The translations under genes and the position numbers were made by a program. A model generated the notes under the pieces. It did not search any database, was not told the DNA's origin, and worked only from the letters and a program-made list of their open reading frames with translations. Shown one piece after another: positions 1 through 64,000 of a stretch of DNA of 64,000 nucleotides (within the stretch, counting starts at the first letter, position 1; each line of letters starts with the position of its first letter). Source of the stretch: Gluconobacter wancherniae NBRC 103581. GTDB taxonomy: Bacteria > Pseudomonadota > Alphaproteobacteria > Acetobacterales > Acetobacteraceae. The stretch covers positions 558,001 to 622,000 of the forward strand of contig NZ_BJUZ01000002.1 of NCBI RefSeq assembly GCF_007988885.1, in the 5' to 3' direction.

Positions 1-783
1 CAGGTTCGCGCCGAAGCTCTTCTGCGGCGCATGTGGCCGGATGTTGCTCCTAACGCTGCTCTGGCGCGTTCGTTGCAGCTTGTGGCACAGACTGCTGGTT
101 TTCAGGATCTTTCCGAGCAGATGGCAGGTTTGCTGGAAAATCAGGTGGAGCGCCCTGTGGTGGCAAAGGCGCTTCCTCTCCCGCGTCTGCGTCCGAATCA
201 CGGTTTCCGGATGGACCCTGCGCTGGTTTATGCCTTGACCCGAGTTGAATCCAATTTCGATCCTGCGGCAGCGTCTGGTGCAGGTGCCCACGGTCTGATG
301 CAGATCCGGCCCGTTACAGCGAGCTTTGTGACCGCTCGTCACATCAGCTTTGATACGCATGGCATGGCCATCATACCGGTTCCGCCGGATATGGTGAGCC
401 GCCTTCATAACCCGTCCGCCAATCTTGAAATTGGCCAGCTTTACGTTCTTTATCTGGCAGAGCAGTCGAGTAGGACGGCAGGTGCTTCACGTCCCGAAGG
501 TGGAGATCTGGTTCGTGTGCTTGCATCCTATAATGCGGGCCCTGGTGCAATCGCCCGATGGGAGAGTGCCCAGAACGCAGATAGCCATGATCCGCTCTAC
601 TTCATGGAAACGCTGCCCAATAATGAAACGCGTGATTATGTTCATCACGCGTTGACATACACGTGGCTGTATGCACACAAGATGGGTCTGTCTTCCCCAT
701 CGCTGAAAGCGCTGTCACGTTCCGAATGGCCTTCGTTCAGTGATGAGGAAGCCATGGCACATGAGCATCTTGCCCTGAACTGA
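1..783 (+). CDS. Lytic transglycosylase (Slt/SLT domain), 5' end outside window
   Basis: Periplasmic murein lytic transglycosylase that cleaves the MurNAc-GlcNAc bond with formation of 1,6-anhydroMurNAc. The frame is open to base 1, so the gene almost certainly starts upstream; an internal ATG at 31 is not a convincing start. The SLT domain is clear: the catalytic Glu codon is at 247-249 within TRVESNFDP, followed by GAHGLMQIRP and the ASYNAGPGAIARW block, in the usual goose-type lysozyme-like order. The visible part matches the C-terminal catalytic domain of the Slt70 family; the superhelical N-terminal part would lie outside. It runs convergently into the next gene with a 3-base gap. Confidence 0.9.
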   Translation, partial: QVRAEALLRRMWPDVAPNAALARSLQLVAQTAGFQDLSEQMAGLLENQVERPVVAKALPLPRLRPNHGFRMDPALVYALTRVESNFDPAAASGAGAHGLMQIRPVTASFVTARHISFDTHGMAIIPVPPDMVSRLHNPSANLEIGQLYVLYLAEQSSRTAGASRPEGGDLVRVLASYNAGPGAIARWESAQNADSHDPLYFMETLPNNETRDYVHHALTYTWLYAHKMGLSSPSLKALSRSEWPSFSDEEAMAHEHLALN

Positions 784-786
784 CGC

Positions 787-1398
787 TCAGAGACATTCGA
801 CCAGAACAACGCCCCCGACGATTATAAGCAGCGCTCCCATCAGGACGAGTGCAAGGCGGCGCTCAATGAATGAGCGCACCTTCTCCCCGAACATTCTGAT
901 CAATGCAGCCTCCAGAAAAAACCGAGCGCCGCGGGTAAGGAGGCTTGCCGCAATGAATGTCGGGAGCGGAAAATGTGCGGCGCCCGCAGCGAGCGTCACG
1001 AATTTGTAGGGCAGGGGCGTTAGGCCTTTGCCAAGAATGATCCAGACACCATATTTACGAAAGAGCGTTTCAAGCGCGAAGATGCGTTGGTCTGCATGGT
1101 AAAAATGAGCGATGGGCATCGCAACATGCGCCATGAGAAAAGCTCCGATAAGCCAGCCCAGAACACCGCCGAAAACACTCGCTCCGGTACAGACAAACGC
1201 AGTCATCCAAACGCGATCAATACGGGCAAGCAGCATCGGGATCAGCAGGACATCAACCGGAATCGGAAACACCGAGGCTTCGGCTACGGCAATCCCAATG
1301 AGCCACCAGATGGCTTTTGGAGAGGCAGAGAGCGCCGTGATGTGATTGTAAAACGATTGAATCACCTGGAAATCCTGCTGAAAAGCTTTAGCGGTCAT
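787..1398 (-). CDS. YqaA/DedA-type (VTT domain) inner-membrane protein
   Basis: 203-residue polytopic membrane protein with a SNARE-associated/VTT (DedA-like) domain. Hydrophobic segments lie around residues 28-60, 65-100, 140-170 and 180-202, and the GKGLTPLPYKFVTLAAG stretch corresponds to the conserved re-entrant loop region of the YqaA subgroup. Known family members are linked to lipid carrier recycling and membrane homeostasis; the precise substrate here is unknown. It is divergent from the cytochrome b561 gene, so both promoters must lie within about 55 bp or in the coding edges. Confidence 0.75.
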   Translation of the reverse strand: MTAKAFQQDFQVIQSFYNHITALSASPKAIWWLIGIAVAEASVFPIPVDVLLIPMLLARIDRVWMTAFVCTGASVFGGVLGWLIGAFLMAHVAMPIAHFYHADQRIFALETLFRKYGVWIILGKGLTPLPYKFVTLAAGAAHFPLPTFIAASLLTRGARFFLEAALIRMFGEKVRSFIERRLALVLMGALLIIVGGVVLVECL

Positions 1399-1453
1399 CC
1401 TTAACTGCGTCGCTATGGAATGAAAACGTGCTGCATTGTTCGGGTGGCTGTAA

Positions 1454-2020
1454 GTGCTGTCTAGAAATGCGAGCGGAGACTTATCCTTGAAAGCCAGCCG
1501 TTACCCTCTTGTTCCCCGAGTTCTTCATTGGTTCATGGCGGCCATCATCATTCCTGCATGGACGTTGGGATTTGTTGCCGGGCGTATTCTGCCAGCGAGC
1601 GCTTCCGGCAGCCGACATCTGTTGCTTGGAGTGCATCGCGAGATAGCTTCAAGCATCGTAATTCTCATTGTTCTGCGTCTGGCGTGGCGGGCTACCCATC
1701 GTCCGCCTGCCTTGCCCGATTGTGTTCCGGAAGATCAGCGTGTCGCGGCCAGAGCACTGCAGTGTGTTATGTATCTGCTGATGCTTATGACACCCTTAAC
1801 GGGCTGGCTGATGAGTTCGGCTTATGGAAAAACCGTTCCGGTATTGTGGGTTGGTCACTTGCCTGCATTGATTGGCTCCAGTGAACTGGCCGCGCCTGTA
1901 ATTGGCGTGGCGCATCAGTTTTCAGCCTGGGCCCTTGGCGTGCTGATGTTCGGCCACATCATTGCGGCCCTACTACATCGTTTTGGGCGACGTGATTCAG
2001 TGCTTGATATGATGCTTTGA
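1454..2020 (+). CDS. Cytochrome b561 family protein
   Basis: 188-residue four-helix membrane cytochrome of the bacterial CybB/b561 type, expected to carry two b hemes and pass electrons to or from quinone. Candidate axial histidines are visible in the helices at VLHWFMA, GVHREIAS, VAHQFSA and FGHIIAA. The start is GTG at 1454, with no better ATG before the first membrane helix. The gene ends 22 bp before the convergent exporter gene. Confidence in the family is high; the physiological partner is unknown. Confidence 0.85.
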   Translation: MLSRNASGDLSLKASRYPLVPRVLHWFMAAIIIPAWTLGFVAGRILPASASGSRHLLLGVHREIASSIVILIVLRLAWRATHRPPALPDCVPEDQRVAARALQCVMYLLMLMTPLTGWLMSSAYGKTVPVLWVGHLPALIGSSELAAPVIGVAHQFSAWALGVLMFGHIIAALLHRFGRRDSVLDMML

Positions 2021-2042
2021 TTGACCACCAGATGTTCATCAC

Positions 2043-4244
2043 TCACGCGCCTGGAGATGCCGCCCCCCAGTTTCCGTAGCCGCCGATACCCGGAAAGGCC
2101 GTTCTCGTAACAGGCTTCTGGGGAAGCGCGTCTATCTTGGATCGCAGATGCAATGTCCCGTTTCTCAACTCCATCACAATATCGGCCTGAGCAATTGTTG
2201 CCGGACGGTGTGCAACCATGATGCGGGTAATCCTGAGGCTGCGCAGCGCATTGGCAACGTGAGATTCCGTCAGCTCGTCCAGATGGCTTGTCGCTTCATC
2301 AAGGAACAGGATTTGCGGAGAGCGATACAGGGCACGTGCGAGGATGACGCGTTGCTTCTGGCCCCCTGAAAGGCTTGAGCCCATATCACCTACTAGCGTT
2401 TCATAACGCATGGGCATGCGCATGATATCGTCATGAATGGAGGCGCGGCGTGCGCATTCCTCAATGCGCTTCTGGTCTGGCGCTTCGCCAAAGCCGGAAA
2501 TGTTATCTCTGATCGAGCCGGAAAAGAGTCCGTCATCCTGTAGAACGCCCGCAATACGAGAGCGATAGCCGTCGAGGGAAAGGTTCTTGATCTCGGTGCC
2601 GTCCATCGAGATATGGCCTTCATCAGGAACAAGCAGGCCCATGAGCGCTTTCAGGAGAGTCGTTTTCCCACATCCGGAAGGACCGACGATGGCAACACTC
2701 TGCCCGGCAGAGACTGCAAGAGAGAGGTCACGGAAGATCCACGGGCTGTCAGGTGCATATCGTACTGAAAGGCCACTGGCTGTGAGAGAACCAAATATCT
2801 GGCCATCTTCAGGGTTCACATCCGGCAACGGAAGTCCTGCAGGTTCGGGTTCTGACATTACGATGTCGGAAAGGCGCTCAGTCTGAATGGAGAGCATACG
2901 GAGTTTAAAGCCAGTATTGATCAGGCTTCCGATCCGGCTGGCGAACTGATCTTTATAGGAAAGGAATGCCACAAGCATACCGACTGACATGTCGCCACGC
3001 ATGACCTGATGTGCCCCCAGAACCAGCATGATCAGGCGATCTGCGCCAAAGATCAGCTCTCCAAGGCGGCCGAACACGAGATCGAAGCGTTGCAGACGCA
3101 GATGAATGTTCATCGAATCAATCACGCTGTTCAGCCAGGCGGTTTGCCTGCGTTCACGCAAATTGAGGAGTTTGACCGTGGCCATGTTGCGCAGGGTCTC
3201 GATGAAGTGGCTCTGACTTTTCGCGTCCTGAACAACTGCTTCTTCAGAGGCTGCACGATAGGTGCCGTATGTGCCAAGGCGGACAAGCAGGTCCAGTGCA
3301 ATCGCAATACAGGCAATCACTCCAAGCCATCCGCCATAAACGAACAGCATGATTCCCATGCCAATAGCCATAATACCGTCCAGGATAGTCTGAACGAGGT
3401 CCGTGGTTAGCGTGTGCTGGATGCTGGTCAGGGAGCCAAATCGGGAAATGACATCTCCGATGTGGCGGCGTGTGAAATAATCCAGCGGCAGGCGTGTAAG
3501 ATGGCTGAAAAGCGATGCGTTCCATTTCAGCGAAACACGACTGCCAAACATGACGACTGCCCAGCTCCGGACGCTGGCAATGAGCATCTGAAGAAGAAGA
3601 AGGACGACCATCCCGCAGGCTACGGTCGTCAGAAGATCGTGGTCCCCCGTTACGAGCACTTCGTCGATAATGATCTGGCTGACCATTGGGGACACGAGTG
3701 CCACCAGCTCAAGGCCGAGAGAAAGCAGGAAAAGATAAGCTAGGGCAGGCTTCAGCCCGCCAATATGCCTGAAAAGGTCACGGACCCGAAGTGTGTTGCG
3801 TTCGTCTTTCTGCTCGAAGCGCTCGGTCGGGGTAAGTTCGAGCGCTACACCCGTAAACTCGCGGGACAGCTCTGCCTGTAAGACGGTTCTGCGTCCGGTT
3901 GACGGATCATGAAGTGTTACCGTGCGCCCTTTGATGGCAGTCAGAACGACGAAATGATTCATGCCCCAATGCAGGACGCAGGGGAGGGAGAGTTTGTCGA
4001 GATCTTCCAGATCCAGACGTACCGCACGCGAATTGAAACCAACGCGACCGGCGATGGCTGTCAGTTCCTGAAGGGTGCAGCCCTGTGACGATGTCCCCTG
4101 CTGTCGCCTGAAAGTGGCGATATCGATCGGATGGCCGTGATAGCCCATGATCATGGCAAGACATGCGAGACCACACTCGGCCGCTTCGGATTGCAGCACG
4201 ATGGGTACGTGACGGCCAAACCCGAACTGAAGCTCTTTAAGCAT
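2043..4244 (-). CDS. C39 peptidase-containing ABC exporter (bacteriocin/microcin type)
   Basis: 733-residue peptide-processing exporter of the CvaB/RaxB type. The N-terminal C39 peptidase domain (about residues 10-140) has Cys24 in AECGLACLA, His97 in HWGMNHFVV and Asp113 in LHDPS, the expected catalytic triad that cuts after double-glycine leaders. A six-helix exporter domain follows, then the ATPase domain with Walker A GPSGCGKT at 521-528, signature LSGGQKQR and Walker B ILFLDEAT. It sits 12 bp downstream of the HlyD-type adaptor on the same strand and so forms a type I export unit with it. The likely cargo is the double-glycine peptide at 5687-6082. All key residues are present, so the exporter should be active. 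Confidence 0.93.
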   Translation of the reverse strand: MLKELQFGFGRHVPIVLQSEAAECGLACLAMIMGYHGHPIDIATFRRQQGTSSQGCTLQELTAIAGRVGFNSRAVRLDLEDLDKLSLPCVLHWGMNHFVVLTAIKGRTVTLHDPSTGRRTVLQAELSREFTGVALELTPTERFEQKDERNTLRVRDLFRHIGGLKPALAYLFLLSLGLELVALVSPMVSQIIIDEVLVTGDHDLLTTVACGMVVLLLLQMLIASVRSWAVVMFGSRVSLKWNASLFSHLTRLPLDYFTRRHIGDVISRFGSLTSIQHTLTTDLVQTILDGIMAIGMGIMLFVYGGWLGVIACIAIALDLLVRLGTYGTYRAASEEAVVQDAKSQSHFIETLRNMATVKLLNLRERRQTAWLNSVIDSMNIHLRLQRFDLVFGRLGELIFGADRLIMLVLGAHQVMRGDMSVGMLVAFLSYKDQFASRIGSLINTGFKLRMLSIQTERLSDIVMSEPEPAGLPLPDVNPEDGQIFGSLTASGLSVRYAPDSPWIFRDLSLAVSAGQSVAIVGPSGCGKTTLLKALMGLLVPDEGHISMDGTEIKNLSLDGYRSRIAGVLQDDGLFSGSIRDNISGFGEAPDQKRIEECARRASIHDDIMRMPMRYETLVGDMGSSLSGGQKQRVILARALYRSPQILFLDEATSHLDELTESHVANALRSLRITRIMVAHRPATIAQADIVMELRNGTLHLRSKIDALPQKPVTRTAFPGIGGYGNWGAASPGA

Positions 4245-4256
4245 CGGAGCGCCTCC

Positions 4257-5549
4257 TTACCGTGGGCCGATTGTGGTAGTCGCAATCGTACTGCGCATCC
4301 CGATAATCGGGTCCAGCATCCATTGCCAAAGACGCCGCCGATCGGTTGCGATATCAGCAGACACCGTCATGCCGGCTTCAAGTCGATGTACGGCGCCATA
4401 TGCGGTGACATGGTCCTGATCGGGCTGGACGCGGATGCGATACAGGCTTTTGGTATCGGATTGCTGGCGTTCGCCGCGGGGACCAGAACCTTGCCCGCTC
4501 TGTGCTGGTTCAGATACGGGCGCGCGGGTGATCTCTGCGATATGCCCGTGATACAGGCCAAACTTCTGATAGGGATACGCGTCGTATCGCAGCAGAACTG
4601 GTTGGTTCTCGTGCAGGAAGCCTATGGATGTACTGTCCACATAAAGCTCTGCAAGAAGAGTTCCGTTCGTGGGGAGCAGGGTCAGCAGTGGTGTGCCAGA
4701 GGCCACCTGTTCGCCGAGATATCCGCGTACTCCGGTCAGGATGCCATCTTCGGGTGCAAGAATGACATTGCTTCTGCGCCCTTCATTCTCGGCAATCTGT
4801 TGATCAATGCCCGCAATCTGGCGATTCAGATCATTTAAATCATGGGTCAAATCAGTGTCGAAGCGCGCCAGTTTGGATGCCAGATCCGAGATTTTGCTTT
4901 CCGCATCGGTTCGCGACTGAAGCGCCTGTGCATGGGTGCTTAGCAGTTGGGCATATGTGTAGAGCTGACTCTGGAACTGTGTTTCCGTCACTAAATGAGT
5001 GGCTTCGGCGCCACGCATCTTGTCGAGCGCCTGCTGAACCAAGGGCAGAACCTTTTCGTCATTGGTAAGCTGAATACTGATTTGCTCGCGCTGTCTGGTC
5101 AGGAATTCGATTTGGTTCAGAGATGCCTGTCTTTCTATTGGCGCGGATTTCTCGCGCAGGGCCCGCTGCTGTTCCAGAAGGTTCTTCTGGCGCTCAAGAT
5201 CTGCAAGGACCTGATGCTGGGTTGGCCCGGACATCGACGTTGCTTCGAGGTCCTCGATGAAGAGAATATCCCCCCGATGTACGCGTTGCCCTTCTTCGGC
5301 ATGTCGAGTGGTGATGATGCCAGGCTGAATCGCGCCAACAGTCAGGAGGCCGCTTCGGGGCATCATCTGGCCGGTAGCATGAACGCGCCGCGTATAGGTG
5401 CCAAACCCTGCCAAGCCTGCTGCAAGCACTACCAGCCCCGCACAACTCCACGCCACAATCTTCACGGAGAGCGGCTGGCTCAACTGTACGCGCCCCAGCC
5501 AGGAATCCCGGCGGGCATCTAAAGCCTCCGGACGGAACAGTGAAGTCAT
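4257..5549 (-). CDS. HlyD/CvaA-type membrane fusion protein
   Basis: 430-residue periplasmic adaptor that links the ABC exporter to an outer-membrane channel. One N-terminal transmembrane helix (about residues 30-50) is followed by a short lipoyl half-motif, a long coiled-coil region (about 120-255, rich in Gln, Leu and Glu) and the second lipoyl/beta-barrel half (GILTGVRGYLGEQVASGTPL). The order and length fit the RaxA/CvaA group that partners C39 ABC exporters. No TolC-like gene lies next to it, so the channel must come from elsewhere, possibly one of the NodT-type proteins in this window. Confidence 0.9.
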   Translation of the reverse strand: MTSLFRPEALDARRDSWLGRVQLSQPLSVKIVAWSCAGLVVLAAGLAGFGTYTRRVHATGQMMPRSGLLTVGAIQPGIITTRHAEEGQRVHRGDILFIEDLEATSMSGPTQHQVLADLERQKNLLEQQRALREKSAPIERQASLNQIEFLTRQREQISIQLTNDEKVLPLVQQALDKMRGAEATHLVTETQFQSQLYTYAQLLSTHAQALQSRTDAESKISDLASKLARFDTDLTHDLNDLNRQIAGIDQQIAENEGRRSNVILAPEDGILTGVRGYLGEQVASGTPLLTLLPTNGTLLAELYVDSTSIGFLHENQPVLLRYDAYPYQKFGLYHGHIAEITRAPVSEPAQSGQGSGPRGERQQSDTKSLYRIRVQPDQDHVTAYGAVHRLEAGMTVSADIATDRRRLWQWMLDPIIGMRSTIATTTIGPR

Positions 5550-5604
5550 AAGGCTGCTATATCACTCCGCATATTACGAAATAGTAAAAGTGTAATAAAA
5601 TAAA

Positions 5605-5633
5605 AAAGCTCCCCGATGAAAACGGAGAGCTTT
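5605..5633 (-). terminator. Intrinsic terminator downstream of the microcin-like gene
   Basis: On the minus strand an 11-bp stem (5623-5633 with 5605-5615, one G-U wobble) encloses a 7-nt loop and is followed by a T-rich run. It lies between the peptide gene and the adaptor gene, so the peptide can be transcribed at a higher level than its exporter, with either readthrough or a second promoter in the roughly 55 bp before 5549. Confidence 0.8.
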
Positions 5634-5686
5634 CTGTGTTCGGTTATTTCAAAGTTTTTATTACTCAAATTTTTAAATTTGAGAAT

Positions 5687-6082
5687 TCAGGACTGGGAAG
5701 CGCTTGGAGGTGGGAAAGTAATTCCAAGTACTGTGGGAGACTGAAGAGAGGTATTGATCGCGCTCAAAACGTTTTGATAAAGAGACAAAGCGCCGTTGAT
5801 GCCATTCTGGGCACCGTATTGTGCGCCGATCTTTATAAAATTACCGATATCTTTGAGGTCGGACGTCAGAATGCCGTTGGATGCGCCTGAAAGTGCGTCG
5901 ACTGCAAAGTTGAAGACGCCTGCAACGTATCCCGCAGTTGCGCCGATCTGAGCTCCAATACGTGTGTTATTAATAGAGAAACAGCCGCCCCAGCTTGGCT
6001 GTCTGTAGCTATTGCCCCATCCGCAGTAACCGCCTGAGACGTAAGTAAGCTCTTCGGTGCGCAGGTCGCGTAAAGTAGACAT
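5687..6082 (-). CDS. Microcin/bacteriocin-like peptide with double-glycine leader
   Basis: 131-residue protein starting at the ATG at 6082, which has a GGA-type ribosome site about 8 nt upstream; a TTG four codons earlier is less likely. The first 18 residues, MSTLRDLRTEELTYVSGG, are a textbook double-glycine leader (Leu, Glu-Leu and Val at the expected spacings before Gly-Gly), the substrate type of C39 exporters. The predicted mature product is 113 residues, starts YCGWGN, has only two Cys close to its N terminus, and is rich in Gly, Ala, Asn and Ser with GxxxG-like repeats, resembling membrane-active microcins such as colicin V in size and composition. No homolog was recognised by eye in the core. 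Activity as an antibacterial is an inference from leader, core composition and neighbouring exporter. Confidence 0.8.
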   Translation of the reverse strand: MSTLRDLRTEELTYVSGGYCGWGNSYRQPSWGGCFSINNTRIGAQIGATAGYVAGVFNFAVDALSGASNGILTSDLKDIGNFIKIGAQYGAQNGINGALSLYQNVLSAINTSLQSPTVLGITFPPPSASQS

Positions 6083-6556
6083 GCAAAATTCCAAAAAATT
6101 GTCTTTCCATGCACATTTTCGAATTTTCGTCTGGTGGCGTGACGCCGGTGTGCGTGGATAGGAATTGATGATGTGGTTTGGTTAAGAAAAAACAGATCAT
6201 TCAGCAAGATAATAAAACGTTAATCATATTTACTTGGTGAGGATTTTTTCATGTCAATATGAGGAATACGGGAATCTATATCTGGGAAATGAGAATCATT
6301 TGAGAGAATCAAACATTATGGAGGCGAGAAATAGCGTTATATTTTCCAATTAATAATAAGTGAATTCCTGATAGTTATCGATAAAAATAGGAATTTATTG
6401 TTAATAAATCATCAAAAACCCATAAAAGCATGGAAAATTAACAAATTGATCTTGTTTTTAAATTAAGAACACGATTGAAAAATCATCTGCGGGAGCTTCA
6501 GGAAGTTGTCTCTTGGTGCCATCTCCGCTTCCGAAGTAGAGCAAGGATAAGCAGGC
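6083..6556. promoter_or_regulatory. A+T-rich divergent regulatory region, microcin gene / Hint gene
   Basis: 474 bp without a credible gene, strikingly A+T-rich compared with the flanks, separating two divergent genes. It must hold promoters for both. No second double-glycine peptide and no hydrophobic small frame suitable as an immunity protein was found on reading both strands. A Fur-like site lies near the middle. Confidence 0.6.
6285..6303. promoter_or_regulatory. Putative Fur box
   Basis: GGAAATGAGAATCATTTGA agrees with the classical 19-bp Fur consensus at 13 of 19 positions by direct count and contains the dyad AAATGA-N3-TCATTT. It lies 203 bp from the microcin-like start and 254 bp from the Hint gene start. 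Because the region is A+T-rich a chance match is possible. Confidence 0.45.
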
Positions 6557-8326
6557 ATGAAGACCATGACACAGACCGCCACCCCCGCTCTGCAGGGTGC
6601 CCAGACCGCTGTGGCTCTTCCTGCCAATGTAAGTGGAGGGGCTGGTACGGCAGATAATCCGTATGTCCTGAAAAGTAACTCTGGAACGGTTACTCTGATT
6701 TCAGGAAAGTACTACACTGTACCCGACAATATAACGATTGGAACTGCGCCAACATCCGTTGACTCGACGCACGCCCGTACTTCAAATGATGCTACGGGTG
6801 GGTTGGTTGTTAATGGAGCTTATGTCGAAATTTCCAGTGGTGCTTCCGTAAATGGTACGATTGATATGTCGGCTTCGGGGTCATCGTTAAAGCTGGATGC
6901 AACCTCTTCTTGGTCTTACACCGCATACAATCCAAATAAAGCAAGCCTCGGCGGTACTACCGTAACCTGGAATTCGATTAAGGGCGCTGTGGTCAGTGGT
7001 CTCGTGAATTCCGACGGTTCTGCGAACACGAATGTCAGTGTTGTGGTGGAAGGAGTGGATACTTCAAATGCCGTGAGTAAGATTTATGAGCCTTTTTATA
7101 TTGCCGGGACGACCAGTACGGGCTCAACCAATGGATCAGAATTTATTTTGGGCAAAGCTCAAGCGTCTAACGGAAATACAGCCAATCTGGGCTTCGAAAT
7201 AGTTTATCCGAATGGTGCACAAATATCTAACAATAAAAATCTTCCATTCAATACTACGAAGAACAGCAAGACCGGCGAATACACGGTCAACAATTCAGTT
7301 TACACCTGCTTTCTTGCTGGCACGATGATCCTCATGGCTGATGGAAGTCAGAGGGCAGTCGAGGAAATCGGTGTGGGCGATGCTGTTGCAGTTCTTGTTG
7401 ATGGTGAGCGCGCTGCGCGTGATGTGATCTGGGTCGGACGTCATTTTGCCCATGTTCGGAACGGGCTTGCCGATGATGAGGCTGGCTATCCTGTTCGTAT
7501 TCGTGCGGGCGCAATGGCCGAGAACACGCCTGAGCGCGATCTGCTTGTCACTGCAGAGCATTGTCTGTTTGTGAATAACCGCTTTGTTCCGGTGCGGATG
7601 CTCGTGAATGGTGGTTCAATCGCCTATGACCACAGCCACAGCTCATATTTCTATTATCATGTCGAAACTGCTGATCATTCCGTGATTTTTGCGGAAGGCT
7701 GTGCCACGGAATCTTTCCTAGATACTGGGCATCGTCGTCATTTTGACGGTAGCGACAACATCCTTTCATTTCTGCCAAAAACCTGGGCGCAGGCAGCGGT
7801 TCCCCTTGCTGTTGATCGTGCTTTTGTCGAACCTGTTCATTCAGCACTGAGTGATCGTTCTGCTTCCCTGGGGTATGAAGTCACTGCTCCAGCTCAGACG
7901 ACGACAGACTCTGACCTGCACCTGCTGACAGATACAGGTATGAAAATTCGCCCCGTACGGTTTGCCGGAGGAAATGCTCTGTTCATGCTCCCGGAAGGTA
8001 TCGAGAGCGTACATCTGGTTTCTCGTTCAGCACGGCCATCAGACGTTGAGGGAGTGTTCGTTGACGATCGCCGTGAGCTGGGTGTTCTGGTGGGGAAAGT
8101 GTCTCTCTGGCAGGCTGCATCCACGCACGTCATTACATCTCACCTGAGCGGTAATGCTGCGGGATGGTATGCGCCTGAAGGTCAGCGAAGCTGGAGCGCA
8201 GGTTATGCGCAGCTTCCGTTGGAGCGGCATATTGCCGAGCAGGGTGCTATGCTTTCCGTAGAAATTCTGGCTGGAGGGCCATATCTGCTTTCGACTGAGA
8301 AGACGTCAGCAGCTCTTTACGGCTGA
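6557..8326 (+). CDS. Hint-domain (Hedgehog/intein-type) surface or secreted protein
   Basis: 589-residue protein. Residues 1-250 are a Ser/Thr/Asn/Gly-rich, beta-strand-like region reminiscent of adhesin passengers. A Hint domain starts at Cys251 (codon 7307-7309) in VYTCFLAGTMI, followed by the typical ADGSQRAVEEIGVGDAV block and a TAEH motif (block B, TxxH) about 100 residues on. Such domains can cleave the peptide bond before the Cys. The last ~190 residues follow the Hint fold and are of unknown role. No Sec signal is apparent; VSGG occurs at residues 25-28. The start ATG has an AGGA site 9-10 nt upstream. It is divergent from the microcin-like gene and ends at a strong terminator. Type I export is an inference from context. 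Confidence 0.8.
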   Translation: MKTMTQTATPALQGAQTAVALPANVSGGAGTADNPYVLKSNSGTVTLISGKYYTVPDNITIGTAPTSVDSTHARTSNDATGGLVVNGAYVEISSGASVNGTIDMSASGSSLKLDATSSWSYTAYNPNKASLGGTTVTWNSIKGAVVSGLVNSDGSANTNVSVVVEGVDTSNAVSKIYEPFYIAGTTSTGSTNGSEFILGKAQASNGNTANLGFEIVYPNGAQISNNKNLPFNTTKNSKTGEYTVNNSVYTCFLAGTMILMADGSQRAVEEIGVGDAVAVLVDGERAARDVIWVGRHFAHVRNGLADDEAGYPVRIRAGAMAENTPERDLLVTAEHCLFVNNRFVPVRMLVNGGSIAYDHSHSSYFYYHVETADHSVIFAEGCATESFLDTGHRRHFDGSDNILSFLPKTWAQAAVPLAVDRAFVEPVHSALSDRSASLGYEVTAPAQTTTDSDLHLLTDTGMKIRPVRFAGGNALFMLPEGIESVHLVSRSARPSDVEGVFVDDRRELGVLVGKVSLWQAASTHVITSHLSGNAAGWYAPEGQRSWSAGYAQLPLERHIAEQGAMLSVEILAGGPYLLSTEKTSAALYG

Positions 8327-8353
8327 AACTGGCTCGTTCATCCAAGTTTTCTG

Positions 8354-8387
8354 AAGGTAGCGCAGCTTGAGTTGCGCTACCTTTTTT
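8354..8387 (+). terminator. Strong intrinsic terminator of the Hint gene
   Basis: Perfect 11-bp stem, 8354-8364 with 8373-8383, 8-nt loop, followed by a run of six T. It isolates the Hint gene from edd. Confidence 0.92.
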
Positions 8388-8672
8388 GTATGAGACGATG
8401 TCCTTATCATGAGGGCGTCGATATGCAGCTAAAGCATGATGAAAAATTATTCTTATAAAAAAATGTTCGTATACGAACTTTTTGATAAGCTTTGTGTCTC
8501 CCGAGGAAAATAAATATCAAAATATCTGACACGGAAGCGTGATTGGCGGCTTGCCGTGGGTGTGGGCTTTCCGTATTAACGATGCCTCTATTTCACGATG
8601 CCGTGTTTGTCAGGGGAAGGCAATGTTCCTCCTGCGCTTGTGCGAGTGTCAGTTGAGCAGCGAGTGGTCCAA
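8388..8672. promoter_or_regulatory. edd upstream region
   Basis: 285 bp between the terminator and edd. It holds a 14-bp palindrome and a 19-codon leader frame with a strong ribosome site. I could not place a convincing -35/-10 pair. Confidence 0.5.
8465..8478. promoter_or_regulatory. 14-bp perfect palindrome, candidate operator for edd-eda
   Basis: GTTCGTATACGAAC is a perfect palindrome; after one mismatched pair the A and T runs on either side continue the symmetry. Size and position, about 195 bp before edd, suit a dimeric repressor or activator. The regulator is not identifiable from sequence. Confidence 0.45.
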
Positions 8673-8682
8673 ATGTCAGTGA
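8623..8682 (+). CDS. Possible 19-codon leader peptide overlapping the edd start
   Basis: ATG at 8623 with a strong ribosome site (AGGGGAAGG, 8612-8620) opens a 19-codon frame, [19 protein letters not shown], ending TGA at 8680-8682. The edd ATG (8673) lies inside it in another frame and has only a weak ribosome site of its own. This arrangement suggests translational coupling or a regulatory upstream frame. It holds three Cys codons in 19. No homolog is recognised; existence as a translated peptide is inferred. Confidence 0.4.
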   Translation: MFLLRLCECQLSSEWSKCQ

Positions 8683-10520
8683 ATTCCGTCGTCGAGAGCG
8701 TGACTGCCCGGATTATCGAGCGATCCAAGGTTTCGCGTCGTCGATATCTGGCGCTCATGGAGCGTAACCGCTCCAAAGGTGTCTCGCGTCCACGCCTTGC
8801 CTGCGGAAATCTCGCACATGCCATAGCTGCTGCCAGCTCTGACAAGGCTGGCCTAATGCGCCCGACGAGCAATAACATCGGGATCATCACCACCTATAAT
8901 GACATGCTCTCCGCGCATCAGCCCTATGGCCGCTATCCGGACCAGATCAAGCTGTTTGCAAGGGAAGTCGGCGCTACGGCGCAGGTTGCAGGCGGCGCGC
9001 CAGCTATGTGCGATGGGGTGACGCAGGGGCAGGAGGGCATGGAACTCTCGCTGTTCTCGCGGGACACCATTGCAATGTCCACAGCTGTCGGCCTCAGCCA
9101 TGGCATGTTTGAGGGCGTGGCCCTGCTTGGTATCTGCGACAAGATCGTTCCGGGACTTCTGATAGGTGCCCTGCGATTTGGGCATCTGCCAACCATGCTT
9201 ATTCCGGCAGGTCCCATGACCTCCGGCTTGCCGAACAAGGAAAAGCAGCGCATTCGCCAGCTTTATGTTCAGGGTAAGGTGGGGCAGGATGAGTTGATGG
9301 AAGCCGAAAACGCTTCCTATCACAGCGCAGGAACCTGCACTTTCTATGGTACTGCAAACACTAACCAGATGATGGTCGAGATCATGGGGCTGATGATGCC
9401 TGATGCATCCTTCATCAACCCGAACACGCCTCTGCGTCAGGCCATGACGCGCGCAAGCATTCATCGTCTCGCTGAAATCAGCCTGAATGGCGAGGATGTC
9501 CGTCCGCTCGGTCAGTGTGTGGACGAAAAAGCGATCGTCAATGCAGCAGTCGGCCTTCTTGCAACGGGTGGTTCGACCAACCATGCCATCCATCTGCCTG
9601 CGATCGCGCGTGCTGCTGGAATTCGGATCGATTGGGAAGATCTCAGCCGTTTGTCTTCAGCTGTTCCGCAAATCACCCGCGTCTATCCGAGCGGCTCCGA
9701 GGATGTGAACGCATTCAACCGTGTTGGCGGGATGCCAACGGTCATTGCTGAACTTTGTGATGCTGGCCTCTTGCATCAGGACATCATGACCATCTCTCGT
9801 GGCGGTTTCTCCGATTACGCACGTCGCGCAATCGTTGAAGAAGGGCAGCTCGAATACGTCGATGCGAAGCCATCGCTGGACCGGGATATTCTGCGTGATG
9901 TCGCGCAGCCATTCCGGGAGGATGGCGGCATGAAGCTGATGACCGGCAATCTGGGGCGTGGAATTTACAAGACAAGCGCAATCCAGGACGAGCACCTGAC
10001 AATCGAGGCACCAGCCCGCGTATTCAGCACGCAGCAGGCAGTTGTGGATGCATATCAAAACGGTGAGCTGGAACGTGATGTTGTGGTTGTCGTGCGTTTC
10101 CAGGGGCCAGAAGCAAACGGGATGCCTGAACTGCACCGCTTGATGCCATCGCTGGGTGTTCTGCAGGATCGTGGCTTCAAGGTTGCTCTCGTCACGGATG
10201 GTCGCATGTCCGGCGCGAGTGGCAAGGTGCCTGCTGCCATCCACCTTGGGCCGGAAGCCCAGACGGGGGGACCGATTGCACGTATTCAGGATGGCGATCT
10301 CATCCGCGTCTGTGCCCGCACCGGGCGCCTTGAGGCGCTGGTGGATGCAGCAGAATGGGGTGCCCGCCCGGTTACACCGCCGCCGCCGCCAGGTCTGGGA
10401 ACGGGCAGGGAATTGTTTGCCATCATGCGCGGCGTGCCTGATTCTGCCGAAGCAGGTGGCTCTGCCATGCTGGCCATGATGGAACGTGTTATCGATACCA
10501 TCGGCGACGATATTCACTAA
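8673..10520 (+). CDS. edd: 6-phosphogluconate dehydratase
   Basis: First enzyme of the Entner-Doudoroff route: 6-phosphogluconate to 2-keto-3-deoxy-6-phosphogluconate plus water. 615 residues from the ATG at 8673, the usual Edd length; longer starts add 25 residues that do not look like the family, whereas [14 protein letters not shown] is the normal N terminus. IlvD/Edd-family hallmarks are present: [51 protein letters not shown] and [16 protein letters not shown], including the Cys residues expected to bind the Fe-S cluster. It is followed 13 bp later by eda. The weak ribosome site and overlap with a leader frame suggest coupled translation. Confidence 0.96.
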
Positions 10521-10533
10521 GGACTGAACACCC

Positions 10534-11151
10534 ATGACCGATACTGCAAAACTCGATGCCGTCATGACGCGCTGCCCGGTTATTCCGGTGCTCGTGATCA
10601 AGGACATCGCACAGGCCCGTCCGCTGGCGGAAGCTCTGGTGGCCGGTGGCCTGACGACGCTCGAAGTTACGCTGCGCACGCCCTGCGCGCTCGAAGCCAT
10701 CGCAGAGATGTCGAAGGTTGAAGGTGCATTCGTCGGCGCTGGAACGGTTTTGAATCCCACCGATCTCGAGCGTTCTGTAAAGGCTGGATCGCGCTTCATC
10801 GTCAGCCCGGGCCTAACCGCTCCACTGGCAGATGCGGCTCGTGATCACGACACGCCGTTCCTGCCTGGTGTCGCCAATGCAGGCGACATCATGCGTGGAC
10901 TGGATCTGGGGCTGACACGCTTCAAGTTTTTCCCGGCCGTGACAAACGGCGGTATCCCTGCTCTCAAAAGTCTCGCAAGCGTGTTCGGAAATGTTCGTTT
11001 CTGCCCCACAGGCGGTATCACCGAACAGACAGCCCCTGAGTGGCTGGCGCTGCCGAGTGTTGCGTGTGTTGGTGGCTCCTGGCTCACGGCGGGTGAGTTT
11101 GATGCAGCAACCGTAACAGCGCGCGCAGCAGCGGCGTCACGTCTCAAGTAA
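10534..11151 (+). CDS. eda: KDPG aldolase (2-dehydro-3-deoxyphosphogluconate aldolase)
   Basis: Second enzyme of the Entner-Doudoroff pathway: splits KDPG into pyruvate and glyceraldehyde 3-phosphate by a class I Schiff-base mechanism. 205 residues, the normal trimeric Eda length. Glu44 and Arg48 are in LEVTLRTP, and the Schiff-base Lys131 is in RFKFFPA; GAGTV, PGVAN and GGI phosphate-binding loops are intact. It forms an operon with edd and is followed by a hairpin. Confidence 0.97.
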   Translation: MTDTAKLDAVMTRCPVIPVLVIKDIAQARPLAEALVAGGLTTLEVTLRTPCALEAIAEMSKVEGAFVGAGTVLNPTDLERSVKAGSRFIVSPGLTAPLADAARDHDTPFLPGVANAGDIMRGLDLGLTRFKFFPAVTNGGIPALKSLASVFGNVRFCPTGGITEQTAPEWLALPSVACVGGSWLTAGEFDAATVTARAAAASRLK

Positions 11152-11158
11152 GAAGCTG

Positions 11159-11197
11159 TTTGCCATGCATTTGGCTCATGGCCCCATGCATGGCAAA
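11159..11197 (+). terminator. Hairpin downstream of edd-eda
   Basis: Perfect 12-bp stem (11159-11170 with 11186-11197) with a 15-nt loop, followed by GGTTTGTT. The T-run is short, so termination may be incomplete. Confidence 0.55.
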
Positions 11198-11326
11198 GGT
11201 TTGTTATTCAGCTTGTAAATAAGGAAGAGGCGGGTCCATAAATCGGTGATGCACCCCGGAGCCTCTTATTCCTTTCATCTCTGAAAAAACCGCTTGCGCT
11301 TCATGCGGCTTTTCAAGGCCGCTGGA

Positions 11327-12880
11327 ATGAGCATCGACCGGAAACCTCTGGTTGGCCTGGCGGGCGTGATCTGTCTCGCAATGGCGACGGAACTCAATGG
11401 GCAGGTGTCTGCCCAGACACTCCCGGACATCATGGGCGGCCTTGGGATCAGTCATGATTCCGGAACATGGTTCAGTAGCCTTTATTCTACGGCTCAGGTC
11501 ATTGGGATGGCTCTGGCGCCCTGGTTTGCCATTACGTTCAGTCTCCGCCGGTTCGGGCTTTTCGTTGTTGGGCTGGCAATCGCTGCCAGCGTTCTCATCC
11601 CGTTTACGCCTAACCTGACACTTCTTTATGGTCTGCGCATATTGCAGGGCCTTGCCGGTGGTTTTGCCGTGCCGCTGCTCATGACGACGGCCCTGCGGGT
11701 GCTCCCACCGCCCATTCGTCTTTATGGGCTTGCAGCTTATGCCTCGACGGCCACGTTCTTCCCATATCTGAGTGGTTCGTTTGCCGGGCTGTGGAGTGAT
11801 CTCGTCGGGTGGCAGTTCGTGTTTTTACAGGCGATCCCGCTCTGCACGCTGGCCGGGTTGCTCATCTGGTATGGAATGCCGGTGGACGCCCCTAAATACG
11901 AGCGCTTCAGAATCATTGACTGGCGCGGAATGCTGATGGTGCTTGTCGGCTTTTCGGCGCTGACAACAATGCTGCAACAGGGAGACCGGCTCGACTGGTT
12001 CAATTCGTCCGCCATTTGCGTCATGGCCCTGATGTCAGTTGTAATCCTGCCGCTCTTTGTCCTGAACGAGTGGTACCATCCTCTGCCGCTCTTCAAGTTC
12101 CAGTTGCTCAAGCGGCGTAATTTTGCCTACGGCGCGACGACGCTGCTTGTGTTTGTCGTCATCTCCATGTCGGCCTCAACACTTCCTGCGTCATTTCTCT
12201 CTACGGTCGCCGGATATCGACCGGAGCAAAGCTATCTGGTGACACTTGAAGTCGCCGCCCTCCAGCTACTGCTTCTGCCTTTGATGGCCATTGTTCTCAA
12301 TTATGAGTGGGTGGATAGCAGGGTTGTAAGCCTTATCGGGCTGATCTGTCTGCTCATAGCATGTGTTGGCGATACATTTCTGACCTCCGTGTGGAACAGG
12401 AATGAGTTCTACCTCTGGCAGTTTTTCCAGGGACTGGGTGCTGCAATGATCGTCATGCCGTTGCTTATGATGTCGACAAATGCTCTGGTCCCGGCAGAGG
12501 GACCATTTGCATCAGCACTGGTGAACTGCCCCCGTGGCGTAGCAGAAACCGTATCGGTCTGGCTTGTGCAGCTTGTGCATCGGTGGCGCGGCTCGTTGCA
12601 TTCCGATCGACTGACAGATCAGCTCGGGCGGAACCGTTTCCGTCTTTACCAGGGCAGCAATCCAGCCTTGCAGGAACCAACTGCGCTCCTTCCCAACGGG
12701 CTGCCGCGTCATCCGGGCAGTGTGGAGATGATGTCGGCACAACTTGCACGGCAGACTGCAACCCTGACGATGAGTGACATGTTCTTTGTCATCATCGGTC
12801 TCATCTCATTTCTGATGATCCTTCTGCTGACCTTGCCGGTCCGCACCTATCCGCCACGTATCGTTTTTGCCAAGAAATAA
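11327..12880 (+). CDS. MFS multidrug transporter, EmrB/QacA (DHA2) type
   Basis: Proton-driven inner-membrane exporter with about 14 predicted helices, 517 residues from the ATG at 11327, chosen because AAGG lies 8 nt upstream; TTG at 11294 and ATG at 11303 are alternatives without a ribosome site. The loop between helices 2 and 3 and the GLRILQGLAGGFAVPLLM segment (motif C-like) fit DHA2 antiporters. A large periplasmic loop precedes the last helix. It is followed directly by an EmrA-type adaptor and a NodT-type outer-membrane protein, so it should work as the pump of a tripartite efflux system. Substrate unknown. Confidence 0.85.
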   Translation: MSIDRKPLVGLAGVICLAMATELNGQVSAQTLPDIMGGLGISHDSGTWFSSLYSTAQVIGMALAPWFAITFSLRRFGLFVVGLAIAASVLIPFTPNLTLLYGLRILQGLAGGFAVPLLMTTALRVLPPPIRLYGLAAYASTATFFPYLSGSFAGLWSDLVGWQFVFLQAIPLCTLAGLLIWYGMPVDAPKYERFRIIDWRGMLMVLVGFSALTTMLQQGDRLDWFNSSAICVMALMSVVILPLFVLNEWYHPLPLFKFQLLKRRNFAYGATTLLVFVVISMSASTLPASFLSTVAGYRPEQSYLVTLEVAALQLLLLPLMAIVLNYEWVDSRVVSLIGLICLLIACVGDTFLTSVWNRNEFYLWQFFQGLGAAMIVMPLLMMSTNALVPAEGPFASALVNCPRGVAETVSVWLVQLVHRWRGSLHSDRLTDQLGRNRFRLYQGSNPALQEPTALLPNGLPRHPGSVEMMSAQLARQTATLTMSDMFFVIIGLISFLMILLLTLPVRTYPPRIVFAKK

Positions 12881-12889
12881 GGGTGCCTT

Positions 12890-13993
12890 ATGGCCGATCA
12901 GCAGCATGGGGACGGCGACAAGCCGAAGCCAAAATGGCCATTCATTCTGGCGGCGCTCGTCATTATTGCGTTTGTTGCCGTTGTGCTGGCGATCATTTTT
13001 GTCCCAACGCGGCGAGTCTGGACCAATGATGCCTACGTCACGGCGCATTATTCCACGATCGCCCCGCGTATTCCCGGTCAGGTGACGTCCGTGGATGTAG
13101 ACGACAATCAGACGGTGCACGCAGGACAGGTGCTCGTCCGTCTGGATGACCGTGATTACAGCACTGCACTTTCAGAGGTGCGTGCTGTGCTCGAACATGA
13201 TCGTGCGCTTGTGCAGGATGCGAAAGCTGCGGTCTCCCGCCAGCCCTCTCTGATTGAACAGTCCGACGCTGCAGTTGCGCGCCTGAAGGCACAACTCATA
13301 TTCGCTCGTCAGAATGCCCGGCGTTATGGCGATCTGGCGAAAACCGGCGCTGGAAGCGATCAGGAAAACCAGCAAAGCACCGCAACGCTGGGTGAGCTTG
13401 AAGCGACACTTCGCGGGGCGCAGGCAGATGCGCAGGCTGTTCGCGCGCAGCTACCCATCTTGCAGGCCCAGCACGACGCAGCACTGCAGACGGTCGTCAT
13501 GGATAAAGCGCGGGTTCATCAGGCAGAGCTGAACCTTTCCTACACAAGGATTGTGGCACCGTTTGACGGGATGGTCGGACAGAGAAGCGTTCAGGCGGGA
13601 AATTATGTTGCGCCGGGTGCTGCGCTCATGGCTGTTGTTCCGATGAACCAGCTCTGGATCGAAGCCAACTACCGGGAGCTTGCCCTGCGTCACATGCGCC
13701 CCGGACAGCCTGCGCGCATTCATGTTGATGCTTATGATATTGATCTGGATGGCGTGGTGGATAGCGTACCGCCTGCATCCGGAGCGGCTTTTGCGCCTCT
13801 GGCGCCAGAAAATGCCACGGGAAATTTCACCAAGATCGTGCAGCGATTGCCTGTGAAGATTACACTTCGCGCAGGTCAACCCTTAGCCAGACTCCTGCGG
13901 ATGGGTTTTTCGGTTGAGACCTCTGTCGATACCGGATTTGAGAATGTGGCGGCTGATCAGGAAAGCGCTCATTCTTCGGTAACCGCGAAATGA
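12890..13993 (+). CDS. EmrA/HlyD-type membrane fusion protein
   Basis: 367-residue adaptor for the MFS pump upstream. One transmembrane helix (about residues 20-42) is followed by the first lipoyl half (APRIPGQVTSVDVDDNQTVHAGQVLVRLDD), an alpha-hairpin coiled coil (about 95-205), and the second half (IVAPFDGMVGQRSVQAGNYV). An AAGGG ribosome site lies 6 nt before the ATG. The 3' end overlaps the next gene by 4 bp, indicating translational coupling. Confidence 0.92.
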   Translation: MADQQHGDGDKPKPKWPFILAALVIIAFVAVVLAIIFVPTRRVWTNDAYVTAHYSTIAPRIPGQVTSVDVDDNQTVHAGQVLVRLDDRDYSTALSEVRAVLEHDRALVQDAKAAVSRQPSLIEQSDAAVARLKAQLIFARQNARRYGDLAKTGAGSDQENQQSTATLGELEATLRGAQADAQAVRAQLPILQAQHDAALQTVVMDKARVHQAELNLSYTRIVAPFDGMVGQRSVQAGNYVAPGAALMAVVPMNQLWIEANYRELALRHMRPGQPARIHVDAYDIDLDGVVDSVPPASGAAFAPLAPENATGNFTKIVQRLPVKITLRAGQPLARLLRMGFSVETSVDTGFENVAADQESAHSSVTAK

Positions 13994-15438
13994 GGCGTTC
14001 TTCCGCTCTCTCACTGGCTCTGCTGCTCGCAGGTTGCACGGTTGGCCCGAATTATACGCCCCCACACATGCATGCAGCAGGCCAGTGGGGAGAGGAGCCC
14101 CGTGCCAGCAGCAGCACATATTCAGGTGCGGTCGATATATCCTGGTGGCACAGCTTCAAGGACGCCGAACTGGATACTCTCGTCAGTCGGCTTGGAGCGC
14201 AAAACCTCGAAATTCAGGCCGCCATGGCGCGCATCGGGCAGGCGCGTGCGCAGACCCAGGTTGCGGCCGCTCAGGGTCTTCCCAGTGCAAACTGGGCCGG
14301 CTCCTATGGTTGGACGCAGCAGAGTAAACGCGGGTTCCTGTCTCTCGCGGAGCCAGCGCCGGGGGCGAACCTTCAGTATAACTATTATACGAACATCGCA
14401 GCATCTTCGTGGGATCTGGATCTTTTTGGAATGGTCCGGCGCTCGGTAGAGGCGCAGCGTGCAGGCACAGCTTCCGCAGAAGCTGCGCGGCGTGGTGTGG
14501 CCCTTGCGACGCTTGCGGATCTTGTGGCCGATTACATGCGCCTTCGAGGTACGCAGGCTCAGATTGTCCTTACGGAGCGAGACCTGAAGCTCGTTCTTCA
14601 CGATCTGGCGCTGGTGCAGGACCGCAAGCGCGAAGGTGCTGCCACAACCCTCGATATCGCCCAGGCCCGTGCCCGGGTTGCAACCACTGAAGGCGCGTTG
14701 CCGCCATTACGCGATGCACAGGCTGCGCTTATCAATGCTATTGGCCTGTTGCTGGCCCTGCCTCCACGTGCGCTTGAGAGGGAACTTGCAAAGGTTGCGC
14801 CGCAACCCGGAGTGCCAGAGGGGGTGCCTGTCGGATTTCCATCTCAGCTTGCACAAAGGCGTCCGGACATTCTTGAAGCGGATGCCCGTCTTCATGCCGC
14901 AACGGCGAGGGTAGGTGCGGCAAAAGCTTCATTCTATCCCGATATTACCCTGACCGGATCAATCGGTACGCAATCGTTGTCTGCAAGTGATTTCTTCATG
15001 CCCGCAGCAAAGTATTTCCAGCTTGGGCCAACACTAAACGTTCCGCTTTTCGAGGGTGGTCGTCTACGCGGAATGCTGCATCTCCGGCAAAACCAGCAAA
15101 AGGAAGCCGCACTGGCATACCGCCAGAGCGTCCTGAATGCATGGCGGGAAGTTGACGACGCAATGACGGCCTACGCTCAGGCACAGGATCGCTTCCAGCG
15201 TGTTTCTGAGGCCGTTGAACAGAACCATCAGGTGCTGACGGCAGCGCGTCAGCGCTATGTTGCGGGTGCGACGACGTTTCTTGAGGTAGATCAGGCGGAG
15301 GCTGCTGTCCTGTCGAGTGAGACGGCAAAGGCTGCCAGCCAAACCCAGATTGAAACCATTCTCGTATCGCTTTATCGCGCGCTCGGTGGCGGATGGCAGT
15401 TTGCGGAAACGTCCGTTCCGGACCATAAGGGCGCGTGA
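13990..15438 (+). CDS. NodT/OprM-family outer-membrane efflux lipoprotein
   Basis: 482-residue TolC-superfamily channel. The N terminus is a lipoprotein signal with lipobox LLAGC (Cys about residue 16) followed by TVGPNYTPP, the standard NodT-family start. The two repeats of outer-membrane efflux domain are present (QRRPDILEADARLHAATARVGAAKASFYPDITLTGS). It completes the MFS-adaptor-channel operon. Its stop overlaps the next gene as GTGA. Confidence 0.93.
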   Translation: MRRSSALSLALLLAGCTVGPNYTPPHMHAAGQWGEEPRASSSTYSGAVDISWWHSFKDAELDTLVSRLGAQNLEIQAAMARIGQARAQTQVAAAQGLPSANWAGSYGWTQQSKRGFLSLAEPAPGANLQYNYYTNIAASSWDLDLFGMVRRSVEAQRAGTASAEAARRGVALATLADLVADYMRLRGTQAQIVLTERDLKLVLHDLALVQDRKREGAATTLDIAQARARVATTEGALPPLRDAQAALINAIGLLLALPPRALERELAKVAPQPGVPEGVPVGFPSQLAQRRPDILEADARLHAATARVGAAKASFYPDITLTGSIGTQSLSASDFFMPAAKYFQLGPTLNVPLFEGGRLRGMLHLRQNQQKEAALAYRQSVLNAWREVDDAMTAYAQAQDRFQRVSEAVEQNHQVLTAARQRYVAGATTFLEVDQAEAAVLSSETAKAASQTQIETILVSLYRALGGGWQFAETSVPDHKGA

Positions 15439-15998
15439 CTGGACGCTCGCACCTTCTTATTGGCGGTTTTACAGTGCTTTGCGCGATGCGATGGCACTTT
15501 CTGACGCCTGAACCTTTTTCAGTTGTCGCCGCTCTTTTCGGCAGTGTTCTGCCAGACATTGATACCGAACGTTCTATCGTCGGCGCGCGCTGCAAGCCGC
15601 TGTCCCGCCTCATCGCCCGCACATTCGGGCACCGCGGAATGACACATTCCGGCGTGCTGCTGCTCGTGGTCGCTTTCGTTGTTGCGGAAATGATGGGTGA
15701 GGCCGCTTTGCGCGGGCCAATTGGTGCGCTTCTTTTAGGGGCAGCGACGCATATAGCGGCTGATCTGCCCACCGGAGGCTGTCAGTTCCTCGCGCCCCTC
15801 AGTCGTTCCCGACTTTCATTCTGGCCCTATGTACGCACTGGCGGCATGGGTGAGATGGTTCTCCTTCTGCCTGTGCTGCTCCTTCTGGGCTGGGCGGGAG
15901 TTTCTGGCCCTGGTCCCCATCGGGGCCGGGTCACAGCTGCCATGCATCACCAGCGGTTGCATGGACATGTTTTGAAGGATATTTCTCTTCCATCATGA
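15435..15998 (+). CDS. YdjM-like (DUF457) metal-dependent membrane hydrolase family protein
   Basis: 187-residue membrane protein with the YdjM/DUF457 pattern: HLLIGG near the N terminus, [21 protein letters not shown] and THIAADLPT, whose conserved His and Asp residues probably bind a metal. Family members are integral-membrane putative hydrolases of uncertain substrate. It begins with GTG overlapping the efflux gene stop and its stop overlaps the purH ATG (ATGA), so it is translationally coupled on both sides. Confidence 0.8.
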
Positions 15999-17572
15999 CC
16001 GATACCAGACTGCCCATCCGTCGCGCCCTGCTTTCCGTCTCTGATAAGGCCGGATTAATTGAACTGGGCCGCGCGCTCGCAGCGCATGGCGCTGAACTTC
16101 TCTCGACTGGCGGTTCAGCCAAAGCCCTGCGCGAAGCAGGTTTGGTGGTGAAAGACGTCTCGGAGCATACGGGATTTCCCGAAATTCTGGATGGCCGCGT
16201 CAAAACGCTGGTTCCCCAGGTGCATGGTGGAATTCTCGGGCGCCGGGACCTTCCCGAACATCTTTCACAGATGGAACAGCACGCAATCGCCCCGATAGAT
16301 CTCGTTTGCGTCAACCTTTATCCGTTTGCGGCCACAGTTGCTTCCGGTGCCGGTGACGAAGACTGTATCGAGAATATCGATATCGGTGGCCCCGCCATGA
16401 TCCGGGCGGCAGCAAAAAACTTTGACCATGTTGTCATCCTGACAGACCCTTCCCAGTATAAAGGCCTTGTTGAGGCTCTGACGGAAGGCGGTACTCTGAA
16501 CCATCAGCGCCGGGCATATGCGGCGGCGGCATACGCGCATACCGGTGCCTATGACGGTATGATCGCACGCTGGTTTGCAGAAAAGGCTGGAGACATTCTG
16601 CCTCCGGTCCTGACCCTGAGCGGAACGCGCGGAGAGCTTCTGCGGTATGGTGAAAATCCGCATCAGAAGGCTGCATTTTACAGGGATGGCAGCACGCGCC
16701 CGGGCATTTCCACCGCGCGTCAGGTGCAGGGTAAAGCTCTCAGCTATAACAACCTCAACGACACGGATGCCGCATTCGAGGCGGTGGCTGAGCTTGAAGG
16801 CCCAAGTGTCGTCATCGTCAAGCACGCAAACCCGTGCGGTGTCGCCTCTGCTGCGACACTTGAGGAAGCTTGGGTTGCCGCCCTGCGCTGTGATCCGGTA
16901 TCGGCATTCGGTGGCATCGTGGCCCTGAACGATACTCTCGATGCCGCAACGGCCGAGCGTATCGCCGCAATCTTTACGGAAGTGATCGTTGCGCCAGCCG
17001 CAGATGCTGATGCTCTGGAGATACTTTCACGCAAAAAGAACCTTCGTCTGCTCCTGACCGGTGCCCTGCCTGATCCGGCAGCAGATGGTTTGTCCTTTCG
17101 CTCTGTCGCCGGTGGCTTTTTGGCCCAGAGCCGGGATGCAGGACGTGTTACTGAAGCCGATCTGAAAGTCGTCACAAAACGTGCGCCAACTGCTTCAGAA
17201 ATGCGCGATCTTCTCTTTGCATTCCGTGTCGCCAAGCATGTGAAGTCGAACGCCGTAATTTACGTCAAGGATGGCGCGACGGTGGGCATTGGTGCCGGTC
17301 AGATGTCGCGCGTTGACAGTGCGCGGATTGCTGCACGCAAAAGCGAAGATGCAGCTCAGGTTGCTGGAGAAAATGCGCCGCTGACAACAGGCTCTGTTGC
17401 TGCGTCAGATGCGTTTTTCCCCTTTGCGGATGGTCTTGAGAGCGTAGTGGCTGCGGGTGCTGTGGCGGTGATCCAGCCTGGCGGTTCCATTCGTGATCAA
17501 GAGGTGATCGATGCTGCAGATGCAGCTGGAATCGCCATGGTGTTCACGGGTATGAGGCATTTTCGGCATTGA
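15995..17572 (+). CDS. purH: Bifunctional AICAR formyltransferase / IMP cyclohydrolase
   Basis: Catalyses the last two steps of de novo purine synthesis, AICAR to FAICAR and then to IMP. 525 residues, the normal length. The N-terminal MGS-like IMP cyclohydrolase domain ([44 protein letters not shown]) is followed by the AICAR transformylase domain with the KHANPCGVA active-site block and a C-terminal FPFADGLE...PGGSIRD region. It is coupled to its neighbours by an ATGA overlap upstream and a TTGA overlap downstream. Confidence 0.97.
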
Positions 17573-17940
17573 AAACCATCGCAATCGCCAGCTTGATTCT
17601 GGCATTTTCCGTTCCCGTCGCAAAGGCAGCGCCTTGCACGTACGACATGTCTCCTCTCCCAGTGACCAAGGGCGTGGTTTCGCGCGTCGCGCCCTCAGGT
17701 GTTCTGCTGCGAGACGGCACGACAGTCATTTTGCCTGAAGAGCTTATGTCAGGGATTCGCGTAGGTCATACTCTTGCAGTTCGTGGGCTGCTGTCCCGAC
17801 AGGGGCATACTGTGCGCGCTCTCGCACTGGATGGGGTACCTCCTGTCTGCCCTGCAGCAGAGGCGGAGGCGCGCGGCCCTTTTCCTGGTTCAGCGGGCTA
17901 CGACCAGATCCGGAATGGTGTTTCAGAAAAGTCAGAATAA
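17569..17940 (+). CDS. Small secreted protein of unknown function
   Basis: 123-residue protein starting with TTG overlapping the purH stop. Residues 1-20 form a Sec signal peptide with a likely cut after AKA. The mature part has two Cys (CTYD near its N terminus and PPVCP near the end) that may form a disulfide, and a short beta-rich central region ([24 protein letters not shown]) resembling an OB-like or RNA/ligand-binding strand pattern. The function is not recognised. It ends the long operon before a strong hairpin. Confidence 0.65.
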
Positions 17941-17955
17941 GCCATTAACGAGTGT

Positions 17956-17992
17956 AGGCCCGTTTCGTTAAACGGGCCTTAAACACTTTTTT
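17956..17992 (+). terminator. Intrinsic terminator ending the efflux-purH operon
   Basis: Perfect 10-bp G+C-rich stem, 17956-17965 with 17970-17979, four-base loop CGTT, followed after a short A-rich spacer by six T. Confidence 0.85.
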
Positions 17993-18052
17993 CACTATTG
18001 GGATCCATACTGCTTCCAAGTGCCATCTTCTGAAGGTGGAGGAGAGGTGTGC

Positions 18053-19369
18053 GTGTCCCAGATTGCTGTCCCGTCGTTTTTATCATCCGGCGTTCAGACC
18101 GGTTCTGTCGCGACCATTTCCCAGCAGATCGCTACAGACGACCGGTTTAGGGACTTTCTCGCCAGCTACACGGAAAAAAAGCTCAAATCTCCGGCACCTG
18201 TTCCTCAGCCTGAAAAGACTACTGCGTCTGAGCAGAGGCCCAGTTCAGATTCTGTAGTAAAAAAAACAGCTGTCGCTGAGCGTTTACCAAGTTCAAAAGA
18301 TCAAGGTGCTCATACGTCGTCCGTGAATGCACAATCGCAGGTTAAAGTTGCAACCACCACTGCAAGTGGCAAGAGCACGGCATCTCACTTTCCTTTGTCT
18401 TCTTCGGCTGGCCACGAAGAACTCAGTTCTGGGAGTTCGATAGGTGACAAAGCCGAGCAGATGCCAGCTTCCCAATTGCAGGAAGCGTCCCAGGAACCAG
18501 AAGAAAATCCTCTTTCATCTAAGAAAAACTCTCTTTCAGTATCTACTATTTCTGGAGATATGAAAACATCTGTTTTTGGTAACTCCGCCGATACAGGAAG
18601 TACTGTCTCAGTGCCTGTAGAGGAGGCGGGTTTTTCGAATTTATCGAAAATCGATATTGAGCCTTCTTATGATGAAAATAAAGAAATTTCATCAATAAAC
18701 GTTTCTGATAAAATAAGTAAAGAAAATAATTCAGGATCTTCTTTTGTTGTTTTTGATGATACTTTAAATAATTCAAATTATTCTATTTTTGATTCTAGAA
18801 AAGAAACGGAAGAATTCAAAGCAACTGATTTTGATGATAATTTAAATCAGTCCAATGGCGCAGAAGATAAGGGTGTTCACGATCTAAAGGACGCACGCGC
18901 TCTCGATGAGAGTGCTGCGCGTTCAGACGGGCAGATAGAACTGAAACATCAGATCACGGACGCAGACGCTAAAACGCGTCTCGAGCTTGATCTGGGCTTG
19001 CAGGGCCGTCTTCATATTGAAGTGGCGCAGTCAGGAAGTGGGGAACGTCACATTCGTATCGATGCTGACAACTACCATGTTCTTGAAAGCATCAAAGACG
19101 ATAGCAATACGCTCCTGTCGTCTCTTTCTCAGATGCAACAAATTCTCCCCGTTCAGCAAGCGCAGTCAGTGCCTCCGTATGATCTGCAGTTTGGCCTTAT
19201 AGGATCCAATGTGGCTGGAGGTGGGAATGGCGATGCTCAACAGGGCTCGTCCAAAAATTCGGGTGGAGATCGCTCGCATACAGGGGAGGGTTTCTCATCT
19301 GACGATGGGGCGCCTCCAATTCGTTCGTCGCGCAGCATGATGCGCGGTGCCATTGATCTTACAGTTTAA
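18053..19369 (+). CDS. fliK: FliK-like flagellar hook-length control protein
   Basis: 438 residues from GTG at 18053, selected because GGAGGAGAG lies at 18038-18046. Most of the protein is a low-complexity Ser/Glu/Lys/Asp linker, as in FliK molecular rulers; the stretch 18620-18860 is very A+T-rich. A compact C-terminal region (LELDLGLQGRLHIEVAQ...HIRIDADNYHVLESI) resembles the Flg_hook domain that signals the export switch, and the tail is Gly/Ser/Asn-rich. Identity is supported mostly by this pattern and by the flgD gene 12 bp downstream. Similarity outside the C-terminal domain cannot be judged by eye. Confidence 0.7.
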   Translation: MSQIAVPSFLSSGVQTGSVATISQQIATDDRFRDFLASYTEKKLKSPAPVPQPEKTTASEQRPSSDSVVKKTAVAERLPSSKDQGAHTSSVNAQSQVKVATTTASGKSTASHFPLSSSAGHEELSSGSSIGDKAEQMPASQLQEASQEPEENPLSSKKNSLSVSTISGDMKTSVFGNSADTGSTVSVPVEEAGFSNLSKIDIEPSYDENKEISSINVSDKISKENNSGSSFVVFDDTLNNSNYSIFDSRKETEEFKATDFDDNLNQSNGAEDKGVHDLKDARALDESAARSDGQIELKHQITDADAKTRLELDLGLQGRLHIEVAQSGSGERHIRIDADNYHVLESIKDDSNTLLSSLSQMQQILPVQQAQSVPPYDLQFGLIGSNVAGGGNGDAQQGSSKNSGGDRSHTGEGFSSDDGAPPIRSSRSMMRGAIDLTV

Positions 19370-19381
19370 GGTTTATCAGAA

Positions 19382-20116
19382 ATGGTTTCTGCGACATCTT
19401 CAAGTTCGATATCCTCCTTATCCCTGCTGGCAAAGGCATCGGCTGCAGCCCAGAAGAGCGCGGCCGCGGCTGCGACGACATCCAGCAGCACGACAGCAAG
19501 CAGTGCCGCTGGGAGCGCTCTTTCTTCCCTTACGGGCAATTTTAATCAGTTTCTGACCTTGTTAACGGCACAACTACAGCATCAGGATCCCAGTAACCCG
19601 ATGAGTACGGATAATTTCACAAGTGAAATTGCCCAATTCGCCGGTGTGCAGCAGCAGGTCCAGGCGAACACTAACCTGAGTACGCTAATTTCGGCGACGC
19701 AAAGCAGTCAGATGACGTCGGCTATCGGACTGATTGGTCAGACGACATCTGCGACGACATCGACATTGCCATTGCAGAACAGCACGGCATCCGTGTCGTT
19801 CAATGCTCCCGCGGCTGGTCCTATTGCAATTGCTGTCTCCAATTCCACGGGTACGGTGGTAAAGACCGCAACGCTTAATGCTGCTGCGGGTCTGAATACG
19901 TGGACCTGGAATGGCGTAACTGATGACGGCACTCAGATGAGCGACGGGCAATATAGTGTCGCCGTTCAGGCTGCGTCGGGAAGTGACAGTGTCGCGTTGG
20001 ATACGACTGTAAGCGGCAAGGTTACCGGCATTTCCAAAACGGCATCGGGTATCGACGTAAATATGGGCGCTTCTGCTATCGATATCGACGACTTGACTGG
20101 TTTTTCTGGAAGTTGA
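19382..20116 (+). CDS. flgD: FlgD, hook-cap scaffolding protein
   Basis: 244 residues. Hook assembly uses FlgD as a cap that is later removed. After a Ser/Ala-rich N terminus comes the conserved FLTLLTAQLQHQDPSNP and EIAQFAGVQQQ segment of the FlgD N-terminal domain, then an Ig-like/tudor region with GLNTWTWNGVTDDGTQMSDGQY. The AAGG ribosome site overlaps the end of the fliK-like gene. It is coupled to it and separated from fliF by about 180 bp. Confidence 0.93.
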   Translation: MVSATSSSSISSLSLLAKASAAAQKSAAAAATTSSSTTASSAAGSALSSLTGNFNQFLTLLTAQLQHQDPSNPMSTDNFTSEIAQFAGVQQQVQANTNLSTLISATQSSQMTSAIGLIGQTTSATTSTLPLQNSTASVSFNAPAAGPIAIAVSNSTGTVVKTATLNAAAGLNTWTWNGVTDDGTQMSDGQYSVAVQAASGSDSVALDTTVSGKVTGISKTASGIDVNMGASAIDIDDLTGFSGS

Positions 20117-20293
20117 GAATTTCCAAGATTTTTGAGGCTTTGTTAGCTGAATATTAATCTTTTTTGACCAAAACTACCTTTCCGGAGAGGCAAAAGCAGG
20201 AAGTGATGCGGTATTCATGAGGGAATTTCCTAATCCCACGAGACTGGCACCATTTTCTGAGGTCACTGCAATTTCCGAATGGGGAGGCGTCTG

Positions 20294-21961
20294 GTGAAGG
20301 CGGTGTTGGAGAACCTGCGGCAGTTAGGATTGCCCCGATTGGCCGCCTTGGGTGGTGTCGGAGTGGCTATGCTGCTGCTGTTGGGTGTTCTGGTGATGCA
20401 CGGGGCCTCATCTGCGGACAGCTTGCTGTATCGAGATTTGGATGCGCATGAGGCAGGCGAAATTGTCGAACAGCTCACTAAATCGCATATCAGCTATTCA
20501 CTGAAGGATCAGGGTAATACCATTCTTGTGTCGGAAGCTGATGTCGCGAGGGCGCGCCTCCTTCTCGCTAAGAGTGGTCTTCCATCTGGGGGATCAGTCG
20601 GCTACGAAATTTTCGATAAAGCCAATGGTTTTACCGCCACGCAGTTTGAGCAGACGATTAATGAAACCCGTGCAATGGAAGGCGAGTTAGAGCGCTCAAT
20701 TCGTCTTATAAACGGGGTTCAAAACGCACGTGTGCACCTTGTATTAAGGCATAGAGAACTTTTCTCCACTGATGAGCAGGGTGCTCAAGCGAGCGTTTTA
20801 CTCTCCATGAGAGGAGGGCGGCGGCTCGATGCCGAGAGCGTATCGGCTATTGTGAATCTTGTCTCTGCTGCAGTGCCTGGCCTTGAAGCCCGCAACATAT
20901 CTCTTATCGATAATCACGGACACGTTCTTCTTAAAGAAGGTGCCGGGATGGCTGGTGGTGGTGAAAGCCTAGAAGAACAGCGTCAGGCGCTGGAACAGCG
21001 TGTCGCGCGATCCGTCGAAGACATTCTGGGATCATCAGTGGGTGCGGGTCATATTCGTGTGGAGGCGAATGTGGCCATGAATAATGATCATGTTCGCGAG
21101 ACTCAGGAGCGATATGATCCAGACCAGCAAGTTCTGAGGTCTCAGCAGACGAAATCGGAAAAAAGCATCAATACGCAGGGTAATACGTCAACGACTGTTA
21201 CTAATAATTTGCCAAATGCAAACGCTGGCCAAGCACAGAATGGCAGCCAGAGTACACGCCAAGAACAGACGGACAATTACGAAATTGGAAAAACCGTAAG
21301 AACTGTTCTTCAGGACCAACCGAAAATAGCTCGCCTCAGCGTTGCCGTAATGGTCGATGGCATTACGCAAGTCGATAATAAAGGCAAAGCAACGTGGGCA
21401 CCGAGAGACGCTCAGGAGCTCGCTCGTCTCACGGATCTTACAAAGAGTGCGATAGGCTTCGATCAGTCGCGCGGAGATGTGGTAACGGTCATGTCGATGA
21501 AGTTTGTTGATGTGATTGAAGCCACACCTGCTGACGAGGCTAAAATTTTTGGTATAAAATTCAGTCATTCGGATGAAATGCAAGCAGCAAGACTAGGACT
21601 GTTTTCCTTATGCCTTTTACTCGTGCTGTTCTTTGTTGTCAGGCCACTGATGAAGCCGCCTTCCGATCGTGAAACATCAAAATTACTAGAGAAAAATAAC
21701 GGAGTATTAGATAATAATTCCGATCAATTTCCATCAATATCGCGCCCTGTGATTAATAGTCCAGATGCTCTTCTGCCTGTGTCATATCAAGGTGATAATG
21801 CTCTTGTCGTATCTGAGCCAGAAACTGTCCATGTGAATGGAGTAGAAGGGCGAATTAAAGCATCTTCTGTTCAAAAAGTTATGGAATTAGTAGAAATGCA
21901 TCCAAGCGAAAGCATTGCGATGATGCGCGGGTGGATGATGCCTGAGCAGGGTGTGCACTAA
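20294..21961 (+). CDS. fliF: FliF, flagellar MS-ring protein
   Basis: 555 residues from GTG at 20294, preferred over the ATG at 20279 because GGGGAGG (20281-20287) sits 6 nt upstream. Forms the inner-membrane MS ring on which the rotor and export apparatus assemble. N-terminal helix (about 15-35), ring-building motifs (LLYRDLDAHEAGEIVEQL, FTATQFEQTINETRAMEGELERSI), and a second helix near residue 435-455 are present, followed by a cytoplasmic tail that should bind FliG. Codon use becomes A+T-rich towards the 3' end. Confidence 0.96.
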   Translation: MKAVLENLRQLGLPRLAALGGVGVAMLLLLGVLVMHGASSADSLLYRDLDAHEAGEIVEQLTKSHISYSLKDQGNTILVSEADVARARLLLAKSGLPSGGSVGYEIFDKANGFTATQFEQTINETRAMEGELERSIRLINGVQNARVHLVLRHRELFSTDEQGAQASVLLSMRGGRRLDAESVSAIVNLVSAAVPGLEARNISLIDNHGHVLLKEGAGMAGGGESLEEQRQALEQRVARSVEDILGSSVGAGHIRVEANVAMNNDHVRETQERYDPDQQVLRSQQTKSEKSINTQGNTSTTVTNNLPNANAGQAQNGSQSTRQEQTDNYEIGKTVRTVLQDQPKIARLSVAVMVDGITQVDNKGKATWAPRDAQELARLTDLTKSAIGFDQSRGDVVTVMSMKFVDVIEATPADEAKIFGIKFSHSDEMQAARLGLFSLCLLLVLFFVVRPLMKPPSDRETSKLLEKNNGVLDNNSDQFPSISRPVINSPDALLPVSYQGDNALVVSEPETVHVNGVEGRIKASSVQKVMELVEMHPSESIAMMRGWMMPEQGVH

Positions 21962-21963
21962 GC

Positions 21964-22971
21964 ATGATGAAGTTAGCAATCACGGGAGCTCAAAAAGCTG
22001 CCATCCTTATGATGACTCTTGGGGAAGAGCATTGTGCGCGCCTCTTTGAGCAAATGCATGAGGAGGAAATTCGAGAAATTTCCAGCGCGATGTCTCAACT
22101 AGGTATGATTTCTGCAGATATTGTCGAGGGCGTCTGCCAAGAATTTAGTAAGGGTCTTGGCTCTGCAGAAATTTTAGTAGGTGATCTGGATACTACAGAG
22201 CGGCTGTTGAAGAATACTTTGCCTGCAGGTCGTGCTGTCGCAATCATGGAAGAAATTCGTGGTCCAGCCGGTCGTACGATGTGGGATAAGCTTGGAAATG
22301 TATCGGAAACAGTTCTTGCGAATTATCTTCGAAATGAATATCCGCAAACAGTAGCTGTTATTTTAAGCAAAATTAAAGCTAGTCATGCGGCAAAAGTTCT
22401 TGCTTTGTTGCCTGAAGATTTTTCACTAGAAGTCATGACAAGAATGTTGCGGACGGAAAATATTCAAAAGGGTGTCCTTAGAAGTGTAGAACAGACATTA
22501 CGTTCTGAGTTTGTTTCTAATTTGCCGCGTGGATCATGGCGCGATAGTCATGAAATTCTCGCTGATATTTTCAATAATTTCGATCGACGTGTAGAAGCTC
22601 GCTTCATGACTGCTCTAGAAGAGCGGAGTCATGAAGATGCAGAACGTATTCGTGGCTTGATGTTTACATTTGATGAGCTTTCCAAGCTTTCTCGCGAAGG
22701 TATGGGAAATCTATTGGGGCAGATTAATAGGGAAAGCCTACCTATCGCGTTGAAGGGAGCGAGTGACACAGTCAGGCAAGCATTCCTTTCTGCAATGTCT
22801 GAAAGAGCGGGTAGGATTTTAGCCGAGGAAATTTCTTCCTTAGGGCCGGTACGCGTGAAAGATGTAGATATCGCTCAAAATGAAATTATCTTGGTAGCAA
22901 AAGATATGCTTGATCGAGGAGAGATTGATCTTCTTGATCAGCAACAGCCAGGTAACGAGATGATATTATGA
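21964..22971 (+). CDS. fliG: FliG, flagellar motor switch protein
   Basis: 335 residues, normal length. Couples the rotor to MotA through its C-terminal domain and to FliF through the N-terminal domain. AILMMTLGEEHCARLFEQM, the PQTVAVILSKIKASHAAKVLALLP armadillo motif and the C-terminal MFTFDELSKLSREGMGNLL charged helix region are clear. It begins 2 bp after fliF and overlaps the next gene by 4 bp. Confidence 0.96.
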   Translation: MMKLAITGAQKAAILMMTLGEEHCARLFEQMHEEEIREISSAMSQLGMISADIVEGVCQEFSKGLGSAEILVGDLDTTERLLKNTLPAGRAVAIMEEIRGPAGRTMWDKLGNVSETVLANYLRNEYPQTVAVILSKIKASHAAKVLALLPEDFSLEVMTRMLRTENIQKGVLRSVEQTLRSEFVSNLPRGSWRDSHEILADIFNNFDRRVEARFMTALEERSHEDAERIRGLMFTFDELSKLSREGMGNLLGQINRESLPIALKGASDTVRQAFLSAMSERAGRILAEEISSLGPVRVKDVDIAQNEIILVAKDMLDRGEIDLLDQQQPGNEMIL

Positions 22972-23633
22972 TTGGAGCTGGCTTTTCTAGAAATGGTCGC
23001 GTTGAGGGGGTATTATATGCTGAAGACTTTAGTATTGACAATAAAAATGAACATCAGGAATTAGAAACCGTAAATATTGAAGAAGAAATAGAAAAATGTA
23101 TTTTTAATGAAGATGATTTACTCAAAGCTAGGCAACAAGGAATTTTAGAGGGATTAGAAAAATCTAAAATTTTGTTAGAAGAAGAAAGAAAAAAATGGGA
23201 AAGTTCTATAGAAAAAGAAACTTCTATTTTTTTAGAGAAAATTTCCCTTTCTGTTGAAAGTATTATTGGAGAAAATATAAAACATGTTTCATCTACAATA
23301 ATTTCTTCGATTGTAGCTTTGTTTCCATCTCGCTTAAATGCGTATGGTACGATAGAAATTTCGAATTTAGTATCACATCTTATGCCAATATTAAAGCGTG
23401 CTACACATATTTCAGTTACTGCTGCTGAGAATGAAGTTGGACAAATTGAGAAATTTTGTCGTTCCTCAGGTGTAACTAACATAGAGTGTATATTACGTGA
23501 AGATATGGCTCCGGGGGATTTTCAAATATCGTGGCCTGATGGCATGGCTTTCAGGCTGGGTGAAGAATTATCAGCTGCGCTATTAAATTCTTTATTGCCA
23601 TTACCCGTCCCAAAAAACTTACAACAAAGCTGA
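22968..23633 (+). CDS. fliH: FliH-like flagellar assembly protein
   Basis: 221 residues, ATGA overlap with fliG. Position between fliG and fliN, a Glu/Lys-rich central coiled coil (about residues 40-90) and a C-terminal domain of V-ATPase E-subunit/FliH type support a role as regulator of the export ATPase FliI. Primary sequence similarity to canonical FliH is weak. The gene is extremely A+T-rich: bases 23221-23280 contain only 14 G or C in 60. No fliI lies next to it. Confidence 0.65.
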   Translation: MIGAGFSRNGRVEGVLYAEDFSIDNKNEHQELETVNIEEEIEKCIFNEDDLLKARQQGILEGLEKSKILLEEERKKWESSIEKETSIFLEKISLSVESIIGENIKHVSSTIISSIVALFPSRLNAYGTIEISNLVSHLMPILKRATHISVTAAENEVGQIEKFCRSSGVTNIECILREDMAPGDFQISWPDGMAFRLGEELSAALLNSLLPLPVPKNLQQS

Positions 23634-23643
23634 GGTAATAAAT

Positions 23644-23979
23644 ATGAGCGATCTTGAAAAAGATGAATTTACTACGAGCGAAGAGCAGAAAAAATCGGAG
23701 TTGAGCGTAGATTCGCCGCGTTTCGCGCATGATTTGGAAGCAATTTATGACATTCCTGTAACTGTAAGCGCCGTTTTGGGGCGAACAACGATGCAGGTCA
23801 GTCAACTATTAAAACTTGGCCGCGGTGCTGTTGTGGAGTTGGATAGAAAGATAGGAGATTCGATAGATATAATGGTTAATAATAGATTGATTGCTAGGGG
23901 GGAGGTTGTAATGGTTGACGATTCACGGCTTGGTGTAACAATGACGGAGATAATAAAGACAGAAAAAATAAATAATTGA
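23644..23979 (+). CDS. fliN: FliN, flagellar motor switch protein
   Basis: 111 residues. A single SpoA/SurfaceE domain (residues about 35-108) with the FliN pattern IPVTVSAVLGRTTMQVSQLLKLGRG and VNNRLIARGEVVMVDDSRLGVTMTEI. It builds the C ring with FliG and FliM and binds FliH. It follows the FliH-like gene by 10 bp. Confidence 0.95.
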   Translation: MSDLEKDEFTTSEEQKKSELSVDSPRFAHDLEAIYDIPVTVSAVLGRTTMQVSQLLKLGRGAVVELDRKIGDSIDIMVNNRLIARGEVVMVDDSRLGVTMTEIIKTEKINN

Positions 23980-24035
23980 ATGATTGTATAGTAATATTTT
24001 AATTATAATTTTATCTTCCTTCTAGGAATAGGTTT

Positions 24036-26183
24036 GTGAACGAATTGCAAACTAAGCTCTCTACATTCCAAGGTGGAGCAGCAGTTTCTGGGGTATTGCA
24101 GAAAATAAATTTATCCCCTTGGGTAACAACGGGCCGTAAGTGGATGCCTGGATCTGATGTGGGGCTTGCCTTAGCTGTGGCGGCGCTCCTGTCGGTTTTG
24201 GTCTTGCCACTTCCCACTTTTATACTAGATGTTGGATTATCTTTATCAATAACTGCATCCGTTCTCGTTTTGATGGTTGCGCTTTTTCTTAAAAGACCTT
24301 TAGATTTTACGTCGTTTCCTACGCTTCTTCTTTTGACAACTTTACTTCGACTCTCATTAGAGGTTGCAACAACTCGTTTAATATTAAGTCATGGGTACGA
24401 GGGGATTTACGCAGCAGGCCATGTTGTCGCGGCTTTTGGCGGCTTCTTAATGGGAGGCGATGTCGTCATTGGAGCTATTCTATTTGCGATACTTTTGGTC
24501 GTGAATTTTATGGTTATTACCAAAGGATCTGGTCGTATCGCCGAGGTTGCGGCACGTTTCTCGTTGGATGCAATGCCAGGAAAGCAAATGGCAATTGACG
24601 CCGAACTGTCGTCTGGTGCGATTAATGATAAGGTCGCGAGAATTCGGCGTAAAGAACTGGAAGAAGAAAGTGGATTTTACGGTGCAATGGATGGCGCTGC
24701 TAAATTTGTACGCGGAGATGCCATTGCTAGTCTGATCATCACAGCCATAAACATTGTTGGTGGTTTGGCTATTGGAGTTGGCCGTCATGGGATGTCCGTA
24801 AGCGACGCTGCTGCGGCTTTTACGACGCTCACTATTGGTGATGGCTTGGTTTCTCAGATTCCAGCGCTTCTAGTTTCTACAGCATCCGGCATTGTGGTCA
24901 CGAAGGGTGGAACAGAAGGAGCGGCGGACGTAACGCTGGTGCGTCAATTGGGAGGAAATCCTAAGCCTTTGGCTCTGGCGGCTGGGTCAGCGTTCGTATT
25001 GGCTTTAATGCCGGGTTTACCGCTATTGCCCTTTTTGGCTCTTTCTTTGCTTGCTGGCGCTGGGGCATGGGTGCGACACAAGTCACCTATTGTTAATGTC
25101 GATGATGAGGGCGATGCGGTTGCCCTTCCTGTTCAAACCAGTTCTGAGACGCCCATTTCAGAAAGTTTACGGGTAGATCTTTTGAAGTTGGAGTTAGGCT
25201 TTAACCTGCTTACAATTGCTAGCGGAGAGGAATCCCGCCTTACAGAGCAAATTAAAATTTTACGCCGGACTATTGCTAGTGAAATGGGCTTTATTCTGCC
25301 CCCTGTCCGCATTCAAGATAACCTTCAACTAGCCCCAGACCGATACTCGGTGCGAATACGGGAAATAGAAGTTGGGCAAGGTGATATCCAAGTCAATAAA
25401 CTGTTGGCCATGGATCCTAGAGGTGGAGAGCCGGATCTTGTTGGGCAGAGTACTCAGGAGCCTGCGTTTGGCTTGCCCGCAAGATGGATAGACCAAGGTT
25501 TACGTGAGAGTGCGCTTGTCAAAGGATATACGGTCGTGGATCCGACTAGTGTGGTCGTAACTCATTTGACCGAACTTGTTAGAGAAAATATGTCGGAGCT
25601 TCTCTCCTATACGGAGACACAAAAGCTTTTGGATGAGATGCCGAGAGAGCAGCAAAAGCTAGTCTTGGATCTTGTGCCATCTCAAATATCTGTAAGTTCT
25701 TTGCAGAGAGTTCTTCAGGCGCTTCTTTCTGAGAGGATTTCCATACGAGATATTTCCAGTATTCTTGAAGCTTTGCAAGAAGCATGTGGGCAAGGAATTA
25801 AGAGTATTCCTTCTTTATATTCTCATGTTCGTGTGAGGTTGTGTAGGCAAATTAGTGCTTCCGTGAGTGGGCCGAATGGGTACATACCCATTATTACTCT
25901 TAGTCCAGAATGGGAGGTTTTATTTTCAGAAAATATGACTGGCCCTGCGGATGATCGTCAACCTGCGTTGCCTCCTTCAAAGTTGACTGAATTTGTTTCG
26001 AAACTTAAGCAGGCTATTGATAGTGCTATTTCTCAAGGAGAAACGCCTGTTTTGCTTGTAGCTGGAGGTTTGAGGCGTCCAGTTAGAGTAATAGTAGAAC
26101 GCATTCGGGCTTCTACTATGGTTTTGGCTCAAGCAGAAATATCAACAAAATCTAAAGTCCGTACTATCGGAATAATACAATAA
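24036..26183 (+). CDS. flhA: FlhA, flagellar export gate protein
   Basis: 715 residues from GTG at 24036 with AGGA upstream. Integral-membrane core of the flagellar type III export gate. About eight helices occupy the first 330 residues; the FHIPEP signature RIAEVAARFSLDAMPGKQMAIDAEL is intact, and the C-terminal cytoplasmic domain (from about residue 360) forms the nonameric docking ring, with the PPVRIQDNLQLAPDRYSVRI motif. Ends 1 bp before flhF. Confidence 0.97.
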   Translation: MNELQTKLSTFQGGAAVSGVLQKINLSPWVTTGRKWMPGSDVGLALAVAALLSVLVLPLPTFILDVGLSLSITASVLVLMVALFLKRPLDFTSFPTLLLLTTLLRLSLEVATTRLILSHGYEGIYAAGHVVAAFGGFLMGGDVVIGAILFAILLVVNFMVITKGSGRIAEVAARFSLDAMPGKQMAIDAELSSGAINDKVARIRRKELEEESGFYGAMDGAAKFVRGDAIASLIITAINIVGGLAIGVGRHGMSVSDAAAAFTTLTIGDGLVSQIPALLVSTASGIVVTKGGTEGAADVTLVRQLGGNPKPLALAAGSAFVLALMPGLPLLPFLALSLLAGAGAWVRHKSPIVNVDDEGDAVALPVQTSSETPISESLRVDLLKLELGFNLLTIASGEESRLTEQIKILRRTIASEMGFILPPVRIQDNLQLAPDRYSVRIREIEVGQGDIQVNKLLAMDPRGGEPDLVGQSTQEPAFGLPARWIDQGLRESALVKGYTVVDPTSVVVTHLTELVRENMSELLSYTETQKLLDEMPREQQKLVLDLVPSQISVSSLQRVLQALLSERISIRDISSILEALQEACGQGIKSIPSLYSHVRVRLCRQISASVSGPNGYIPIITLSPEWEVLFSENMTGPADDRQPALPPSKLTEFVSKLKQAIDSAISQGETPVLLVAGGLRRPVRVIVERIRASTMVLAQAEISTKSKVRTIGIIQ

Positions 26184-26184
26184 G

Positions 26185-27255
26185 ATGCGTATAAAATTAA
26201 TATGCGGCAAGACGATGCGGGCAGCTATGCTGGCGGTTAGTGAACAATTGGGTGAAGATGCTCTCATTCTTTCCACGCGCTCAATTGGCTCTCTTGGCTT
26301 TGAGATAACGGCTGCATTGGAAGTAGATGCATTAGATACTGAGATTTTATATCAAGATAGTGTTGCTTCTGAACTCCGAGAAGAAGATCATAATAATTTG
26401 TTTTCTTGGCATGGCGTTAAATTTCAAGATGAAAATTTGAGTCATTTGTCATTTTCAGACATATTGTTTCGCAATGTGGATATAAAGCCAAGTGATGGTC
26501 CGATAATAGTATGTGGTCCGCAAGGCGGTGGAAAGTCCGTCTATATTGCGAGATTAGCCGCTCGCATGGTTTTGGATGGTAAAAATCCCCTTATAATTAC
26601 AGTGGATAACGAAAAGGCTGGCGCTGTAGAGCAGTTAGCCGTTTGCACTAGATTGTTAAAAATTGATTTAGTGGTAGCCGATACAACGGATCTCGTCTCT
26701 CACATTTGTAAAAAAAATTATGGGATTAGGGAGATATTGATAGATACTCCAGGTGTATCAAATTTTGATTTTAAGGGAATGAATAATCTTCTACATCTTA
26801 AAAATGCTTCTAAAGGAGAGTTGCTTCTCGTCCATCCAGCTGGTGGAGATGTAGATGACACGCGGGAGGCCATCAGACGATATCGAGAGTTGGGAGTTAC
26901 CCGAATGGTTATCTCAAAGGTTGATGATGCACGACGTTTAGGTGGAGTTTTGCATGCAGCTATTGATGGGATAGCATTAGCGGAAGCCGGTATGAGTAAT
27001 TCGATTATTAATGGCTCGATTCCGCTAAATGCTATCTCGCTTCATGAAATAATGTCGGATCGCCGTGACTTCTTCCCTCCTCAGGTGCCTAAAGATATCT
27101 CTCGTGAGGTGAAAGGGCCAGACAAAGATCTAAGTGATGAACCTAGGTCCTCGGTATTTTTGCGCCAAAATGGTGCATTCAAAAAAAATGTATCTGCGTC
27201 CGGTGCTGTGGCATTGACCAAGCATATTGCAGCTCAGGCTTTGCGAAATGAGTGA
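26185..27255 (+). CDS. flhF: FlhF-like SRP-type GTPase, flagellar placement
   Basis: 356 residues. FlhF marks the pole and recruits the first flagellar components. N-terminal B-domain-like region (MRAAMLAVSEQLGEDALILSTR) is followed by an N/G GTPase domain with P-loop GPQGGGKS at 111-118, a DTPG element and SKVDD as the guanine-specificity motif. The P-loop differs from the more usual GPTGVGKTT. An extra C-terminal tail of about 60 residues follows the G domain. Its last bases overlap the flhG start. Confidence 0.88.
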   Translation: MRIKLICGKTMRAAMLAVSEQLGEDALILSTRSIGSLGFEITAALEVDALDTEILYQDSVASELREEDHNNLFSWHGVKFQDENLSHLSFSDILFRNVDIKPSDGPIIVCGPQGGGKSVYIARLAARMVLDGKNPLIITVDNEKAGAVEQLAVCTRLLKIDLVVADTTDLVSHICKKNYGIREILIDTPGVSNFDFKGMNNLLHLKNASKGELLLVHPAGGDVDDTREAIRRYRELGVTRMVISKVDDARRLGGVLHAAIDGIALAEAGMSNSIINGSIPLNAISLHEIMSDRRDFFPPQVPKDISREVKGPDKDLSDEPRSSVFLRQNGAFKKNVSASGAVALTKHIAAQALRNE

Positions 27256-28114
27256 TTTTACAATGTTTCAAAACCGTCCGATAACTTCAATTTCTGAGGA
27301 AATTACGCAAAAAAATAGTCTTTCCAGTGCATTTAAGACGCAGTTTATTGCTGTTGCGTCCGGAAAGGGCGGTGTTGGAAAAACTTGGTTTACTATTAGC
27401 CTTGCTCAACGTCTCGCACGGCAGGGACACAAAGTATTAATTTTCGATGGCGATTTCGGTCTGGCGAATGTCGACATTCAGTTAGGATTGATGCCTCAAT
27501 ATGATCTTGTCGATGTGCTCGGGCGCCGTATTGCACTTGGAGATGCAATTCAATCCTGTACTTTGGGGCAAGCAAAGTTTGACGTTTTACCAGGTAGGGC
27601 GGGTGTCCCGGCTGCGGCGGGTATCGATAGTGGTACCTTGAATGGCTTGCTAACGGCTCTGCGAAAAATGTCTAAATATGACGTGGTTTTGCTTGATTTA
27701 TGTGCAGGAATTGACCCGGTAACGAGGCACCTTTCTGCAATGTCTGATATTCTTCTTGCTGTAACTACGGAAGAGCCGACGGCTTTGACGGATGTTTACG
27801 CAGTGATGAAGCTCTACGCTCGTGATCGTGTACGTCTAGGTGAGAAATCTACTGACTGCAGGTTGGTTATCAATCAGGTATCTACTCATCGAAGTGGTCA
27901 GCAGACTTTCGACAAACTAGCCCAGGCCTGTAAAAATTTTCTTGGCTGGACTCCTGTGCTTGCTGGAATGATCAGAAAAGATACTCGCGTTCCTGCAGCT
28001 ATTCGAATGCAAAGCAGTATTCTGGTAACAACCCCCAATTCATTTGCGTCCGTTGATGTGGCACGGCTCGCTGATCGTTTGAATATTCCCGAGAATGCCA
28101 GTCTGGCATTCTGA
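27248..28114 (+). CDS. flhG: FlhG (FleN/YlxH) MinD-like ATPase, flagellar number regulator
   Basis: 288 residues from the ATG at 27248, which overlaps the flhF stop. Deviant Walker [10 protein letters not shown] at about 38-46 with the signature Lys, Walker A' VLIFDGDFGLANVDIQLGL, and VLLDLCAGID as switch II. FlhG sets flagellar number by acting on the FlhF GTPase. The roughly 30-residue N-terminal extension is where family members carry their FlhF-activating segment, though the usual DQAxxLR motif is not obvious. The pair suggests polar flagellation. Confidence 0.9.
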   Translation: MSDFTMFQNRPITSISEEITQKNSLSSAFKTQFIAVASGKGGVGKTWFTISLAQRLARQGHKVLIFDGDFGLANVDIQLGLMPQYDLVDVLGRRIALGDAIQSCTLGQAKFDVLPGRAGVPAAAGIDSGTLNGLLTALRKMSKYDVVLLDLCAGIDPVTRHLSAMSDILLAVTTEEPTALTDVYAVMKLYARDRVRLGEKSTDCRLVINQVSTHRSGQQTFDKLAQACKNFLGWTPVLAGMIRKDTRVPAAIRMQSSILVTTPNSFASVDVARLADRLNIPENASLAF

Positions 28115-28206
28115 ATTTTCCTGCTTGCGGGTATCGGGGTGAGGCTTACATCTGATCATTGCTTCGCCTATCGTTCAATTCTCTCGCCTTTTCAGCAGGA
28201 TTTACC

Positions 28207-29046
28207 ATGCGCGTTGCTCTGATTCAGATGAACCCAACGGACGATCTTGAGAGAAATCTTCTCCAAGCGGAGCAGCTTGTCAGTAAAGCCGTTCAGGATG
28301 GCAAGGCAGAATTAGTAGTTTTACCAGAGATGTGGAGTTGTCTAGGGGGCGCTTCTCAGACAAAGCAAAAATGTGCTGAACTGCTACCTGAGGTAAATGC
28401 TATTGGAGGCAAGATTTATAGTGCTCTCCAGAGTATGGCCCGGAAACATAAGGTGTGGGTTCATGGAGGTTCGATAGGTGAGAAGACGTCGCTTCATGGT
28501 GGCCTTCTTGCGAATACTTCTCTTGTCTTTGACTATTCGGGGAACGAGCAGGGGCGCTATCGAAAGATCCATCTTTTTGACGTTGTGACGCCGAATGGTG
28601 AGGGCTATCGCGAGAGTGATAGTTACGCTCCCGGCAGTGAGACACTGGTCATCAATGTTGATGGTGTCAAAGCGGGTCTGGCGATTTGTTATGATCTTCG
28701 TTTTCCTGAGCTTTTCCTGGAGCTTCGAAAAAAAAATGCGGAGCTGATCTTTTTGCCTGCAGCATTTACGCAACAAACTGGCGAAGCTCATTGGGAGATC
28801 ATGATCCGTGCACGAGCGATTGAAGCGCAGGCGTGGGTAGTGGCTTGTGGTACGACTGGGTGGCATGTGGATGCTCATGGCGAGCATCGCCAGACATACG
28901 GCAACTCCATGATCGTCAATCCATGGGGCGAAGTCGTGCTTAGAATGGGAGACGATCCAGGTTGGAGTGTTGCGGAACTGGATATGTCGATGGTGACGCG
29001 GGTGCGTGAGCGTATGCCGGTGCATGCAAACAGGCGTCTGGTCTAG
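28207..29046 (+). CDS. Carbon-nitrogen hydrolase, Nit1/Nit2-type (deaminated glutathione amidase-like)
   Basis: 279 residues from the ATG at 28207 (AGGA upstream). Nitrilase-superfamily amidase with the triad Glu41 (VLPEMWS), Lys120 (YRKIHLFD) and Cys161 (AICYDLRFPELF). The motifs match the Nit branch whose members hydrolyse deaminated glutathione and omega-amides. It ends 4 bp before the NAD kinase gene, suggesting an operon. Confidence 0.9.
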   Translation: MRVALIQMNPTDDLERNLLQAEQLVSKAVQDGKAELVVLPEMWSCLGGASQTKQKCAELLPEVNAIGGKIYSALQSMARKHKVWVHGGSIGEKTSLHGGLLANTSLVFDYSGNEQGRYRKIHLFDVVTPNGEGYRESDSYAPGSETLVINVDGVKAGLAICYDLRFPELFLELRKKNAELIFLPAAFTQQTGEAHWEIMIRARAIEAQAWVVACGTTGWHVDAHGEHRQTYGNSMIVNPWGEVVLRMGDDPGWSVAELDMSMVTRVRERMPVHANRRLV

Positions 29047-29050
29047 TTTT

Positions 29051-29809
29051 ATGAGAATAGCTTTTGCCGCTGCGGCAACAGATATCGCCCAGACTGCCTT
29101 ACATATGCTGTCTGCGCGTTACGGAAATGTCGCATTCGAAACGGCAGACATTGTAGTTAGTCTTGGTGGTGATGGCTTCATGTTGGAAACCCTTCACCGG
29201 GTACTAGGTCATAACATTCCGGTTTACGGCATTAATTACGGAACAATCGGTTTCCTGATGAATGTGCAAACCGAGGATGACCTGCGAGACAGATTGAGTA
29301 AGGCGCAGGCAACAGTACTTCACCCGCTACATATGGTGGCTACCACCGTTGATGGCCAGGTTCGGGAGGGACTTGGTTTTAACGATGTATTCCTATTTCG
29401 TCAGACAAGGCAGACGTCTCGTATTCGCATTGAAGTTGACGGTAAAATTCGTATGGAAGAACTGATTTGCGATGGGGTTATCGTCGCGACCCCTGCTGGT
29501 TCGACCGCTTATAATCTGTCTGCACACGGTCCTATCGTGCCGTTGAGTGCAAACATATTGCCCCTGACACCCATATCGGCTTTTCGACCACGTCGTTGGA
29601 GAGGGGCCTTGTTGCCTTCTACTGCGGTTGTACGCCTTACTTTAATGGATACCGATAAGCGTCCAACTGCGGCGGTGGCCGATTTTATGGAAATCAGGGA
29701 CGTGGCTGAGGTTGTGGTTCAGCAGGATCATCGCCGGGGTGCGACAATCCTGTTTGATCCGGACCATGGTCTATCGGAAAGAATTACAGCCGAGCAGTTT
29801 ATCGGCTGA
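29051..29809 (+). CDS. nadK: NAD kinase
   Basis: 252 residues from the ATG at 29051; upstream frames overlap the previous gene and are unlikely. Makes NADP+ from NAD+ and ATP. The GGDG motif (residues 39-42, catalytic Asp41), GINYGTIGFLMN and DGVIVATPAGSTAYNLSAHG are diagnostic. Convergent with the dehydrogenase gene, with a 3-bp gap. Confidence 0.96.
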   Translation: MRIAFAAAATDIAQTALHMLSARYGNVAFETADIVVSLGGDGFMLETLHRVLGHNIPVYGINYGTIGFLMNVQTEDDLRDRLSKAQATVLHPLHMVATTVDGQVREGLGFNDVFLFRQTRQTSRIRIEVDGKIRMEELICDGVIVATPAGSTAYNLSAHGPIVPLSANILPLTPISAFRPRRWRGALLPSTAVVRLTLMDTDKRPTAAVADFMEIRDVAEVVVQQDHRRGATILFDPDHGLSERITAEQFIG

Positions 29810-29812
29810 TTT

Positions 29813-30748
29813 TCAGATAACGGGTGTTAGTAAAGGGCGCCCCGCGAAGTGGGCAAGAAGGTTCTCGACCACCAGATTGCCCATCGCTGAGCGCGTTTCC
29901 TGTGTCGCTGATGCCTGATGCGCCTGAAGAACGGTGTTCTCCAGTGTGAAGAATGCGTCGTTAATATTGGGCTCGTTTTGAAAGACGTCCAACCCGGCGC
30001 CAGCGATTGTTCCTTCGCGTAGGGCTGAAATCAGCGCGTCTTCATCAACCACGCTGCCTCGTGAAATATTGATGAGAACACCATGGGGACCAAGTGCTTC
30101 CAGAATTGGCGCATTGACCATATTAGCGGACCGTGGGCCACCCGAAACGGCTAGTATGAGAATGTCGCACCATGCTGCGAGATTCTCCAAATCCGGTTCA
30201 AAGCGAAAACTACTTTCAGTTCGCGGCCGTGAATTGAAATATGCAATCTCGGTATTGAATGCTGCCGCGCGCTGCGCGATTGCCTGTCCGATATGCCCAA
30301 AGCCTGCGATGCCAACTTTCTGCCCGCCTATGGTGTGGGAAAGTCTGACGGGTTTCTTGGCCCATTCGCCTGAGCGCACAAATCTGTCGTTCGTAACGAT
30401 TTGACGCTTCACCGCCAGCATGAGGCCGATTGCCATGTCTGCGACATCATCAGACAAAAGTCCCGTCGTAGTCGCAACGCCAATTTTCCTACGACGCGCC
30501 TCATTCAGATCTATCTGGTCCGTCCCAACGCCATTTACGGAAATGACTTCAAGCTTTGGAAGCGCTGCCATAATATCCGGGGGGACACCAGGACCGCCTC
30601 CAGTTGTAACAGCACGTATTTTTTCTGCAATAGGCCTGAGAGATTCAAGGTTCTCGTAGCGATGTAGTGTGAAGGCGCTTGATAGACGCTGTATAACACT
30701 GTCGGGGAGCTGATCAATCAGCAGGATATCCGGGCGGTCACTGGTCAT
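29813..30748 (-). CDS. D-2-hydroxyacid dehydrogenase (glyoxylate/hydroxypyruvate reductase type)
   Basis: 311 residues from ATG at 30748, with GAGGAA about 7 nt upstream. NAD(P)-dependent D-isomer-specific dehydrogenase. Rossmann motif GFGHIGQAIAQRA, catalytic Arg in LINISRGSVVDEDAL, Glu in AGLDVFQNEP and His in VLQAHQASATQETR are present in the correct order. NSRPRTES after the second Rossmann strand suggests NADP preference (inference). Closest group is GhrB/HprA; exact substrate unknown. Confidence 0.88.
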   Translation of the reverse strand: MTSDRPDILLIDQLPDSVIQRLSSAFTLHRYENLESLRPIAEKIRAVTTGGGPGVPPDIMAALPKLEVISVNGVGTDQIDLNEARRRKIGVATTTGLLSDDVADMAIGLMLAVKRQIVTNDRFVRSGEWAKKPVRLSHTIGGQKVGIAGFGHIGQAIAQRAAAFNTEIAYFNSRPRTESSFRFEPDLENLAAWCDILILAVSGGPRSANMVNAPILEALGPHGVLINISRGSVVDEDALISALREGTIAGAGLDVFQNEPNINDAFFTLENTVLQAHQASATQETRSAMGNLVVENLLAHFAGRPLLTPVI

Positions 30749-30771
30749 CAGAATTTCCTCTAATGAAGTTG

Positions 30772-31242
30772 TCAGTCTTGAATGTCGTCCAGCATCTGCT
30801 CGGCCATTTTTGCACAAGCGGCGCTAACATCCTGCCATGTCGTTTCAAAGCCTGCATCGGGGCCATAATATGGATCAACGACATCCTTTCGTCCGCTGTG
30901 TGGCAGGAAGTCCAACATCAGGCAAAGTTTTGCCTTGCTTTCTAAAGGCTTCATTTTCTTTAAAAAAGAAAGATGAGATCGGTCCATGGCAATAATGTGA
31001 TCAAACCTTTGGAAATCATCCGGAGTGACCTGCCTTGCCCTCAATTGATCGACATTCAGCCCATGGCGAATTGCTGTCTTGCGGGCACGAGGGTCTGGTG
31101 GATCACCTGTATGCCAGCTTCCGGTTCCGGCGGAATCTATGTCGAGCAGTAAATTGCGCTGCTCCGCTTCATTGCGCATTGCAATTTCGGCCAAAGGAGA
31201 GCGGCAAATATTGCCTGTGCACACAAAAAGGAAGCTGCTCAT
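30772..31242 (-). CDS. Low-molecular-weight protein-tyrosine phosphatase
   Basis: 156 residues. The CX5R(S/T) loop is at Cys8-Arg14 in VCTGNICRS at the very N terminus, and the general-acid Asp lies in DPYYGPD near residue 122. These are all catalytic residues of the family. Its ATG overlaps the stop of the upstream AEC transporter by 4 bp. Bacterial relatives act on tyrosine kinases of polysaccharide export or on arsenate; nothing here decides the substrate. Confidence 0.93.
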   Translation of the reverse strand: MSSFLFVCTGNICRSPLAEIAMRNEAEQRNLLLDIDSAGTGSWHTGDPPDPRARKTAIRHGLNVDQLRARQVTPDDFQRFDHIIAMDRSHLSFLKKMKPLESKAKLCLMLDFLPHSGRKDVVDPYYGPDAGFETTWQDVSAACAKMAEQMLDDIQD

Positions 31243-32219
31243 GCGCCAGTAAGCCAGATGAAAAAGGACATGGTGACGATTGAACTCAAGGTGCCAAAGA
31301 ACAGGACGGATGCAACATCGCGCTCAAGGACACGATAACGCATAGCCACAATAACATTAATGGAGGCACTTGGGATCGCCATCGTCAGAACACTTTCCTG
31401 TAAGGTCAGTGTTGGAAGGTGCCATGCACGGGCTAGGCCATAAATGATCAGTGGGATCACTACATTTCGAATGCCAACAATAACGGCGACCAGCGGACTA
31501 AGGCGAACCTGACGCGTAAACAAAACGACACCGGATGCGAAAAGAGCAGCGCCGCCAGTGGCTCGCCCGAGCAGTTGCAGTGAGCCGCGAAGAAAAACAG
31601 GGAGATGCGCGCCTACGCTTACCAGAGCGAGCGCCATCATTGGAACCCAGACAACTGGCTCACGGCAGGAGTGCAAAAGGTGGCCGAGAAGTTCACGAAG
31701 CTCGCTTTTTCTCTCTTGTGACAGATCGCGTGCGCGCTGGGTCCCCTGATCATGCCCCATTAAAATCAGGGTGAGTGGTAATTGGATCAGGTTCATGGCC
31801 AAGGATGCGATAGAAATCGGCACTGAGCTGGGGGGGCCGAAAATTTGACCAAGCACTGGAATGCCGATGAACGGCACGGAAGGGCCGGTAATGGTCATGG
31901 CGATCAGGGCAGCTTCGCTATTGCGGCGCTTGAAAACCAGGCGAACAATAAAGAAGATTATCGCGTAGCCACCGACCATCGCCAGCAGGATCAGGCTGGC
32001 CAGTGGCCCTGCTGAAAATACCTGCGCACGTGGTGTGCTGAGAATTGAAACCAGAAGTTCCAGTGGCAGCGCATAAAGCATGACGAGGCGGATTAGAACG
32101 CCAGCCTGCTGGGAATCAAAATCGCGACGGAACGCCGCAAAATAGCCAAAAGCCAGCGTCACGAGGATTGGCAGGATGGACTGAATGATCGTAAGCGTCA
32201 GTGCAGGGGTGCTCGTCAT
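31239..32219 (-). CDS. AEC (auxin efflux carrier) family transporter
   Basis: 326-residue membrane protein with about ten helices in two blocks of five separated by a hydrophilic loop (roughly residues 155-180), the layout of MdcF/YfdV-type AEC carriers. GIPVLGQIFG in helix region four and AIPSASINVIVAMRY near the C terminus match family patterns. Substrate may be a dicarboxylate or related organic acid (inference). Translationally coupled to the phosphatase gene. Confidence 0.88.
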   Translation of the reverse strand: MTSTPALTLTIIQSILPILVTLAFGYFAAFRRDFDSQQAGVLIRLVMLYALPLELLVSILSTPRAQVFSAGPLASLILLAMVGGYAIIFFIVRLVFKRRNSEAALIAMTITGPSVPFIGIPVLGQIFGPPSSVPISIASLAMNLIQLPLTLILMGHDQGTQRARDLSQERKSELRELLGHLLHSCREPVVWVPMMALALVSVGAHLPVFLRGSLQLLGRATGGAALFASGVVLFTRQVRLSPLVAVIVGIRNVVIPLIIYGLARAWHLPTLTLQESVLTMAIPSASINVIVAMRYRVLERDVASVLFFGTLSSIVTMSFFIWLTGA

Positions 32220-32374
32220 GATGAGCTCATCTAGGGAGGCCTCGCAGAAATTTCATCTATCTCTCGTAACGAGTGGCTCTCGATCCGTCCAGATGATCGT
32301 GAATCATCATCGAATAGCTTTCACGGAACCGCTTCTGAAGCTTATACGTCATTTATGTAGGAGAGGGTGTCTTT

Positions 32375-32686
32375 ATGCAGTCTGTTTTCAATATCATATG
32401 TGGGTTTATTCTAGGGTTGTTGGGGATAATTCTGACAGGTTTCGTATTTATTGAAATGACGGCCCGCTCTCTTTTGACGAATGTCGGTATCCATGGTGCT
32501 GTTCAGACGATTGTACTTTCAGTCATTCTGCTTGGCCTGATCGTCGTATCGTTTCGTATTTTTGGAAGGCTTTTTGCCGTTCTATTGACCGCCGCGCTCC
32601 TGATTTTTCTGGTGCACGCAGTCATCGGGTTACCTCATTCCATCCAGATGCCTTTATCGGATTCAGGGGCGATAACATCTTTTTAA
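32375..32686 (+). CDS. Small membrane protein of unknown function
   Basis: 103 residues with three hydrophobic segments (about 5-28, 42-62 and 66-88) separated by short polar turns. A GGAG ribosome site is about 10 nt upstream of the ATG. No family was recognised. It stands alone between the AEC gene and the tRNA. Confidence 0.55.
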   Translation: MQSVFNIICGFILGLLGIILTGFVFIEMTARSLLTNVGIHGAVQTIVLSVILLGLIVVSFRIFGRLFAVLLTAALLIFLVHAVIGLPHSIQMPLSDSGAITSF

Positions 32687-32759
32687 GACGGTTCTGCTGG
32701 CCGCTATTCGGGGCTAGGGCCCTCATGCTGTTCGACGTTTAGCAAGAGTGCATGTTGTG

Positions 32760-33064
32760 TGGTGTCCGCGGGGGGATTCGAACCCTCGACCCCAGGATTC
32801 ATACCACTTCGGCTTTCGCCGCCAGGCCTCGTGAAAGGCGTGTTCGTGGTCTGGACTGTCTCTTCACCACAATCCGAAGATCAAGGTGTTGCCCGTACAG
32901 TCTCTACACCTTCTCTCCGCTATAGCGGAGGGCTTGGCTCGGGATTGGCACGGCTGCTGCCAGAGCGTTCCCCGAATTTGAGCAAATCCACCATGAAGTT
33001 TCCTGTCATGGCGCCCAATTAAACCTTAGGAATCCTGTGCTCTATCCTGCTGAGCTACGCGGAC
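32760..33064 (-). tRNA. tRNA-Arg(CCU) interrupted by a group I intron
   Basis: On the minus strand the 5' exon (33064-33028) reads acceptor GTCCGCG, D-arm GCTC...GAGC, anticodon stem CAGGA and loop TTCCT; the 3' exon (32799-32760) starts AATCCTG, giving the closing anticodon stem TCCTG, then the T-arm GAGGG-TTCGAAT-CCCCC, acceptor CGCGGAC, discriminator A and encoded CCA. Both seven-base acceptor strands pair perfectly. Spliced length is 77 nt with loop TTCCTAA, anticodon CCT. Confidence 0.93.
32800..33027 (-). ncRNA. Self-splicing group I intron in tRNA-Arg(CCU)
   Basis: 228-nt insertion exactly after the third anticodon base. The exon ends in U and the intron ends in G, as group I introns require. 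P1 can form from exon CCU plus intron AA with UUGGG, giving the diagnostic U-G wobble at the 5' splice site. A candidate P7 is GACTG (32898-32902) with CAGTC (32854-32858), the latter inside an S-like element AAGAGACAGTCC. A CTCCGC-TATA-GCGGAG hairpin suits P6. No homing endonuclease frame is present. Confidence 0.88.
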
Positions 33065-33402
33065 ACAACGAGGCATTGATATCTCGGTTACGTCCGTACT
33101 GCAAGATGCAACAATACGTGCGTTGCGGCCTGTTAATTCCATGCAGTGGAAAATAAAGCGTCAGACGATCGAATGTGCCTGAAGTGCATTACAGGTTTGC
33201 TTGAGGTGCTACATTGACGGCTTTTTCACGAAGCTTCAAAAATATTCTTAGTTAATTTTTAGGTTGCTGCTGAAACCTCGCAGGCTTCCAAATGTTCAGA
33301 GAGAATTCGCCTTCCAATTTTGAATTTAAGGTGAAATGCTAATCATTATTTCGGATTTTCTTCTAATAATTAAGTCTGCGCTGGATTGTGGGTCGGGCGT
33401 AG
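33065..33402. other. Intergenic region upstream of the SARP-like regulator
   Basis: About 340 bp with no credible gene. It contains the tRNA promoter on the minus strand and, at its right end, a Fur-like site. The DNA is A+T-rich from about 33210 onward. Confidence 0.5.
33332..33350. promoter_or_regulatory. Putative Fur box upstream of the SARP-like regulator
   Basis: TGAAATGCTAATCATTATT matches the classical 19-bp Fur consensus at 14 of 19 positions by direct count, with an intact TAATCATTAT right part. It lies about 260 bp before the regulator start and 53 bp before a small upstream frame. Confidence 0.4.
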
Positions 33403-33612
33403 ATGAGTGCGGTCGGGAATGTTAAGCAGGTGGCTGGATTGAGTAAAGGTATCGGTTTCATTTTGCTATTGGGACCTTTTGAAAAATTTTCCCATTTTAT
33501 CAGTGATTTGATGTTCGGTTTTTCGCAATTTCGAGCTCTGGTGTTGATTGGTTTCTGTGCTGTGTCCGCTCCATGCTTTCATGAACTTCGCTTTTTTGGG
33601 GGGGCACTGTAA
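33403..33612 (+). CDS. Possible small upstream frame overlapping the regulator start
   Basis: 69-codon frame with an aromatic, partly hydrophobic product. Its TAA shares a base with the regulator ATG (TAATG). There is no good ribosome site, and no family is recognised. The overlap is what makes it worth listing; it may well be non-coding leader sequence. Confidence 0.2.
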   Translation: MSAVGNVKQVAGLSKGIGFILLLGPFEKFSHFISDLMFGFSQFRALVLIGFCAVSAPCFHELRFFGGAL

Positions 33613-35741
33613 TGCTCGATATCGGTGTGCAGACTGCGCGGCAAGCGGACCCCACGCTTCTACGTCTTACGCTCTTCGGAAGAATGGAAGCGCGTACACT
33701 GACTGGTGAAAGTGTTCTTCCAATCGGTGGAAAAACGCGTGCGCTTCTGGCTATTCTGGCTCTCTCTGACCGGAAGCCAGTATTGCGTTCCCGCCTCTCT
33801 GAACTTTTATGGAGTCGGCGCCCCGAAGAAATGGCGCGTGCGTCCCTTCGGCAGGATATACATCGACTTTTGGATGCACTCAGCCCGTTGGGTGTGGACG
33901 TTATCGACGTTCAACGACATACCCTCTCGCTGAAACCGGCTTTGACGTCTGTGGATGCCGAGCGTGTGTTGACGGCGAACAGCCGTACACTGGGAGGCCT
34001 GCTTCCCCCGGATCTTCTGCTGCTTGGCGAGCTAAACGGTATAGATCCGGCTTTTGACGAGTGGATTGATCAGCAGCGAGAGCGGATCACCCTTCATATA
34101 AAAGGCGTGTGTGAAACTCGTCTTAGGGAACTGCGGGACCCGGATCAGATTGATACTGAGGCCGAGCGTCTTCTTTTGATGGATGAACTGAATGATACCG
34201 CCTGGAGAGCGCGCATTCAGGCAGCTTTATCCAGAGGCGATCACGCGCGCGCTGGCGCTATCGCCGAAAATCTTCTGAAAGCGTTTGAACGTCAGCCAGA
34301 TCGTGTGCCGGCCGCTCAGACTCAAGCGCTGATTAACCGGGTTCTACTCCCACGAGAGCCAGGCGATGCTGCGGATGTGTTTCAAGAAGAAATGCTCCCA
34401 GGACAGTTTGTCGGTGGGGCGGATAGCTCGGCGAGCTATTCGTCTTTGGTTCACGATTTAGGGGGGGTAAATCAGCAGAAACAAGACGTACTCCTGATTG
34501 CGAACAAGAACGGAGCTGAATATTTTGCCAGCAGTCTTGCTTCCGTTCTGTTCCTGACTTTTGCTGCTGACGCAGAGTGTGTTGAACACGCAAGGGAACT
34601 GGCAGAAACCCTTGAATTATTACTTGTCGATCTGGGGTTGATCAGTGTTCTGACGACACCGTCAGGCTACACGCCAGATGCTATCAATCCCATGCAGTCT
34701 TATCAGGGGATGGGAGCTGATTATCTGGTGAGCGGCACCCTGCGTCCTGCGATGGGGGGCGCGAAGCCAAGGCTCGTGCTGCGAGTTCTGGATGTTCGCG
34801 AAAACGCTGCGATCATCTGGGGAACGCATTGCGAGATAGAAGTCGTGGATTTGGCGCATACGAGAGTGATGCTGTCCGCTGCAGCTCAGTCCATTAAGTG
34901 GGGAATTGTTCTGGCCGAGGCGCGCAGGAGCTGGAATCTGCCGAGGGGTAATCTGTCCCCGCTGGGATGTGGTGTTCGCGCATTTCTTCTCATGATGAAC
35001 CGGGATGGTCGTACTTTTTCCGAGATCGAACAACTGCTTGAACATGCCCGCCGGAAGGATGGGCAACAGGCATTTATTCCAATGCTGCAGTCCTTGTTTT
35101 TTTACGGCCGATCTGTCTGTGACTGGAGCATAGAAGAGGATCGTTGCCAGCAGAATGCCTTGGATGCAGCACGAGCCGTCATTGCTCTCATGCCATATCA
35201 GAAAGTCTATCTGCCAATGCTGGCGGCTGCCCTTTATCTTAACCCGAAAACACAAGGGCAGGCTAAATCTGTTTTCGCGTCTTTCATGGAAGACGCCCCC
35301 TCTGACGAAGTTATTCTTTACACGATCGGTTATTATTTCTGCACGACAATGGAGTGCCTGCTTGCAGGACGGATGGCGGATGCGCTGCTGGAGATTGAGA
35401 AGGTTCGTCTGAGCCCGTGCCGCTCCCCGTTATACGCGCTCCTTGATCCTTTTTTCATGTTGATCAGTGTTCTGGCAGGGGAGGGGCGCAAGGTTGTTGA
35501 GAGCGGGCGTATGCTGGCCGGAATGTACCCTCATTCCTCCGGTTGTCTGGTTCCATACCTTGTCGCCCTGGTTACTGAAGGCGGGGATTCTGGCGAGATC
35601 GACGCCGTAAGGACACATCTCTTGTCGTTCTCGTCATCTTTGACGGTAGGGCGCGTGATGCGTCGGCTTGAATACCTGCCAAGCCCCCAGCGGGTGTTGA
35701 TTGAAAACGCACTCCGGCAGGCTGGGCTTCCCGAAACCTGA
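33612..35741 (+). CDS. SARP/BTAD-type transcriptional regulator with TolB-like module
   Basis: 709 residues. N-terminal OmpR-like winged-helix domain (residues about 15-105; LFGRMEARTLTGESVLPIGGKTRALLAIL, RSRLSELLWSRRPEEMARASLRQDIHRLL) as in SARP activators, followed by a helical bacterial transcriptional activator/TPR-like domain (about 110-225). The middle (about 290-430) has the MGADYLVSGTLRP and VLDVRENAAIIWGT pattern of the TolB-like module of adenylate-cyclase/CadC-type regulators. The C-terminal 270 residues look like helical repeats. Cytoplasmic; target genes unknown. A GGGG-rich ribosome site precedes the ATG. Confidence 0.75.
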   Translation: MLDIGVQTARQADPTLLRLTLFGRMEARTLTGESVLPIGGKTRALLAILALSDRKPVLRSRLSELLWSRRPEEMARASLRQDIHRLLDALSPLGVDVIDVQRHTLSLKPALTSVDAERVLTANSRTLGGLLPPDLLLLGELNGIDPAFDEWIDQQRERITLHIKGVCETRLRELRDPDQIDTEAERLLLMDELNDTAWRARIQAALSRGDHARAGAIAENLLKAFERQPDRVPAAQTQALINRVLLPREPGDAADVFQEEMLPGQFVGGADSSASYSSLVHDLGGVNQQKQDVLLIANKNGAEYFASSLASVLFLTFAADAECVEHARELAETLELLLVDLGLISVLTTPSGYTPDAINPMQSYQGMGADYLVSGTLRPAMGGAKPRLVLRVLDVRENAAIIWGTHCEIEVVDLAHTRVMLSAAAQSIKWGIVLAEARRSWNLPRGNLSPLGCGVRAFLLMMNRDGRTFSEIEQLLEHARRKDGQQAFIPMLQSLFFYGRSVCDWSIEEDRCQQNALDAARAVIALMPYQKVYLPMLAAALYLNPKTQGQAKSVFASFMEDAPSDEVILYTIGYYFCTTMECLLAGRMADALLEIEKVRLSPCRSPLYALLDPFFMLISVLAGEGRKVVESGRMLAGMYPHSSGCLVPYLVALVTEGGDSGEIDAVRTHLLSFSSSLTVGRVMRRLEYLPSPQRVLIENALRQAGLPET

Positions 35742-35887
35742 TATCGTCACGAGATGTATCTACGGAGACGCTTGGCCTTCCCGTGTGTGCAGGATATGTT
35801 ATGGCACATGTTCATATCGCCGGTGTCAGGCCTCGCCAGTCTGCCTCCTTGCTCGTGATCGGCCCCGGCGCGGCCCGCAGGACCACC

Positions 35888-36403
35888 ATGACCCTTCGTT
35901 CACAGACGTCAGTACCCTCTTCTTCCCGCCTTCTTCCGGCCCGGATTGCCCTCGGTGTGCTAGCTCTGGGCACAGTAGCGGCCTGCAGCAGCGGCCGTGA
36001 TCCGAGCAGCCTGACGGCACCTCGCAATCACCTGATTGGTGTTGATCGTGGTGCAGAGGGCGGAAATGATCAGCTTCGAGGCGGGGTGAATGCCTATCTC
36101 TGGCGGGGCGCGATCGACACGCTCTCCTTTATGCCGCTGGCTTCTGCCGATGCCGTGGGTGGGGTTATCCTGACGGATTGGTACCAGCCGCCCGCTACAC
36201 AGAACGAGCGTTTCAAAATCGCTGCTTATGTTCTGGACCGTCGCCTGCGTTCTGACGCCCTGCGTGTTTCTGTTTTCCGCCAGGTCCGTCAGGATGGCGA
36301 ATGGCAGGATACTCCAGTTGCAGCAACAACCACTTCTGACATTACAACCCGCATCCTTGCCCGCGCCCGTCAGTTGCGCGCGGAAAATGGTGGCCGGGAC
36401 TAA
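35888..36403 (+). CDS. DUF3576 lipoprotein
   Basis: 171 residues from the ATG at 35888 (AGGA 5-8 nt upstream). Lipoprotein signal with lipobox TVAAC (Cys about 33). The mature domain has the DUF3576 signature [33 protein letters not shown]. Widespread in Alphaproteobacteria immediately upstream of leuS, probably envelope-associated; biochemical function unknown. It lies 11 bp before leuS. Confidence 0.88.
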
Positions 36404-36414
36404 TTGAAACGACC

Positions 36415-39018
36415 ATGAGCGACACGACCTCTACGACACCCGCTTTCGACTTCCATACCCGTGAGCCTTTCTGGCAGGCAGAATGGAAAAGCCGGAATTC
36501 ATTTTCCGTACCTGATGTTCCACCAGCTGACCGGCCAAAATACTACGTGCTGGAGATGTTCCCATATCCGTCGGGACAGCTTCACGTAGGGCATGTGCGC
36601 AACTACGCGTTGGGTGACGTTGTCGCGCGGTATAAGCGCGCGCAGGGCTTTTCCGTGCTGCATCCGATGGGCTGGGATGCGTTTGGCCTGCCCGCCGAGA
36701 ACGCCGCACGCGAGCGCGGCGTGCATCCGGGCAAGTGGACGATGGAAAACATCGCGACCATGCGCGGAACACTTCAGCGGCTTGGATTTTCGCTGGACTG
36801 GGATCGTGAAATTGCGACCTGCCAGCCTGAATATTACGGTCAGCAGCAGAAGCTGTTTCTGGACATGCTTGCTGGTGGCCTGGTCGAGAGAAGGGATTCG
36901 TCGGTCAACTGGGATCCGGTTGATGAAACCGTCCTGGCTAACGAGCAGGTTGTTGATGGTCGTGGCTGGCGCTCCGGCGCGCTCATCGAAAAGAAGACAC
37001 TTTCACAGTGGTTTCTGAAGATTTCCGAATTCGCCGAGCCTCTGCTCGCCAGCCTGAAAGATCTGGATCGCTGGCCGGAGCGCGTGCGGACTATGCAGGA
37101 GCGCTGGATTGGGCGCTCTGAAGGTGCACGCGTTCGTTTTCCGCTGCACAATCCTCCAGAGGGTTTTGACACGGATCTGGACGGCATCGAGGTTTTTACC
37201 ACGCGTCCTGACACCCTGTTTGGTATGAGTTTTGTCGGTATTGCCGCAGACCATCCGGTTGCGTTGCATGTTGCCAAAAATAATCCGGAAGCTCTTGCCT
37301 TCATCGAAGAATGCCGTCGTCTTGGCACGTCCGAAGAAGTCATCGAGGCTGCTGAAAAAAGGGGCTTTGATACCGGACTCCGTGTTTCCAATCCTCTCGA
37401 CCCTGAGACGAGTGTTCCTGTCTGGATCGCAAATTTCGTTCTGATGGATTATGGAACGGGTGCAGTTTTCGGTTGCCCATGTGGTGATCAGCGCGACCTT
37501 GATTTTGCGCGGAAATACGGTTTGCCCGTGCCTTCCGTCATTCTTCCTGTCGGAGAAGATGCAGACTCATTTGAAGTGGGCGCGAAAGCGGTCACGGGAG
37601 ATGCAACACTTTACAACTCTGGTTTTCTGGACGGGCTCGATACGGCTTCTGCGAAGAAGGCATCGATAGAGCGTCTGGAAGGGTTGGGCGTTGGGCACAG
37701 CGTCGTCAATTGGCGCCTGCGTGATTGGGGAATTTCCCGACAGCGTTACTGGGGCTGCCCCATTCCGGTAGTGCATTGCCCATCATGCGGTGCCGTGCCT
37801 GTTCCGGATGATCAGTTGCCGGTTGTCCTGCCCGAGGACGTTACCTTTGACCGTACGGGCAACCCGCTGGATCACCACCCCACCTGGAAGCACGTTTCGT
37901 GTCCCAATTGTGGTACGGCTGCGACCCGGGAAACGGATACATTCGACACTTTCGTCGATAGTTCGTGGTATTTTGCCCGCTTCACCAGCCCACATGCCGC
38001 GAACCCTACGGTCCCGGCCGCTGCAGATGGCTGGCTTCCCGTCGATCAGTATATTGGCGGTATTGAGCACGCTATCCTTCATCTGCTCTACGCACGCTTC
38101 TTTACGCGTGCGATGCACGAAACCGGACATCTGGGAATTGATGAACCGTTCGCGGGTCTTTTCACGCAGGGGATGGTGACGCACGAAAGCTATCGTGACG
38201 AAAAAGGCTGGCTATACCCCGAAGAGGTAGAGCGTCGTGGTGAAGACGTCGTTCGGCGTGACAATGGTGCGACCGTCAAGGTTGGGCGTTCTGAAAAGAT
38301 GTCCAAATCCAAGCGGAACACGGTGTCCCCGGTCGCGATTATCGAGAAATTTGGGGCGGATACAGCACGCTGGTTTGTTCTTTCAGACAGCCCTCCCGAG
38401 CGTGACATGGAGTGGACGGCATCTGGTGTGGCGGCTGCAGCCCGTTTCGGGCAGCGCGTCCATCGTCTTGTGTCTTCGGTGGCAGCGCGTGATGCTGTAG
38501 ACGCCGGGCATGAGGCTGCCGGAGATGACCTTCGACGGGTTACGCACCGTACCATCGCGGCTGTCACTGAAGCGCTCGAGGCTTTTACGCCCAACGTAGC
38601 AGTTGCGCGTCTTCATGAACTGACATCCGCACTTGCAGATGCCGATCGCAAAAATGATACCGGGCTGGCAGCCGCAAGAAGAGAAGCTGCCACGGCATTG
38701 ACGCTGCTTTGTGCACCGATGATGCCACACCTTGCCGAAGACCTTATGGCGCTGCTCGAGCCAGAAGGTGCTCTGGTTGTGGAGCGTGCCTGGCCTCAGG
38801 CGATTCCAGAATGGCTTGCCGTGCAAAGTGTTACGATCGGTGTGCAGGTTCTTGGCAAGCTGAGAGGTACCATTCAGATGGCTCCAGATGCACCCAAGGA
38901 CGAAGTTCTGGCTGCTGCGAAGGCTGAGCCGAATGTCGCACGGGCTCTTGAAGGTAAACGCCTGGTCAAGGAAATCCATGTGCCGAACCGCATTGTAAAC
39001 TTTGTGGTGGCGGGCTGA
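36415..39018 (+). CDS. leuS: Leucyl-tRNA synthetase
   Basis: 867 residues, class Ia synthetase. HIGH motif as HVGH in [19 protein letters not shown], the CP1 editing domain (about residues 220-410, with [18 protein letters not shown]), zinc-type cysteines in [12 protein letters not shown] and [19 protein letters not shown] motif in [12 protein letters not shown], and the anticodon-binding and C-terminal domains are all present. It is followed 2 bp later by lptE, a normal alphaproteobacterial arrangement. Confidence 0.98.
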
Positions 39019-39020
39019 TC

Positions 39021-39701
39021 ATGACACGCATCCCCTGTCTTTCCCTGCTGGGGCTTTTGGGTCTTTCCGGTTGTGGATTTGCTCCTCTTTACGCTCAGGG
39101 AGGAGGGGGGCAGGTGGACGTCTCTCATGAACTGCAGAGGATCTACGTTCAGAACATTCCCAGCCGCTATGGCCAGGAAATGCGTCTGGCGCTGCAGAAA
39201 GATCTGGGCGGATCTGCTCCTGAGCAGCCGGATGGTTACACGCTGCAGGTAGGTGGAAGTGCTGCTCAGGAAGCCATCGACATTCACGGCGATAACACTG
39301 CCGGCCGTATGCGTATTTCTGGGTCAGCCCATTGGAGGCTGTTTACCGTCGAGCAGTTCCCAAAGCTGTTGGCCGAAGGAGATACGCGGGTACTGGACGG
39401 ATATAATGCGACATTCGAGCAGTATTTTGCCCAGACCCTGAACAGTGAGAGTTCGACGGGACGTGTTGCGGAAGCTTTGGCCCAAAACATGACACAGCAG
39501 ATTGGTGTCTGGTTCCGCTCTCACATTCAGCCCGGTCATGCGGCGGAGGCAGCGCTTCCGCGCTTTGCCGATCCGGATGCCATGCCGTCTGATCACGGAA
39601 CTGTCTCGCATCAGGCTGGCGCGGATGGCTTCCCTGCTTCTGCTACGGGACGTCTGAACAACAGCACGTCAACAACGTCCGCTGCGGATCCGAACGACTG
39701 A
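39021..39701 (+). CDS. lptE: LptE, LPS-assembly outer-membrane lipoprotein
   Basis: 226 residues. Lipoprotein signal with lipobox LSGC (Cys about 18) followed by GFAPLYAQ, the typical LptE start. LptE plugs the LptD barrel that inserts lipopolysaccharide in the outer membrane. The C-terminal ~40 residues are low complexity (Ser, Thr, Ala). The stop overlaps the holA start as TGATG, the classical lptE-holA coupling. Confidence 0.9.
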   Translation: MTRIPCLSLLGLLGLSGCGFAPLYAQGGGGQVDVSHELQRIYVQNIPSRYGQEMRLALQKDLGGSAPEQPDGYTLQVGGSAAQEAIDIHGDNTAGRMRISGSAHWRLFTVEQFPKLLAEGDTRVLDGYNATFEQYFAQTLNSESSTGRVAEALAQNMTQQIGVWFRSHIQPGHAAEAALPRFADPDAMPSDHGTVSHQAGADGFPASATGRLNNSTSTTSAADPND

Positions 39702-40702
39702 TGAAAATCGACGCTCGCAGTATTGTGCGGACGATCGAGGAGGCCGGTTCCTGGAGAGCAATTCTTCTCTACGGAGAGGATTCAGGCCTTATCCGGGAGC
39801 GGGCTTCGCGCGCTGTTGGTTTGGTAGCCGGGGCACTGGATGATCCGTTCCGTGTCGCGCAGCTCGATCGGGAGACCCATGAGCGTCTTGAGGAAGAAGC
39901 GACTGCATTTTCACTCATGGGTGGGCGACGTGTCGTCTGGGTGCGGGATGCGCAGGACAGTTTAACAGCGTCCCTGACCCGGTCACTGGAAACAGAAACC
40001 GACACACTGATCGTGATTGAAGCCCCAGGTCTGGCTTCACGGTCTAAGCTGAGAGCCCTGGCTGAAGGGCGGAAAAATGTTGCGTCGATTGCATGCTATC
40101 CGGAAGAGGGGCGGGCGCTCTCTCAAACAGTGACAGATGCCCTTTTGGCAGAGAATGTGCGTATCGACCGCGATGCTTTGGCGTGGCTTCTTGGCCGACT
40201 GGGCTCGGATAGAGGTGGCGTGCGTGGCGAGATTGAGAAGCTGATTCTCTACGCAGGATCCAACGGAAAACTTGATATCGACGCGGTTCAGGACTGCGTA
40301 GGGGATGCAGGCGGCAGTTCGCTGGAAGATGCGGTATATGCGGCACTCTCCGGGGACCGGGCGGGCGCCGATCGGGCGTTGGAACGAGCGCTTGCTGATG
40401 GTGCCAATCCTGTTGCAGTAGCGCGCGCTGCATTGGGTGTGCTGGTAAGGTTGCAGCGCGTAGCACTTGCTATACAGGCTGGTCAGTCTCGCGTGGAAGC
40501 GGTGCGTAACCTCAAACCACCCGTTTTTTTTAAACGCACGGATGCCTTCAACCGCGCATTAGAACGATGGTCAGTTGGGGCTCTCTCACGGGCCGCTGAT
40601 GAGACGCAGGCTTATGAGCTTGCTTGCAAACAAAGTGGCACCCCCGACATGGCGTTATGTCGCCGCCATATTGCGTCTTTGTGCGTGGCTCGCAGAGCCT
40701 GA
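39701..40702 (+). CDS. holA: DNA polymerase III delta subunit
   Basis: 333 residues. Clamp-loader subunit that opens the beta sliding clamp. AILLYGEDSGLIRERAS, the beta-binding-region MGGRRVVWVRDA and the C-terminal collar domain with ALADGANPVAVARAALGVLVRLQRVA match HolA. It overlaps lptE. The clamp-loader delta subunit lacks a P-loop, as here. Confidence 0.94.
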   Translation: MKIDARSIVRTIEEAGSWRAILLYGEDSGLIRERASRAVGLVAGALDDPFRVAQLDRETHERLEEEATAFSLMGGRRVVWVRDAQDSLTASLTRSLETETDTLIVIEAPGLASRSKLRALAEGRKNVASIACYPEEGRALSQTVTDALLAENVRIDRDALAWLLGRLGSDRGGVRGEIEKLILYAGSNGKLDIDAVQDCVGDAGGSSLEDAVYAALSGDRAGADRALERALADGANPVAVARAALGVLVRLQRVALAIQAGQSRVEAVRNLKPPVFFKRTDAFNRALERWSVGALSRAADETQAYELACKQSGTPDMALCRRHIASLCVARRA

Positions 40703-40744
40703 TGCTGAAGCGATCGGCTCCCGGTTTAAATAGACACTTTAGTT

Positions 40745-40763
40745 GCAAATGATATCCAATCTC
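40745..40763. promoter_or_regulatory. Fur-like site upstream of the PKHD dioxygenase
   Basis: GCAAATGATATCCAATCTC agrees with the 19-bp Fur consensus at 13 of 19 positions; an AAATGA-N9-TCATTT dyad surrounds it (40747-40767). It lies about 75 bp before the dioxygenase start, whose family is commonly iron-repressed. Confidence 0.45.
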
Positions 40764-40836
40764 ATTTATGGGACATCTTAACTAAGACTGCTCTCCGGCG
40801 CTGCTCTGCCGCTTTAAGGGCCTGAGGTATTTTATC

Positions 40837-41523
40837 ATGCTGCTCCACATACCTTCCGTGCTTTCCCGTGACGATCTTTTGCACATTCGCAGTCAACTTC
40901 AGACTGGCGAATGGGTCGATGGGCGAGGAACGGCTGGTTCTCAATCTGCTCAGGCAAAGCGTAATTTGCAGATTGCACCCGAAAGCGAGTTGGGGCGCGA
41001 GCTCTCAACGTTCATTTTGCGAAAGCTCGGAACGAACCCGCTTTTTAACAGTGCCGTATTGCCATTGCGTGTCGTCCCTCCGCTTTTCAACCGGTACGAC
41101 GTTGGCATGCGCTTTGGTGCGCATGTGGACAATGCGCTGCGGCCTATACCTTCCAGTGGGGGGCAACGTATCCGGACAGATGTCTCCAGTACGCTCTTCC
41201 TCAGCGGCCCGGATGAGTATGAGGGGGGTGAGCTCCTGATCCATGATTCGTCTGGAGAACAGGCGATAAAACTGCCTGCGGGGGACATGATTGTCTACCC
41301 AACGACCGCTTTGCATTCGATATCCGAAGTGACGCATGGAAGCCGGTGGGCCTCATTTTTCTGGACGCAGTCACTCATACGATCGCAGGAACAACGCACT
41401 GTCCTGTTCGATCTGGATCAGAGCATCATGGAGTTGAGTCGCCGAGTTGGGGCAGATGATCCGGACGTGCTGCGACTGACAAACGTGTATCACAATTTGC
41501 TGCGGATATGGTCCGAACTTTGA
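40837..41523 (+). CDS. PKHD-type Fe(II)/2-oxoglutarate dioxygenase (PiuC-like)
   Basis: 228 residues. Double-stranded beta-helix oxygenase with iron ligands His96 and Asp98 (FGAHVDNAL) and His160 (TALHSISEV), and Arg170 expected to bind 2-oxoglutarate. YbiX/PiuC family members sit next to TonB-dependent siderophore receptors and are iron regulated; here the receptor gene is convergent and a Fur-like site is upstream. The natural substrate is unknown. Confidence 0.93.
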   Translation: MLLHIPSVLSRDDLLHIRSQLQTGEWVDGRGTAGSQSAQAKRNLQIAPESELGRELSTFILRKLGTNPLFNSAVLPLRVVPPLFNRYDVGMRFGAHVDNALRPIPSSGGQRIRTDVSSTLFLSGPDEYEGGELLIHDSSGEQAIKLPAGDMIVYPTTALHSISEVTHGSRWASFFWTQSLIRSQEQRTVLFDLDQSIMELSRRVGADDPDVLRLTNVYHNLLRIWSEL

Positions 41524-41530
41524 TCAGTGC

Positions 41531-41565
41531 TATCTGCCCGCAGCGATAAAAGCAGCGGGCAGATA
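41531..41565. terminator. Hairpin between convergent dioxygenase and receptor genes
   Basis: Perfect 11-bp stem (41531-41541 with 41555-41565) and a 13-nt loop. The same arm sequence recurs at 41583-41593 at the end of the receptor gene, so an alternative larger hairpin is possible. There is no strong T-run. Confidence 0.5.
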
Positions 41566-41576
41566 TTGATTGAAAA

Positions 41577-44084
41577 TCAGAAGCGGGCAGATACATCAAG
41601 GTAGTAATAGCCACCATTGATGCCAAGCTGTGATGTGCTCATATAGTATTTGGGCGCGCCGAGATAACGGTTGGCAACAGGAACAGCCGACGGGAATTTG
41701 GCGAAGATATTGTTTCCGCCAAGTGTCACACTCCAGTGGCGCGCAAAATTATACGTAACAGACGCATTCGTTGTCCATTTGGGCGAATTCTGGAATTGCA
41801 GGTACTTGGTTGTCGAGAACGCATTAGGGCCTGTGTAGTAAGTCAGCTGAGACGTTGTCTGACCATATCGGATTTCATGAACAGAGACCGACCATGCACG
41901 ACCAGGAGAGTGCCAGAGGCCACCAAAAATAATCTTGCTGCGGGGGTAAGCCGTCGTCAGGTAAGCGATTGACTGGGTGTTCAGAAGGGGGCTTCCGTCC
42001 GTGCCATCTGCCTGATGGCGCAGGCGGGTGCGATTGAGGTTAATCGCAACGTCCCAGTCGACATGGCCATATTGACCAAACTCGCTCGGATAATTAGCCG
42101 TTAGATCCAGACCCTGGGTGCGCGTCGTTGCGACGTTGGCGAACCAGTGCGTGGACAACTGGCCCGACGTCCAGCTTTCAGAACCTGCGGGCAGCCCAAA
42201 GCCGTCTGCGCTCAGGGCGTTGTAGGCCTGCTGACCGTAAACGTTGCCACCGGGCATGATGCGGTCACGTAGATCAATCTGATAAACATCGACCGTCACA
42301 TGGAGCTTATGGATCGGCTCGACGATAATGCCGCCTTCAGCGCTCGTGCTGTGTTCCGGCTTCAGGGCTGATGCACCGTTTGCCAGCGCGCCCGGCGAGT
42401 TTACGGCAATCAGGCCGCGTGCAGCAGTTGGGGAAATGGCAAGAGCTGAGTAGTGCTCTTGAGCCAGAGTAGGCGCGTGGAAGCCATTGCTGAACGTCCC
42501 GCGTATTGCGAAGCGCGGGCTGAAATCATAACGCGTGGAGACCTTGCCGGTCTGTGTGTTGCCGACATCCGTGTAGTGCTCCGCACGTCCGGCAAGATCC
42601 ACCTGCCAGTGCTTCATCAGATGTGTCGAGATATCCAGATAGCCTGCTGCAACATCACGGCTGAAATTGCCTGCATTCCCGGCATTGGTGCCGGACAGGG
42701 CGTCTGAGCCGCTGCCATAAAGACTGTCTGCGGAGCCTGTTCCGATCGAATAGGCCTCATAACGGTAGGACGCGCCGCCAGCCACGTTGATTGCGTAAGG
42801 CCATACGGACGTATGAAAATTTCGACTGATATCAACGCTGTTGGTCCACTGGGTGCTGTTGTACCCCTGGGCATCGAAGTTTGTCGGGGTGCGGCCAGTC
42901 GCGCTGTTCAGCGAAAGGTTTGCTGAGTTGGCAACGCCAATATCGTTGAAGTCACGCCCATAAACGGATGAGACATCCCAGTGCCATCCTGCCAGCGTGC
43001 CCTTGAGACCAGCTGTCAGCTCATAGTCATTTTCATTAATCGTCTCGAGTGGGGAATAGCCCCACGGGTAAATCGCAGCGTAGCCCGGATATGCACTGAG
43101 TGAGCTTGGAACGCGGTAATTCTGATAGGATTGCGCGTAACGATGGGCGTAAGTGGCCGTCGCATAGGCCTGCACGTTGTCTGTGATATCGTAGCCCGCA
43201 TTGATTGCAATGCTTTCACGGGTCTGTTCGGGCTGGCTGAGTACGTTATTGTCATACCGACCGGTACGGCTGTCGGCGCCTGATCGGTAAGTGTGATCCT
43301 GATGAACGAAATCTCCGCCGATATGAACGAAGCCCCGATTATGGATGTTGAAGCCACCATCAAGGAAGACGCCTTGCTGGAAGCCATCTCCCTCGCTCGT
43401 TATTCCGCTGTTGGAGCGCATCGTCAGGCCATTTGCCTGCTTCTTCAGGATGATGTTAACCACCCCGGCAACTGCATCCGAACCGTATTGAGCGGAGGCG
43501 CCGTCACGAAGAACTTCGATATGATCGATGGAGGCCATCGGGATCATGTCGATATCAACAGGCGTTGCACCCTGCATCGGGCCCGGATCTGCATAGATGT
43601 TGGCCGTGGTATGCCGACGTTTCCCGTCCACCAGCACCAGTGTCTCGTTCGGGTTCAGGCCGCGTAGGCTGATGGTGTCCGTGAGTGCGCCCGTATCAAA
43701 GCCGCCTGTTGGCGTGGTGACGGAGGGGAGCAGCAGCGCCATTGCATCGCGCAGTGTCGGCTGGCCTGTGGCGGTAAGCTGGCGGCTGGTCACGACATCA
43801 ACTGGCGATACGGAATCGCGTGCTTTTTTGCCGAATTCACGCGTTCCCGTAACGATAACTGCCTCGCTTCCGCCTGAAACGTCGGTGATGGCCGGGCGGG
43901 TTTTTGCAGCAGTCACGGGTCGGTGAATGGGGGCTGGCGGCACAGACTTTACATGCCGTGGCGCGTGCGTTGTCTGTTCGGAAGTAGTTGCTGCGCATGC
44001 TTCACCTGCGGCAACCAAAAAGGAGGAGCCGAGCAGGGAAGTGCCGAGAAGGGCCGCGTGGCGACGAGAAAACCGAACAGTCAC
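41577..44084 (-). CDS. TonB-dependent outer-membrane receptor
   Basis: 835 residues. Sec signal (about 1-31, cut after ACA), a His/Pro-rich spacer, the plug domain starting at EAVIVTGTREFGKKA (TonB-box/plug entry), with SLRGLNPNETLVLVDGKRR and VEVLRDGASAQYGSDAVAGVVNI-like plug motifs, and a 22-strand barrel ending in YYYLDVSARF with a terminal Phe. The ligand cannot be told; ferric siderophores are suggested by the PKHD neighbour, but this subclass of Acetobacteraceae receptors also takes other substrates. Confidence 0.93.
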   Translation of the reverse strand: MTVRFSRRHAALLGTSLLGSSFLVAAGEACAATTSEQTTHAPRHVKSVPPAPIHRPVTAAKTRPAITDVSGGSEAVIVTGTREFGKKARDSVSPVDVVTSRQLTATGQPTLRDAMALLLPSVTTPTGGFDTGALTDTISLRGLNPNETLVLVDGKRRHTTANIYADPGPMQGATPVDIDMIPMASIDHIEVLRDGASAQYGSDAVAGVVNIILKKQANGLTMRSNSGITSEGDGFQQGVFLDGGFNIHNRGFVHIGGDFVHQDHTYRSGADSRTGRYDNNVLSQPEQTRESIAINAGYDITDNVQAYATATYAHRYAQSYQNYRVPSSLSAYPGYAAIYPWGYSPLETINENDYELTAGLKGTLAGWHWDVSSVYGRDFNDIGVANSANLSLNSATGRTPTNFDAQGYNSTQWTNSVDISRNFHTSVWPYAINVAGGASYRYEAYSIGTGSADSLYGSGSDALSGTNAGNAGNFSRDVAAGYLDISTHLMKHWQVDLAGRAEHYTDVGNTQTGKVSTRYDFSPRFAIRGTFSNGFHAPTLAQEHYSALAISPTAARGLIAVNSPGALANGASALKPEHSTSAEGGIIVEPIHKLHVTVDVYQIDLRDRIMPGGNVYGQQAYNALSADGFGLPAGSESWTSGQLSTHWFANVATTRTQGLDLTANYPSEFGQYGHVDWDVAINLNRTRLRHQADGTDGSPLLNTQSIAYLTTAYPRSKIIFGGLWHSPGRAWSVSVHEIRYGQTTSQLTYYTGPNAFSTTKYLQFQNSPKWTTNASVTYNFARHWSVTLGGNNIFAKFPSAVPVANRYLGAPKYYMSTSQLGINGGYYYLDVSARF

Positions 44085-44254
44085 AGTAAACTTCTTTTTT
44101 CTATAGTGAAATAGGAATTAGCCATCCTGCATTCGTGTTGTTGCATGGTCAACATAATTTTCTTCATACGGAACGTTCAAAACACGCATTTTTTCGTGTT
44201 GGAAAAAGCATTTCTGGTTCTGTCGCGTTGTCGCAATATGACACGTGCATCTCT

Positions 44255-45484
44255 ATGGGAGTTCTAGACTTGAAACGACGTCATTTCCTTCGCTCTGCGT
44301 CTGTGGCGCCAATTTCTCTTGCTGCTCCCTTTGCCATTTCAGCAGCGAAAGCTGAGGGAAATCAGGACAACGGCACTGAGCCTTATGGAAGCTTTGAGGA
44401 GGTGGCGCGGTTTGAAGGTCCCGGGCCTTCGGGTATTGCTGTCTTGCCAAATGGTCGTATTTTTGTTGGTTTTCCGCGGCATGCAGTCGATCATAAGGGC
44501 GCGACTCTTGGTGAACTGGTGGGGGGGGAAGTGGTTCCTTACCCCTCGGCAGGGATCAGTCTTCCAAGCACCGCATCACCCGCAGAATGTTTGGTTTCCG
44601 TTCACGGCATGACAGTGGACCGGCAGGGGCGGCTGTGGCTGATTGATGACGGTAAGCGGGCAGGGCACCCTTTGCAGCCAGGTGCAGCAAAGGTGGTTTG
44701 TATTGATCCTGCAACCAATACGATTGTTCATAATGTGGTTCTTAAGGTGCCCGCCCTGTTGCCAGATAGTCACATGAATGACCTCCGGGTCAGTCTGTCG
44801 CATGGGTCCGAGGGGACGGTGTTCGTAACTGATTCTTCTTTCGGCACGAAGCCCGGGCTGGTGGTGGTGGATGTTGGCTCAGGGAAGGCCCGGCGTGTTC
44901 TTACACAAAGCTCTGCCATACTTCCCGAAGCGGGTTTCCTGGCAATCGTGGAAGGTGTCCCGCGCCAGTACCTGCCAAAGCATCCGCAGCTTGTTTCCGG
45001 GGGCGTCGACGGCATCGCAATAACGAAAGATGAGAAAACGCTCTATTTTGCGCCGCTGACGAGCCGGAAACTTTACAGCATCCCAGTAGATATCCTGTCT
45101 GATCCGACGTCTGACGACAAAAAGCTTGAGGCCGCCATTCGATATGAGGGCGAGAAAGGTGTCGCGGATGGTCTGGATTTCGACTCTCATGATCGTCTGT
45201 ACACAACAAATTACGAGCATGACTGCATTCTGCGCCGGAATGTAGATGGCTCTTTTGAACTGATGCTCCGCGATCCAAGGGCGCTGTCGCCAGATGGAAT
45301 TTTTGCTGCCTCAGACTATGTTTATTGTACATTCGGGCAATGGAACCGTCTCGCATCCTTCAACGAGGGGCATGATATGCGCGTCCCGCCGTACCTGCTT
45401 GTCCGCTTCCCCATTGAAGCTCCGCAGCCCTACAACGCCTTGCCGGAGAGTGCCGAAGAGAAGCCGGGCATCCCAAGAGACTGA
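44255..45484 (+). CDS. Major royal jelly/yellow-type (MRJP) secreted beta-propeller protein
   Basis: 409 residues from ATG at 44255; longer frames add an implausible leader. The N terminus has KRRHFLRSA followed by a hydrophobic stretch and a signal-cut-like AKA, resembling a Tat signal. The rest is a beta-propeller of the MRJP/yellow group: GPSGIAVLPNGRIFVGFPR, MTVDRQGRLWLIDDG, SHMNDLRV, DGIAITKDEKTLYFAPL and SPDGIFAASDYVYCTFGQWNRL. Bacterial members may be lactonase-like or bind small molecules; catalytic activity is unproven. Divergent from the TonB receptor. Confidence 0.82.
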   Translation: MGVLDLKRRHFLRSASVAPISLAAPFAISAAKAEGNQDNGTEPYGSFEEVARFEGPGPSGIAVLPNGRIFVGFPRHAVDHKGATLGELVGGEVVPYPSAGISLPSTASPAECLVSVHGMTVDRQGRLWLIDDGKRAGHPLQPGAAKVVCIDPATNTIVHNVVLKVPALLPDSHMNDLRVSLSHGSEGTVFVTDSSFGTKPGLVVVDVGSGKARRVLTQSSAILPEAGFLAIVEGVPRQYLPKHPQLVSGGVDGIAITKDEKTLYFAPLTSRKLYSIPVDILSDPTSDDKKLEAAIRYEGEKGVADGLDFDSHDRLYTTNYEHDCILRRNVDGSFELMLRDPRALSPDGIFAASDYVYCTFGQWNRLASFNEGHDMRVPPYLLVRFPIEAPQPYNALPESAEEKPGIPRD

Positions 45485-45536
45485 GGTTTATGCCGAAATA
45501 GGGCACCACTCCTGACTTTTTCAAAGATGAGATCAT

Positions 45537-45577
45537 AAAAAAGCCCCGCAGCTGAATTTGCTGCGGGGCTTTTTTTT
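45537..45577. terminator. Bidirectional intrinsic terminator
   Basis: Perfect 11-bp G+C-rich stem (45542-45552 with 45560-45570), 7-nt loop, flanked by A-run on the left and T-run on the right, so it can stop the royal-jelly-type gene (+) and the YidB-like gene (-). Confidence 0.93.
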
Positions 45578-45596
45578 ATACTGGTAAAGCAAAAAA

Positions 45597-45953
45597 TCAG
45601 GCGGTGTGATCTGGTGCCGCGTCCTGTGTGTGGCTGTCGACTGCAGATGGCAGAAGCTGCGCAAGGGCAGGAAGCACTGCAGATGCAGGTAGGCCAGTCT
45701 TGGAAACCAGCATCTGAACCTGCTGGTCTGTCAGCAGATTGCGCAGTTCGTCTGCTGTAATCGGAAGGTTTTCGCCACTGCCGATCCAGGAACGAATTTT
45801 GTCTTCCAGGCCAGCATTTTTCGCTTGGGAGATCAGCATGTTCAGGCCTTCGCCTTTCAACATATCGCCGAAACTGCCGCCTAGTTTGTCTCCGAGCTGG
45901 CCGCCAAGTGCGCCCATTGCGGAATTCATGATGTTGCCAAAGAAACCGCTCAT
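45597..45953 (-). CDS. YidB-like (DUF937) protein
   Basis: 118 residues. Gly-rich N terminus (GALGGQLGDKLGGSFGDML) and the YidB core GLNMLISQAKNAGLEDKIRSWIGSGENLPITADEL...GLPASAVLPALAQLLP. Family is widespread and of unknown function. It is separated from minE by about 78 bp on the same strand. Confidence 0.85.
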   Translation of the reverse strand: MSGFFGNIMNSAMGALGGQLGDKLGGSFGDMLKGEGLNMLISQAKNAGLEDKIRSWIGSGENLPITADELRNLLTDQQVQMLVSKTGLPASAVLPALAQLLPSAVDSHTQDAAPDHTA

Positions 45954-46031
45954 CTGCGTGCCCCTGAAAAATACGAAACATGCAGCCAGCGAAGAGAGGA
46001 GGCTGCATCATTGGAAGACGTGGAAACGGAT

Positions 46032-46328
46032 TTAGGCCCGCTGACGTTCCCCGCCGGATTTCTTTAAAAGCTCCTGAGGAACTTCCACGTCAATTTCCAG
46101 CATGGAGCAACCGCTTGTGCGATCCACCTTGATCTGGACCTTGTCCTGATCAACCGCGATGTGACGCGCAATAACTGCCATGATTTCCTTGTGCAGCTTT
46201 TGAATCAGCTCGGAATCACCGCTTTCACCCGCCCCACGTTCGTGGGCAAGCAGGATCTGGAGGCGATCACGGGCGACCGCACTGCTGGACTGCTGGCGTT
46301 TGGCAAACAGGTTTCCGAGAAAGCTCAT
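46032..46328 (-). CDS. minE: Cell division topological factor MinE
   Basis: 98 residues. N-terminal [12 protein letters not shown] membrane-targeting segment and [13 protein letters not shown] MinD-contact helix, then the topological specificity domain with [17 protein letters not shown]. Stimulates MinD ATPase to drive pole-to-pole oscillation. Coupled to minD by a 4-bp overlap. Confidence 0.97.
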
Positions 46329-47143
46329 GCGACCCTCTTCTTGTTGAAGAGCCAGTCAAAGATCCCACGCTTCTCGACTGGAACCGAAACGTCGATCTTT
46401 TCACCGGCCAGGCGACGGGCGGCTTCGAAATAGGCGCGGGCAGGCATGCTGTCGGGAGCTGCGAGCGTAACTGGTGCACCGACATTCGAAGATTTCAGGA
46501 CGTCCTCGCTCTCCGGCACAATGCCTAGAAGCGGAATAGAAAGAATTTCGAGTACGTCTTCAACGCTCAGCATTTCCTTGCGAGCGGCGCGGGCCGGATC
46601 GTAGCGCGTGAGGAGGAGATGCTTCTCCATGTGCTCACCACGCTCGGCGCGTGCAGTTTTGCTGTCCAGCATTCCAATGATGCGATCCGAATCACGAACC
46701 GAGCTGACCTCCGGGTTCGTGACGATCACGGCCTGGTCTGCATGGTACATTGCAAGCTGCGCGCCGCGTTCGATACCAGCCGGGCTGTCACACAGGACCC
46801 AGTCGAACTTTTCGCGAAGTTCGTCCATGACGCGTGCCACACCCTCGGGGGTCAGTGCGTCTTTGTCCCGGGTCTGGGACGCGGGCAGAATGGACAGGGT
46901 TTCGCAACGTTTGTCACGGATTAGTGCTTGTGAGAGCCGTGCATCACCCTGAACGACATTGATGAGGTCGAACACAACGCGGCGTTCCGCACCCATGACC
47001 AGATCAAGGTTTCGAAGCCCGACGTCAAAATCCACGACGGCCACGTTCTGGCCGCTCTGCGCGAGAGCAGCACCGAGGGCGGCGGTAGATGTTGTCTTGC
47101 CGACGCCACCCTTGCCGGAGGTGACAACCAGGACCTTCGCCAT
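46325..47143 (-). CDS. minD: Septum site-determining ATPase MinD
   Basis: 272 residues. Deviant Walker [11 protein letters not shown] at about 10-19, [16 protein letters not shown] as Walker A', [13 protein letters not shown] as switch II, and a C-terminal amphipathic membrane-targeting helix [10 protein letters not shown]. Recruits MinC to the membrane to block Z-ring assembly away from mid-cell. Confidence 0.98.
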
Positions 47144-47287
47144 GAATACTCCAAAAACTCTGTTACGGCCCTGTCTGGCCGTCTGTCGCGCGGACTGCGC
47201 TTATGCGTTCAGTCTATGGAAACCTTATAGGGTCCGGCAACAGGTGAATAAAGGCGGTTCCGAGGCAACCATGGAAAAAAGCTGTTT

Positions 47288-48022
47288 TTAGGACAAAAGT
47301 GGAATGACGCTCACGCGGTCTTCATCGAGTACTGCCTGAGCGGGACGTCCGGAAAGAGAGGCGTCGATGTCCTCGAAGACGGCGTAATAGCCATCGATCG
47401 CCAGAAGCTCTGCTTCAAGGCGGGATGCAAATATCCGAACCTTTGAATTGCCGCCAACGCCTGCAATCGCGCGGCCCCGCAGTGTCCCGTAAATGTGGAT
47501 TGATCCCGCGGCCACTATCTCAGCGCCGGACGAGACGGATCCAAGTACGACGATGTCACCATGCAGATGCTGAATGGACTGCCCGGAGCGGATCGCCCCA
47601 TTCAGAATGAGAGTTTCCGCGGGCGTAGCGGGGAGAGCGGTAGGGGTAGCAGCAGCATCGTCCGGTATCTCGACGGCACCTGAGGCCCGACCACCATCAA
47701 AACTTTCCGGCCACTCCCAGTTGGCAAGTGCGGGCCAGCTGCGATCTCCACCCTCAATGCCAATCAGTCGTACTCCGCGGCTTCTGAGTTCATCCAGCAG
47801 GCTTGCAAGGCCGGGCTCTCTGGCGCCCAGAAGGCCCAGGTCCAGAATAACCGGTTTACCGCTGAAGAAAGAGCCGGATCGGGCGATCTGCTGATCGAGA
47901 CCATCAAGCCACTGTGCGAGAGGGGCCTCCGGTGAAAGGACCAGTGCAAGAAATGACCGTCCGCGTGCACGGATTCGCATTGGTGCGCTTTGTGAAGAGA
48001 CGGAAGCGGAGGGATCGATCAT
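47288..48022 (-). CDS. minC: Septum site-determining protein MinC
   Basis: 244 residues from the ATG at 48022; the frame extends further upstream, but that would overlap the divergent fzlA-like gene's start and gives a longer than usual protein. No strong ribosome site decides the start. N-terminal FtsZ-inhibiting domain (about 15-110) and C-terminal beta-helix that binds MinD (NGAIRSGQSI, GDIVVLGSVSSGAEIVAAGSIHIYGTLRGRAIAG) are clear. It is separated from minD by 144 bp. Confidence 0.93.
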   Translation of the reverse strand: MIDPSASVSSQSAPMRIRARGRSFLALVLSPEAPLAQWLDGLDQQIARSGSFFSGKPVILDLGLLGAREPGLASLLDELRSRGVRLIGIEGGDRSWPALANWEWPESFDGGRASGAVEIPDDAAATPTALPATPAETLILNGAIRSGQSIQHLHGDIVVLGSVSSGAEIVAAGSIHIYGTLRGRAIAGVGGNSKVRIFASRLEAELLAIDGYYAVFEDIDASLSGRPAQAVLDEDRVSVIPLLS

Positions 48023-48099
48023 GGAAAATTCGCTGGACCTGTACCGGATAGCCCGATGTGCTCTTGTTGCACGGGCCTTGGCTGACATAGAAAGTGAGG

Positions 48100-48768
48100 A
48101 TGCGTATCCTGCATCACCTTCCACTGTCTCCGCAATGCCGACAGGTCCGTCTCGTGCTCGGCGAGAAGCGACTGCCCTATGAACCTGTGATCGAACGGGT
48201 GTGGGAGCGGCGCGAGGAATTCCTTCATCTTAACCCTTCGGGTGAGGTTCCTGTCCTTGTCGAGGAAAATGGTCTCGCGATCCCCGAAGGGCGTGTGATC
48301 TGCGAATATCTAGACGAAGCCTATCCGGACACCCCGCTTATGGGCCGCACTCTTGCAGAGCGCGTCGAGACCCGCCGCCTGATGGCGTGGTTCGATACGA
48401 AATTTGCAGCCGAGGTCACGCGCAATCTTGTAGGTGAAAAGGTGGATAAGCGTCAGTTCGGACGAGGCCATCCTGACGGCAATGCTCTTCGTGCGGGTTA
48501 CGCGAATATGCGTTTCCACATGGATTATATCGGCTGGCTGGCCGAAACACGGACCTGGCTTGCTGGGCCCGCGCTCTCCATGGCTGATTTCGCAGCGGCT
48601 GCACATCTTTCGGCTCTGGATTTTATCGGGGACGTGGACTGGTCCAAGGCTCCGGCTGCGAAAGACTGGTATGCACGGGTAAAATCCCGCCCCTGTTTCC
48701 GCAGTCTTCTTAATGATCGTGTCAGCGGGTTCAATCCTCCCGAACACTACGCAAATCTCGATTTCTGA
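48100..48768 (+). CDS. fzlA: Glutathione S-transferase-like protein, FzlA type
   Basis: 222 residues from ATG at 48100 (GTG at 48094 is an alternative). Thioredoxin-fold N domain (HHLPLSPQCRQVRLVLGEKRLPYEPV, SGEVPVLVEENGLAIPEGRVICEYLDEA) and all-helical C domain (TWLAGPALSMADFAAAAHLSALDFIGDVDW). The ending PPEHYANLDF resembles the conserved C-terminal tail of FzlA, the alphaproteobacterial protein that binds FtsZ and controls constriction. Divergent location from minCDE fits this. The identification rests on recalled similarity, not on a search. Confidence 0.65.
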   Translation: MRILHHLPLSPQCRQVRLVLGEKRLPYEPVIERVWERREEFLHLNPSGEVPVLVEENGLAIPEGRVICEYLDEAYPDTPLMGRTLAERVETRRLMAWFDTKFAAEVTRNLVGEKVDKRQFGRGHPDGNALRAGYANMRFHMDYIGWLAETRTWLAGPALSMADFAAAAHLSALDFIGDVDWSKAPAAKDWYARVKSRPCFRSLLNDRVSGFNPPEHYANLDF

Positions 48769-48778
48769 GGAAACTGGC

Positions 48779-49954
48779 ATGATCTGGGATGTTGTCGTTC
48801 TCGGCGCGGGCGCGGCGGGCCTTATGGCCGCAGCTACTGCCGGGCAGGGTGGTGCACGCGTGCTGGTTCTGGACCATGGCCCAGAGCCAGGGCGCAAAAT
48901 CCTCATATCTGGCGGGGGGCGCTGCAACTTCACGCACATGGACACCAGCCCGAACTGTTTTTTGTCCCAGAACCGTCACTTCGCACGCTCAGCGCTTGCC
49001 CGTTATACGCCCAAGAACTTTCTGGAGCTTGTAGAGCGTCACCGGATCGCTTGGCACGAAAAAGCCAAAGGACAGCTTTTCTGTGACGGTTCTGCGAGAC
49101 AGATCGTCGAAATGCTCGTCTCTGAAGCACATGATGCGGGCTGTACGCTCTGGATGGACACCCGGATCACGGATGTTGAGCGTGAGGGGGAAGAGTTCCG
49201 GGTCGTGACGGACCATGCGGAAATCAGAACCCGGAAAGTCATTCTGGCAACGGGCGGTCTGTCTATTCCCAAACTCGGGGCGTCGGATCTGTCGCTTCGT
49301 CTGGCAAAGCGCTTTGGCCTGAAACTTGTCGAGACTGCTCCTGCTCTTGTGCCCCTGATTCTGGCAGATGCTGACCCCTCACTTGCGGGTGTTTCCCTCA
49401 ATGTTGCTGCTCGTGGTCATGGTAAGGCCGCACGCTTCGAAGACGGAATGGTCTTTACGCATCGGGGGCTCTCGGGGCCGGCTATCTTGCAGGCTTCATC
49501 ATATATGGAAGCCGGAAAGCCCGTCGAAATTGATCTTTTGCCGGGACGTGACGTGTTTCAGATGCTGCTCGATATCAAAAAAGCGCGTCCCAAAGCTCTG
49601 CCGCCATCCCTTCTTGAAGCGCTTCCGTCCCGGCTGGCAAAAGAGCTGGCTTCGGATCTTGGAGATGTGATGTTGGCCAATCAGCCGGATCGTCAGTTGA
49701 AGGCGCTTGCCGAGCGGGTATCGCGCTGGACCTTTCTGCCCGCGGGAACAGAAGGGTATGCAAAGGCCGAGGTCATGCGTGGGGGAATCGATACGCGTGG
49801 TTTGTCTTCGCAGACAATGGAAGCCCGCGATGTGCCAGGTCTTTATGCAATCGGTGAGGCTGTTGATGTAACGGGCTGGCTTGGTGGCCATAATTTCCAA
49901 TGGGCTTGGGCGAGTGGAGTTGCGGCTGGTAAAGCAGCTGCGGGCGTCGTCTGA
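48779..49954 (+). CDS. BaiN/HI0933-family FAD-dependent oxidoreductase
   Basis: 391 residues from ATG at 48779 (GAGG 9 nt upstream). Dinucleotide motif VLGAGAAGLMAAATAGQGG at the N terminus, GRKILISGGGRCNFTH as the family signature, VILATGGLSIPKLGASDL, and the C-terminal GLYAIGEAVDVTGWLGGHNFQWAWASG motif with bound flavin. Function in this family is poorly defined. It begins 10 bp after the FzlA-like gene. Confidence 0.9.
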   Translation: MIWDVVVLGAGAAGLMAAATAGQGGARVLVLDHGPEPGRKILISGGGRCNFTHMDTSPNCFLSQNRHFARSALARYTPKNFLELVERHRIAWHEKAKGQLFCDGSARQIVEMLVSEAHDAGCTLWMDTRITDVEREGEEFRVVTDHAEIRTRKVILATGGLSIPKLGASDLSLRLAKRFGLKLVETAPALVPLILADADPSLAGVSLNVAARGHGKAARFEDGMVFTHRGLSGPAILQASSYMEAGKPVEIDLLPGRDVFQMLLDIKKARPKALPPSLLEALPSRLAKELASDLGDVMLANQPDRQLKALAERVSRWTFLPAGTEGYAKAEVMRGGIDTRGLSSQTMEARDVPGLYAIGEAVDVTGWLGGHNFQWAWASGVAAGKAAAGVV

Positions 49955-50088
49955 ATTTCTGAATCCGTTCGGGCGTCACGATCTGGACATGTCGCCAGGA
50001 TAGGCTTGATGGGCGCGATAGAACTTCGGTCCCTGTCAGTCGTTTCCGTTGCCGCACTATCTCTTACTGTTTTCATGGGGAAGCAATC

Positions 50089-50334
50089 ATGTCCCGTTCC
50101 ATTCTTCGGACTACTCTGAGCGCCGCTGCCGGTCTGTCGTTCCTTGGCCTTGGAGCCTGTGTCGGAACTGCCGCTCCGGGGCCTGTGGCGCCGGGCACTC
50201 CGGTTGCCGGGTATGGCTATACCTGCAAGGCGGGCATTTACACGTGCAAGATGCCGACCCAGGTTCCGCTGGGTGCGCCATGTTCGTGCCCCGGTCTCGG
50301 CGCTGCCAGCTATGGAAATATCCATCAGCCCTGA
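50089..50334 (+). CDS. Small cysteine-containing lipoprotein
   Basis: 81 residues, with GGGGAAG 4 nt before the ATG. Lipoprotein signal with lipobox GLGAC (Cys24), then a Gly/Pro/Ala linker and a compact end with four Cys: YTCKAGIYTCK and APCSCPGLG. The pattern suggests two disulfides or a metal site in the envelope. Family not recognised. Confidence 0.7.
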   Translation: MSRSILRTTLSAAAGLSFLGLGACVGTAAPGPVAPGTPVAGYGYTCKAGIYTCKMPTQVPLGAPCSCPGLGAASYGNIHQP

Positions 50335-50392
50335 TCTGCTAATCTCTACGCGTCCGTTGGCCGTTGCGTAATGGGCGCGTAGAAGAGTTGTC

Positions 50393-51628
50393 ATGCAGGA
50401 CGGATCATTTGGTTTAGTGCAGTTTTTACCATGGCTCATCGCGATATTGTCCATGGGGATCGCCGCTGTTGCGCTCTTGCGTGGCGGTGGAGGCCATGGT
50501 GTTACAAGGCTTCTGGAGCGGGAAGCACGTGATCGCGCGCAGGATGCTGAATATCAGCGTGCTCATCTCGCCGATGTGGAGCGCGTTATTGCGGGGCGTC
50601 TGGAGCAATTGCGCCTTGAAACCAGCGAGCGACTTGGGACGCTGACGCAGCGCATAGGGCATGATCAGGCAGAGGCAAGGCTCCTGATTTCCGATGCATT
50701 GCGAGAGATGAGCCAGAGCCAAAGCGAGCAGATTGAACGTATCCGCATCACCGTGAATGAACAGCTTCACGGGGCCGTTGAAAAGCAGATGCAGAGCAGC
50801 TTTCAACGTGTAGTCGAGCAGTTCAGCGCCATGCAGAAAGCGCTGGGCGAGGTCACCAGCGTTACGGCGCAGATTGGCGATTTGAAACGACTCTTTTCCA
50901 ACGTCAAAACACGTGGTGGATGGGGAGAGGCACAGTGTCGCGCTATTCTCGACGATATCCTGCCTGAGGGAAGTTACGATACGAATTTCCGTCTTGGGGC
51001 AAGCGGGAGTGAGGTTGTCGAATTTGCCGTGAAGATGCCTGTCCGTGGGGAAAACGCTCCCCGCCTCGCCATTGATAGCAAGTTTCCGACGGAGGCCTAT
51101 GAACGCCTGCTGAATGCGTCCGAAATCAGCGATGTCGATGCAGAACGTGCGGCGCGAAAATCGCTTGAAACGTCCATCAAGTTTGAAGCTCGCAAGATTG
51201 CGTCCAAATATATTGTTCCTCCTGTGACGGTAGAATTTGCTGTTCTCTATCTTCCGACGGATGGCCTGTATGCCGAGATAGCGAGAATGCCCGGGGTTAT
51301 TGATGAAATCGGACGATTATATCGTGTCATCATCATGGGGCCTTCACTTTTGCCAGCAATGCTTCGAACGGTGCATCTGGGCTATGTAACGTTGTCCCTT
51401 GAAGAGCGGACGGAAGCTATCGCCACCCTTCTGGGAGCAACGCGGCAGGAGATGCTGCGGATGGATCAGGTGCTGGAGCGTCTGCAGCGCAATGCCGGGA
51501 CCATAGGAAATACCATTGAGGAAGCACGCCGCCGTTCCCGCGTTCTGGGGCGCCGCCTGAGAGCATTGGATGGTGTAGAGCCGTCGGAAGAAATTTCTGA
51601 TGCAGGCCCTGCTGAGGAACTGCTCTGA
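50393..51628 (+). CDS. rmuC: RmuC family DNA recombination protein
   Basis: 411 residues. N-terminal membrane helix (about 10-28), long coiled-coil (about 40-160), then the RmuC nuclease-like domain with VKTRGGWGEAQCRAILDDILP, AIDSKFPTEAYERLL and FAVLYLPTDGLYAEIAR. Known to limit recombination between inverted repeats; precise activity uncertain. Ends about 30 bp before a perfect inverted repeat. Confidence 0.95.
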   Translation: MQDGSFGLVQFLPWLIAILSMGIAAVALLRGGGGHGVTRLLEREARDRAQDAEYQRAHLADVERVIAGRLEQLRLETSERLGTLTQRIGHDQAEARLLISDALREMSQSQSEQIERIRITVNEQLHGAVEKQMQSSFQRVVEQFSAMQKALGEVTSVTAQIGDLKRLFSNVKTRGGWGEAQCRAILDDILPEGSYDTNFRLGASGSEVVEFAVKMPVRGENAPRLAIDSKFPTEAYERLLNASEISDVDAERAARKSLETSIKFEARKIASKYIVPPVTVEFAVLYLPTDGLYAEIARMPGVIDEIGRLYRVIIMGPSLLPAMLRTVHLGYVTLSLEERTEAIATLLGATRQEMLRMDQVLERLQRNAGTIGNTIEEARRRSRVLGRRLRALDGVEPSEEISDAGPAEELL

Positions 51629-51657
51629 CGGCAAAGTGTTGTTGCCTTAGAACTATG

Positions 51658-51688
51658 ATTGATCTGGCAGAACCGCTGCCAGATCAAT
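51658..51688. repeat. 13-bp perfect inverted repeat
   Basis: Arms 51658-51670 and 51676-51688 are perfectly complementary, with a five-base loop. No T-run follows on either strand, so it is either a weak terminator of rmuC or an operator 100 bp before the response regulator. Confidence 0.6.
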
Positions 51689-51788
51689 GTCGTATGCTTT
51701 AAGTGAGTTCAGTTGCCAATTATTCATTTGTCCAAGGTTTAAAGCGATTTTAATGGGATGACAGACACTCTTCCCGCATGTGAGGATC

Positions 51789-52517
51789 ATGAGCATGACG
51801 CCTGCACATGAACACGGGGCTGCCCGCCCTACCGATCCGATCGCACGGATTCTGTTGATCGAAGATGACGCGAGTATCGCGGCTGAAGTAGTCGACGAAT
51901 TGAAAACCCGTGGATATGACGTTCGTCACGAAAATACGGGGCGCAAAGGGCTCGATGAAGGGCGCTCGCGGAAATACGATCTGATGATCGTGGATCGCAT
52001 GCTTCCTGAGCTTGATGGCCTGAGCGTTATCGAGGCGCTGCGAGAGCAGAACATCACTGTTCCCGTTCTCGTTCTTTCTGCGCTGTCGGCGGTCGATGAT
52101 CGCGTGAGTGGTCTCAAAGCGGGGGGCGATGATTACCTGACCAAACCTTTCGCGATGGAAGAGCTTGCTGCCCGTCTGGAGGCGCTGATGCGTCGCCCGA
52201 ACGATAGCAGGGCGACAATGATTCATGTTGGTCCGCTATCGATGGATCTGATTGAGCGACGTGTTACCCGCGATGGCCGGGATGTGGAGCTTCTTCCTAG
52301 AGAGTTTCGTCTTCTGGAATACATGATGCGTAGGCCGGGCACCGTCCTGACGCGTACCATGCTTTTGGAGGATGTGTGGAATTATCGTTTTATCCCGCAG
52401 ACTAACCTTGTGGACGTTCATATCGGGAAGCTCCGCCGAAAGGTTGACGGGCCGGGGGAGGCGCCTCTGATACACAGCATTCGTGGAGCAGGATTTAGTC
52501 TCCGTGTTCCAGGCTGA
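51789..52517 (+). CDS. OmpR-type response regulator
   Basis: 242 residues from ATG at 51789. Receiver domain with Asp26/Asp27 acidic pair, phospho-acceptor Asp69 (YDLMIVDRMLPE) and Lys of GDDYLTKPF; then a winged-helix effector with RDGRDVELLPREFRLLEYMMRRPG and VDVHIGKLRRKVDG. Partner of the kinase immediately downstream, whose start overlaps. The neighbouring RND operon is its likely target (inference). Confidence 0.95.
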   Translation: MSMTPAHEHGAARPTDPIARILLIEDDASIAAEVVDELKTRGYDVRHENTGRKGLDEGRSRKYDLMIVDRMLPELDGLSVIEALREQNITVPVLVLSALSAVDDRVSGLKAGGDDYLTKPFAMEELAARLEALMRRPNDSRATMIHVGPLSMDLIERRVTRDGRDVELLPREFRLLEYMMRRPGTVLTRTMLLEDVWNYRFIPQTNLVDVHIGKLRRKVDGPGEAPLIHSIRGAGFSLRVPG

Positions 52518-53925
52518 TTTATTTCGGACGGCCACTTTCCGCCTGACACTTGCGTTTGTTGTGGCGATTATTTCGGGGATGCTGCTGCAGTTTGCGCTCG
52601 TATACGTCCAGATGAATGGATACGAGCTTGAGCGCTCCAACGACCTGCTGCAACGCGAAGCTGCCCTTCTGGTCCGAGAGACGCCTGAACAGCTTGAATA
52701 TGAGGTGCGGGAGCGTAGCAAGACCGATTTGAGGGTTATTCTGAACGGCGCGGCTCTATTCGATCTCGATCATAATATGATTGTGGGTGATATAAAAACC
52801 TGGCCGCAGGGACTCACCTTGGCTTCGCGGCCGCAGCGGGTATGGATCGATCCGCCGGGCGATCGGGCGTACGAAATGCGCTTTCTTGCAATGGAGGTGC
52901 TAGGACCGCCTGGCAGTGACCATCGGATTCTGGTGCTCGCACGCTCCATGCATATGGCAGATGAGCTCCGCTATATCACAAAGCGTGCTGCCCTCATTTC
53001 TGTCGTTCCGATTGTCGTCTTTGCGTTGCTGGCGGGCATCTTCCTGAGCCATCGCGCTCTTGGCCGCGTGAAGGAAATGCATGAGGCCATAGACCTCATC
53101 ATGGACGGCGATGTTCATGAACGCCTCCCTGCTGGTCGGGAGCAGGACGACCTCGAGCGGCTGGCGGGTTCAGTCAACCGGATGCTGGACAGACTCGAAC
53201 ATCTGCTTGATGAAATTCGAAATGTTGGCAACGATATCGCTCATGATCTGCGCACGCCACTCGCCCGTGTTCGTGCGAGGCTGGAGCGTGCTGCCGCTAC
53301 GCCGCACGACGCGGAATATCTGAATGCGACGATCGCTCAGGCGACACTCGATCTTGATCAGTGTTTTTCGATCATCACGGCGCTGCTCAGGATTGGAGAA
53401 ATCGAGAACGGTCGCCGTCGGGCAGGGTTCGCTCAGATGGATCTGAGTGCCCTGATTGCCGATATCGCGGATCTATACGAGCCGATTGCCGAGACTGAGG
53501 GTATTTCCCTTGCTGTGCATGGGATCAATCAGCCCATCACGCTTTATGGGGATGTTGATCTGCTTAATGAAGTGTTGGCTAACCTGATCGATAACGCCAT
53601 TAAGTTCACGCCTGCGGGGGGAAGTGTCTCGGTCGCTGCAGGGGCACATGACGATGGGAAAATCTGGCTGAAAGTAACGGATACGGGGATCGGTATTCCG
53701 GAAGATGAACGAGAGGCCGTGGTCGGTCGCTTCTATCGTTCTGACAAAAGTCGGCATGTTCCCGGTAGTGGGTTGGGCCTGAGCCTGGTCTCGGCAATCC
53801 TCCGGTTACACGGTGCGACGTTACAGATTATGGCCAATCGTGAAGATATGAAAATGCCCGGTTCCGTATTTAGTGTGCTTTTCCCGGCGGTCTCTCACAA
53901 TGACATTTCTGTGACATTTGGCTGA
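52504..53925 (+). CDS. Sensor histidine kinase
   Basis: 473 residues from GTG at 52504 (AGGA 10 nt upstream; GTG at 52483 is an alternative), overlapping the regulator stop. Two helices (about 12-35 and 160-180) bound a periplasmic sensor domain of about 120 residues with no recognised fold. HAMP, H-box NDIAHDLRTPLARVRARL, N-box NLIDNAIKFTP, G1 DTGIGIPEDE and G2 GSGLGLSL follow. Autophosphorylates and transfers phosphate to the regulator. Confidence 0.95.
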   Translation: MFQADLFRTATFRLTLAFVVAIISGMLLQFALVYVQMNGYELERSNDLLQREAALLVRETPEQLEYEVRERSKTDLRVILNGAALFDLDHNMIVGDIKTWPQGLTLASRPQRVWIDPPGDRAYEMRFLAMEVLGPPGSDHRILVLARSMHMADELRYITKRAALISVVPIVVFALLAGIFLSHRALGRVKEMHEAIDLIMDGDVHERLPAGREQDDLERLAGSVNRMLDRLEHLLDEIRNVGNDIAHDLRTPLARVRARLERAAATPHDAEYLNATIAQATLDLDQCFSIITALLRIGEIENGRRRAGFAQMDLSALIADIADLYEPIAETEGISLAVHGINQPITLYGDVDLLNEVLANLIDNAIKFTPAGGSVSVAAGAHDDGKIWLKVTDTGIGIPEDEREAVVGRFYRSDKSRHVPGSGLGLSLVSAILRLHGATLQIMANREDMKMPGSVFSVLFPAVSHNDISVTFG

Positions 53926-54096
53926 ATTTTCACGTTTTTTGGCGTTCAGGATGTTTTTTAAACTCTAATTTGCTTGTTGTTGAGGGCATGTCCGATATGA
54001 CTGACCCCGATTCAAAAGGGGATACCCGTTGAGACTCACAGGAACCGAGATCGCGAAACATTTGCGAGCTGGCCACGCTGAAGGCGCATACAGTTC

Positions 54097-57000
54097 ATGA
54101 ATGCTATCGTCGTTACCGCACTTAAGCGGCCATATACGTTTGTTGTTTTGTCCATTCTGATTCTGATCTTTGGAATCAGGGCTGCGATCTTTACGCCGAC
54201 AGACGTTTTCCCAGACATCAAGATCCCGATTGTCGCCGCCGTCTGGTCCTATACCGGACTGATGCCGGAAGACATGTCAGGGCGTATCGTTTATTATTAC
54301 GAGCGCTCTCTGACTGCGACTGTCAGCAACATCGAGCATATTGAAAGCTCATCCTATTACGGCCGCGGCATTGTGAAGATATTCTTCCAGCCGGGTACGG
54401 ATACGGCAGTTGCGCAGACCCAGATCACATCGGTTTCGCAGACAGTCATCAAGCAGATGCCGACAGGGACGACGCCGCCCCTGATCCTCACTCTTGACGC
54501 TTCGTCGGTTCCTGTTCTGACACTCCAGGTCAATAATCCGACCATGTCAGGCTCAGACATCTACAATATGGCGTCGAACCTGATCCGTCCTGAGCTTGTC
54601 TCGGTCGCGGGTGCAGCCATTCCAAATCCCTATGGTGGTCTTGCGCCGGACATCATGGTGGACATCGACCCCATCAAGCTTCTCGCGCATCGTCTCTCTC
54701 CAGAGGACGTAGCGAATGCTCTGAACCGGCAGAATATTGTTCTTCCAGCAGGTGATCAGAAAGTTGGTCAGCTCGACTGGATGGTAAAGACCAACTCTGC
54801 ACCCATCGACCTTGCGGTATTTAACCGGATGCCGATCAAGCAGGTTGGCAACTCGGTCGTGTATCTGCGTGATGTTGCGTGGGTCCACAGGGGCGGCCCA
54901 CCGCAGATCAACGCCGTTCTGGTCAAGGGGCAGCAGGCCGTCCTTATTGTCATTCTCAAAAGTGGCAATGCCTCAACGCTTTCCGTGGTTTCCGGCATCA
55001 AGAAGCTGTTGCCTCAGATTGAAGCTACGTTGCCTGCAGGCAGTAGTGTGAATGTCCTTACGGATGCTTCCAGCTTCGTGAAGGATTCCGTGTTCGACGT
55101 GCTGCGCGAAATGGTTACCGCCGCTATTCTGACCAGTCTTACGGTGTTGCTCTTCTTGGGGTCGTGGCGTTCAACGGTCATCGTGGCCACATCGATTCCG
55201 TTGGCCATTCTCTGCGCAATTATTGGTCTGAGTATTTCGGGTCAGTCCATCAACGTGATGACGCTCGGCGGCCTTGCTCTTGCGGTCGGTATTCTTGTTG
55301 ATGACGCGACCGTCATGATCGAAAATATCGATGCTCATCTTGAAATGGGCAAAGAGCTGGAAACGGCGATCATCGACGCTGCGAACCAGATCGTGATTCC
55401 GACATTCGTGTCCACGACCTGTATCTGCATTGTGTGGTTGCCGCTGTTTGAACTGACAGGTATCTCCGGCTGGCTGTTTATGCCGATGGCTGAAGCAATC
55501 ATTTACGCAATGATCGCGTCTTTCATTCTGTCTCGTACGCTAGTCCCCACGATGGCGAACTGGCTGCTGGCGGCACAGGTGCGAATGCATCGTGACCCTG
55601 AATGGCACCATCGCAAAAAGAATATCTTCGGGCGCTTTCAGTCAGGCTTTGAGGCACGATTCACAGCGTTTCGTGAAGCCTATCAGCACGTCCTCGTTTC
55701 GCTGATCACCATCCGCGGCAGATTTGTTGGTCTGTTCATGTTGGCTGCTGTTGCCTCCATGTCTCTTCTGTTCTTCGTCGGGCAGGATTTCTTCCCGGAA
55801 ATCAAATCCGGAACCATCCAGATGCACATGCGTGCGCCTGTTGGTACGCGTATCGAAGAGACCGGAAAAATCAGTGGGCTCGTCGAGAAGCGCATTCGTC
55901 AACTCCTACCGGGAGAAGTCGAAAACGTTGTGAACAACTGCGGCCTGCCATTCAGTCAGCTGAATCAGGCGATGGTGCCGTCCCCGACAACCGGATCTCA
56001 GGATTGCGACATCACGATTCAGTTGCATAACGACGAGAGTCCGATCCCGCAGTTCCGTCGCAAGCTGCGTAAGGGGCTGACCAATTCATTTCCGGGAACA
56101 ATATTCACGTTCCAGCCAGGCGATCTGACGGCGAAGATCCTGAATTTTGGTCTACCATCTCCGCTCGATGTGCAGGTGGTTGGACGTAACCTTCATGGTA
56201 ACTACGCGTTTGCAACTGGGCTGGCCCAGAAGCTGCGTCATATTCCGGGTATTGCGGACGTAACTGTCCAGCAGCCCATGACGCAGCCAACAATTCTGGT
56301 GAATAACCGTCGTAGCTATGCGCTGGGCACGGGGATCACCGAACAGGACGTCGCTTTCAACGCACTCGTGACGCTTTCAGGAAGTGCTCAGGTCGGGCAG
56401 ACTTACTATCTAAACTCTCAGGGTACGTCTCAGCTGATCGATGTGCAGACGCCTGCTAACTTCCTTCAGACAATGAACGACCTAGAAATCGTTCCGATCG
56501 ACAAGGGAGACGGCAATCCGTCTAACCAGAACCCACAGATTCTGGGGGCTCTGAGTGAGCTTGTTCAGACGGGTACACCTGCTGAAATCGCGCATTACAA
56601 CATCATGCCCGTCTTTGACATCTACGCGTCCACTGAATCCATGGACCTTGGGACAGTGTCGCGGGCTGTCGAGCGTATTGTCGACAAGCAACGTCAATAT
56701 CTCCCCCATGGTTCAACGATGGTCGTGCGCGGTCAGGCTGTGACCATGAACGACGCCTATGTGCAGCTTATTGGCGGCCTCGCGATGTCGATCGTCCTTG
56801 TTTATCTGATCATCGTTGTGAATTTTCAGTCCTGGCTGGATCCGTTTGTTATCATCACGGCGCTGCCGGGCGCTCTGGGGGGTATCTCCTGGAGCCTGTT
56901 CCTGACGCATACGCCGCTTTCGGTTCCGGCGCTGACAGGTGCCATCATGTGCATGGGTACAGCGACGGCGAATGCCATTCTCGTTGTTTCTTTTGCCAGA

Positions 57001-57264
57001 GAGCGGCTTGATCACCATGGTGACGTGCTGCTGGCAGCTCGGGAAGCTGGCTACGAACGTATTAGACCGGTCCTGATGACCGCACTTGCGATGATGATCG
57101 GCATGATTCCCATGTCCATCAGCAACTCTGACAACGCCCCCCTGGGTAAAGCGGTGATCGGCGGTCTGCTGATCGCAACGGTGGCAACACTGCTGTTCGT
57201 GCCCTGTGTTTTCGCCCTGATGCATTACAAGCGGCCTGCTGGGCCGGAAGGAGACCGCGCGTGA
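54097..57264 (+). CDS. RND efflux pump (HAE1-like), permease subunit
   Basis: 1055 residues, the normal length of AcrB-type pumps. Twelve helices with two large periplasmic loops are inferable. Helix 4 has the proton-relay pair in VGILVDDATVMIEN. In helix 10, where AcrB has Lys940 (SAKNAIL), this protein reads TATANAIL, with Ala958 at codon 56968-56970; helix 11 keeps the RIRPVLMT arginine. It overlaps its adaptor gene by 4 bp. It belongs to a divergent RND group; substrate unknown. Confidence 0.94.
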   Translation: MNAIVVTALKRPYTFVVLSILILIFGIRAAIFTPTDVFPDIKIPIVAAVWSYTGLMPEDMSGRIVYYYERSLTATVSNIEHIESSSYYGRGIVKIFFQPGTDTAVAQTQITSVSQTVIKQMPTGTTPPLILTLDASSVPVLTLQVNNPTMSGSDIYNMASNLIRPELVSVAGAAIPNPYGGLAPDIMVDIDPIKLLAHRLSPEDVANALNRQNIVLPAGDQKVGQLDWMVKTNSAPIDLAVFNRMPIKQVGNSVVYLRDVAWVHRGGPPQINAVLVKGQQAVLIVILKSGNASTLSVVSGIKKLLPQIEATLPAGSSVNVLTDASSFVKDSVFDVLREMVTAAILTSLTVLLFLGSWRSTVIVATSIPLAILCAIIGLSISGQSINVMTLGGLALAVGILVDDATVMIENIDAHLEMGKELETAIIDAANQIVIPTFVSTTCICIVWLPLFELTGISGWLFMPMAEAIIYAMIASFILSRTLVPTMANWLLAAQVRMHRDPEWHHRKKNIFGRFQSGFEARFTAFREAYQHVLVSLITIRGRFVGLFMLAAVASMSLLFFVGQDFFPEIKSGTIQMHMRAPVGTRIEETGKISGLVEKRIRQLLPGEVENVVNNCGLPFSQLNQAMVPSPTTGSQDCDITIQLHNDESPIPQFRRKLRKGLTNSFPGTIFTFQPGDLTAKILNFGLPSPLDVQVVGRNLHGNYAFATGLAQKLRHIPGIADVTVQQPMTQPTILVNNRRSYALGTGITEQDVAFNALVTLSGSAQVGQTYYLNSQGTSQLIDVQTPANFLQTMNDLEIVPIDKGDGNPSNQNPQILGALSELVQTGTPAEIAHYNIMPVFDIYASTESMDLGTVSRAVERIVDKQRQYLPHGSTMVVRGQAVTMNDAYVQLIGGLAMSIVLVYLIIVVNFQSWLDPFVIITALPGALGGISWSLFLTHTPLSVPALTGAIMCMGTATANAILVVSFARERLDHHGDVLLAAREAGYERIRPVLMTALAMMIGMIPMSISNSDNAPLGKAVIGGLLIATVATLLFVPCVFALMHYKRPAGPEGDRA

Positions 57265-58547
57265 ACCACCCGATGGAGCAGGGGAACGGACCCCACGTTA
57301 ACAGCCCCAAAAGTGGAAGTGCCCGCGGAAAGCTGGTGCTGCTGGTGGTGGTTCTGATTGCGATATTTCTGGCGGCCTGGGGTATCATCCAAAGGGGCGT
57401 GCATTATCACTCCCTTACGGCCCGCACGGAAGATGCTGCCATTCCACCCGTTACGCTGATCACTCCGCAGCCGGGTCCTGCAATACGCCAGGTGGATCTG
57501 CCAGCTAATCTTGCTGCATGGTATGAGGCCCCGATCTACGCTCAGGTCTCTGGCTATGTGAAAATGTGGTACAAGGATTATGGCGCGCACGTTAAGCGTA
57601 ACGACGTCCTGGCCGAGATCAACACGCCGAGCCTTGACGCTCAGTATGCGGCCGCAAAGGCGCATTATGATGTGATCATGGCGCGTTATCGCCTTGCGAT
57701 GATCACAACGGAGCGTTGGACTGCGCTGAAGGGCACACAGGCCGTCTCACGCCAGGAAGTTGATGTTCAGGCCGCCAACGCAGCGGCCCAGAAGGCAGAG
57801 CTTGAAGCGGCAGAACATGAAGTCGATCGTTTTGAAGCGCTGGAAAACTTCAAGAAGATCGTTGCTCCATTTGATGGTATCGTGACCTCCCGTCTTGTGA
57901 ACGTCGGTGACTACGTGAACGCAGGGGGAGGGAACGTCACGTCACGTGGAGCTGCTTCTGAACTGTTCTCGGTGGCCGATGTGCATCGGATGCGTGTTTT
58001 CGTTTCTGTTCCACAGGATTTCGCGAGTGTCATTTCGCCTAAGATTACGGCTGATCTGACTGTCCCTCAGTACCCGGGCAAGAAATTCACAGCGACGTTC
58101 CTCGCCACGGCCCGTGCTTTCAATGCTGCTACCCGGACGGTGACGACTGAGTTGACGCTGGGGAATGAAGATGGCCTGCTCTGGCCCAATTCATATGCGA
58201 CCGCGCATATTTCCGCTCCAGGTAACCCGGACATCATGATCCTTCCAACGGGTGCATTGATTTTTCGTGCGGAGGGGATGCAGGTTGCGAAGGTCGTCAA
58301 CAATCATGTTCATCTGCTGAATGTGAAGGTTGGCATCAACTTTGGAACGACTTGTCAGATTTTGAGTGGCGTCAGCAAGGATGATCAGCTTGTCGCCAAT
58401 CCGACAGCAGATCTTCTTGAAGGTGACGAGGTGAAGGTTGTGCCAACGACTGCTGGCTACAATGCGAAAACCAAGGCACAGCAGGCAGAGGATCAAAAGA
58501 CTCTGCATGAACATGATGCCAATCCTGCGGAGGCCGGATCCCGCTGA
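57261..58547 (+). CDS. RND periplasmic adaptor (membrane fusion protein)
   Basis: 428 residues. One helix at about 26-48, lipoyl halves (PIYAQVSGYVKMWYKDYGAHVKRNDVLAEINTPSLDAQ and FKKIVAPFDGIVTSRLVNVGDYV), a short alpha-hairpin between, then a beta-barrel and membrane-proximal domain. Its start overlaps the permease and its stop overlaps the channel gene (TGATG), so all three are coupled. Confidence 0.94.
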   Translation: MNHPMEQGNGPHVNSPKSGSARGKLVLLVVVLIAIFLAAWGIIQRGVHYHSLTARTEDAAIPPVTLITPQPGPAIRQVDLPANLAAWYEAPIYAQVSGYVKMWYKDYGAHVKRNDVLAEINTPSLDAQYAAAKAHYDVIMARYRLAMITTERWTALKGTQAVSRQEVDVQAANAAAQKAELEAAEHEVDRFEALENFKKIVAPFDGIVTSRLVNVGDYVNAGGGNVTSRGAASELFSVADVHRMRVFVSVPQDFASVISPKITADLTVPQYPGKKFTATFLATARAFNAATRTVTTELTLGNEDGLLWPNSYATAHISAPGNPDIMILPTGALIFRAEGMQVAKVVNNHVHLLNVKVGINFGTTCQILSGVSKDDQLVANPTADLLEGDEVKVVPTTAGYNAKTKAQQAEDQKTLHEHDANPAEAGSR

Positions 58548-60169
58548 TGAAAATTCATAATCAGGCGCCGCGTCGGCGCTCATGGCGCCATGTTTCCACA
58601 GCGTTGGTTGGCGTCATGTCTATCGGCCTGGCGTCCTGCGACCTGTCTCCAGACTATCATGCTCCTACGTATCTCTATCCCAATGGCTGGGAAGGGAAGG
58701 GTGTGATGACAGATGCTCATCCGGCAGACGGAGCAGTGCGTGGCGATTGGTGGACGATGCTGAACGATCCGATCCTGAATGGATTGGAAACGCGCATGCT
58801 CGGAGTTAATGCCGATCTGCAAGCTGCAGCAGAAGCATTCACCCAGGCCCGGGATGTAGCGAGAGAGGCGGAAAGTCAGCTTTATCCGCAGCTGACCGGC
58901 GCTGCTGGCATGAGCAAGAATAAAGGCTCCCTAGGTCGCCTGTTCAACAATCGTCGAACCAGTACGTCGCCTGTTTATGAATCCAATGAGGCTTACAGCG
59001 GAGCTGCAACCTGGGAGCCTGATTTTTGGGATGCCATCCGCAATACTACGAGGATGCAGAAAAATCTGGCTCAGGCTACCGCGGCAGAATATGCAGTGGC
59101 GCGCTTGAGCCTTGAGGCAGAGCTCGCTTCAGATTATGTGGCGCTACGCGGTATAGACGCTCAGAACGCTGTCTATGATGATTCCATCAGGTACTTTAAA
59201 ACTGCCGTTGAAATCACGCGTCTGCGTCAGGCTGGGGCTATCGGAGCGGGCCTTGATGTTTCCCGTGCCGAAAATCAGCTTTACGCAGCCATGGCCGCAC
59301 AGAGTGCTCTGACGGCCCGAAGGCAAGTCATGGAGCACGCCATTGCCGCGTTGCTGAACACCGTACCTGCAGGATTTCATCTGGCGCCGGTTCATGACGT
59401 TCACATGCATTTCGGTACGGTTAAGGTCAACTCCGGCTTGCCCTCAAGTCTGCTGGAGCGTCGTCCTGACATTGCGGTTGCAGAACGCCAGATGGCTGCT
59501 GCCGCCCGTGGAATCGGGGTGTCTCGCGCTGCGTTCTATCCACGTGTCACTTTCAGTGCGGCGGGTGGCTTTGAAGATGCAGGGTTCGATCTTGCAAGCC
59601 TTTCCAATGCCTTCTGGAAAATTGCAGTCCAAGCGGTTGAACCTGCATTCACGGGTGGTCTGAGACGGGCTGCTTTGCAACGATCATGGTCTCAGTATCG
59701 GCAAACGGCCGACAACTATCGTTCGACGGTTATCTCGGCGTTTCAGGACGTAGAAGACGGGTTGAGCCAGACAGGACTTTATAAAGTCGAGCTTGATCAG
59801 CAGCATCAGGCTGTTGAAGCAGCGCTTCGGACGCAAAGCATGACGATGGCTCTCTATACCGGCGGGCTGTCGAATTATCTTGATGCACTTGTGGCCCAGC
59901 AGGATGCTCTTCAGGCACGCCTTCTTGAAGTTCAGGCGCAGACGGCTCAGGTCCAGGCTACAGTGCGTCTTGTGCGTGCTCTTGGAGGCGGGTGGAGTGC
60001 TTCCGCATTGCCGACGGTCAAGCAGATCGATCCTTTCTCCCCACTACAGTATCAGGGGCTTCATAACCCACGCCCGGTAGGAGATGTCGATACGCATCAA
60101 TCTCCTGTTGCGACCGATCTGAGCGGAGATTATACGAGCCCCGTTCCCAATAAGGGCTTGACGCACTAA
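58547..60169 (+). CDS. NodT-family outer-membrane efflux lipoprotein
   Basis: 540 residues. N terminus with positively charged start and lipobox LASC (Cys about 31), followed by DLSPDYHAPT. The second outer-membrane efflux repeat has LLERRPDIAVAERQMAAAARGIGVSRAAFYPRVTFSA. It is the channel of the RND system. The last ~50 residues after ALGGGWSA form an unusual polar extension not needed for the fold. Confidence 0.93.
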   Translation: MKIHNQAPRRRSWRHVSTALVGVMSIGLASCDLSPDYHAPTYLYPNGWEGKGVMTDAHPADGAVRGDWWTMLNDPILNGLETRMLGVNADLQAAAEAFTQARDVAREAESQLYPQLTGAAGMSKNKGSLGRLFNNRRTSTSPVYESNEAYSGAATWEPDFWDAIRNTTRMQKNLAQATAAEYAVARLSLEAELASDYVALRGIDAQNAVYDDSIRYFKTAVEITRLRQAGAIGAGLDVSRAENQLYAAMAAQSALTARRQVMEHAIAALLNTVPAGFHLAPVHDVHMHFGTVKVNSGLPSSLLERRPDIAVAERQMAAAARGIGVSRAAFYPRVTFSAAGGFEDAGFDLASLSNAFWKIAVQAVEPAFTGGLRRAALQRSWSQYRQTADNYRSTVISAFQDVEDGLSQTGLYKVELDQQHQAVEAALRTQSMTMALYTGGLSNYLDALVAQQDALQARLLEVQAQTAQVQATVRLVRALGGGWSASALPTVKQIDPFSPLQYQGLHNPRPVGDVDTHQSPVATDLSGDYTSPVPNKGLTH

Positions 60170-60278
60170 CTGAAACCGGTCTACGGGACCGCCTCAATTC
60201 GAACGCGGGAGGAATCGGTTTCGATCGATTCCACTGGAACCGCGGTTCGGGAACGACACAGAGTAAGGAGTCCCGGAT
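60170..60278 (+). promoter_or_regulatory. Leader of the rplK operon
   Basis: 109 bp with several short hairpins, for example 60177-60181 with 60187-60191, and a 12-bp palindrome GAACCGCGGTTC. A strong AAGGAG ribosome site lies before the rplK ATG. Ribosomal protein L1 usually represses this operon by binding the leader; I cannot show the L1 site itself. No secE or nusG lies here. Confidence 0.4.
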
Positions 60279-60713
60279 ATGGCCAAAAAAGTTGTTGGCT
60301 ACATCAAGCTTCAGATCCCGGCTGGTAAAGCCAATCCATCTCCTCCGGTTGGTCCGGCCCTCGGTCAGCGCGGCCTGAACATCATGCAGTTCTGCAAAGA
60401 GTTCAACGCAAAGACCCAAGGTCTTGAGCCCGGTATGCCAATTCCCGTGGTTATCACGGCGTTTGCTGACCGTACGTTCACGTTCATCACCAAGACACCG
60501 CCAAACACATACTTCCTTCTCAAGGCAGCCAAGATTTCCAAGGGCAGCCAGACAGTTGGTAAGTCTGCAGCAGTGGGTTCTGTGACGACTTCCCAGCTTC
60601 GCGAGATTGCTGAGACGAAGTTCAAGGATATGAACGCCAACGATCTCGATGGCGCCGTGCGCATGCTCGCCGGCTCTGCGAAGTCGATGGGCCTGAACGT
60701 GGTGGAGGGCTGA
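60279..60713 (+). CDS. rplK: 50S ribosomal protein L11
   Basis: 144 residues. [28 protein letters not shown] and the C-terminal rRNA-binding domain with [14 protein letters not shown]-type helices are intact. Binds the GTPase-associated centre of 23S rRNA. It is followed 4 bp later by rplA. Confidence 0.99.
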
Positions 60714-60717
60714 TATC

Positions 60718-61413
60718 ATGGCCAAGAACAAGCGTCTGAATGCTGCGCAGGCTACTGTCGAGCGCAACAAGCCATATGTGCTCAGCGAAGCTGTTGCTCT
60801 GGTAAAGAGCAATGCGAAGGCAAAGTTCGATGAGACCATTGAAATTTCGCTGAACCTCGGTATCGATCCGCGTCACGCTGACCAGATGGTCCGTGGTCTG
60901 ATTTCCCTGCCGAATGGCACGGGTAAGACGCTGCGCGTTGGTGTGTTTGCTCGTGGTGCGAAGGCTGAGGAAGCAATCGCAGCTGGTGCAGAAGTTGTTG
61001 GTGCGGAAGATCTGGCCGAAAAGATTCAGGCTGGCGAGATCGACTTCGATCGCTGCATTGCAACGCCTGACATGATGGCTCTCGTTGGTCGTCTTGGTAA
61101 GATCCTCGGTCCTCGTGGTCTGATGCCGAACCCACGTCTCGGCACGGTGACCATGGACGTTAAGGGTGCCATCACGGCAGCTAAGTCTGGTCAGGTCGAA
61201 TATCGTGCTGAGAAGGCTGGTATTATTCATGCTGGCGTCGGCAAGGCGTCCTTCGATGAAGCAAAGCTGATTGAAAACATCAACGCGCTCGTCGATGCCG
61301 TTCAGAAGGCTCGTCCGTCGGGCGCCAAGGGTACCTATTTGAAGAAGGCTGGTCTTTCTTCCACGATGGGCCCAGGTGTACGTCTCGACGTTTCGAGCTT
61401 CACGGCCGTTTGA
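60718..61413 (+). CDS. rplA: 50S ribosomal protein L1
   Basis: 231 residues, normal length. L1-stalk protein and translational repressor of rplK-rpl[24 protein letters not shown] and [22 protein letters not shown] are diagnostic; the C-terminal [15 protein letters not shown] is conserved. Confidence 0.99.
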
Positions 61414-61725
61414 GTTTTCTGGGCTGCTCCGTTATGGAGTGGCCCACAAGAATGACGCCATCTTCTTCTGAATGTGGCGGCGCAGGGGTGCAGCACGTTG
61501 TGTCGCATTTCCGATCCTGTCCAAGACCGCACGTGAAGTCTTTCTCGGCTTCTTAAGGATCTTTAGAGATCGCGGGCGTCAGACGGTGCGCCAGTGTTTT
61601 GTGTTTAGCGCGATGCACTGGGTTGGTCACTTCTGAGGACAGGCGAGCGGGCTTTTTCCTGGATAAGGGGATGGCCTTTGGGTAACTTGGTCCGAAGGTT
61701 TTTCGGGCCGACGAGGAGACAGGTT
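61414..61725 (+). promoter_or_regulatory. rplJL leader region (L10 autoregulation)
   Basis: 312 bp without a gene between rplA and rplJ. This position normally carries the rplJ promoter and the mRNA leader bound by the L10-(L7/L12) complex, which represses its own translation. No structured motif was confirmed by folding; the assignment rests on context. Confidence 0.5.
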
Positions 61726-62250
61726 TTGGACCGTACGGAAAAGCGGGCCTTTGTCGAATTCCTCGCCGATGTGTTTGGCAGCACGTCCATGGTTGTCGTC
61801 ACCCAGAATAAGGGTCTGACGGTTGCTGATGTGACGGAGCTTCGTCGACGCATTCGTGCGGCGGGTGCGACATACAAGGTTGCGAAGAACCGGCTGGCCA
61901 GCCGCGCTCTGGATGGGACCCAATTCGACGGCATTTCGTCGCTGCTGAAGGGGCCGACCGCGCTTGCGTGGGCTGAAGATCCCGTAGCAGTGGCAAAAGT
62001 GATCGTTGAGTTCGCCAAGACGAACGACAAGCTGGTTGTTCTTGGTGGTGCACTTGGTAATCAGACGCTTGATGCGGATGGTGTCAAGGTGCTCGCCGAG
62101 CTGCCGTCTCTGGATGAGCTGCGTGCAAAGCTGGTTGGTATGATCAATACCCCGGCAACGCGTATCGCAGGTATCACCCAGGCTCCGGCAGGACAGCTTG
62201 CTCGCGTCTTTGGTGCCTATGCCAAGACCGGCGAAGCAGAAGCCGCCTGA
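61726..62250 (+). CDS. rplJ: 50S ribosomal protein L10
   Basis: 174 residues from TTG at 61726, chosen because GAGGAG lies 7 nt upstream and [17 protein letters not shown] is the normal L10 N terminus. Forms the stalk base; the C-terminal helix binds L7/L12 dimers. The non-ATG start may help keep expression feedback-sensitive. Confidence 0.97.
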
Positions 62251-62311
62251 GAGTTTACGCTGCGGCGTAATCTTGAATCCCATCTAACAGTGCATCACTT
62301 AGGATAATATC

Positions 62312-62683
62312 ATGGCCGACCTGGCAAAGATTGTTGAAGAGCTGTCCGCTCTTACCGTTCTCGAAGCTGCTGAGCTTTCCAAGCTTCTCGAAGAGAAGTG
62401 GGGCGTTTCTGCTGCTGCTCCTGTAGCTGCTGCTGCTGCTCCGGCTGCTGCTGCTGCTGCTGCTGAAGAGCAGACCGAGTTCACTGTTGTTCTTGCCGCT
62501 GCTGGCGACAAGAAGATCAACGTGATCAAGGAAATCCGTGGCATCACGGGCCTGGGTCTGAAGGAAGCTAAGGACCTGGTTGAGGGTGCACCGAAGACCG
62601 TCAAGGAAGGTGTTTCCAAGGACGAAGCTGCCAAGATCAAGAAGACCCTTGAAGACAACGGCGCATCCGTCGAAATCAAGTAA
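62312..62683 (+). CDS. rplL: 50S ribosomal protein L7/L12
   Basis: 123 residues. N-terminal dimerisation helices, a poly-Ala/Val hinge (residues about 34-52, encoded mostly by GCT), and the C-terminal factor-binding domain with [25 protein letters not shown]. Recruits translational GTPases. Confidence 0.99.
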
Positions 62684-62698
62684 TCACTTGATTTCAGG

Positions 62699-62722
62699 TT
62701 GCTATTCCTTAAGGGGTAGCAA
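62699..62722 (+). terminator. Attenuator-like hairpin between rplL and rpoB
   Basis: A 10-bp stem (62699-62708 with 62713-62722, two G-U pairs) with a TTAA loop but no T-run. A second G+C-rich stem forms about 62744-62770. They may be attenuation or RNase III processing sites, as found in this position in other bacteria. Confidence 0.45.
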
Positions 62723-62929
62723 TCTCTGCCGAGCAGACAGATTAGGGCGGGGATCGCATGCGGTTCCCGCCCGATTTGCCGTTGGTAGATATAAGAGTAT
62801 ACTGCGCGGCTCGCTACGTAGTGAAATATTTGAAAAGCCGGTCGTTCCGGTCGCCCGAGGAGTTCGGAAGCCTTATTCCGGTCACGCTCTACGGACGACT
62901 CGAAGGTCTGGTGCAGAGGGCAGGGATAG

Positions 62930-64000
62930 ATGAACGCGATCACGAAATCGTTCACGGGACGCAAGAGGATCCGCAAAAGCTTCGGGCGCATTCCCGAAAT
63001 TGCGCCGATGCCCAATCTGATTGATGTGCAGCGCGCCTCTTATGAGGCGTTTCTGCAGATGAACGTCAGCCCTGATAGCCGCCAGCAGGCGGGTCTTCAG
63101 GAGGTCTTTCGGTCGGTTTTCCCGATTAATGACTTCGCCGGCCGCGGTCGTCTGGACTTTCAGTCCTACGAATTCGAAGAGCCGAAATATGACGTTGAAG
63201 AGTGCATTCAGCGAGGCCTGACGTATGCAGCGCCCCTGAAGGTCATTCTTCGTCTCACGACGTGGGACATCGATGAAGATACGGGCTCGCGCTCAATTCA
63301 CGATCTGAAGGAGCAGCCGGTTTACATGGGCGATATGCCGCTCATGACCGATAACGGTACCTTTATTATTAATGGTACAGAGCGCGTCATCGTTTCCCAG
63401 ATGCATCGCAGCCCTGGTGTTTTCTTTGATCACGACAAGGGCAAGACGCATTCCTCAGGTAAATATCTTTTTGCCGCGCGTGTTATTCCATACCGTGGAT
63501 CTTGGCTCGACTTTGAGTTCGATGCCAAGGATCTGATTTACGTTCGTATTGATCGTAAGCGCAAGCTGCCTGTCACGACACTGCTATATGCGCTTGAAGG
63601 CGCCAACTTTATTGCTGCTCGTGAAGCGAAGCTGGCAGAAGGGGGCGATGTAGAGAGCTTGGATATTCAGGGAATGGATCAGGACGAAATCCTGAACTAT
63701 TTCTATGACACCGTTACCTTTACCCGGATGGGCGAAGAGTGGGCGCGTTCCTTCGACGCGGATGCATTCCGTGGCAAGAAGCTCCTCAGTCCTCTTGTTG
63801 ATGCCGACACCGGTGAAGTCGTTGCAGAAGCAGACGCCAAGCTGACCGCACGTATGGTGCGGAAGATTGCTGAAAACACGCGTGTGGTTCAGGTCGGTCG
63901 TCCAGACGTCCTCGGTTGCTTCCTTGCTCATGATCTCGTCAATGAGAACACGGGCGAAATTTATGGTGAAGCTGGCGAAGAGCTGACTGAGGACCGTCTC
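62930..64000 (+). CDS. rpoB: RNA polymerase beta subunit, 3' end outside window
   Basis: The first 357 codons are visible, in frame to the last base. Begins [20 protein letters not shown], then [16 protein letters not shown], the beta protrusion and lobe regions, with [27 protein letters not shown] as the conserved N-terminal motif. The rifampicin pocket lies further downstream and is not covered. It follows rplL in the standard order. Confidence 0.98.

What the first reader, a model, noticed from the sequence alone, without database searches (positions are those of the whole stretch)
5687..6082. Uncharacterised microcin-like peptide with a perfect double-glycine leader next to its own C39 exporter
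Seen in the sequence: an 18-residue leader ending VSGG and a 113-residue Gly/Ala-rich core, with a C39 ABC exporter that has all three catalytic residues and an HlyD adaptor downstream. Known: C39 exporters cut after double glycine. Inferred: this is a secreted large-core microcin of the colicin V size class from an acetic acid bacterium, with a core I could not assign to a known family. Its two N-terminal cysteines could form a small loop.
Basis: partly seen in the sequence, partly recalled or inferred. Interest (0 to 1): 0.75.

Follow-up and report, generated by a model that had tools for sequence, protein, structure and literature searches.

The report
Acetic-acid-bacteria glycine-zipper export protein family
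A vinegar-type bacterium carries a gene for a small helix-forming protein with its own export pump, one of a family found here only in Gluconobacter and Acetobacter, which probably acts on neighbouring cells or builds part of the cell surface.

Summary
On the minus strand (6082→5687) lies a 131-aa protein with an 18-aa double-glycine leader and a 113-aa core (11.6 kDa), followed by HlyD (5549→4257) and the only C39 exporter found in this genome (4244→2043).

It is a real family: 28 members collected with this one, all in Gluconobacter or Acetobacter, under purifying selection. In 75 genomes of these genera the peptide occurs in 17, each time with this exporter. Nine other genomes keep the exporter; in seven of them a different double-glycine ORF lies nearby, and one such cargo family shares only the leader. 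Cargo is therefore swappable.

"Microcin" is only partly supported: the core exceeds the 60–90 aa of known class II microcins, no conserved immunity gene was found beside it, and MccV and Bacteriocin_IIc profiles do not reach cut-off. The core has two glycine zippers and a predicted helical hairpin, nearer to the Caulobacter Cdz proteins, although the exporter-linked Acetobacter copies lack the strict zipper. I favour a Cdz-like exported antibacterial protein (about 0.45); a non-toxic surface role is the main rival. New variant of a known kind.

The parts
5687..6082 (-). double-glycine cargo protein, 131 aa plus stop
   Evidence: translation; family; alignment A3
6029..6082 (-). 18-aa double-glycine leader, MSTLRDLRTEELTYVSGG
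   Evidence: R5 L7 E11 V15 G17 G18 invariant in 20 sequences; the only part aligned with an unrelated cargo family of the same exporter clade
5690..6028 (-). 113-aa core; predicted helices at residues 34-64 and 69-114
5918..5956 (-). glycine zipper 1, GAQIGATAGYVAG (residues 43-55)
5801..5827 (-). glycine zipper 2, GAQYGAQNG (residues 86-94)
5603..5635 (-). terminator-like hairpin with T-run between cargo gene and hlyD
   Evidence: consensus scan (9 such sites found in the region, 6.0 expected by shuffling, so weak on its own); by eye a hairpin of other sequence in the same gap of 12 relatives, sequences
4257..5549 (-). HlyD-family membrane fusion protein, 430 aa
2043..4244 (-). C39 peptidase-containing ABC exporter, 733 aa
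3822..4208 (-). C39 peptidase domain (residues 13-141)
   Evidence: PF03412 127.8 bits
6083..6556 (.). intergenic region between the divergent cargo and Hint genes
6557..8326 (+). divergent Hint-domain protein, 589 aa; N-terminal part predicted beta-rich
   Evidence: PF13403 106.9 bits; recurrent at this place; low-confidence model
7304..7726 (+). Hint_2 domain (residues 250-390) with C251, T332 and H335 invariant in 11 sequences

Best explanation
The gene encodes a precursor whose leader is recognised and cut after Gly-Gly by the C39 domain of the adjacent exporter, and the 113-aa core is passed with HlyD and an outer-membrane channel encoded elsewhere to the outside. The mature protein is mostly two alpha helices carrying glycine zippers, and I think it associates with membranes and with itself. 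It most likely works like CdzC/CdzD of Caulobacter: an exported, largely cell-associated glycine-zipper protein that harms neighbouring cells on contact, with the Hint protein as a surface partner. Shown here: the gene, leader, exporter, family, purifying selection, co-occurrence and cargo swapping. Inferred from known C39 biochemistry: cleavage and export. Inferred by analogy only: surface retention, oligomerisation, antibacterial action and the Hint protein's role.
For: The only C39 domain found in the genome is next door. Peptide in 17 of 75 Gluconobacter/Acetobacter genomes, all 17 with an exporter orthologue of at least 955 bits. The leader is the only region aligned with an unrelated 86-aa cargo family (hhalign columns 4-19, probability 14%, E 0.002) that lies beside the same exporter clade in other Acetobacter. 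GxxxGxxxG at two places in the window core, and at least once in 16 of 28 members. Predicted helical hairpin, block-mean pLDDT above 80 for residues 41-120. The window protein meets the Cdz length, leader and zipper criteria (PMC5380434 section 13). Weak sub-threshold matches of relatives to MccV (4 of 20) and Bacteriocin_IIc (6 of 20). Cargo diverges faster than exporter: 44% against 78% identity, window against L047, as is common in bacteriocin loci (general knowledge).
Against: No conserved immunity gene beside the cargo. Twelve of 28 members lack the strict GxxxGxxxG, and these are exporter-linked Acetobacter copies, mostly with Ala for the first Gly. The core is conserved between species and a second Acetobacter copy sits in a shared, apparently housekeeping neighbourhood, which also suits a structural role. 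The Hint neighbour is not part of any Cdz or microcin system I know of. No PDB fold match (best E 2.2). Surface location and toxicity are untested.
Confidence: 0.45

Rival explanations
1. A secreted structural or surface protein without toxicity: the helical cargo and the Hint beta-rich protein build a surface layer, adhesin or matrix; the exporter is dedicated to surface components that lineages swap.
For: No conserved immunity gene; purifying selection; 11 of 13 peptide-bearing Acetobacter genomes have two or three copies; divergent Hint neighbour in place in 14 of 14 family loci where it could be judged, while no double-glycine ORF was found around the five other Hint genes of this genome.
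Against: Replacement of the cargo by other short double-glycine ORFs, including 61- and 56-aa ones of bacteriocin size, is more typical of bacteriocin loci; glycine zippers and sub-threshold bacteriocin profile matches.
Confidence: 0.32
2. A freely diffusible class II microcin with an unlinked or unrecognised immunity gene.
For: Leader, C39 exporter and HlyD architecture; the MccV profile covers leader and part of the core in L033 (E 0.0017, 19.3 bits against cut-off 27).
Against: Core 113 aa against 60-90 aa for known ones; immunity gene normally immediately adjacent (PMC10233263) and no conserved one found; no match in the plasmid collection.
Confidence: 0.15
3. A signalling peptide or pheromone exported by a C39 transporter.
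For: C39 exporters also carry pheromones (general knowledge); a weak BlpC pheromone model match in 2 of 20 members, best E 0.011.
Against: The core is over 110 aa, helical and glycine-rich. None of the neighbour genes that I ran through Pfam is a sensor kinase, but not all neighbours were run. A BTAD-type regulator lies beyond Hint in seven Acetobacter loci.
Confidence: 0.04
4. The mature N-terminal cysteine of most relatives attacks the thioester made by the Hint domain, joining the cargo covalently to the Hint protein's N-terminal domain.
For: Residue after GG is Cys in 24 of 28 members; Hint C251, T332 and H335 invariant in 11 of 11 adjacent Hint proteins; the two genes are neighbours.
Against: The window member has Tyr-Cys after GG and three others start with Phe; other cargo beside Hint genes starts with Thr (six loci L073-L078) or Ala (L069).
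Confidence: 0.04

Closest known systems
Cdz system of Caulobacter crescentus (CdzC/CdzD with type I secretion CdzAB, immunity CdzI)
   Same: Small protein (131 aa) with GG leader and glycine zippers beside C39 ABC and HlyD genes; an alphaproteobacterium; more than one cargo gene in 11 of 13 peptide-bearing Acetobacter.
   Different: No conserved immunity gene found; recurrent Hint-domain neighbour; conserved cysteines; strict zipper in 16 of 28 members only; no experimental surface or killing data. CdzAB and CdzC/D were not aligned with it here.
Class IIa microcins (MccV/colicin V)
   Same: Leader type, C39 exporter, HlyD adaptor, cysteines in the core; sub-threshold PF17508 match in 4 of 20 relatives.
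   Different: Core 113 instead of 60-90 aa; no conserved adjacent immunity gene; no match of the window protein to PF17508 at E 1.
Pfam Bacteriocin_IIc (PF10439) / TIGR03949 lactobin A/cerein 7B family
   Same: Double-glycine leader followed by a glycine-rich core.
   Different: Window protein 11.8 bits against cut-off 27.1; best relative E 0.0037; TIGR03949 best E 0.024 in 4 of 20.
Hint_2 (PF13403) proteins of acetic acid bacteria
   Same: The divergent neighbour is a clear member, and the genome has five further relatives.
   Different: In this genome only this one has double-glycine cargo and exporter beside it; its N-terminal part is shared by the neighbours in this family's loci.

Membership tests
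Class II microcin | N-terminal leader with double-glycine cleavage site | tested here: met
   G17 G18 invariant in 20 sequences
Class II microcin | C39 peptidase ABC exporter and membrane fusion protein encoded close by | tested here: met
Class II microcin | Core of 60-90 aa, about 5-10 kDa | tested here: not met
   113 aa, 11,623 Da against review values
Class II microcin | Adjacent small membrane immunity gene | tested here: not met
   ORFs of 25 aa or more within 700 bases of the cargo in 20 loci (13 exporter-linked with the window, 7 unlinked): I found no shared ORF that looks like a gene of its own; the widely shared ones are the cargo or, as far as checked, alternative frames and opposite strands of cargo, hlyD or Hint (six clusters printed). 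A 40-aa TTG ORF (5546-5668 minus) across the terminator has a hydrophobic stretch but no relative among them. A fast-diverging or unlinked immunity gene is not excluded.
Class II microcin | Antibacterial activity | not testable with these tools
   needs culture
Cdz-like glycine-zipper system | 60-151 residues | tested here: met
   131 aa; criterion read in PMC5380434 section 13
Cdz-like glycine-zipper system | Leader ending in G[G/A/S] | tested here: met
[quoted passage not shown]
   GAQIGATAGYVAG and GAQYGAQNG in the window protein; strict motif in 16 of 28 members only
[quoted passage not shown]
   ends FPPPSASQS, polar but not charged; no scored test
Cdz-like glycine-zipper system | Type I secretion genes homologous to CdzAB within about 10 kb | tested here: inconclusive
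   C39 ABC and HlyD are adjacent; not compared with CdzAB themselves
Cdz-like glycine-zipper system | Surface aggregates, contact-dependent killing, immunity protein | not testable with these tools
   needs experiments; no conserved immunity candidate
Bacteriocin_IIc (PF10439) | Score above gathering cut-off 27.1 | tested here: not met
   11.8 bits for the window protein; among the 10 relatives run with scores shown the best is 17.5 bits
MccV (PF17508) | Score above gathering cut-off 27 | tested here: not met
   window protein: no match at E 1. Relatives: 4 of 20 match at E up to 0.1, best 0.00089; the two with printed scores have 19.3 and 14.8 bits

The most novel reading that the evidence does not exclude
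Cargo and Hint protein form one exported machine: C39 processing exposes an N-terminal cysteine on the cargo (24 of 28 members), and the Hint domain of its divergent neighbour makes a thioester that this cysteine attacks, a natural native chemical ligation that fixes swappable double-glycine cargo onto a beta-rich surface protein. The window's own member, with Tyr before Cys, would need trimming or a non-covalent variant.
Probability: 0.04. Interest if true: 0.9.

Novelty: new variant of a known kind. Interest (0 to 1): 0.45.

Why it matters
It defines an unassigned double-glycine family with its own exporter in acetic acid bacteria; four term searches of the held open-access library turned up no description of one. 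The same exporter clade sits beside unrelated cargo in other species, so the locus is a natural test bed for how C39 exporters recognise leaders alone. The recurrent Hint gene beside a double-glycine cargo is a pairing I do not know from the literature (one narrow search found nothing on it) and makes a concrete experiment possible.

Tried and rejected
Spurious ORF: rejected by family conservation and dN/dS. Known family above cut-off: none in Pfam or NCBIfam, and no match at E 0.01 in PADLOC or PHROGs, for the window protein; Barwin (14.8 bits, cut-off 21) and PRK10510 (10.3 bits, cut-off 307) are taken as chance. PDB sequences: best E 0.15, carnobacteriocin B2, profile positions 1-45, not significant. 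Plasmid-borne: no plasmid match. Wider spread: of 385 genomes drawn from the class only the window's own matched at E 1e-5; of 397 genomes of the family 13 matched at E 0.001, and the seven outside Gluconobacter and Acetobacter are weak (best 6.2e-5), reach at most profile position 70 of 138 and were not counted. Fold search: best PDB match E 2.2. The Hint model is poor (pLDDT 47.9; only short stretches reach 70), so I ran no fold search on it. No double-glycine ORF by my pattern in the 12 kb fetched around each of the five other Hint genes of this genome. Immunity: one group of small ORFs in eight Acetobacter loci touches the gap before hlyD, with a hydrophobic stretch in two of them; the part shared by the group lies in another frame of hlyD, and four of the eight begin inside hlyD, so rejected. 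A suspected sensor kinase beside the Acetobacter loci is leucyl-tRNA synthetase. Gluconacin: the paper I looked into gave none of the terms I asked for, so no comparison. Paper searches 43, 50 and 75 served background or were uninformative (no 'Hint domain' in the 12 listed).

Rows dropped before counts: the 28 members are the protein-search hits including the window, without L006 (stops inside, E 0.0024) and L021 (stops inside, E 0.003); L002 and L003 (own genome, E 0.03 and 0.48) were not counted either. The leader-level third row of G323 and second row of G346 were not counted as copies; a contig-edge fragment in G322 was counted for presence and copies but is not in the 28. In one search four weaker rows were not counted as orthologues (G353 second partial 722.7 bits, G054 38% identity, G180 fragment, G169 second fragment) and were not fetched.

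Full report
What is there. The ORF lies on the minus strand from 6082 to 5687. It has an 18-residue leader ending VSGG and a 113-residue core of 11,623 Da, pI 8.0, with 16 Gly, 12 Ala and 2 Cys. A TTG start four codons upstream is possible; I used the ATG, where the aligned relatives also start or nearly so. On the same strand follow HlyD (430 aa) and a C39 ABC exporter (733 aa) whose C39 domain (127.8 bits) has Q18, C24, H97 and D113. Between cargo and hlyD a terminator-like hairpin stands at 5635-5603 (13 pairs; that scan found 9 terminator-like sites where 6.0 were expected, so it is weak on its own). The 122-190-base gaps of 12 relatives also hold hairpins of different sequence by eye (sequences; not scored). 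It suggests that the cargo is transcribed more than the exporter.

Chance. One of 435 ORFs of 40-200 aa in the window fits the leader pattern, and 20 triplet-shuffled windows gave none. The pattern was written after seeing the protein, so this is a rough control. The family evidence is stronger.

The family. A protein search found homologues at E 0.01 in 4 of 26 Gluconobacter genomes and 14 of 49 Acetobacter genomes, one of which (G351) has stops inside and was dropped. A profile search of the same 75 genomes gives 17 (4 and 13). Genus names come from the named loci (19 loci: 16 Acetobacter, 3 Gluconobacter) and matching contig lengths. Outside these genera I found only weak, mostly leader-level matches (seven genomes) and nothing but the window's own genome among 385 drawn from the class. 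The 20 aligned members all keep R5, L7, E11, V15, G17, G18, C20 and in the core G51, A54, G55, N58, D62, A67, G86, I109, F123, P124. dN/dS is about 0.06-0.27 in the seven of 11 pairs where dS was not saturated.

Exporter and cargo. One C39 domain was found in the genome (genome 99.88% complete). All 17 peptide-bearing genomes have an exporter orthologue of at least 955 bits; nine more genomes have such an exporter without this peptide. I fetched their ten loci. In seven genomes another double-glycine ORF lies near the exporter: an 86-aa family in G169, G340, G341, G242 and G353, a 124-aa Gly-rich protein in G250 (downstream of the exporter), and 61- and 56-aa ORFs in G030. In G299 and G339 my pattern found none. 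Profile comparison of the family with the 86-aa cargo aligns columns 4-19 only, exactly the leader (probability 14%, E 0.002). So unrelated cores stand behind one kind of leader beside one exporter clade. Cleavage and export are inferred from known C39 biochemistry.

Copies. Eleven of 13 peptide-bearing Acetobacter genomes have two or three copies (G322 counted with its contig-edge fragment). In the seven genomes examined (L033-L039) the second copy lies away from the exporter, beside a gene cluster shared by all seven (c5; QueC by Pfam in L035), with a radical SAM protein just below Pfam cut-off in the three tested and, in five, a 2-oxoglutarate dehydrogenase E1-type cluster (c17; Pfam in L035). 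It may be exported in trans, which is an inference.

The Hint gene. A Hint_2 protein is encoded divergently next to the cargo. Of 17 exporter-linked family loci, 14 hold enough flank to judge and all 14 have it: the window, L040-L047, L049 and L050, L080, and G295 and G318 by coordinates. In G218 (L048), G305 (L051/L079) and G322 the contig ends first. In the ten loci with other or no cargo, Hint lies within about 350 bases of the cargo in six (L073, L075-L078, and L069 where it is downstream), about 3.6 kb away in L074, and was not found in the fetched stretch of L070, L071 and L072. Hint genes are common (70 of 75 genomes at E 1e-20), but the five others of this genome have no double-glycine ORF, by my pattern, in the 12 kb around each. 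Vertical descent explains part of the conserved order; the repeat with unrelated cargo argues for a functional link. Cargo and Hint both diverge faster than the exporter (window against L047: 44% and 53%, against 75% for HlyD and 78% for C39). C251, T332 and H335 are invariant in 11 adjacent Hint proteins; autoprocessing is family knowledge (review passages, PMC7765530), not tested here.

Structure. AlphaFold2 with the family alignment gives two helices, 34-64 and 69-114 (pLDDT 70.9, block means above 80 for residues 41-120, pTM 0.62), with no PDB fold match. GxxxGxxxG occurs within 43-55 and at 86-94. The strict motif occurs in 16 of 28 members; the 12 without it are all Acetobacter copies of the exporter-linked type, ten of them with Ala for the first Gly. 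Each of the 28 has at least two Cys in the first 20 core residues. A second pair (HASC and a late Cys) is present together in 21, absent together in 6 and split in 1 of 28, as expected for a disulfide.

What it is. The Cdz paper (PMC5380434; found passages and section 13 read) defines Cdz-like proteins by length, leader, glycine zippers and a polar tail. The window protein meets the first three. The class II microcin review (PMC10233263, passages read) gives a 60-90 aa core and an adjacent immunity gene; neither is met, although a fast-diverging or unlinked immunity gene cannot be excluded. I therefore call it Cdz-like in mode of work, do not file it among the microcins, and leave Cdz membership open because killing, surface retention and immunity are untested and CdzAB were not compared. 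The main rival is a non-toxic surface role with the Hint protein.

Novelty. In the held library one paper joined microcin, Gluconobacter and double-glycine, a review of leader-removing proteases seen in the listing only; none joined acetic acid bacteria, bacteriocin, Acetobacter and C39, none joined Acetobacter, contact-dependent and glycine zipper, and none held four of the five terms. A survey of Acetobacteraceae gene clusters (PMC8776678, passages read) has no occurrence of 'bacteriocin' or 'microcin' in its main text and mentions Hint-domain proteins only beside a polyketide cluster of Asaia. The Cdz paper's main text does not mention Gluconobacter or Acetobacter. Most subscription papers are not covered.

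Noticed in passing
window 6557-8326: Hint_2 protein divergently beside the cargo gene, without an evident signal peptide by eye; recurrent partner of the locus in Gluconobacter and Acetobacter.
   Followed up: yes
window 5603-5635: Terminator-like hairpin between cargo gene and hlyD, with hairpins of different sequence in the same gap of relatives by eye.
   Followed up: partly
L073 7948-8208, L074 8001-8261, L075 5774-6034, L076 5625-5885, L077 8136-8396, L078 10664-10924: A different 86-aa double-glycine family (TLGDALGTTLTDTLAG...) beside the same exporter clade in other Acetobacter, itself unassigned.
   Followed up: partly
L071 8043-8228 and 9708-9962: Two short bacteriocin-sized double-glycine ORFs (61 aa, and 56 aa from the likely start) near the exporter of another Acetobacter, with transposase-like ORFs between them by eye.
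   Followed up: no
L040-L046, e.g. L044 5220-7433: A large protein with a BTAD domain (27.3 bits in L044, cut-off 22.1) lies beyond the Hint gene; its cluster is shared by seven Acetobacter loci.
   Followed up: partly
L041 11900-14085: Exporter ORF of Acetobacter fallax is split near its end into two overlapping frames.
   Followed up: no
L033 9435-9785: A YnfA/UPF0060 small membrane protein lies divergently beside the unlinked cargo copy; a similar ORF is in L034 and L038.
   Followed up: partly
L069 10072-10464: Gly-rich 124-aa double-glycine ORF in a Gluconobacter with a sub-threshold DUF5862 match (24.6 bits, cut-off 33.3), followed by its own Hint gene.
   Followed up: no
28 family members, e.g. 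window residues 20 and 34: Cysteines come in coupled sets: two or more near the mature N-terminus in each member, and a second pair present or absent together in 27 of 28.
   Followed up: partly
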